Origin: Betaproteobacteria bacterium
GTDB taxonomy: Bacteria; Pseudomonadota; Gammaproteobacteria; Burkholderiales; SG8-41
DNA length: 33,823 nucleotides
Assembly (NCBI GenBank): GCA_028291945.1
Contig: JAQGNH010000410.1
Span: 1 to 33,823 of the forward strand
Direction of reading: 5' to 3'
Below, piece after piece: positions 1 through 33,823 of the stretch; position 1 is the stretch's first letter; each line of letters starts with the position of its first letter. The notes under the pieces were generated by a model. The model was not told the DNA's origin and did not search any database. It worked only from the letters and a program-made list of their open reading frames with translations. A program made the position numbers and the translations under genes.

Positions 1-1739
1 CGGCCATCGACCAGGGGTGAATTCCTTACCAGTCCACGGAGCTCCGCGCGCAAATGTGCAAGCGCATCCAGGTTGGACGCGAGGTCCGAAGCGATCTGCA
101 CGTACTGTGCAGAGCTCGTCGCGACCAGCTGCGGCAGCCGGACAACGTTGAGCAGCGAAACACCGACGCGAGACACGTGAACAGCGCCGGCAAGTGTCAC
201 GACCGGCACGCCCATCCACAGCGAGAAACAGGTTGTGGTGGTCCCGTGGTAGGGAAAGGTATCGAACGCGATGTCGATTTCCCCATGTGCGGCCAGAAAT
301 GCTTCGTGGCTGACACGCCCCCTGACCTCGACTCTTTCGGGCCGTACACCGTGTAGAGCGAACGCATCGCGAAGACGCTGAGTTGCGCGCTCGCCGGTTA
401 TCGTAAAGAGCACCAGCCTGGAGTCCGGCACCGCGTGCAGCACCCGCGACCACAGCTCGATCATGGACGTCGTGATCTTGAAGCATGAATTGAAGGAGCC
501 AAAGGTCACGCGCCCCGATGAAAGCACCGGCAATGGGTTCACGGCAGGAGCGTCGGCTGGCGGTCGCCACGACATATAGATCCCAGGCAACCTCGAAAGG
601 TGCTCGGTGTGCAGACTATCGGTCAGCCCGGGTGGATCGCAATATGAATCGGTAATGCGGTAACCGATCGCCGGCACGCCGGTGGTGTTCGGGTAGCCGT
701 TCCACGTCACCTGCACGGGAGCCGGACGTCGGGCGAACGCGAGCAGGCGGTTCGAGGGCGTGTGTCCGCTGAGGTCCACGAGGATGTCCACGCCGTCGCT
801 CCTGATTTTGCGTGCAAGCGCCTCGTTGCTAAGCCCGACCGTGCTGCACCAAGCGGCGCCGTAGCCCTTGAGCCTCTCGGAGTACTCGTCCGGGCGCGCA
901 ACGTCCGCATACAGCACGACCTCGAAGGCTGTCCGGTCATAATGCTCGATCACCGATTCGAGAAAGAACGTTACGGCATGCTTTCGGAAATAAGGCGAGA
1001 CGTATCCGATACGGAGGCGACGGTCGGGGGTTCTGGTGTTTTGATGCGGCTCGGGGTCTTCGAGCGCAGCTGCGTGGCTCAGGCCCCACGCGCGGTGCTC
1101 GCCGAATACTGCGGCGGGTTCCAGCCCGCCGACGTAGTTCAGCGCGCGCAACAAGTCGCTGTGGATTTCCGGTGCATTCGCGTCGAGTGCGAGCGCTGCG
1201 CGAAGCTCGTTGATCGATTCTGCAACGCGGCCTTGCTCGAACAGCACCTCTGCGAGCGCGTGCCGCAGTGTACTGGTAGCTCCTATCGCTGCCATTGCGT
1301 GACGGCAGCAGTCTTCCGCCTCGTCGTAGCGGGCGGTGGTTTTGAGCAGGCCCGCGAGCCGGATCCAGGCATCTCCCAATCCAGGCTGTAATGTGGTCGC
1401 GCGGCGATAGCTCTCCAGCGCGGCATCGATCTGTCCAGTGGCGGAGTACACGAGGCCCAGGGTTGCGTGCAGTTCCGCGTTTTCGGGTGCGTGTTCAAGC
1501 GCCTGACGCAGACAGGCGAGGCCCTCCGAGGATCGCCCCTGCGCAAGCAGCGCTGCAGCGAGCGCCTCAAGCGCCTGCACGTCGGCGGGATTGACCGTGA
1601 GACGGGCCCGGCACACTGCCGCCGCTTCATCGAGGCATCCGTCCCGGTGCAGTGCTGTGGCGCGCTCGAGCCAGCTCGAATCCGAATGTCCACGCCCCGG
1701 CATTTTTTGAAACAACTGTTTCAACACGGAACTGAGCAT
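1..1739 (-). CDS. TPR-domain O-GlcNAc-transferase-like glycosyltransferase (GT41/SPINDLY type), 3' end missing
   Basis: Partial gene: 579 codons are visible and the C-terminus lies beyond the left edge. The N-terminal ~230 residues are TPR-like helical repeats (for example GQIDAALESYRRATTLQPG). The catalytic half starts at IGYVSP (residue 244) and carries GT41 signatures: ILVDLSGHT, VTWNGYPNTTG, IAFDTFPYHGTTTT (His498) and MGVPVVTLAG. The last visible residues, NSPLVDG, match the usual near-end SPL-x-D motif, so only a few tens of residues are probably missing. The frame is open throughout. ATG at 1739 was chosen because it lies 21 nt after the upstream methyltransferase; ATG at 1703 is an alternative and neither has a strong ribosome binding site. 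The family transfers sugars, often GlcNAc, to Ser/Thr of proteins. The bacterial target here is unknown; surface or flagellar glycosylation is inference. Confidence 0.88.
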   Translation of the reverse strand, partial: MLSSVLKQLFQKMPGRGHSDSSWLERATALHRDGCLDEAAAVCRARLTVNPADVQALEALAAALLAQGRSSEGLACLRQALEHAPENAELHATLGLVYSATGQIDAALESYRRATTLQPGLGDAWIRLAGLLKTTARYDEAEDCCRHAMAAIGATSTLRHALAEVLFEQGRVAESINELRAALALDANAPEIHSDLLRALNYVGGLEPAAVFGEHRAWGLSHAAALEDPEPHQNTRTPDRRLRIGYVSPYFRKHAVTFFLESVIEHYDRTAFEVVLYADVARPDEYSERLKGYGAAWCSTVGLSNEALARKIRSDGVDILVDLSGHTPSNRLLAFARRPAPVQVTWNGYPNTTGVPAIGYRITDSYCDPPGLTDSLHTEHLSRLPGIYMSWRPPADAPAVNPLPVLSSGRVTFGSFNSCFKITTSMIELWSRVLHAVPDSRLVLFTITGERATQRLRDAFALHGVRPERVEVRGRVSHEAFLAAHGEIDIAFDTFPYHGTTTTCFSLWMGVPVVTLAGAVHVSRVGVSLLNVVRLPQLVATSSAQYVQIASDLASNLDALAHLRAELRGLVRNSPLVDG

Positions 1740-1760
1740 GGCGCTCGAGCTCGGCGCTGC

Positions 1761-2594
1761 CTAAGGCTTGAGAAACACTGCTTCCCGATGGCCCAGGGTG
1801 ACGTATGGAACGTCGTGAGCGATGGAGAAAGCGTCGACGGCTTTTTGTGCGCCGGGACAGAAAACGGACCCATCGCAGATGAGCACGCCGCCTGCGCTCA
1901 AGTTGTCGTAAAAATACTCGAGAGCGCCGAGTGTGGGCTCGTAGAGAGTCAGATCGAGATGTACAAACGCCCAGCTCGTTGGCGGCAGCTCTCGAAACAC
2001 TTGCGGTATCCACCCTTCCAGGATCTGAGCGCGGGGGAAATCGCGGAAGTAAGCTCGAACGTCGTCGACTTTCACGTCGGTCTTACCCGGCGGGAAGAAC
2101 GGCTCCATGCGCGTTTCCCCCGCTTCATCGCGGACCGCTATGTAGTCAGGTCTTGTGGACGAAGAGGTCCCGGAGAAACTGTCGATCAGGAAAAAATTGT
2201 GGCCGTCAAATCCGGTGTCCGTGCTGCGCCATGTGCGGCAAAGCAGGAGCGCGGTGGCGCCACGGTATGCTCCGCATTCCACCCTCGCGCCTGGAACGGA
2301 GAGCGTAGCAAGGAAGTAGCGGACCAGGTCGTGGCGCGTCTGGAAGCGCTGGAACACATTGAATGGCGTGACGAGCGTTCCCGTATCTTCCAGACAGCGG
2401 AAGTACAGGTCAGTGAACCGTTCACTGCCGACGACGAGACCGTCATGGAGAATCTCCAGGTGACGGCGGATGGCGGCGCGTGAATGAAGACGACTCACGC
2501 TCGCTTCTATTTCGAGCGGGTAATCGGGCTCAGCGCCAGCGGGGAGGCGGGCCGACGAGCGTGTCGCCGATATGAGTTTCTTGAGTAGCATCAC
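1761..2594 (-). CDS. TylF/MycF-type SAM-dependent O-methyltransferase
   Basis: 277 residues. Class I methyltransferase landmarks in order: VECGAYRG (105-112, SAM-binding glycine loop), IDSFSG (137-142), HLDLTLYEPT (212-221) and GGVLICDG (235-242). The block around LDLTLYEPT followed by GGVLICDG is typical of the TylF family (macrocin and mycinamicin sugar O-methyltransferases). Those enzymes need a divalent metal and usually have Asp-Asp at the last motif; here it is Asp241-Gly242, so metal binding may differ. Start is GTG 2594 or the adjacent ATG 2591, with TAGGAT about 13 nt upstream. It precedes the glycosyltransferase by 21 nt on the same strand, so the pair is probably co-transcribed and may modify one glycan. 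The acceptor cannot be read from the sequence. Confidence 0.8.
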   Translation of the reverse strand: MMLLKKLISATRSSARLPAGAEPDYPLEIEASVSRLHSRAAIRRHLEILHDGLVVGSERFTDLYFRCLEDTGTLVTPFNVFQRFQTRHDLVRYFLATLSVPGARVECGAYRGATALLLCRTWRSTDTGFDGHNFFLIDSFSGTSSSTRPDYIAVRDEAGETRMEPFFPPGKTDVKVDDVRAYFRDFPRAQILEGWIPQVFRELPPTSWAFVHLDLTLYEPTLGALEYFYDNLSAGGVLICDGSVFCPGAQKAVDAFSIAHDVPYVTLGHREAVFLKP

Positions 2595-3021
2595 TGAGCG
2601 CGCGGTATCCTAGCATGAAACATCACGCGCGCTGCTCGTGGTAAGCGCCTGAAATATTGTCCCCGCCTATTGCGTCCCAGGAGTCCTCACGTGGGACGCA
2701 GGCCAGGTGCACGACACAATCGATCCCTCCAGCCTAAATCGGTGAGATCCGTTTCGATTGTTTCTCTCAAGCTGCGGAGCGCGCGAAAGAACGAACGTCG
2801 GACGTGCAGCAGCCTTACGAATTGCGTCCTGCGCGCAGGTTGCTTCCGGTCGGCGGCCGCGCCGTGATGAATATCCGTTTGTCCAGCAGTCATGCGTCCC
2901 TCATCTGGCGAGCGCGCGCAGACGGTGCGCATGTCATCGTGATTTATCGTACAGGCGAGAGAGCAGTGGCAAGCAGCGCGCCGCGGCGTAAGCGTTATCA
3001 TCGCGCCAGGGAGAGGCAGGT
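2595..3021. other. Gene-free intergenic stretch between divergent transcription units
   Basis: These 427 bases separate the minus-strand methyltransferase from plus-strand corA. Short reading frames occur on both strands, but none resembles a known protein or has a convincing start. The only clear structure is the inverted repeat at 2671-2700. Promoters for both flanking genes should lie here; I could not place one confidently. Confidence 0.6.
2671..2700. repeat. 9-bp inverted repeat in the divergent intergenic region
   Basis: TGCGTCCCA (2671-2679) is repeated in reverse complement as TGGGACGCA (2692-2700) around a 12-nt centre, which itself contains AGGA-G-TCCT. There is no T-run on either side, so an intrinsic terminator is unlikely. 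It could be an operator or an RNA hairpin; no function is assigned. Confidence 0.6.
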
Positions 3022-3987
3022 ATGCTTATCAGTTGCGCAGTCTACGAAAATGGCAAAAAGCTCGCCGACATACCGAAGGAGGAAATCCATCTACACCTCG
3101 GTAGGCCCGGACGTTTCGTCTGGGTCGCGCTGCGCGAACCCACGCCTGATGAGCTCGAAGAGATGCGGCTCGAGTTCGGTCTCCACGAACTTGCCGTCGA
3201 AGATGCGCTGCACGGCCATCAGCGGCCCAAAGTCGAGGAGTATGGTGATTGCCTCTTCGTCGTGATGCATACGGTGGAGCTCGCCGATGGCGGCTTGCTG
3301 GAAGGCGAAATCGATGTGTTCGTCGGGCGCGACTACGTTTTAACAGTCAGAAGACGCACGCGTGAAGGTTTCCGCAATGTGCGTGAGCGCGCTGAGCGCG
3401 AGCCCCATCTGCTCAAGGAAGGGCCCGGTTACGTTCTTTATGGCCTCATGGACACGGTGGTCGACCGGTATTTCCCGGTGATCGACGCACTGGAGGATGA
3501 GCTCGAGCGTATCGAGGCGCACATATTCGAGGGCGCGCCGGCCCGGGCGAACGTCGTCGCACTCTACGCGTTGAAGCGAAAGCTCATGGTCTTACGCCAC
3601 GCCGCGGGACCTTTGCACGAGGCAGCCGGCAAGCTGTATGGGGGGCGCGTGCCCGCGGTGACCGCCAATGTGCAGGAGTATTTCCGCGATATCTACGATC
3701 ATTTGTTCCGTATCAACCAGTCGATCGAAAGTTTGCGCGATATGTTGACCACTGCGATTACCGTGAACCTGTCGCTCATCACTGTGAACGAAAGCGAGAC
3801 GATGAAACGTCTGGCCGCCTACGCCGCGCTGGTGGCGGTGCCCACCATGATTGCGGGGATCTACGGCATGAACTTCGACGTCATGCCAGAGCTGCGCTGG
3901 CACTTCGGCTACCCGACGGCGCTCGCTGTTATGGGGATCTTCGACGGCTATCTGTTCTATCGGTTCCGTAAGGCCGGCTGGCTCTGA
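3022..3987 (+). CDS. corA: CorA-family magnesium/cobalt transporter
   Basis: 321 residues, inner-membrane divalent-cation channel of the CorA family (pentameric in known members). The large N-terminal cytosolic domain is followed by two C-terminal membrane helices. The signature GMN (282-284, in YGMNFDVMPEL) follows the first helix (AAYALVAVPTMIAGI). The second helix is PTALAVMGIFDGYLFYRF, and the protein ends in a basic tail RFRKAGWL. ATG 3022 has GGAGAGGCAGG just upstream. Family members carry Mg2+, and some Co2+ or Ni2+; specificity cannot be decided here. The 3' end overlaps the convergent gene at 3957-4901 by 31 bp. No M-box-like riboswitch was recognised upstream. Confidence 0.93.
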   Translation: MLISCAVYENGKKLADIPKEEIHLHLGRPGRFVWVALREPTPDELEEMRLEFGLHELAVEDALHGHQRPKVEEYGDCLFVVMHTVELADGGLLEGEIDVFVGRDYVLTVRRRTREGFRNVRERAEREPHLLKEGPGYVLYGLMDTVVDRYFPVIDALEDELERIEAHIFEGAPARANVVALYALKRKLMVLRHAAGPLHEAAGKLYGGRVPAVTANVQEYFRDIYDHLFRINQSIESLRDMLTTAITVNLSLITVNESETMKRLAAYAALVAVPTMIAGIYGMNFDVMPELRWHFGYPTALAVMGIFDGYLFYRFRKAGWL

Positions 3988-4901
3988 CTCGCGGTCCGCT
4001 GTGCTTCAAGGCCGTCCCAGAATGTGGCGACACCGTCCAGCATCTCGTTGCCATAGCGTACGAAATGATCCTCGTTCAGAGCGGTGTGAAAGTAATACTC
4101 CTCGAGCTCTTCCTGCGTGTGCCGTGCGTGCTGCGCCTCGACGCGATCGTGCCAGACGAAGAATCCCGCAGGAATGTGCGTGCCGTGTTTTTCGTTGTAC
4201 GTTCTGAAGCCCGCGATCAGCTCCTTCCAGAAACCCGCAGCGGCCCAGTTCTCGACCGCAAAGCTCGCGGCCTGTGAAACCTCGTAATTTTCACCACCGT
4301 AAAGTCGTATGAGCTCGTCGCAGAAATTGAGCGTAGGCGGCCTCCCATGGCGCCTATGGCCGATTTCACCGAAGCGTAAGTCCAGATGCTTCGCGATCGT
4401 CCACAGCCATTCAAAATGCCCGGCTTCGAAATGGAATACGCCGCCCTGCACGCTCCCTTCGGTGCCGGCGCGGTCCGGATCGAAACCCGCGGGGCGGGTT
4501 CCCGTCTTCGAGCGGCTGTCGCCGGCCTTCCTGAACGTGACACCGAGCTCGTTCGCGAGTATTTCCTTGGATGCGCGCATGCCGTCGAGCGTGTCGGCGT
4601 TAATGACCTTGTTGAGCTGTGCGATCAGAAATTGATTCGAAAAGACCGAGAACTGAACCACGAATTCCCTGATCTGCGCTTCGTTCTGCTCGCCGCGGCT
4701 GAACCAGGCGGTGTAAGGGTTCGCCGTAATGACGCGATGATTGAAAAGCTCGGAGGCGAGGCGCGCCCGAAATCTGAGAAAGGCCTGTCCGCGTTCTGCT
4801 GTGTAGCCCGGCTGGCCTTCGAGTATTGCCTGCAACGTGGGCGGGGTAAGCCCCGCGAGGTCCGGCTCGGACGATAGCGACTTGCGTAACACCTTGGTCA
4901 T
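3957..4901 (-). CDS. Haem-oxygenase-fold protein, probable diiron oxidase-like; substrate unknown
   Basis: 314 residues, mostly helical. NPYTAWFSRGEQNEAQIREF (61-80) resembles the second helix of TenA/PqqC/haem-oxygenase-fold proteins. Candidate metal ligands appear in the pattern of haem-oxygenase-like diiron oxidases: E159-x2-H162 (FEAGHFEW), E217 (AVENW), then H251 and E255-x2-H258 (WHDRVEAQH). It is therefore a candidate metal-dependent oxidase or oxygenase of the group containing UndA, BesC and the SznF central domain. That assignment is by motif only; a TenA-like or structural role is possible. It follows hpd by 142 nt on the same strand, so co-transcription and a link to aromatic or amino-acid metabolism are conceivable. 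Its 3' end overlaps corA by 31 bp, tail to tail. It has no signal peptide or membrane segment. Confidence 0.6.
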   Translation of the reverse strand: MTKVLRKSLSSEPDLAGLTPPTLQAILEGQPGYTAERGQAFLRFRARLASELFNHRVITANPYTAWFSRGEQNEAQIREFVVQFSVFSNQFLIAQLNKVINADTLDGMRASKEILANELGVTFRKAGDSRSKTGTRPAGFDPDRAGTEGSVQGGVFHFEAGHFEWLWTIAKHLDLRFGEIGHRRHGRPPTLNFCDELIRLYGGENYEVSQAASFAVENWAAAGFWKELIAGFRTYNEKHGTHIPAGFFVWHDRVEAQHARHTQEELEEYYFHTALNEDHFVRYGNEMLDGVATFWDGLEAQRTASQSQPALRNR

Positions 4902-5043
4902 AATGGCCCCCTCGAAGATCGCTGACTATCGACGCCTGAATTGGCTGGCCGGCGCTGCTCGAATCGTGAGCCATGCGCCGTGTACGCGGGCAAGCGCGAG
5001 ATTGCAGCAGCATGCGGTGCACCCTCGCTGCGCAAGCGCCCCA

Positions 5044-6225
5044 TCAGATCACCCCTCGCGCAATCTGGTCGCGTTCGATCGCTTCGAACAGGGCCTGGAA
5101 ATTACCTTCGCCGAATCCCTCGTTGCCTTTGCGCTGGATGATCTCAAAGAATATGGGACCGATCACGGTCTCGGTGAAGATCTGCAGGAGCAGATCGCCG
5201 GGCCTGCCGTCGATCAGAACCTGGTTGTGCTCCAACCGCGAGATGTCCTCACAATGGCGTGGAATGCGGCCCTCGATCGCATCGTAATAGGTGCGAGGCG
5301 TCCGCATAAAGCTCACGCCGGTTGTTCTCAGCGCCTCGACGCTCGCATGGATGTCGCCCGTCGCCAGAGCGATGTGCTGTATGCCTTCGCCATGATATGC
5401 GTCGAGATACTCTTCGACTTGCGATTTCCTGTCGGTCGGCTCGTTGATGGGAATACGTATCTTCCCGCATGGGCTCACGAGCGCGCGCGAGCGCAAGCCG
5501 GTCTTCTCACCGTGGATGTCGAAGTGGCGGATTTCCCGGAACCCGAAAAGGTGCTCATAGAAGCGAGCCCAGTGATCCATCCTGCCCTGATGCACGTTGT
5601 GCGTGATGTGATCGATGTGCGTGAGCCCCACTCCCCAATTCACAGAAGGCACGCCCGTACTATCCGAAGGAAGGGAGGTTACGGAGGGAAACCTTGGGTT
5701 TCCCTCTGTTCGTTCTCCGCCTCCTCCCGGGAGGGAGGGAAACCTTGGGTTTCCCTCTGTTCCATTAGCGGCTGCCGAGCGCAGCGAGGACGAGACGGCG
5801 ACGAAGTCGACGTCGTAGATCGAACGTGTGCCATACCGGTCTACGAAATAGATAAGGCTGCCGCCGATGCCCCGGATCGCAGGAATGTTGAGCTCCATCG
5901 GCCCGATTTGCGCCTTATGGGGCTTTGCTCCAAGATCGATCGCGCGCTTGTAAGCGCGCGCAGCATCCTTGACGCGAATGGCGAACGCGCAGACGGATGG
6001 ACCGTGCACACGTGCGAACGACTGGGCGAAGCTGTCCGGCTCGTGATTCAGCACGAAGTTGATATCGCCCTGGCGGTACAGCATCACCTTCTTGGAACGG
6101 TGACGCGCGACCGGCGCGAAGCCCATGCTCTCGAAGAGCGCGGCCAGCGCTGCCGTGTCCGGGGCGGCGTACTCAATGAACTCGAACCCGTCCGTGCCCA
6201 TCGGGTTCATGTGCGGGGCGTCCAT
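5044..6225 (-). CDS. hpd: 4-hydroxyphenylpyruvate dioxygenase with an in-frame repeat insertion in the linker
   Basis: 393 residues; family members are usually about 355-360. It is a non-haem Fe(II) enzyme converting 4-hydroxyphenylpyruvate plus O2 to homogentisate and CO2 in tyrosine catabolism. N-terminal domain is about 10-145 and C-terminal catalytic domain about 198-393. Expected iron ligands are present: H206 (IDHITHN), H284 (GIQHIAL) and E361 (GPIFFEIIQ), plus the C-terminal FGEGNFQALFEAIERDQ helix, so activity is probably kept. Between IYDVDFV (137-142) and GVGLTHIDH (198-206) lies a long low-complexity stretch, 143-197, containing TEGNPRFPS twice (156-164, 173-181). In related enzymes I recall only about a dozen residues here. 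ATG 6225 was chosen; ATGs at codons 6 and 9 are alternatives, and no strong ribosome binding site is visible. A dnaJ terminator lies just upstream and no clear promoter follows it. Confidence 0.93.
   Translation of the reverse strand: MDAPHMNPMGTDGFEFIEYAAPDTAALAALFESMGFAPVARHRSKKVMLYRQGDINFVLNHEPDSFAQSFARVHGPSVCAFAIRVKDAARAYKRAIDLGAKPHKAQIGPMELNIPAIRGIGGSLIYFVDRYGTRSIYDVDFVAVSSSLRSAAANGTEGNPRFPSLPGGGGERTEGNPRFPSVTSLPSDSTGVPSVNWGVGLTHIDHITHNVHQGRMDHWARFYEHLFGFREIRHFDIHGEKTGLRSRALVSPCGKIRIPINEPTDRKSQVEEYLDAYHGEGIQHIALATGDIHASVEALRTTGVSFMRTPRTYYDAIEGRIPRHCEDISRLEHNQVLIDGRPGDLLLQIFTETVIGPIFFEIIQRKGNEGFGEGNFQALFEAIERDQIARGVI
5683..5762. repeat. Tandem palindromic repeat inside hpd (two 29-bp units, 51-bp period)
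   Basis: Two identical 29-bp units lie at 5683-5711 and 5734-5762, 51 bp (17 codons) apart. Each contains a perfect hairpin with 10-bp arms GAGGGAAACC and GGTTTCCCTC around TTG (5684-5706 and 5735-5757). Between them CCTCCCGGGAGG (5723-5734) is another 12-bp perfect palindrome. Read in the hpd frame, each unit gives TEGNPRFPS. The core has no stop codon in any of the six frames. A weaker third trace may sit at about 5642-5655 (VPSV in hpd). This resembles REP/MITE-like or Rickettsia-palindromic-element-like coding insertions in behaviour; no known family is claimed. Confidence 0.9.
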
Positions 6226-6261
6226 TGGATTCGAAGTCTGCTCCGGTCCGGCACAAATGCA

Positions 6262-6291
6262 AAGGCCCGGCGTTCGTTTCCGCCGGGCCTT
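6262..6291 (-). terminator. Intrinsic terminator after dnaJ
   Basis: Perfect 11-bp stem AAGGCCCGGCG (6262-6272) / CGCCGGGCCTT (6281-6291) with an 8-nt loop, 31 nt beyond the dnaJ stop in the minus direction. On the minus strand it is followed by a short T-rich run (TTTGCATTTG). It separates the heat-shock genes from hpd. Confidence 0.8.
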
Positions 6292-6322
6292 CTTAACATT
6301 ACCTGCCGTTTACCGCTGCTGC

Positions 6323-7438
6323 CTACGAATCGAAGAACTCCTTCACTTTGTCCATCCACGACTTCGCGCGGGGATTGTGCCTTTCCGCATCCTTGCCGCT
6401 GATCGCTTCGAATTCCTGCAGAAGCTCTTTCTGTCGCGCCGTGAGATTGACCGGCGTTTCCACGACCACGTGACACAGCAGGTCGCCGTGGGTGCTCGAA
6501 CGCACGCCTTTGATCCCTTTTCCACGCAGGCGAAAGACTTTTCCGCTCTGCGTTTCGACAGGGACGCGGATCTTCGCGTAACCGTCGAGCGTGGGAACCT
6601 CGATGTCCCCCCCGAGCGCAGCTATTGTGAAACTGATCGGCATCTCGCAATGCAGATCGTTGTGATCGCGGGTGAAGACGTTATGAGGCTTGATGTGAAT
6701 GACGACGTAGAGATCGCCGGCCGGTCCGCCATTGACGCCGGCCTCACCTTCACCTGAAAGCCGAATGCGATCCCCCTCGTCAACGCCGGAGGGTATCTTG
6801 ACCGAAAGGGTCTTGTGTTTCTTGACACGACCGGTGCCGCTGCAGGGCTGGCACGGGTTGGGAATGATCTTGCCGGTGCCGTGGCAGCGAGGACAAGTCT
6901 GCTGAATCGAGAAGAAGCCCTGCTGCATGCGCACCTGCCCGTGTCCGCTGCACGTCGGGCAAGTTGTCGGCTGGCTGCCGGCTTTCGCGCCCGTGCCCTT
7001 GCAAGTCTCACATTCCTCGAGCGCGGGGATTCGGATGCGCGTCTCGGTGCCGCGTGCGGCGTCCTCGAGCGCGATCTCGAGGTTGTAGCGCAGATCGGCA
7101 CCACGAAAGACGGTCGACCGCGACCGTCCCCCACCGAATATATCGCTGAAGATGTCGCCGAACGCGTCGGAAAATCCACCGAAACCGGCGCCCGCACCTG
7201 CGGCGGCGGAGGGGTCAACGCCGGCGTGCCCGTAGTGATCGTACGCAGCACGCTTGTTGGCATCCGTCAGAACCTCGTATGCCTCTTTCGCTTCCTTGAA
7301 ATGTTCTTCGGCTTTAGGGTTATCCGGATTGCGATCCGGATGGTGTTTCATCGCAAGCTTGCGATAAGACTTCTTGATCTCGTCCTCGGTTGCGTCTTTG
7401 TTGACGCCGAGCACTTCGTAATAATCTCGTTTCGCCAT
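6323..7438 (-). CDS. dnaJ: Chaperone DnaJ (Hsp40)
   Basis: 371 residues, full length. J-domain 1-70 with HPD at 33-35 (KHHPDRNP) stimulates the DnaK ATPase. A Gly/Phe-rich linker follows ([17 protein letters not shown]). The zinc-binding region has four CxxCxGxG repeats ([32 protein letters not shown]), and the rest is the substrate-binding C-terminal domain ending [13 protein letters not shown]. It acts in the cytoplasm with DnaK and GrpE in folding and the heat-shock response. It lies 110 nt downstream of dnaK on the same strand, with an intrinsic terminator in the gap that probably lowers its expression relative to dnaK. Confidence 0.97.
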
Positions 7439-7489
7439 GGCTCCCTTAATAGCGCCCGGTATTTTTCAATGGTCTCAATAACGCAGAAA

Positions 7490-7514
7490 GGGGAGGCCCG
7501 CTGCGGGCCTCCCC
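7490..7514 (-). terminator. Intrinsic terminator between dnaK and dnaJ
   Basis: A perfect 11-bp GC-rich stem (7490-7500 with 7504-7514, loop CTG) lies 35 nt past the dnaK stop. On the minus strand it is followed by TTTCTGCG. It could be a partial terminator allowing some read-through into dnaJ, or a 3' stabilising hairpin for the dnaK message. Confidence 0.75.
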
Positions 7515-7548
7515 ATATTCTGAAAGCAGATCCCGCAGCCGGAATCCC

Positions 7549-9501
7549 TTACTTCTTGTCTTTGACCTCTTCGTATTCCGCGTCGACGACATCGCTGTCG
7601 TCGTTGCTGCCGGCATTAGCCGCGCCCGAGGACCCCTGCTGACCTTGCTGACTGCCGCTCGGCTGACCCTGCTGCTTACCTTGCTCCTGAGCATACATCT
7701 GTTCAGCGAGCTTGTGCGCAGCCTGCGCAAGCGCCTGTGTGGCGGATTCGATCTTTGCCTTGTCGTCGGATTTCATCGCCTCTTCGGCTTCCTTCAGCGC
7801 GGCTTCGATCTTGGCTTTCTCGTCATCACTGATCTTGCTGCCCGCTTCCTTCAGCGATTTTCTCACTGAGTGGACCATGTGGTCGCACTGGTTGCGTGCT
7901 TCGATCAGTTCACGCGCTTTCTTGTCTTCCTCGGCGTGCGCTTCGGCATCTTTCACCATGCGCTGGATCTCTTCCTCGTTGAGACCGCTGGATGCCTGGA
8001 TCTTGATCTTGTTCTCCTTGCCGGTCGCCTTGTCCTTGGCCGATACGTGCAGGATGCCGTTTGCGTCGATGTCGAACGTGACCTCGATCTGCGGCAACCC
8101 GCGCGGTGAAGGCGGTATATCCGTCAGGTTGAACTGCCCCAGCGACTTGTTCGCCCGCGCCATTTCGCGCTCGCCCTGCAGGACATGTATCGTCACTGCG
8201 GTCTGATTGTCGTCGGCAGTCGAGAAGACCTGCGTGGCCTTGGTCGGAATGGTCGTGTTCTTCTGGATCAGCTTCGTCATCACGCCACCGAGCGTTTCGA
8301 TACCGAGCGACAACGGCGTTACGTCGAGCAGCAGCACATCTTTTACTTCGCCCTGCAGCACACCGCCTTGTATGGCTGCACCGATTGCAACCGCTTCATC
8401 CGGATTTACGTCCTTGCGCGGTTCCTTGCCGAAGAACTCTTTGACCTTGTCCTGCACTTTCGGCATGCGCGTCTGGCCGCCGACGAGAATGATGTCGTCG
8501 ATCTCCGAGAGCTTCACACCCGCATCCTTCACTGCGATACGGCACGGTTCGATCGTGCGCTCGATCAACTCGTCGACCAGTGACTCGAACTTCGCACGCG
8601 TCACCTTGATTGCCAGATGCTTCGGTCCCGATTGATCCGCCGTGATGTAGGGCAGATTCACCTCGGTCTGTTGCGAGGACGAAAGCTCGATCTTTGCTTT
8701 CTCAGCCGCGTCCTTCAGCCGTTGCAGCGCAAGCATGTCCTTCCGGAGATCGAGCCCTGACTCCTTCTTGAACTCGTCGCACAAGTAGTCCATGAGGCGC
8801 TGGTCGAAGTCCTCACCGCCGAGGAACGTATCGCCATTCGTCGACATCACTTCGAACTGGTGCTCGCCTTCGACTTCGGCGATCTCGATGATCGAAATGT
8901 CGAACGTGCCACCGCCGAGGTCGTAAACCGCGATTTTGCGATCGCCTTTTTTCTTGTCGAGGCCGAACGCGAGTGCAGCGGCCGTCGGCTCATTGATGAT
9001 GCGCTTCACTTCGAGTCCGGCGATGCGGCCCGCGTCTTTCGTCGCCTGGCGCTGGGAATCGTTGAAGTACGCCGGCACCGTAATAACCGCCTCGGTGACG
9101 GGTTCGCCGAGGTAGTCCTCGGCCGTCTTCTTCATTTTGATCAGTACCTGCGCGGACACTTCCTGGGGAGAAACTTTTTTGCCGCGCACTTCGATCCACG
9201 CGTCGCCGTTGTCCGCCTTGACGATCCTGTACGGCATCAATTCGATGTCCTTCTGCACTTCTTTGTCACCGAACTTGCGCCCGATCAGGCGCTTGACAGC
9301 ATAGATCGTCGCTTTCGCGTTGGTCACCGCCTGCCGCTTCGCCGGGGCGCCAACGAGAATTTCACCGTCATCCATGTACGCGACCACGGAAGGCGTGGTG
9401 CGTGCCCCTTCAGAATTCTCGATGACCTTCGGCGCACCGTTTTCCATCACGGCCACGCAGGAGTTCGTGGTGCCGAGGTCAATGCCTATGATTTTTGCCA
9501 T
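7549..9501 (-). CDS. dnaK: Chaperone DnaK (Hsp70)
   Basis: 650 residues, full length. The N-terminal ATPase domain begins with the phosphate loop [14 protein letters not shown] and contains [30 protein letters not shown] and [11 protein letters not shown]. The linker/substrate domain includes [22 protein letters not shown] Gly/Gln-rich tail follows, ending in the acidic [17 protein letters not shown]. It is the ATP-dependent holding and folding chaperone of the cytoplasm, partner of DnaJ and GrpE. The ATG is preceded by GAGGAAC. Its own sigma-32-like promoter overlaps the end of grpE (9564-9592), so it can be expressed with or without grpE. Confidence 0.98.
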
Positions 9502-9563
9502 GTGTTCCTCACTAAATACCCAAAAGAGTCTGCAATCCGAGCTGCACTAAACCGTCATAGCCG

Positions 9564-9592
9564 ATATTGGGTGTAACCCGTCAATTTTCAAC
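9564..9592 (-). promoter_or_regulatory. Candidate sigma-32 (heat-shock) promoter for dnaK
   Basis: On the minus strand GTTGAAA (9586-9592) and CCCAATAT (9564-9571) are separated by 14 nt. This is close to the sigma-32 consensus CTTGAAA / CCCCATnT, with one mismatch in each element. It overlaps the last codons of grpE and ends about 60 nt before the dnaK start. Confidence 0.55.
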
Positions 9593-10120
9593 GGCTTTCG
9601 GCTTCGCCACCGTCACGAGTGCCGGTCTGATGACGCGGTCGTGCAGGAGATAGCCTTTCTGCAGCACCTGCACCACCGTGTTCGGCTCGGCATCGGACTC
9701 GACCATGCTGATTGCCTGGTGGCGGTGTGGGTCGAACTTCTCCCCGACCGGGTTGATTTCCTTCACGCTGAATTTATCGAAGACGGACTTCAACTGCCTC
9801 AGCGTGAGCTCGACGCCGCTTCTGAGCGCTTCGGCTGAACCGCTTTCCGAGGCCAGCGCTGCTTCGAGGCTGTCTTTGACCGGGACCAGCTCGGTGACGA
9901 AGTTCTCGACGGCAAATTTGTGGGCGTTGGCGATTTCGTTCTGGCTGCGCTTGCGGGCGTTGTCGCAATCGGCACGCGCGCGCAGGTACGCGTCATGGTG
10001 CTCCTGGGCGGCGAGCTCGGCCTGCTTCAGACGCTCTTCGAGCTCCGATCCGGGCGCGCCGCCGTCATTCGGGGGCGTGCCGTATTGTTGACCGTTCGTA
10101 ATATCGGGGGTTTCCTGCAT
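9581..10120 (-). CDS. grpE: Nucleotide exchange factor GrpE
   Basis: 179 residues, usual length. A disordered Gln/Gly-rich N-terminus is followed by the long dimerising helix ([33 protein letters not shown]) and the C-terminal beta domain that contacts the DnaK nucleotide-binding domain ([33 protein letters not shown]). It speeds ADP release from DnaK. The ATG is preceded by AGGAG. A strong sigma-32-like promoter sits 25-52 nt upstream. The order grpE-dnaK-dnaJ is kept as in most Betaproteobacteria. Confidence 0.97.
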
Positions 10121-10144
10121 CTTGCGCTCCTGTTAACCCACAGC

Positions 10145-10172
10145 ACATGGGGTCAGGCGCACTGAATTCAAG
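10145..10172 (-). promoter_or_regulatory. Sigma-32 (heat-shock) promoter for grpE-dnaK
   Basis: On the minus strand CTTGAAT (10166-10172) and CCCCATGT (10145-10152) are separated by 13 nt. This is almost the full sigma-32 consensus CTTGAAA-N11-16-CCCCATnT. It lies in the short gap between hemH and grpE, so the chaperone genes can be induced independently of hrcA-hemH. No CIRCE element (the HrcA operator) was noticed here. Confidence 0.8.
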
Positions 10173-10184
10173 CGTCGAACGTTT

Positions 10185-11273
10185 TCAGGCGCCCATACCG
10201 GTGGAGACGGCCAGCGATGGGTGGGGTTCGGACCCCGCTGGCGATCGGTCTATCCAGCCCAGCAGATTTCGGGCCGTGAGGTCCGCGAGGGCCGCAATCC
10301 ACGGGTGGCTGTCGTTGAGGCACGGGATGAAGCGCAATTCACCTCCGCCCGCGCTGTGAAAAATGCCTTTTCCCTCGATGGCGATCTCTTCCAGCGTTTC
10401 AAGACAGTCCGCCACGAACCCCGGGCACATGACGTCTACACGGCCCGTCTTGCGATGGCCCAGATCGGCGAGCACGTCCGCTGTATAGGGTTGAAGCCAT
10501 TTCGCCCGGCCGAAGCGGGACTGGAACGAAATGCTGTATTGATGATCCTGCAGGCCGAGCTCGGCCGCGAGCAGGCGCGCGCTCGTTTGGCACTGCAGAT
10601 GATACGGGTCACCCATGTCCATCGTGCGCTGTGGGACGCCGTGAAAGCTGATGACGAGCACATCCGGGCGTCCGCGTTTTTCCCAGTAGCTGCGCACCGA
10701 TGCCGCCAGCGCGGCGACGTAGCCTTGATCGTCGTGGAAATCGCGAATTGCGCGCATCTCGGGCTGAGTGCGCATGCGACCGAGCTCGGCGTAGGCTGCG
10801 TCTAGAGCGGTCGCCGTCGTGCTGGAGGAGTATTGCGGGTACAGCGGAACGAGGAGTATGCGATTGCAGCCTTGTGCTTTCAGCGCGGCGAGCTTCTCAC
10901 GGATGGAAGGTTTACCGTAGCGCATCGCATAGTCGACGACCAGCGGCGCCCGCAGGCGCTCGCCGAGATAGCCGCGAAGGAGCGTCGTCTGGCGCTCCGT
11001 ATAAACCTTCAGGGGTGAGCCCTCAGGCATCCAGATTTGCGCGTATCGCGCAGCGGACTTCTTCGGCCGCGTGCGCAGCACGAACAGATTAAGGATCGGC
11101 CACCACAGAATTCGCGGTATTTCGACTACACGTGGATCGGAAAGAAACTCTTTCAGGTAAACGCGTACAGCCTCGCGGGTGGGGGCCTCGGGCGTGCCGA
11201 GGTTGATGAGCAGAACGCCGATATGCGAGGAGATGGAATTCGCGTGCGTCGGCTCTGTTGCGTACCGTGGCAT
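10185..11273 (-). CDS. hemH: Ferrochelatase
   Basis: 362 residues. It inserts Fe2+ into protoporphyrin IX, the last step of haem synthesis. The family N-terminus GVLLINLGTPEAPT (19-32) is present, with LVPLYPQYSSSTTAT (141-155), the catalytic His region SFHGVPQRTMDMGDPYH (His211) and the conserved acidic CPGFVADCLETLEEI (Glu292). ATG 11273. It lies between hrcA and the chaperone genes, a placement seen in many Betaproteobacteria. It probably shares the hrcA transcript (85-nt gap), with the grpE heat-shock promoter following its stop. Confidence 0.96.
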   Translation of the reverse strand: MPRYATEPTHANSISSHIGVLLINLGTPEAPTREAVRVYLKEFLSDPRVVEIPRILWWPILNLFVLRTRPKKSAARYAQIWMPEGSPLKVYTERQTTLLRGYLGERLRAPLVVDYAMRYGKPSIREKLAALKAQGCNRILLVPLYPQYSSSTTATALDAAYAELGRMRTQPEMRAIRDFHDDQGYVAALAASVRSYWEKRGRPDVLVISFHGVPQRTMDMGDPYHLQCQTSARLLAAELGLQDHQYSISFQSRFGRAKWLQPYTADVLADLGHRKTGRVDVMCPGFVADCLETLEEIAIEGKGIFHSAGGGELRFIPCLNDSHPWIAALADLTARNLLGWIDRSPAGSEPHPSLAVSTGMGA

Positions 11274-11358
11274 ACCGATCTTGCTGTGTATTTAGACTAC
11301 GTGCGGCGGCGCTAACCGCATTGGCGGGGCTTTTGCGCCCGGAGGCGCGACGTGGATC

Positions 11359-12402
11359 TTAATGATGAGAGAGCGCGCTGGACAGGAGCTTCGCCGTGAT
11401 GTCCACGATCGGAATCACGCGCTCGTACGCCATCCGCGTGGGACCGATCACACCGACGGTCCCCACGATCTGACCGTCGACTTCATAGGGTGCAGTGACG
11501 ACGCTGCACTCGTCGAGCGGGACCAGCCCCGATTCGCCGCCGATGAATATCTGCACGCCATGCGCGCGGCTCGAGACGTCAAGCAGTTGCAGCAGACCTG
11601 TCTTCCGTTCGAAAAGGTCGAACAGCTTCCGCAGCCGCTGCATGTCGGAAGAGAGGTCCTGAACATCGAGGAGCCGTCCTTCGCCCGAGATCACGACATC
11701 ATCCGTGGAATCGTTGACCGCCTGACTGCCCACTTCGAGCGCCTTCGACATGAGCTGCGTCATATCCTCGCGCAGCTGCTTCAGCTCGTCATGCACCCGT
11801 CGGCGCGTTTCTTCGAAAGTCAGCCCTGCATAGTTCTGGTTGAGGATGTTGGCCGCCTCGACCAGCTCGGACGGCGAATAGGAGTGATCGGTGAAAATAA
11901 TCCGGTTCTGCACGTCGCCTTCAGGCGTGACCAGGATCAACAGTATCCGGCTTTCGGACAGCTTCACGAATTCGATATGCCGAAAGCCCGCGCTGCGCCG
12001 CGGCGTCATGACTACGCCGGCGAAACGCGTCAGGTCCGCGAGCACCTGGGATGCAGATGTGACTAGCCGCTGACGGTTCTCGGCGTGCAGTTGAACTTCG
12101 ACCTTGTTGATTTCAAGCGTATCAAGCGGCCTGATCTTCAGGAGCGTGTCGACGAAGAAACGATACCCGCGTGCAGTCGGAATGCGGCCTGCGGATGTAT
12201 GAGGGCTCGCGATGAAACCGAGATCCTCGAGGTCCGCCATCACGTTGCGGATGCTCGCCGGAGAAAGATCGAGGCCGGAATACTTGGACAGGGCGCGCGA
12301 GCCGACCGGCTGCCCGTCGGCGATGTAGCGTTCGACAAGCGTCTTCAGCAGAATCTGCGCTCGCTCGCCCAACACCGGGATATCGTTCGACATGAAGTTC
12401 AT
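11359..12402 (-). CDS. hrcA: Heat-inducible transcriptional repressor HrcA
   Basis: About 347 residues. The N-terminal winged helix ([52 protein letters not shown]) is diagnostic, and the following [18 protein letters not shown] motif is also typical. The remainder is the GAF-like dimer domain, ending [14 protein letters not shown]. HrcA binds CIRCE operators and is kept active by GroEL. I noticed no CIRCE in this window, so its target is probably groESL elsewhere. Start choice is uncertain: ATG 12402 (used here), ATG 12393 or TTG 12411, none with a clear ribosome binding site. It is divergent from nadK across about 130 nt. Confidence 0.95.
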
Positions 12403-12533
12403 TCTACACAAAAAGCGCGTGGACCATCCAACCCTAAGGTACTAAACGGAAAAGATAATTCGGCGTTTACACGCGCTCGTACGCGAGTGCGCGGAACCTG
12501 CTACGGCAGGGTTATATGGTTTAATGCGAAGCA

Positions 12534-13400
12534 ATGAAGAAGTCCTTCAAAACCATCGCGCTCATCGGCAAGTACAAAAGCCCCGAGATCGCCGGACCGT
12601 TGCTGGAGCTCGCTCGCTTTCTGCGCGAACGTGACGTAGAGGTGCTGCTCGACCGCCTCACCGCGTCCCACATCGGCGACTGTCCTTACCCGGTCCTCGC
12701 GCTCGAAGAATTGGGGGCACGTGCTGATCTGGCGATCGTTCTCGGCGGGGACGGCACGATGCTCAACATCGCGCGCACGTTTGCACCGTACGACGTAGCG
12801 CTGGTTGGGGTGAACCAGGGTCGACTGGGCTTTCTCACCGACATCTCGCTCGACACGATGTTCGAGACGATCGGTGCGATGCTCGACGGCAAGTACGTCA
12901 CCGAGGATCGGATGCTGCTCGCGGCCGAGATCTATAGCGGCAAGGAACGCGTTTTCGATGTGCTGGCCTTCAACGACGTCGTAATCAGCAAAGGCGTGCG
13001 GGGCAGCATGATCGAATTCGAGCTGCACATCGATGGCGAGGCCATCTACACGCAACGCTCGGACGGCCTCATCGTTGCCACACCCACGGGATCGACGGCC
13101 TACGCACTGTCTGCCGGTGGGCCCATCGTGCACCCGTCGCTGCGCGTAATGACGCTCGTGCCGGTGTGCCCGCATACGCTTTCCAACAGGCCGATCGTGT
13201 TGAGCCGCGATTGTACGGTCGAGGTCGTCGTGCACAGCGCCGATGATCCGCGAGCGCACTTCGACAGCCATTCCCATTTCGACCTGCGCGAGGGCGACCG
13301 GATCGTCGTGCGGCGCTACTCGCACGACATCAGACTTCTGCATCCGCTCGGGCACAGCTATTACGCCATGTTGAGGCAGAAGCTCAAGTGGAACCGGTGA
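12534..13400 (+). CDS. nadK: NAD kinase
   Basis: 288 residues. It phosphorylates NAD to NADP. The catalytic GGDG lies at 71-74 (AIVLGGDGTMLNIAR), and NQGRLGFLTD and the nucleotide-binding DGLIVATPTGSTAYALSAGGPIVHP follow, all family hallmarks. ATG 12534 gives the usual N-terminus MKKSFKTIALIGKYK; the ribosome binding site is weak. It is divergent from hrcA and 83 nt upstream of recN, the conserved betaproteobacterial order. A copy of the intergenic AGCGGT-type repeat lies between nadK and recN. Confidence 0.97.
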   Translation: MKKSFKTIALIGKYKSPEIAGPLLELARFLRERDVEVLLDRLTASHIGDCPYPVLALEELGARADLAIVLGGDGTMLNIARTFAPYDVALVGVNQGRLGFLTDISLDTMFETIGAMLDGKYVTEDRMLLAAEIYSGKERVFDVLAFNDVVISKGVRGSMIEFELHIDGEAIYTQRSDGLIVATPTGSTAYALSAGGPIVHPSLRVMTLVPVCPHTLSNRPIVLSRDCTVEVVVHSADDPRAHFDSHSHFDLREGDRIVVRRYSHDIRLLHPLGHSYYAMLRQKLKWNR

Positions 13401-13416
13401 TGACTGAACGTATATC

Positions 13417-13472
13417 GTTAGCTGTGAGCCACGCAGGGTCATGCGTGTTTCCGCTGACTGCCGACCGCTAAC
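13417..13472. repeat. Degenerate copy of the AGCGGTCAGC-type intergenic repeat (nadK-recN gap)
   Basis: GTTAGCTGTGAGC (13417-13429) faces an inverted relative at 13451-13472, which starts CCGCTGACTGCC and ends CCGCTAAC. The words match those at 21287-21442 and 28087-28124 imperfectly. Confidence 0.45.
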
Positions 13473-13483
13473 CGCTTCGACCG

Positions 13484-15157
13484 ATGTTACGTACCCTGAG
13501 CATCCGCGACTACGTCATCGTCGAGCGGCTGGAGCTCGAGTTCGGGCCGGGCTTCAGCGTATTCACGGGTGAAACCGGCGCGGGCAAATCGATACTGATC
13601 GACGCGCTGGCGCTTGTCCTCGGGCAACGCGCCGATGCGACGGTCATACGGCAGGGCGCCGAACGCGCAGAAATCAGCGCCGAGTTCGACCTGGCGGACG
13701 ATGGCCGGCTGCGCAGGTGGCTCGCCGAGCAGGAGCTCACAGGCGATGAAGGATCATGCCTGGTGCGACGGATCATCGACGCAGGCGGGCGTTCGCGTGC
13801 ATTCATCAACGGCAGCCCCGCTACGCTGGCGCAGCTGCGCGAGGCCGGAGAGTTCCTGGTCGACATACACGGACAGCATCAACACCAATCTCTGTTGCGC
13901 TCAATGGCTCAGCGAGAGCTCCTCGATGCGTTTGCGGGCCTGGAAGATGCTGCTACGCGCACCCGTGCGCTCTACCGTGAATGGCAGACGCGGAGCGAGC
14001 GGCGCAAGGCGTTCGAGACGAATTCGGCTGCGATCGATGCCGAGCGCGAAAGCCTTGAATGGCAGGTCAAGGAGCTCGAGGCCCTGGCTTTCACGGTGGA
14101 GGGCTGGCAGAGCCTGCTCGCTGAACACAGTCGGCTCTCTCATGCCGCGAGCCTGATCGAGGGCGCGCAATATGGCCTCGAAGCCCTTTCCGAAGGCGAA
14201 TCATCCAGCCTGTCACAGTTGAACACGGTCCTTGCGCGCCTGAACGGCCTGCTCGAGTTCGACGCGTCTCTGCAGGAAATTATCGATGTGCTCGAGCCCG
14301 CAGGCATTCAAATCCAGGAAGCGGTGTACAGCCTGCGGCATTATCAACAGAAGCTCGATGTCGATCCGCAGCGTCTGCGCGAGGCCGAGAATCAGGTGGA
14401 CGCTGTCCACACCGCATGCCGCAAGTACCGGATCGAACCTGAGGATATTCCGGTCGTCGTCGCACGCTGGCGTGCGCGACTTGCCGAGCTGGATGCGGGT
14501 GGCGATCCCGAAGCGCTGAAGCGTCTCGAGGACGACGCGCGCGCTGCATATATGGCGGAAGCACAAAGCTTGAGCGCGGGTCGTCGCACAGCCGCGACCA
14601 GACTGTCGGCAGAGGTTACGGCCGGGATGCAGACGCTCGCGATGGCGGGCGGCGTTTTTGAAACCGTGCTCGAGGTACTCGCTGACCCTGCTGCGCACGG
14701 CCTGGAACAGGTCGAGTTTCGGGTTGCCGCGCACAAGAGCTTGCCACCGCAGCCGCTCGCGAAAGTGGCCTCCGGCGGTGAGCTCTCGCGCCTGAGCCTT
14801 GCGATACAGACGGTAACGAGTCAAGTGGCGCAAGTGCCGACCCTCGTGTTCGACGAAGTCGATTCAGGCATAGGCGGACGCGTCGCGGAGATCGTCGGCA
14901 AAATGCTGAAACAGCTCGGCCACAAGCATCAGGTGATGTGCATTACGCACCTGCCGCAGGTGGCTGCGTCCGCCGATCAGCAATGGCAGGTTGCCAAGAC
15001 GACGACGAAAGCGAAGGTGTCGAGCAGAGTAGTGGCGTTGGACTCAGAGCAGCGCGTCGACGAGATCGCGAGGATGCTGGGCGGTGTGAAGATCACCGAC
15101 ACGACGCGCAAGCACGCAGCAGAGATGCTTCAGGGCAGTGAACGAGTGAGCAAATGA
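13484..15157 (+). CDS. recN: DNA repair protein RecN
   Basis: 557 residues, normal length. SMC-like ATPase for double-strand-break repair. The N-terminal half-domain has Walker A GETGAGKS (29-36). A long coiled-coil middle (about 150-370) follows. The C-terminal half-domain has the ABC signature VASGGELSRLSLA (about 430) and Walker B TLVFDEVDSGIGG (about 454), with the final CITHLPQVAASADQQW switch region. ATG 13484 begins the usual MLRTLSIRDYVIVERLELEF. It converges on fur with a 37-nt gap, in which no clear terminator is visible. Confidence 0.97.
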   Translation: MLRTLSIRDYVIVERLELEFGPGFSVFTGETGAGKSILIDALALVLGQRADATVIRQGAERAEISAEFDLADDGRLRRWLAEQELTGDEGSCLVRRIIDAGGRSRAFINGSPATLAQLREAGEFLVDIHGQHQHQSLLRSMAQRELLDAFAGLEDAATRTRALYREWQTRSERRKAFETNSAAIDAERESLEWQVKELEALAFTVEGWQSLLAEHSRLSHAASLIEGAQYGLEALSEGESSSLSQLNTVLARLNGLLEFDASLQEIIDVLEPAGIQIQEAVYSLRHYQQKLDVDPQRLREAENQVDAVHTACRKYRIEPEDIPVVVARWRARLAELDAGGDPEALKRLEDDARAAYMAEAQSLSAGRRTAATRLSAEVTAGMQTLAMAGGVFETVLEVLADPAAHGLEQVEFRVAAHKSLPPQPLAKVASGGELSRLSLAIQTVTSQVAQVPTLVFDEVDSGIGGRVAEIVGKMLKQLGHKHQVMCITHLPQVAASADQQWQVAKTTTKAKVSSRVVALDSEQRVDEIARMLGGVKITDTTRKHAAEMLQGSERVSK

Positions 15158-15194
15158 GAAGTGAAGGAGTCGGGGTTTTGTCCGCCCACTCGGT

Positions 15195-15644
15195 TCAGCG
15201 TTGCGTGCGTTCACTCCCGCGGCTGCGGTGCGGACAGTCCACTCGCGTGCACTGCGCGTACAGATGCAGCGAGTGATCCTGTATCCTGAATCCTCGATCT
15301 TGCGCGACTTCGATCTGGCGCTTCTCGATATCGGGGTCGTAGAACTCTTCAACATGGCCGCACTCTACACATACGATGTGGTCGTGGTGCCCGCCCTGTT
15401 TGAGCTCGAAAACGGCTTTACCGACCTCGAAATGGTGGCGGATGAGCAGCCCGGCTTGTTCGAACTGCGTCAGCACGCGATAAACCGTTGCAAGGCCTGA
15501 GTCGGTCCCTTCCTTCAGCAGCGTCTTGTATACGTCCTCTGCGGACAGGTGGCGCACTTCGCTCTTCTCGAAAATCTCGAGTATCCGCAGACGCGGTAGC
15601 GTCGCTTTGAGGCCTATGGTCTTCAGATCGGAAGGCGAGCTCAA
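15195..15644 (-). CDS. fur: Ferric uptake regulator Fur
   Basis: 149 residues. An N-terminal winged helix ([14 protein letters not shown] ... [19 protein letters not shown]) is followed by the metal-binding dimer domain with HHDH (86-89), C92-x2-C95, and C132-x4-C137 near the C-terminus. It is an iron-responsive repressor of uptake genes. The start is TTG at 15644: the frame has no ATG or GTG between the upstream stop and codon 1 and no early internal Met, and AGG lies 8 nt upstream. The encoded [19 protein letters not shown] matches the usual N-terminus. It is divergent from bamE, an arrangement also known in Pseudomonas and Burkholderia relatives. Confidence 0.95.
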
Positions 15645-15677
15645 GAGTTGCCTGTGAGGGATCGATGGGTCTGGGCT

Positions 15678-15706
15678 ATCATATTAGGAATCATTTCTCT
15701 TGAAAA
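15678..15706 (-). promoter_or_regulatory. Candidate fur promoter with a weak Fur-box-like overlap
   Basis: On the minus strand TTTTCA (15701-15706) and TATGAT (15678-15683) are spaced by 17 nt, about 35 nt before the TTG start. The AT-rich spacer contains AAATGATTCC, matching about half of the 19-bp Fur consensus; autoregulation is possible but weakly supported. Confidence 0.4.
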
Positions 15707-15752
15707 CGAGCGCGTCGCCAGCACTTCATGGGTCACGCGCCTGTTCGTCTGA

Positions 15753-16226
15753 ATGCGTAAACTGATTCCGCTGCTGATCGTCCTCGCAGGCTGCAAGCAA
15801 GTGCCGATGCTGCCGGGCATCAGCGCTCATAAGATTGATATTCAGCAGGGAAACTACGTCACCCAGGACATGGTTGCAAAGCTCAAGCCCGGCATGAGCA
15901 AGAGCCAGGTGCGATTTGCGCTCGGGACGCCGCTGATCGTTGATCCATTCCATGCCGACCGGTGGGACTACATCTACCTGCTGCAAAAAGGCGGACGCAC
16001 AGTCGAGCAGCGCCGCATTATCGTCGTTTTCGATGGAGACAAGCTGATGCGTATCGATGGCGACGTCGTACCGTCATCGAGGGCTGCGACACCTGCGAGC
16101 ACACCGGAAACCGCAAAACGCGCGAGTGGCGATGCGGCGCCGGCTGCGGCGACAGGCGCGCCTGTGCTCCCATCAGCGGGCGCCACTGCAATACCCGATG
16201 CGGTCCCCGAAGCGCCGAAGCCTTAA
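15753..16226 (+). CDS. bamE: Outer-membrane assembly lipoprotein BamE (SmpA/OmlA)
   Basis: 157 residues. A short signal peptide with lipobox LAGC (Cys14) marks an outer-membrane lipoprotein. The SmpA/OmlA domain follows (about 30-108), with VTQDMVAKLKPGMSKSQVRFALGTPLIVDPFHADRWDYIY typical of BamE, a subunit of the beta-barrel assembly machine. Residues ~110-157 form a low-complexity Ala/Pro/Thr tail that is longer than in enteric BamE and probably unstructured. ATG 15753 has only a weak ribosome binding site. It is divergent from fur. In many Betaproteobacteria dapB follows this gene; here carA follows instead. Confidence 0.92.
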   Translation: MRKLIPLLIVLAGCKQVPMLPGISAHKIDIQQGNYVTQDMVAKLKPGMSKSQVRFALGTPLIVDPFHADRWDYIYLLQKGGRTVEQRRIIVVFDGDKLMRIDGDVVPSSRAATPASTPETAKRASGDAAPAAATGAPVLPSAGATAIPDAVPEAPKP

Positions 16227-16283
16227 CGCTGGGCACAAGCGCAGCTTATGTCGGTGGCGCACCTAAAGTGACCCGCGGGGCCG

Positions 16284-16312
16284 TTCACGTCTCCCATGTT
16301 TTTCCGTATAAT
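16284..16312 (+). promoter_or_regulatory. Sigma-70 promoter of carAB
   Basis: TTCACG (16284-16289) and a perfect TATAAT (16307-16312) are separated by 17 nt. Transcription should start near 16319, placing a leader of about 70 nt before the carA GTG. Confidence 0.7.
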
Positions 16313-16327
16313 TGCAGACTTCAAGCG

Positions 16328-16354
16328 AGCGGGACGGGGTCTACCTGTCCCGCT
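16328..16354 (+). promoter_or_regulatory. Hairpin in the carA leader
   Basis: AGCGGGAC (16328-16335) pairs with GTCCCGCT (16347-16354). A further G-U and two G-C pairs extend the stem to about 11 bp around GTCTA. It begins roughly ten bases after the predicted start of transcription and is followed by TTTCC. It could be an attenuator or a 5' stabilising hairpin; a pyrimidine- or arginine-dependent role is inference from the genes it precedes. Confidence 0.55.
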
Positions 16355-16389
16355 TTCCGCATCTAGTCCCATCAAATCAGGAGTTTGCC

Positions 16390-17535
16390 GTGTCAGCGCG
16401 TACGCCCGCCATCCTCGTACTCAAGGATGGGACGGTATTTCGCGGCACCTCCATCGGGGCCGATGGGCTGACGGTTGGCGAAGTGGTGTTCAACACTGCG
16501 ATGACCGGGTACCAGGAGATCCTTACCGATCCGTCTTATTGCCGGCAGATCGTGACGCTGACGTATCCGCACATCGGAAACTATGGTGCGAATGCTGAAG
16601 ATGTGGAAGCCGATCGAATCTACGCCGCAGGACTGGTGATACGCGATCTGCCGGTCCGTTCGTCCAACTGGCGGCAGACGTCGACGCTCTCCGAGTACCT
16701 GAAGCGCGAGAACATCGTCGCGATTGCGGATGTGGATACGCGCAAGTTGACTCGCATGCTCCGCGACAAAGGCGCGCAAGACGGCTGCATCATGGCCGGC
16801 AAGATCGACGAGCACGCGGCGCTGAGTGCAGCGCGCGAGTTCCCGGGACTGATGGGAATGGACCTCGCGAAGGTGGTGAGCTGCAAGACTGCGTATCCAT
16901 GGGACGAAGGCGCGTGGGCGCTGGGTGCCGGCTACCGTAAAGAGGGCGGCTCGAAGTTTCATGTCGTTGCGTACGATTACGGTGTAAAGCGCAATATCCT
17001 GCGCAAGCTTGCCTCCCGCGGCTGCAAAGTAACCGTGATCCCGGCCGAGACGCCGGCTGAAGAAGCGCTGGGTCTGGAGCCGCATGGAATTTTGCTCGCG
17101 AACGGGCCCGGTGATCCCGCGCCGTGCGATTATGCGATCCGCGCAATTCGAACGTTTCTCGGCGTTGGAGTGCCCCTCTTCGGGATCTGCCTCGGTCATC
17201 AATTGCTGGGGCTTGCCGTCGGCGCCAAGACCACGAAAATGAAGTTTGGTCATCACGGGGCGAATCATCCCGTGCAGGACGTGGAATCGGGCCGCGTCAT
17301 GATCACCAGCCAGAATCACGGCTTTGCGGTCGATCCCGCCACGCTGCCCCAGAACGCCCGAATCACGCACGTCTCACTGTTCGATGGCAGTCTTCAAGGA
17401 TTCGAATTGACTGACCGGCCAGCGTTCTGCTTTCAGGGCCATCCTGAAGCGAGCCCGGGGCCGCGAGACGTGGATTACTTGTTCGATCGGTTCACCAGGC
17501 TGATGGAGCAAAAGCGTGAACGGGTGATCGCGTGA
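16390..17535 (+). CDS. carA: Carbamoyl-phosphate synthase small subunit (glutamine amidotransferase)
   Basis: 381 residues from GTG 16390, chosen because AGGAG lies 6 nt upstream and the product then begins [19 protein letters not shown] like its relatives. The frame is open further upstream, but that part overlaps the promoter and leader. The N-terminal CarA domain is followed by a class I amidotransferase with the nucleophile Cys267 ([11 protein letters not shown]) and the His-Glu pair in [12 protein letters not shown]. It releases ammonia from glutamine and channels it to CarB, making carbamoyl phosphate for arginine and pyrimidine synthesis. carB follows after 47 nt. Confidence 0.97.
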
Positions 17536-17582
17536 TGGGAGAACAGTCCCGTCGCCACACACTCGTTCACTGAACTGAAGCC

Positions 17583-20804
<3,222 letters not shown>

Positions 20805-20806
20805 TC

Positions 20807-21283
20807 ATGACCAAAATTCCCTTGACCGTTATTGGCGCGACAAAGTTGCGCGCCGAGCTCCAGGAGCTCAAAGGTGTTCAGCGTCCTGCGATCATCACTG
20901 CGATTGCCGAGGCGCGCTCCCACGGTGACCTTTCCGAAAACGCTGAATATGCTGCGGCCAAGGAGCGGCAGAGCTTCATCGAGGGTCGGATCGCGGAGCT
21001 CGAGTCCAAGTTGGCCAACGCACAGATCATCGATCCCGCACTGCTGGAAGCCGAAGGCCGGTGTGTTTTCGGAGCAACTGTCGATCTCGAGGAGCTGGAA
21101 AACGGTCAGGTCGTGAGCTACCAGATCGTCGGCGAGGATGAAGCGGACATCAAGGAAGGCAAGATCTCGATCAGCTCACCGCTTGCGCGGGCGCTCATTG
21201 GAAAGTCCGCCGGCGACGTTGCGGAAGTTCAGGCCCCGAGCGGCGTGCGCGAGTACGAGATTCTGGATGTGAAATACGCGTGA
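20807..21283 (+). CDS. greA: Transcription elongation factor GreA
   Basis: 158 residues, exactly the family length. The N-terminal coiled-coil finger ([21 protein letters not shown] ... [24 protein letters not shown]) carries the acidic tip residues needed to stimulate RNA polymerase cleavage of backtracked RNA. The C-terminal FKBP-like domain has [23 protein letters not shown]. The start lies 2 nt after the carB stop, with its ribosome binding region inside carB, so it is translationally tied to the carAB transcript. Its 3' side is followed by intergenic repeats and then convergent yhbY. Confidence 0.97.
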
Positions 21284-21286
21284 CAC

Positions 21287-21442
21287 CCGTCAGCGGTAGC
21301 GCAACGCACGACCGTCAGCGGTAGGAGTCAGCGGTCAGCCGTAACAGCTCTCAGTCTTTGGCGTAAGGGATAGTCAAGATTGAGCGTTTAGCACGGAACT
21401 TAAATATAGGTCGATCATCAATACCCACCGCTGACCGTTACG
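21287..21442. repeat. Cluster of AGCGGTCAGC-type intergenic repeats between greA and yhbY
   Basis: CCGTCAGCGGTAG occurs at 21287-21299 and again at 21312-21324. GTCAGCGGTCAGCCGTAAC follows at 21327-21345. An inverted relative, CCGCTGACCGTTACG, lies at 21428-21442. GTCAGCGG (21327-21334) pairs perfectly with CCGCTGAC (21428-21435), so the segment resembles a small MITE-like unit of about 115 bp. The inverted copy supplies the yhbY stop codon. The gap lies between convergent genes. Confidence 0.7.
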
Positions 21443-21788
21443 TCCGTTGAAAGCTCCGCTTCGTCTTCCGTGCCGGTTTCCGTTTGGGCCGAGGCTTGGC
21501 GTTTTTTCGATCTTCAGATGGGCCCGCTCGATATACCACCAAAACCTTTCCAATCTGTTGCACGGGTTGCGCGCCGGTAGCTTCGCAGACCGCTGAAATG
21601 AGATTGGCGCGTGCCGCCCGGTCGTCGCCGAGCGCCCGGATTTTGATCAGCTCGTGACTTTTCAGGTTGGCGTCGATTTCATGGAGCACTTCGGGGGTCA
21701 GGCCGGCATTGCCGATGAAAACTACGGGTTGCAGATGATGGGCTCGTGCGCGCAATGCGCGATGCTCACTGGAACTCAGTTCGGACAC
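21438..21788 (-). CDS. yhbY: CRS1-YhbY domain RNA-binding protein
   Basis: 116 residues from GTG 21788. The N-terminal ~95 residues form the CRS1/YhbY (CRM) fold: LSSSEHRALRARAHHLQPVVFIGNAGLTPEVLHEID, LKSHELIKIRALG and QQIGKVLVVYR, with the GNAG loop. Bacterial members bind pre-50S ribosomal particles. A Lys/Arg-rich tail (about 97-116, KPRPKRKPARKTKRSFQRT) exceeds the usual ~97 residues and probably adds RNA affinity. It is divergent from rlmE, another 23S rRNA-acting gene; this pairing is common in proteobacteria. Confidence 0.92.
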   Translation of the reverse strand: MSELSSSEHRALRARAHHLQPVVFIGNAGLTPEVLHEIDANLKSHELIKIRALGDDRAARANLISAVCEATGAQPVQQIGKVLVVYRAGPSEDRKNAKPRPKRKPARKTKRSFQRT

Positions 21789-21891
21789 GATGTTGCTTCT
21801 ATAGGGATGTGCTGCGGGGGGGACGGTACCACCCGAACTTTAGCACTAAATTGGCGTCACTAAGCAGCTGCCGATACTTACACTAGCGCTC

Positions 21892-22539
21892 ATGGCAAAG
21901 AGCAGCAAAGCGTGGATGCGTGAGCACGTGACCGACCCTTACGTCAAACGTGCGAATGCCGAAGGCTATCGATCGCGTGCGGCCTACAAGCTTCAGCAGA
22001 TCGACGCCAGGGACAAGCTGCTCAAACCAGGCATGACAGTTGTCGACCTCGGTGCGGCGCCCGGCGGCTGGTCGCAGGTGGCATCGAAACGGGTCGGTCC
22101 AACCGGCCGAGTGATCGCGCTCGACCTGCTCGAGATAGCGCAAGTACCTGGCGTTACAGTGATCTGCGGCGATTTCGGCGAAGACGCGACGCTGCTGGCG
22201 CTCGCGCAGGCGCTCGAAGGATCGCCCGTCGACCTTGTGCTCTCGGATATGGCACCCAATATCAGCGGTATCGCCAGCGCTGACCAGGCGCGTGCGGTCG
22301 GTCTTGCCGAGCTCGCGATCGATTTTGCTTCGAAACACTTGAAACCGCACGGGAACTTGCTGGTCAAAACCTTTCACGGCGCCGGGTACGAAGAGCTCGT
22401 CGAGACTTTGCGGCGCACTTTCCTTCAGGTTTACACCCGCAAGCCGGAAGCTTCGCGCAGCCGGTCGAGCGAGGTTTATCTGTTGGGCAAAGGGCTCTTG
22501 GAAGGCGGACCGAAGTCGCGGGCGTCGCGGCGGGATTAG
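21892..22539 (+). CDS. rlmE: 23S rRNA (uridine-2'-O-)-methyltransferase RlmE (FtsJ/RrmJ)
   Basis: 215 residues. It methylates U2552 (E. coli numbering) of 23S rRNA during late 50S assembly. The SAM motif is VVDLGAAPGGWSQ (50-62). The K-D-K-E catalytic set is visible at K33 (AAYKLQQID), D119 (LVLSDMAPN), K159 (LLVKTFHG) and E194 (SRSSEVYLLG). The C-terminal SKAWMREH-type start is normal for the family. ATG 21892 has no obvious ribosome binding site. It is followed by ftsH after 45 nt, the conserved heat-inducible pair in E. coli. Confidence 0.97.
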   Translation: MAKSSKAWMREHVTDPYVKRANAEGYRSRAAYKLQQIDARDKLLKPGMTVVDLGAAPGGWSQVASKRVGPTGRVIALDLLEIAQVPGVTVICGDFGEDATLLALAQALEGSPVDLVLSDMAPNISGIASADQARAVGLAELAIDFASKHLKPHGNLLVKTFHGAGYEELVETLRRTFLQVYTRKPEASRSRSSEVYLLGKGLLEGGPKSRASRRD

Positions 22540-22584
22540 TTTAGAATTGAACGAGGTAGCGCCAGTTCGGCGCAAGGAGACTGC

Positions 22585-24474
22585 TTGAACAATCTGATCA
22601 AGAATGTCGCGATCTGGCTGGTGATCGCTCTGGTCCTCATGACCGTATTCAACCAGTTCAGCACGCGGCAGAGCACTCAGAAGGCGATGGAGTACTCCCA
22701 GTTCATCGAAGAGGTGAAACAGGGGCGGGTCGCCAAGGTCACCATCGAGGGGCGCGTTCTAAAAGGCGTGAAGTCGACCGGCGAGCGCTTTACCACCTAT
22801 TCCCCGTCCGATCCGTGGCTCGTCTCCGATCTTCTCAAGAACGGCGTGATCATCGAAGCCAAGCCTGAAGAGGAGCCGTCGCTCCTCATGAACATCTTCG
22901 TCTCGTGGTTCCCGATGCTGTTGCTCATTGGCGTGTGGATATTTTTCATGCGTCAGATGCAGGGCGGGGGCCGAGGCGGCGCATTCTCGTTCGGCAAGAG
23001 CCGTGCGCGCATGCTCGACGAATCGAATAATACCGTGACGTTCGCGGACGTCGCCGGCTGCGAGGAAGCGAAAGAAGAAGTCGCGGAGCTCGTGGAGTTC
23101 CTGCGCGACCCGTCGAAATTCCAGAAGCTCGGCGGGCGTATTCCGCGCGGCGTGCTGATGGTCGGCAATCCCGGAACAGGTAAGACACTGCTCGCACGCG
23201 CAATCGCGGGCGAAGCAAAGGTGCCGTTCTTCAGCATTTCAGGTTCGGACTTTGTCGAGATGTTCGTCGGTGTTGGCGCGGCGCGGGTTCGGGATATGTT
23301 CGAGCAGGCGAAGAAGCACTCGCCGTGCATCGTATTCATCGATGAGATCGACGCGGTCGGCCGCCAGCGTGGCGCGGGCCTGGGCGGCGGTAACGATGAG
23401 CGTGAGCAGACGTTGAACCAGCTGCTGGTTGAAATGGATGGTTTCGAAGCGAACTCCGGCGTGATCGTCATCGCCGCCACGAACCGTCCGGACGTGCTCG
23501 ATCCCGCGCTGTTGCGGCCGGGACGTTTTGACCGCCAGGTGGTCGTGCCGCTGCCCGATATCCGCGGACGCGAGCAGATCCTTCAGGTGCATATGCGCAA
23601 AGTGCCGGTCGCGCCCGATGTGCGCCCGGACATCCTTGCACGAGGCACGCCGGGATTCTCCGGCGCGGATCTCGCGAATCTCGTGAATGAGGCCGCGCTC
23701 TTCGCAGCGCGCGGGAGCAAGCGTCTTGTCGACATGGATGACTTCGAGCGCGCTAAAGACAAGATCATCATGGGCGCCGAGCGTCGCTCCATCGTCATGC
23801 CTGAGCACGAGCGCAAGAATACGGCGTATCACGAAGCCGGCCATGCGGTGGTCGCAAGACTTTTGCACCGCACCGATCCGGTACACAAGGTAACGATCAT
23901 TCCGCGCGGTCGCGCCCTGGGCGTGACGATGCAGCTTCCGGCAGAAGATCGTTACAGCATGGATGCCGAGATGATTCTGCAGAATATCGCGGTGCTCTTT
24001 GGCGGCCGGATTGCCGAAGAAATTTTCATGAAGCAGATGACGACCGGCGCATCGAATGACTTCGAGCGTGCCACTGAAATGGCGCGCAACATGGTCATGC
24101 GCTGGGGCATGAGCGAGTCGCTCGGGCCTATGGTTTACGGCGAAAATGACGGTGAAGTGTTTCTCGGCCGCTCGATCACGACGCACAAGAACGTCTCCGA
24201 ATCGACGCTGCAGAAAGTCGATGCCGAGATCCGCCGCATCGTCGATCAGCAATACGCGCTTGCCCGCGGTCTGATCGAAGCTAATCGCGAGAAAGTCGAA
24301 GTGATGGCGAAAGCCCTGCTCGAGTGGGAAACCCTGGACGCTGAGCAGATCAATGACATCATGGAAGGCCGTCCGCCGCGGCCGCCGAAGCCGGCAGCTG
24401 CGCCTGCGCAGCATCCGCCGCGCGACAGCACACCGACGCCGACACCGACCGCGACTCCGGCACAAGAAACGTAG
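22585..24474 (+). CDS. ftsH: ATP-dependent zinc metalloprotease FtsH
   Basis: 629 residues from TTG 22585, chosen because AAGGAG lies 7 nt upstream and the product begins [18 protein letters not shown] as in relatives. Two membrane helices (about 7-23 and 103-122) flank a periplasmic domain. The AAA module has Walker A GNPGTGKT (194-201), Walker B IVFIDEID (249-256) and the second-region RPGRFDRQ (311-318). The zinc protease site is HEAGH (416-420). It is an inner-membrane hexamer degrading misfolded membrane proteins and regulators such as sigma-32. Walker A has Asn195 where most FtsH proteins have Pro. The Pro/Thr-rich C-terminal tail is typical. A strong terminator follows. Confidence 0.97.
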
Positions 24475-24490
24475 TCGAGCACTATCGCAG

Positions 24491-24525
24491 AAGAGGGGTG
24501 GGAGTAAAATCCCACCCCTCTTTCT
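24491..24525 (+). terminator. Intrinsic terminator after ftsH
   Basis: Stem GAGGGGTGGGA (24493-24503) / TCCCACCCCTC (24510-24520), extendable by two A-T pairs, with loop GTAAAA and TTTCT following. It lies between ftsH and folP, so folP depends on read-through or its own promoter. Confidence 0.85.
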
Positions 24526-24540
24526 GTGTACCTTGCCGGC

Positions 24541-25383
24541 ATGGTCCTTCACTGCGGCTCTTACAGGCTGGCGCTCCAGCGGCCGCTCATCATGGGTGTC
24601 GTAAACGTCACGCCCGATTCGTTCTCCGACGGTGGCCGCTACGCGTCGCAGCAGGACGCGGTACGCCACGCGCGGGCTCTCATCGCCGAAGGCGCTGACA
24701 TCCTCGACATCGGGGGCGAATCGACGCGTCCCGGCGCGGCAGCGGTATCGATCGATGAAGAACGCCGGCGGGTACTTGGGGTCATCAAAGAGCTCGCGGG
24801 CTGTGGCGTGCCCATCTCAGTCGATACGCGCAAGCCCGAGCTCATGGGTGAGGCGATTGCCGCAGGCGCGAGCTTCATCAACGACATCAGTGCTCTGGAG
24901 GAACCTGGCGCGCTGGAGCTCATCGCTCAGAGTACGGTAGCGGTCTGCCTGATGCACAAACAGGGCGAGCCGCAGAACATGCAGCAGAGTCCCCATTACG
25001 ACGACGTCGTGCAAGAGGTGCGTAGTTATCTGGCTGCGCGCGTGGATGCCGCTGAAGGCGCCGGGATAGCGCGCGAGCGCATCGTCATCGACCCGGGCTT
25101 CGGTTTCGGTAAGACTTACGACCACAATCTCGCGCTGGTGCGAGCGCTGCCTCTGCTCGCGACCCTCGGGGTGCCCGTGCTCGCAGGACTTTCGCGCAAA
25201 GCCATGCTCGGCCGCATCACCGGCCGCACTGCGGGTGAACGCGTGCACGCAAGCGTTGCTGCGGCCCTGTTCGCGGCCGCGCGCGGTGCGCGAATCTTGC
25301 GTGTGCACGACGTCCTAGCCACACGCGAGGCTCTGGCGGTATGGTGCGCGCTCGCGGGTACAATGACCATTTCCGGGAAGTGA
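24541..25383 (+). CDS. folP: Dihydropteroate synthase
   Basis: 280 residues from ATG 24541; GTG 24526, at the foot of the ftsH terminator, is a less likely start. It condenses p-aminobenzoate with the pterin diphosphate in folate synthesis and is the sulfonamide target. Family motifs: [16 protein letters not shown] (18-32), [33 protein letters not shown] and [19 protein letters not shown]. The C-terminus is [15 protein letters not shown]. glmM starts 16 nt after its stop, the usual folP-glmM pair. No folP-specific promoter could be seen between the terminator and the start. Confidence 0.96.
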
Positions 25384-25399
25384 TCGGGGCGGAACAACA

Positions 25400-26746
25400 A
25401 TGAAACGCAGGTATTTCGGTACCGATGGGGTGCGCGGCAAAGTCGGTGAAACACCGATCGCACCTGAGTTCGTAATGAAGCTTGGGTATGCGGCCGGTAA
25501 GGTGCTGGCAGGTGGTACATCCCACGCCGAGCGTCCGAGTGTTCTGATCGGGAAGGACACCCGCGTTTCCGGTTACATGCTGGAGTCCGCGCTCCAGGCA
25601 GGCCTCTCAGCGGCCGGTGTGGATGTCCTGCTCGTAGGCCCCATGCCGACGGCCGGTGTCGCGTACCTTACGCGCGCGCTGCGGCTCTCGGCCGGGATCG
25701 TTATCAGCGCCTCGCACAATCCATTCCAGGACAATGGCATCAAGTTTTTCTCCGGAGACGGCGCCAAGCTGCCCGATGAGACCGAAACCGAAATCGAGCG
25801 TGAGCTCGAGCTGCCTTTGAAATGCATGAGCTCGGCAAAGCTCGGCAAAGCCCGGCGCATGGAAGATGCGGTAGGCCGCTACATTGAATTTTGCAAAAGC
25901 ACGTTCCCTACGCGCCTCGATCTGAAAGGCGTGCGGATCGTGGTGGACTGTGCGCACGGAGCTGCGTATCACGTGGCGCCGTGCGTGTTCCATGAGCTCG
26001 GCGCCGATGTCGTCGATATCGGCGTCAACCCGGACGGCTTCAACATCAACGACGAGGTCGGCGCAACACGGCCTCAGGCCATGCAAGCCGAAGTCAAACG
26101 CACGCGAGCCGACTTCGGCATCGCGCTCGACGGCGACGCCGATCGTGTCGTCATGGCCGACTCCGAAGGCAAGCTTTACGATGGTGACCAACTGCTTTAC
26201 ATCATCGCTCAACATCGGCAGAAGCAGGGCATGCTTTCCGGCGGTGTAGTCGGCACCCAGATGACCAACCTGGGACTGGAGCACGCGCTTGCGCAGCTTT
26301 CCATCCCTTTCGCACGCGCCAAGGTCGGCGACCGGTACGTGCTGGAAATGCTCAATGAGCGCGGGTGGCAGCTCGGCGGCGAAAACTCCGGGCATATCGT
26401 ATGCCTCGACAAACACACGACCGGCGATGGCATCGTGTCTGCGCTTCAGGTACTGCGTGCGCTCGTGAGCGACAGCGTATCGCTCGTCGATGCGGCCGCA
26501 CCGATGGCGCTTTACCCGCAGGTGCTGATCAATGTCGCAGTCAAGCAGGCTTTCGATTTTGCGTCGCACGGGAAGGTGCAGAAAGCCGTTGCAGACGCCG
26601 AGCACGATCTGGACGGCTCCGGACGAGTGCTCTTGCGCGCATCGGGAACGGAGCCGGTCATTCGAGTGATGGTCGAAGGCAAGGCGGGCGCGAAAGTTAA
26701 GGGTTGGGCCGAAACCATCGCCCAAGCGGTGCGCGAAGCCTGCTGA
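25400..26746 (+). CDS. glmM: Phosphoglucosamine mutase
   Basis: 448 residues. It interconverts glucosamine-6-phosphate and glucosamine-1-phosphate for UDP-GlcNAc, peptidoglycan and LPS synthesis. The N-terminus [12 protein letters not shown] is diagnostic. The phosphoserine loop is [17 protein letters not shown] (active Ser105), the metal loop is [12 protein letters not shown], the sugar loop [12 protein letters not shown], and the phosphate-binding loop [15 protein letters not shown] is near the C-terminus. ATG 25400 is 16 nt after folP. A hairpin with a T-run follows the stop. Confidence 0.97.
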
Positions 26747-26751
26747 CGCTG

Positions 26752-26782
26752 AGCGCGCGCTCGTTCTTTGCCGCGCGCTTTT
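26752..26782 (+). terminator. Probable intrinsic terminator after glmM
   Basis: AGCGCGCG (26752-26759) pairs with CGCGCGCT (26772-26779) across a 12-nt loop, and TTTT (26779-26782) follows. It starts 6 nt after the glmM stop. Confidence 0.6.
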
Positions 26783-26856
26783 GCTCCCGTCTGCTCTTCT
26801 TGGTTGATCCTTTTCCCAATCAGCACGTTGCGCACGTTTTCCATCAGTGCAGTTCG

Positions 26857-26886
26857 TTGACCCTCGTCCCGTCCGACGTGTAAAAT
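26857..26886 (+). promoter_or_regulatory. Candidate sigma-70 promoter for tpiA-secG
   Basis: TTGACC (26857-26862) and TAAAAT (26881-26886) are separated by 18 nt and lie about 28 nt before the tpiA ATG, downstream of the glmM terminator. Confidence 0.55.
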
Positions 26887-26913
26887 TGAACGGTTTAAGT
26901 GGGTCAGCCGGGA

Positions 26914-27675
26914 ATGCGCATCAAGCTCGTAGCAGGTAACTGGAAGATGAACGGCACCCTGGCTACGAATCAGGCCCTGCTGCAGGCGCTCGTTCCAGCG
27001 CTTGCTCGCGTCGTGGGTGTCAAGTGCGCCATCTGCGCGCCCTTTCCTTATCTGGCACAGGTGCAGCAGTTGTTGAGCGGAACGGGCTTGGCGTGGGGCG
27101 CTCAGAACGTCTCGCAGTTCGATGCTGGGGCTTACACCGGCGAAGTCTCGGGCGCGATGCTGGTCGACTTCGGATGCCGTTACGTCATCGTTGGCCATTC
27201 GGAGCGGCGCGCGCTGTTTGGAGAGACCAGCGAGACCGTCGCGGAAAAGTATGCCGCTGCACTGAAGGCGGGGCTGACTCCGATCCTCTGTGTGGGCGAA
27301 ACTCTGGCGGACCGGGAAGCAGGGTACACGGAACCGGTTGTCGCCGCGCAGCTCGCGCCGGTTCTCGCGGCCTCCGGCGCTCAATCATTCGCGCACGCGG
27401 TGATCGCGTACGAGCCGGTGTGGGCGATCGGCACGGGGAAGACAGCGACGCCCGAACAGGCGCAGGCAGTGCACGCCTACATTCGTACGCGCCTGGCCAC
27501 ACACGACGCCGCGGTCGCAGAGAAGGTGCAGGTGCTATATGGCGGCAGCGTGAAAGGGAGTAACGCTGCGCAGCTCTTTGGGATGCCCGACATCGATGGT
27601 GGGCTCATCGGCGGCGCGTCACTGGACGCTAATGAAATGGCAGTGATCTGTCGGGCTGCGAGCCCGGCGAGTTGA
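26914..27675 (+). CDS. tpiA: Triosephosphate isomerase
   Basis: 253 residues from ATG 26914; an in-frame GTG at 26899 would add five residues and is less like the family. It interconverts dihydroxyacetone phosphate and glyceraldehyde-3-phosphate. Catalytic residues are visible: N9/K11 (GNWKMNG), H95 (IVGHSERR) and E167 ([19 protein letters not shown]), with the phosphate-binding [11 protein letters not shown] and [10 protein letters not shown]. It has its own likely promoter and is 10 nt upstream of secG. This tpiA-secG-tRNA-nuo order is widely conserved. Confidence 0.97.
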
Positions 27676-27685
27676 ACGGACAAAA

Positions 27686-28075
27686 ATGGAAATAGTCATA
27701 CTGGTGCTGCACGTGGTGGCTGCGCTCGGGATCGTGGGTCTCGTGCTTCTGCAGCATGGCAAAGGCGCCGATGTCGGCGCCGCTTTCGGCAGCGGCTCGG
27801 CCGGCAGCGTTTTCGGCTCTGCAGGCTCTGCCAACTTCCTGAGCCGGGCTACAGCGATACTCGCGCTCGTGTTCTTTTTGACGAGCCTCGGACTCACGTA
27901 TTTTTCCTCACGCAAATCGGATACACGGGGCGTTATGGCCGACCATCCGGTGACCACCCAGAAGGTGCCGGGGCAGATCCCGGGCCAAACACCTGGCCAG
28001 GCGGCGCCCGTGCCCGCACCTGCGGCGCCTGCTGCGCCCGCAGACACCGGGAGAGCCCAAGAAGTACCGAAATGA
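27686..28075 (+). CDS. secG: Preprotein translocase subunit SecG
   Basis: 129 residues. Two membrane helices (about 3-21 and 52-72) flank the conserved loop LLQHGKGADVGAAFGSGSAGSVFGSAGSANFLSRATA, the SecG signature. It assists SecYE-SecA export in the inner membrane. The C-terminal ~50 residues are Pro/Ala/Gln-rich (PGQIPGQTPGQAAPVPAPAA), a low-complexity tail common in betaproteobacterial SecG. It follows tpiA by 10 nt and is followed by a repeat hairpin and tRNA-Leu. Confidence 0.95.
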   Translation: MEIVILVLHVVAALGIVGLVLLQHGKGADVGAAFGSGSAGSVFGSAGSANFLSRATAILALVFFLTSLGLTYFSSRKSDTRGVMADHPVTTQKVPGQIPGQTPGQAAPVPAPAAPAAPADTGRAQEVPK

Positions 28076-28086
28076 ACTGAAGCGCG

Positions 28087-28124
28087 AGCGGTGAGCCGGA
28101 AATGATCGCTGCCGGCTGACCGCT
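28087..28124. repeat. Inverted repeat between secG and tRNA-Leu (AGCGGTCAGC-type family)
   Basis: AGCGGTGAGCCGG (28087-28099) and CCGGCTGACCGCT (28112-28124) are complementary at 12 of 13 positions around a 12-nt loop. The word is nearly the same as AGCGGTCAGCCG at 21330-21341. It starts 12 nt after secG and may end the tpiA-secG transcript, although no T-run follows. Confidence 0.65.
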
Positions 28125-28137
28125 TCTGAGTAACTTC

Positions 28138-28222
28138 GCCGACGTGGTGGAATTGGTAGACACGCCGTCTTGAGGGGGCGGTGGCGAAAGCCGTGAGAGT
28201 TCGAGTCTCTCCGTCGGCACCA
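28138..28222 (+). tRNA. tRNA-Leu (anticodon GAG)
   Basis: 85 nt including encoded CCA (28220-28222). The acceptor stem pairs GCCGACG (28138-28144) with CGTCGGC (28212-28218). The anticodon arm is CCGTC-TTGAGGG-GGCGG, giving GAG, which reads CUC/CUU. The long variable arm GGC-GAAA-GCC marks a class II tRNA. The T arm is GAGAG-TTCGAGT-CTCTC. Placement between secG and nuoA is the common betaproteobacterial one. Confidence 0.97.
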
Positions 28223-28322
28223 CAATGCAGGACTGGATTCAGGGCGCAGACAAATGCCGGAAACGCTCGAACCTCGTCTGCGGCCAGCTATCCAATGGCT
28301 GCAGGCGGACAAAGGAAGGCGC

Positions 28323-28340
28323 TCGAGGCGCGTGCCTCGA
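28323..28340 (+). promoter_or_regulatory. Small hairpin in the nuo leader
   Basis: TCGAGGC (28323-28329) and GCCTCGA (28334-28340) enclose GCGT, 45 nt before nuoA, in the 162-nt gap after tRNA-Leu. There is no T-run. Function unknown; no clear promoter was found in the gap, so nuo may be read from further upstream. Confidence 0.4.
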
Positions 28341-28384
28341 TGGGTGCTGATATCTGAATGCCGGCCGCTGGCTGCTGAGTCCTG

Positions 28385-28753
28385 ATGTTAGAAAACTACT
28401 TTCCCATATTGCTGTTCATTCTCGTCGGCCTGGCTGTCGGCGTGGCGCCACTCCTCCTGGGTGGAGGCCTGAGCCGCCTGCTTGGCGTACATCGGCCCGA
28501 CAGCGAGAAACTGTCGCCGTACGAATGCGGATTCGAAGCTTTCGAAGATGCGCGCATGAAGTTCGACGTCCGCTACTACCTGATTGCGATTCTCTTCATC
28601 CTGTTCGATCTGGAGATCGCGTTCCTGTTTCCGTGGGCCGTGGTGCTTCGGGAAATCGGCTTCTTCGGTTTCATGGCCATGGTCCTGTTCCTCGGCATAC
28701 TTGTCGTGGGTTTCGTCTACGAATGGATGAAAGGCGCGCTGGAGTGGGAGTGA
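28385..28753 (+). CDS. nuoA: NADH-quinone oxidoreductase subunit A
   Basis: 122 residues, three membrane helices (about 6-30, 66-86, 92-115). The conserved loop [42 protein letters not shown] is the NuoA/ND3 signature. It is a membrane-arm subunit of complex I near the quinone site. ATG 28385; no strong ribosome binding site is visible. It is the first gene of the nuo operon, with nuoB 30 nt downstream. Confidence 0.97.
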
Positions 28754-28783
28754 TTCGCTCTGCGCGCCTCAAAAGCTGAGCTT

Positions 28784-29263
28784 ATGGGTGCATCCGAAAA
28801 TATTTCAGACAAAGGCTTTGTCACGACGACGGCCGACAAGCTGATCAACTGGACTCGCACAGGATCGTTGTGGCCTATGACGTTTGGGCTCGCGTGCTGC
28901 GCGGTCGAGATGATGCACGCCGGTGCGGCGCGATACGACCTCGACCGCTTCGGCATCGTCTTCCGTCCCAGTCCACGCCAGTCGGATGTCATGATCGTCG
29001 CTGGCACGCTGTGCAACAAAATGGCGCCGGCCTTGCGCAAAGTCTACGACCAGATGGCGGAGCCCCGGTGGGTGATCTCCATGGGATCGTGCGCGAACGG
29101 CGGTGGCTACTATCACTATTCGTATTCCGTGGTTCGTGGTTGTGACCGGATCGTTCCGGTAGACATCTACGTGCCGGGCTGCCCCCCTACGGCCGAGGCG
29201 CTGCTCTACGGGATCATTCAACTGCAGAACAAGATCAAACGCACGAACACGATCGCCCGCTGA
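28784..29263 (+). CDS. nuoB: NADH-quinone oxidoreductase subunit B (cluster N2)
   Basis: 159 residues. It carries the four cysteines for the terminal 4Fe-4S cluster N2: the adjacent C38-C39 ([11 protein letters not shown]), C103 ([11 protein letters not shown]) and C133 ([16 protein letters not shown]). It is a peripheral-arm subunit that passes electrons to quinone. ATG 28784. The stop overlaps the nuoC start (TGATG), indicating translational coupling. Confidence 0.98.
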
Positions 29264-29874
29264 TGTCACGTATCGACCTTCTGAATTCGGCGCTGGCGGA
29301 GACGTTCGGCGACAAGCTCGTGAGCATCAAGACGGAACTGGGGGAAGTCACCGCAGTTGTCCGCCCTCAGGATCTGCTGTCCGTCACGACTGCGTTGCGC
29401 GACACGTCGACGCTCAGGTTCTCGCAACTCATCGATCTTTGCGGCGTGGACTACAGCGCCTATGGCGGCGTGTGGGACGGTGCGCGCTTTGCCGTGGTCT
29501 ACCACCTGTTGAGTCTCACGCATAACGTCCGCCTGCGCCTCAGGACCTTCGCAGCCGATGACGAGTTTCCGGTCGTCGACTCGGTGCTGGAGGTTTGGTC
29601 TTCGGCGAACTGGTACGAGCGCGAAGCGTTCGACCTGTACGGCATCGTCTTCACGGGGCACCCGGACCTGCGCCGCCTCCTGACGGACTACGGCTTCGTC
29701 GGGCATCCGTTCCGCAAGGATTTCCCAGTGTCGGGCAACGTCGAAATGCGTTATGACCCGGATCAGCAGCGCGTCATCTACCAGCCGGTAACGATCGAGC
29801 CGCGCGAGATCACGCCGCGCATCATCCGCGAGGAAAACTACGCGGATGTCGACCTCGACAAGAAGAGCGTCTAG
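29263..29874 (+). CDS. nuoC: NADH-quinone oxidoreductase subunit C
   Basis: 203 residues, the separate (not NuoCD-fused) form. The 30-kDa subunit motif [42 protein letters not shown] is present. It is a peripheral-arm structural subunit near NuoD. It starts at ATG 29263, overlapping the nuoB stop by one base. nuoD starts 4 nt after its stop. Confidence 0.97.
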
Positions 29875-29878
29875 CACC

Positions 29879-31132
29879 GTGCCCGAAATCCGAAACTACA
29901 CGATGAATTTTGGTCCGCAGCATCCTGCGGCCCACGGCGTATTGAGGCTCGTGCTCGAACTCGACGGTGAAGTCATCGAGCGCGCCGATCCGCACATCGG
30001 GTTACTGCATCGAGCCACCGAAAAGCTCGCGGAATACAAGACCTATATCCAGTCCGTCCCGTACATGGATCGCCTGGATTACGTCTCGATGATGTGCAAC
30101 GAGCACGCTTACGTAATGGCGATCGAGAAGCTGCTCGAAATCGAGGTGCCGGTGCGCGCGCAATACATCCGGGTCATGTTCGACGAGATCACGAGGATCC
30201 TGAATCACCTGCTGTGGCTGGGTGCACACGGGCTCGACATCGGCGCGATGACGGTTTTTCTGTATTGCTTCCGCGAGCGCGAAGACCTGATGGACGTCTA
30301 CGAGGCCGTCTCCGGAGCGCGCATGCACGCGGCCTACTACCGGCCCGGTGGCGTCTACCGTGATCTGCCCGACCGCATGCCGCACTACATGGCGAGCAAG
30401 CATCAAAACGAGGCAACAATTCGAGACCTCAACAGGAATCGCCAGGGTTCGGTTCTCGACTTCATCGAGGATTTCAGCGACCGCTTTCCAACGTATGTAG
30501 ACGAATACGAGACGCTGCTCACCGATAATCGCATCTGGAAACAGAGAACGGTTGGCATCGGTGTGGTCTCGCCGGAGCGTGCGATCTCGCTCGGCTTTAC
30601 CGGCCCGATGCTGCGGGGTTCAGGCATCGAGTGGGATTTACGCAAGAAGCAGCCCTACGAAGTGTACCGCGAGATGGATTTCGACATCCCGGTCGGCGTG
30701 AACGGTGATTGCTACGATCGCTATCTGGTGCGGATCGAGGAGATGCGCCAGGCCAACCGCATCGTCAAACAATGCATAGCGTGGCTTCGTGCGAATCCCG
30801 GCCCGGTCATGATCGACAACTTCAAGGTCGCGCCGCCTTCGCGCCTGTCGATGAAGAGCAATATGGAAGAGCTCATTCACCAATTCAAGCTCTTCACGGA
30901 GGGTATGCATGTGCCCACGGGGGAAGCTTATGCGGCGGTCGAGGCTCCGAAAGGCGAGTTCGGCATTTACCTTATTTCGGACAATGCGAACAAACCGTAC
31001 AGGCTGAAGATCCGCGCACCGGGTTTTCCGCACCTCGCCGCGTTCGACGAGATGGCAAGAGGGCACATGATCGCGGATGCGGTTGCCATCATCGGAACGC
31101 AGGACATCGTCTTCGGCGAGATCGATCGATGA
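29879..31132 (+). CDS. nuoD: NADH-quinone oxidoreductase subunit D
   Basis: 417 residues from GTG 29879, chosen because it gives the family N-terminus [25 protein letters not shown] longer frame reaching back to 29846 lies inside nuoC and is unlikely. Features include [28 protein letters not shown] and the C-terminal [30 protein letters not shown], with the quinone-pocket region between NuoB and NuoD. It is homologous to the large subunit of NiFe hydrogenases without the metal ligands. The stop overlaps nuoE (ATGA). Confidence 0.98.
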
Positions 31133-31617
31133 ACGCTCCGATGGTGCTGTCGCCTGATGCCCTGGCGAAAATCGATGCGGCGCTGGCCAAGTACCCGCCG
31201 GATCAGAAGCAATCCGGGGTCATGGCCGCACTCACGATCGCTCAGGACGAGAAAGGCTGGCTCTCGACCGAGACGATGGACTTCGTAGCGCACTATCTCG
31301 GCATGCCGGCGATTGCCGTGTACGAAGTGGCCTCGTTCTACAGCATGTACGATCTGAAACCCGTCGGCCGTCACAAGCTCACGCTGTGCACAAATCTTCC
31401 GTGCGCGTTGCAAGGCGCGAATCAGACCGGTGAATACCTCAAGCAGAAGCTTGGCATCGGATACAACCAGACGACCTCGGACGGGCGCTTCACGCTCAGA
31501 GAGGGCGAGTGCTTTGGTGCGTGCGGCGATGCGCCGGTGTTTCTGCACAACAACAAGCACATGCTGTGTGCCATGACGCCTGAAAAGCTCGATGTGCTCC
31601 TGAAGGAGCTCGACTGA
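31129..31617 (+). CDS. nuoE: NADH-quinone oxidoreductase subunit E (2Fe-2S)
   Basis: 162 residues from ATG 31129, which overlaps the nuoD stop by 4 nt. The same frame is open far upstream through nuoD, but that part is an antiphase shadow. The thioredoxin-like 2Fe-2S domain has ligands C87-x4-C92 ([12 protein letters not shown]) and C128-x3-C132 ([11 protein letters not shown]), cluster N1a. It works with NuoF in the NADH dehydrogenase module. Its stop overlaps the nuoF start by one base. Confidence 0.97.
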
Positions 31618-32930
31618 TGGGTCTTCCCGTCCCCCCGTTCTCGGACGAGATCTTCGGTCCCGACGCGATTCTCATGAAGGGCCTGAGCGGCCTGAACTGG
31701 CGGCTCAAGGACTATGAGAGCCGCGGCGGCTATCGAGCGTTGCGCAAAATTCTCTCCGAAGGCATGACTTCCGAGCAGGTGATCAACATCGTCAAAGCCT
31801 CCGCACTGCGCGGCCGCGGCGGTGCAGGGTTTCCTACGGGACTCAAGTGGAGCTTCATGCCGAAGCAGTACAGCGGCAACAAGTATCTGGTCTGCAATTC
31901 AGACGAGGGCGAGCCGGGCACATTCAAAGATCGCGATCTATTGCGCTACAACCCGCATATCGTGATCGAAGGCATGATCATCGCGGGTTACGCCATGGGG
32001 ATACCGGTCGCCTACAACTACATCCACGGTGAAATCTGGGATGTGTACGAGCGTTGCGAAGAAGCGCTCGCCGAAGCGCGTGCAGCCGGCTACCTCGGAT
32101 CGAACATTCTGGGCAGCAATTTCAGCTTCGAGCTGCACAACCATCACGGCTATGGCGCCTATATCTGCGGTGAGGAGACGGCTCTTCTGGAGTCGCTCGA
32201 AGGCAAGAAGGGTCAGCCGCGCTTCAAGCCGCCATTTCCAGCGAGCTACGGCCTGTATGGCAAGCCGACCACGATCAACAACACCGAAACGTTTGCCGCG
32301 GTGCCCTGGATCATCCTGAACGGCGCTGAAGCATTCCTGAACCTCGGCAAACCCAATAACGGCGGCACCAAAATCTTTTCAGTGTCGGGCGACGTCGCGC
32401 GGCCCGGCAATTACGAGATCAAGCTCGGCACGCCCTTTCCCAAACTGCTCGAAATGGCGGGGGGGATGCGCGATGGCGTGAAGTTGAAAGCGGTTATTCC
32501 CGGCGGCTCATCGATGCCGGTGCTCCCTGCCGGAGTCATGATGGCGACCGACATGGATTACGACTCGATCGCAAAAGCAGGATCGATGCTCGGTTCGGGC
32601 GCAGTGATCGTGATGAACGAAACGCGTTGCATGGTGAGGTGTCTGCTGCGGCTCGCGTACTTCTATTATGAAGAGTCATGCGGTCAATGCACGCCCTGCC
32701 GCGAAGGCACGGGGTGGCTCTATCGCATGGTGGATCGCATCGAGCATGGCCGCGGCAGGAACGAAGACCTCGATCTGCTCAACGACGTTGCCGATAACAT
32801 TCAGGGCCGAACGATCTGTGCGCTCGGCGACGCGGCTGCCATGCCGGTGCGCGCGTTCATCAAGCACTATCGGGGTGAATTCCAGCACCACATCGAGCAC
32901 AAGCAATGCCTTGTGCCGCATTACATTTAA
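31617..32930 (+). CDS. nuoF: NADH-quinone oxidoreductase subunit F (FMN, NADH-binding)
   Basis: 437 residues. [14 protein letters not shown] (65-78) and [21 protein letters not shown] are the NADH- and FMN-binding segments. [15 protein letters not shown] (about 353-367) supplies three cysteines of 4Fe-4S cluster N3, with the fourth near 401 ([13 protein letters not shown]). It takes hydride from NADH onto FMN. The start overlaps nuoE by one base; nuoG begins 12 nt downstream. Confidence 0.98.
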
Positions 32931-32942
32931 CCGACGCCAGCA

Positions 32943-33823
32943 ATGCTCGAACTCGAAATCGACGGCAAAAAAATAGAAGTGCCCGAAGGCAGCACCGTCA
33001 TGGATGCTGCCAATCGCCTTGGCATTTACGTGCCGCATTTCTGCTATCACAAGAAGCTCTCGATTGCGGCGAATTGCCGCATGTGTCTCGTGCAGGTCGA
33101 GAAAGCACCCAAGCCGTTGCCCGCGTGTGCGACGCCAGCTACGAAAGGCATGAAGGTCTCGACGCACTCCGATCTCGCAGTCGATGCGCAGAAAGGCGTG
33201 ATGGAGTTTCTGCTCATCAACCATCCGCTCGACTGCCCGATCTGCGATCAGGGCGGCGAGTGCCAGTTGCAGGATCTCGCCGTCGGTTACGGAGCGAGCG
33301 GCTCGCGTTACGACGAAGACAAGCGGGTGGTTGTAAACAAGAACCTTGGACCGCTGATCGCCACCGACATGACGCGCTGCATCCATTGTACGCGCTGCGT
33401 GCGGTTCGGTCAGGAAATCGCCGGCGTCATGGAGCTCGGCATGATCGGACGCAGCGAGCACGCCGAGATCATCACTTTCGTTGGAAAGACCGTGGATTCC
33501 GAGCTCTCTGGCAACATGATCGATCTCTGCCCGGTCGGCGCGCTCACGTCTAAACCGTTTCGCTACAGCGCCCGCACCTGGGAGCTCACCCGGCGGCCTT
33601 CAATCAGCCCGCACGATGGCCTGGGCTCGAACCTGATCGTGCAGATCAAGCAGAACCGCGTGATGCGCGTTTTGCCGCGCGAGAACGAAGCGGTGAACGA
33701 GTGCTGGCTGTCGGACAGAGATCGTTTCTCCTACGAAGGCCTGAACTCGGAGGAGCGGCTTGCACGCCCGCTGATGAAACGCGACGGTGTGTGGCAGACC
33801 GTCGAATGGCAAGTCGCGCTCGA
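32943..33823 (+). CDS. nuoG: NADH-quinone oxidoreductase subunit G, 5' part (truncated by window end)
   Basis: 293 codons visible from ATG 32943; the gene continues past the right edge. The N-terminal 2Fe-2S ferredoxin domain has C34, C45, C48 and C62 (HFCYHKKLSIAANCRMC ... PACA). It is followed by the His/Cys cluster motif HPLDCPICDQGGECQLQD and the 4Fe-4S motif CIHCTRCVRFGQEIAG ... IDLCPVGAL. The molybdopterin-oxidoreductase-like domain starts near 215 (YSARTWELTRRPSISPHDGLGSNL). It is the largest peripheral subunit of complex I, carrying several clusters. The visible frame is intact. Confidence 0.97.
   Translation, partial: MLELEIDGKKIEVPEGSTVMDAANRLGIYVPHFCYHKKLSIAANCRMCLVQVEKAPKPLPACATPATKGMKVSTHSDLAVDAQKGVMEFLLINHPLDCPICDQGGECQLQDLAVGYGASGSRYDEDKRVVVNKNLGPLIATDMTRCIHCTRCVRFGQEIAGVMELGMIGRSEHAEIITFVGKTVDSELSGNMIDLCPVGALTSKPFRYSARTWELTRRPSISPHDGLGSNLIVQIKQNRVMRVLPRENEAVNECWLSDRDRFSYEGLNSEERLARPLMKRDGVWQTVEWQVAL

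Follow-up and report, generated by a model that had tools for sequence, protein, structure and literature searches.

The question raised by this locus is how a gene for 4-hydroxyphenylpyruvate dioxygenase (HPPD) came to encode a long interdomain linker that contains the same peptide twice, and what this segment means for the enzyme. The window, that is, the whole stretch of 33,823 nucleotides analyzed here, comes from a 7.1-Mb genome in 587 contigs (G000), which was compared with three congeners (G001, G002, and G003; four species in all). The features needed for the argument are the following.

5044..6225, minus strand: hpd, 4-hydroxyphenylpyruvate dioxygenase (HPPD), 393 aa (open reading frame; TIGR01263; PF14696 and PF00903; Foldseek match to 1cjx)
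5641..5790, minus strand: surplus linker compared with P. fluorescens HPPD (residues 146-195; phmmer alignment to 1cjx; pLDDT < 50 at 151-161 and 163-196)
5683..5711, minus strand: copy A of a 29-nt palindromic repeat, whose hairpin core lies at 5684-5706
5734..5762, minus strand: copy B of this 29-nt repeat, with its hairpin core at 5735-5757 and 100% sequence identity to copy A
5707..5734, minus strand: inter-copy linker containing CTCCCGGGAGG
5664..5722, minus strand: gene-downstream copy of the hairpin element, complete with head, hairpin, and tail (model R1, 87.3 bits, E 1.3e-18)
5727..5773, minus strand: second element copy, gene-upstream (model R1, 36.4 bits, E 3.1e-5)
6226..6322, no strand: dnaJ-hpd intergenic stretch, with no element here and one in the same stretch of G002 and G003

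The open reading frame at 5044-6225 bears out the 393-residue HPPD proposed in the initial annotation. Its product scores 394.3 bits with TIGR01263 (cut-off, 277), matches PF14696 and the glyoxalase domain (PF00903), and has as its best Foldseek match 1cjx, the HPPD of P. fluorescens (TM 0.80/0.89), to which it also aligns in sequence (phmmer, E 3.4e-123). Residues H206, H284, and E361, which we take to be the iron ligands and which had been described as intact, lie in conserved columns of an alignment of 88 HPPD sequences: the first is H in 88 of 88, and the second and third are H and E, respectively, in 87 of 88, the other sequence having a gap. With the family model matched above its cut-off and the metal-ligand columns conserved, the protein is an HPPD.

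In the phmmer alignment to 1cjx, residues 6-145 pair with 5-145 and residues 196-393 with 151-354, so that the surplus comprises residues 146-195, 45 aa net; the segment thus lies between the two domains, as first proposed, and is slightly larger than the roughly 40 residues then estimated. The stretch from IYDVDF to IDH spans 71 residues in this HPPD. Among 88 sequences (the window HPPD, 7 from genomes found by the HPPD search, and 80 named loci, the best 80 of at least 592 confirmed homologues), its length is 26 in 59 sequences, 27 in 9, 30 in 8, 25 in 5, 24 in 2, 31 in 2, 45 in 2, and 71 in 1. Both 45-residue linkers belong to the congeners G001 and G002, and that of G003 has 24 residues. 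All 84 HPPDs examined from outside the genus have the short linker (24-31 residues), and none of the 84 has a linker as long as this one; a long linker as the normal condition in relatives was thereby ruled out.

Within the surplus, TEGNPRFPS occupies residues 156-164 and 173-181, confirming the two occurrences in a 17-residue register noted at the outset. At the DNA level, this corresponds to a perfect 29-nt palindromic repeat at 5683-5711 and 5734-5762, arranged head to tail with a period of 51 nt, each copy containing a 10-bp hairpin. When up to 3 mismatches are allowed, the palindrome pattern has four matches in the window (two places, each on both strands) versus 0.04 expected, a number reached by 0 of 100 shuffles; as RNA, the repeat stretch has an unusually good predicted fold (z -4.14). 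The complete element at 5664..5722, itself among the 23 sequences from which model R1 was built, is the best R1 match in G000 and lies where G002 has its single copy; the copy at 5727..5773 matches more weakly because the inter-copy linker stands in for the usual tail. Six other tandem intervals, in the fetched G000 loci, contain CTCCGGGAGG and have periods of 48-50 nt versus 51 in hpd, whose inter-copy linker has one extra C; since 48 is also in frame, this extra C is only suggestive.

The repeat in hpd belongs to a dispersed family. The element is about 59 nt long: its head ends in AACGAACA, its hairpin (GAGGGAAACC/GGTTTCCCTC) has 10-13 bp, and its tail is close to CGTAACCTCCCTTCCTTCGG. At a tolerance of up to 2 mismatches, the palindrome pattern was found in G000 49 times in the forward and 54 times in the reverse direction versus 1 and 2 for the reversed control; since the pattern is almost self-complementary, many places are counted on both strands. 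The HPPD protein search also met translated copies of the element elsewhere in G000-G003. The covariance model R1 (59 positions, 23 aligned copies) was used to search 40 genomes, this one and 39 relatives, and with 138 candidates scored per genome, it matched at least 122 times in G000, 125 in G001, 139 in G002, and 100 in G003; with 150 candidates scored, G000 has at least 123 matches. The 20 other genomes of the same family have 0-2 matches each, G033, from another family of the order, has 34, and the order's other 15 genomes have 0. The G033 copy examined has the same layout as the genus element and a stem richer in G/C; given these related copies, the family is enriched in the genus and not exclusive to it. 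Related hairpins with a similar head and tail are also seen at L129:1510-1560 (G033) and L128:1500-1560 (G015, a member of the same family, where they are sparse).

Across 125 aligned matches (E up to 1e-6, from 94 hand-picked sources), 97.8% of the hairpin cells pair, and 7 of 11 pairs have changed on both sides. The cells changed on both sides number 94 versus a shuffled mean of 19.0, with 0 of 500 shuffles as high and 2-21 in slid controls; these counts are inflated by relatedness among the copies, and the sequences had been aligned to the model itself, but the margin is large. No Rfam match at the gathering score was found in 8 sources (79,051 bases), by which a known structured RNA was ruled out.

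After removal of one reverse-strand duplicate (C416:5306-5334; 123 to 122), the 122 matches in G000 fall into 87 loci, 58 single, 23 double, and 6 triple, and adjacent copies are arranged +/- in 14 cases (93-109 nt apart), ++ in 9, -- in 11, and -/+ in 1. Genomic context was assigned by a codon-usage classifier rather than from annotation; when applied to 240-nt windows from the genes used to train it, the classifier chose the right frame in 97.4%. Of the 80 classifiable loci, 19 lie between convergent, 0 between divergent, and 10 between codirectional frames, 3 are embedded in an open coding frame, 36 have one side coding, 11 have neither, and 1 has both flanks in the same frame with a stop; the remaining 7 are at contig edges. 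The same classifier, applied to 667 evenly spaced control points drawn from the window and loci L262, L264, and L265, gave 255 embedded, 18 convergent, and 13 divergent. Sampled loci of the congeners, which include the hpd region by choice and from which duplicates were removed by sequence, gave 2 of 47 embedded, 18 convergent, and 1 divergent in G002 (40 regions and the hpd contig); 1 of 20 embedded, 3 convergent, 0 divergent, and 2 at edges in G001 (20 regions and the hpd contig); and 1 of 44 embedded, 17 convergent, 1 divergent, and 1 at an edge in G003 (50 of 100 matches, one locus from the HPPD protein search, and the hpd region). Compared with the control points, the element is therefore rarer inside genes and favors convergent 3' ends. 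Loci whose two flanks code in one frame with a stop between them (1 in G000, 4 in G002, 3 in G001, and 6 in G003: L321, L323, L324, L345, L347, L360, L364, L145, L189, L269, L270, L275, L285, and L206) are either tandem genes or genes broken by the element. A weak match within a 598-aa frame, L306, appears from the open frames to lie between two genes.

At the hpd site, the four species form a graded series: G003 has no element (IYDVDFKAIAPAQQPGVGL), which provides the insert-free allele sought among relatives; G002 has one copy (RTEGNPRFPS); G001 has one whose palindrome has decayed with the reading frame kept; and G000 has two. HPPD identities are 81.0-83.1% between G000 and its congeners versus 84.0-85.5% among G001-G003, and the HPPD tree leaves the order of the four species unsettled; since, in addition, G002 and G003 are most alike in HPPD, the element may equally well have been lost from G003 or gained after G003 diverged. 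Elements also lie between hpd and the neighboring gene, presumably dnaJ from its sequence, in G002 and G003 (L262:3857-3917 and L264:8246-8304) and not in this window, a difference adjoining the same gene.

Three further genes carry the element in frame, and element-free orthologues were found for each. In lhr, recognized by its WH3_Lhr and WH4_Lhr domains and scoring below the cut-off of the full-length NCBIfam helicase model, RTEGNPRFPS is located at the same place in G000 and G002, and other fillers occupy the same variable linker in G001 and G003. The lhr linker of G002 and G003 (L287, L289) also contains PHPDP- and HPHPVP-type fillers, which look like translations of another repeat, so that this linker may collect several repeat families. 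A Cj0069-family gene (NF033816, 333 bits versus a cut-off of 150) carries EQRETEGFPLLPPFLQG in G000 and is empty in G001 and G003, the difference from G001 being 60 nt net; no match to this gene was found in G002, and by eye, the filled/empty pair shows no clean target-site duplication, which a MITE would have in addition to terminal inverted repeats. An error-prone DNA polymerase gene (NF004225, 1174.5 bits versus 939) carries the element antisense in G003 (KGKEVSEENPGFPP) and is empty in G000 and G002; no close orthologue was found in G001, only a 31% match. Three readings are used, one in hpd and lhr, a second in the Cj0069-family gene, and an antisense one in the polymerase gene, indicating that the element is not tied to one frame or strand; a coding copy must be free of stops and have a length that is a multiple of three.

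With regard to the enzyme, an AlphaFold2 model of the hpd product (52 sequences) has a mean pLDDT of 83.5, and the only segments of at least 3 residues below 50 are 151-161 and 163-196, with most of the rest at 80-97 by block mean. The structure prediction called for at the outset thus places the insert as a predicted disordered stretch between the two HPPD domains. The rest of hpd is under purifying selection: outside the linker, dN/dS is 0.103-0.160 in all six species pairs (328 codons), and on 186 codons picked around conserved motifs, a choice that biases the value low, it is 0.056-0.083. The insert does not appear to break the enzyme, and as a disordered loop, the peptide would be tolerated by the enzyme, for which it is probably neutral. 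The G000 HPPD core is the most divergent of the four, which could reflect slightly relaxed constraint. The initial annotation had proposed that a repeat expanded inside an enzyme gene at a permissive site; the in-frame and tolerated character of the insert stands with these results, and the expansion is not merely local, the repeat being a copy of a dispersed family.

Taken together, hpd very probably carries within its reading frame two head-to-tail copies of a dispersed REP-like hairpin element, tolerated in a disordered linker. A non-autonomous hairpin repeat would spread, presumably by transposition, mostly outside coding frames and often at 3' ends; it would occasionally land in genes and persist there only in frame, in loops or interdomain linkers. 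One copy may thus have entered the flexible interdomain linker of HPPD in a stop-free frame, read as ..RTEGNPRFPS.., and would since have stayed single in G002, lost its palindrome by mutation in G001, and become a tandem pair in G000. The second copy would stem either from another insertion or from duplication in place.

The last point bears on a local origin, in which slippage made a tandem repeat in the hpd linker that is unconnected with the dispersed repeats. The two copies are identical at 29 of 29 positions and lie head to tail with a period of 51, so that the second could indeed be a local duplication of the first; however, the same 59-nt element, head and tail included, has at least 100 matches in each genome of the genus, other loci also have tandem copies joined by almost the same linker, and slippage may explain copy two but not copy one. 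We consider this origin very improbable, and a purely local tandem repeat was ruled out by the dispersed family. An artefact of assembly or binning is more improbable still: this fragmented genome has many contigs, and identical repeats can be miscounted, but this site also carries the element in G002 (a single copy) and in G001 (a decayed one), hpd and its neighbors are syntenic in G002 and G003, and other genes show in-frame copies too.

We likewise regard it as improbable that the linker was selected for a function, with an mRNA hairpin or a peptide that modulates HPPD folding or expression and is kept for that reason. The open frame kept in three species, the extra C that gives 51 nt instead of 48-50, and the unusual RNA folding of the stretch would fit such a role; on the other hand, the palindrome was lost in G001 with the frame kept, G003 does without the segment, the segment is predicted to be disordered, and any tolerated insert needs a frame-preserving length, which 48 nt would also provide. 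A tolerated insertion of the dispersed element accordingly remains the preferred reading.

A REP mobilised by a RAYT (a REPtron) would have copies flanking a Y1_Tnp gene. How the element moves was approached through the Y1_Tnp genes, of which there are five across G000, G002, and G003 and none in G001 (86% complete). Three of the five loci (L119, L120, and L121) were examined for repeats, and all hold repeats of other sequence; the repeats around these RAYT-like Y1_Tnp genes are ATCGGGGACAGACCCCGAT (L119, G002:C467), GTGGACCTGACCCCAAT-type (L120, G000:C63), and AACCAGGGTCTGACCCCG (L121, G003:C18). When all five loci were scanned for the hairpin element, one convincing copy was observed, about 0.9 kb away at L121 (G003), and no mobiliser of the element was found among the Y1_Tnp loci of G000-G003; a link between RAYT (Y1_Tnp) and the element is possible. 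In the general sense, the element is REP-like, being short, high-copy, palindromic, and mostly outside coding frames, with a convergent preference. The GTAG tag (with GGAG alone counted of the degenerate forms) is present at no offset in more than 2 of 73 (G000), 0 of 10 (G001), 1 of 10 (G002), and 0 of 32 (G003) aligned elements, and the exact CGTC tag occurs in at most one element per genome at each of the four commonest offsets. Membership in the exact GTAG- or CGTC-tagged REP superfamilies was therefore rejected, as neither tag is conserved next to the hairpin.

The four species offer a stepwise view of how an intergenic hairpin becomes part of a protein, with none, one, decayed, and doubled states at one site, and the filled and element-free orthologues of the three further genes extend the hpd series. 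More broadly, and only tentatively, we suggest that these untagged, mobile hairpins, old enough to have a related form in another family of the order (G033), might move by machinery other than the known RAYTs. In this genus they might repeatedly supply enzymes and genome-maintenance proteins with disordered linkers that stay in frame, and their coding copy number may still be changing between species. As HPPD structures are plentiful, tolerance of the 45-residue linker is directly testable.

REPINs and BIMEs are inverted repeat pairs at fixed spacing. The 14 adjacent +/- pairs at 93-109 nt versus a single -/+ pair in G000 would fit this arrangement, but 20 adjacent pairs are direct, 58 of 87 loci are single copies, and the Y1_Tnp loci examined yielded no clear cognate RAYT. 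Another HPPD with a repeat-like insert was noticed in the MAG Betaproteobacteria AHI6 (L042:3388-3450; SLSAPGEGVAPSPLGEGRGEG, DNA CCCTCTCCCCTGGGAGAGGG); it shares with the present case a repeat-like insert in HPPD and differs in having another repeat in another loop, just before IYDVDF, which makes this a second HPPD loop tolerating repeats.

The closest published parallels are in a study of REPs that we take to be Di Nocera et al. 2013 (PMC3733652). Its main text describes, in several species, REPs of the GTAG and CGTC superfamilies that lie inside genes, among them DnaE2 and further repair genes, a placement predominantly between convergent or unidirectional genes with a minority in frame inside genes, and REP clusters of Thauera and R. 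conorii that encode 43-82 aa; it also discusses insertion of REPs in flexible linkers and suggests that repair genes are struck by REPs above chance (PMC3733652). As far as that text goes, the present family agrees with GTAG/CGTC REPs in its short high-copy hairpins, compensatory stem changes, single, inverted-pair, and grouped copies, convergent or unidirectional placement, few in-frame copies, and an error-prone polymerase among the targets, but it differs in having neither exact tag, a longer conserved unit (about 59 nt), and in-frame copies also in hpd, lhr, and a Cj0069-family gene (PMC3733652). An error-prone DNA polymerase is thus among the targets in an independent group, which bears on the repair-gene suggestion in the main text of PMC3733652, and four genes are too few to test it. 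The closest described class is that of REP-like families without a conserved terminal motif, reported there in M. tuberculosis, D. radiodurans, Bordetellae, Brucellae, and Cyanobacteria (PMC3733652); any of these families, the Bordetella one above all, might be related to the present element.

The initial annotation had taken its precedent from Rickettsia. The Rickettsia palindromic elements (RPEs), about 150 bp long and with nearly half of the first-reported ones in ORFs (PMC10969869), are the classic case but not the sole one, since intragenic REPs are published (main text of PMC3733652). Compared by insertion mode alone, the two systems share palindromic repeats that are in frame and tolerated in unrelated proteins; unlike in RPEs, the unit here has a length of about 59 nt, and coding copies account for 3 of 80 classifiable G000 loci. 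In agreement with the earlier remark that no HPPD case was known, a targeted literature search, judged by titles and abstract openings, found no repeat insertion in HPPD among the papers listed, and the main text of PMC3733652 mentions neither HPPD nor Lhr. As both intragenic REPs and untagged REP-like families are already described in that main text, the hpd case is a known kind of event; what is new, as far as seen, is the element family, the graded hpd series, and the additional target genes.
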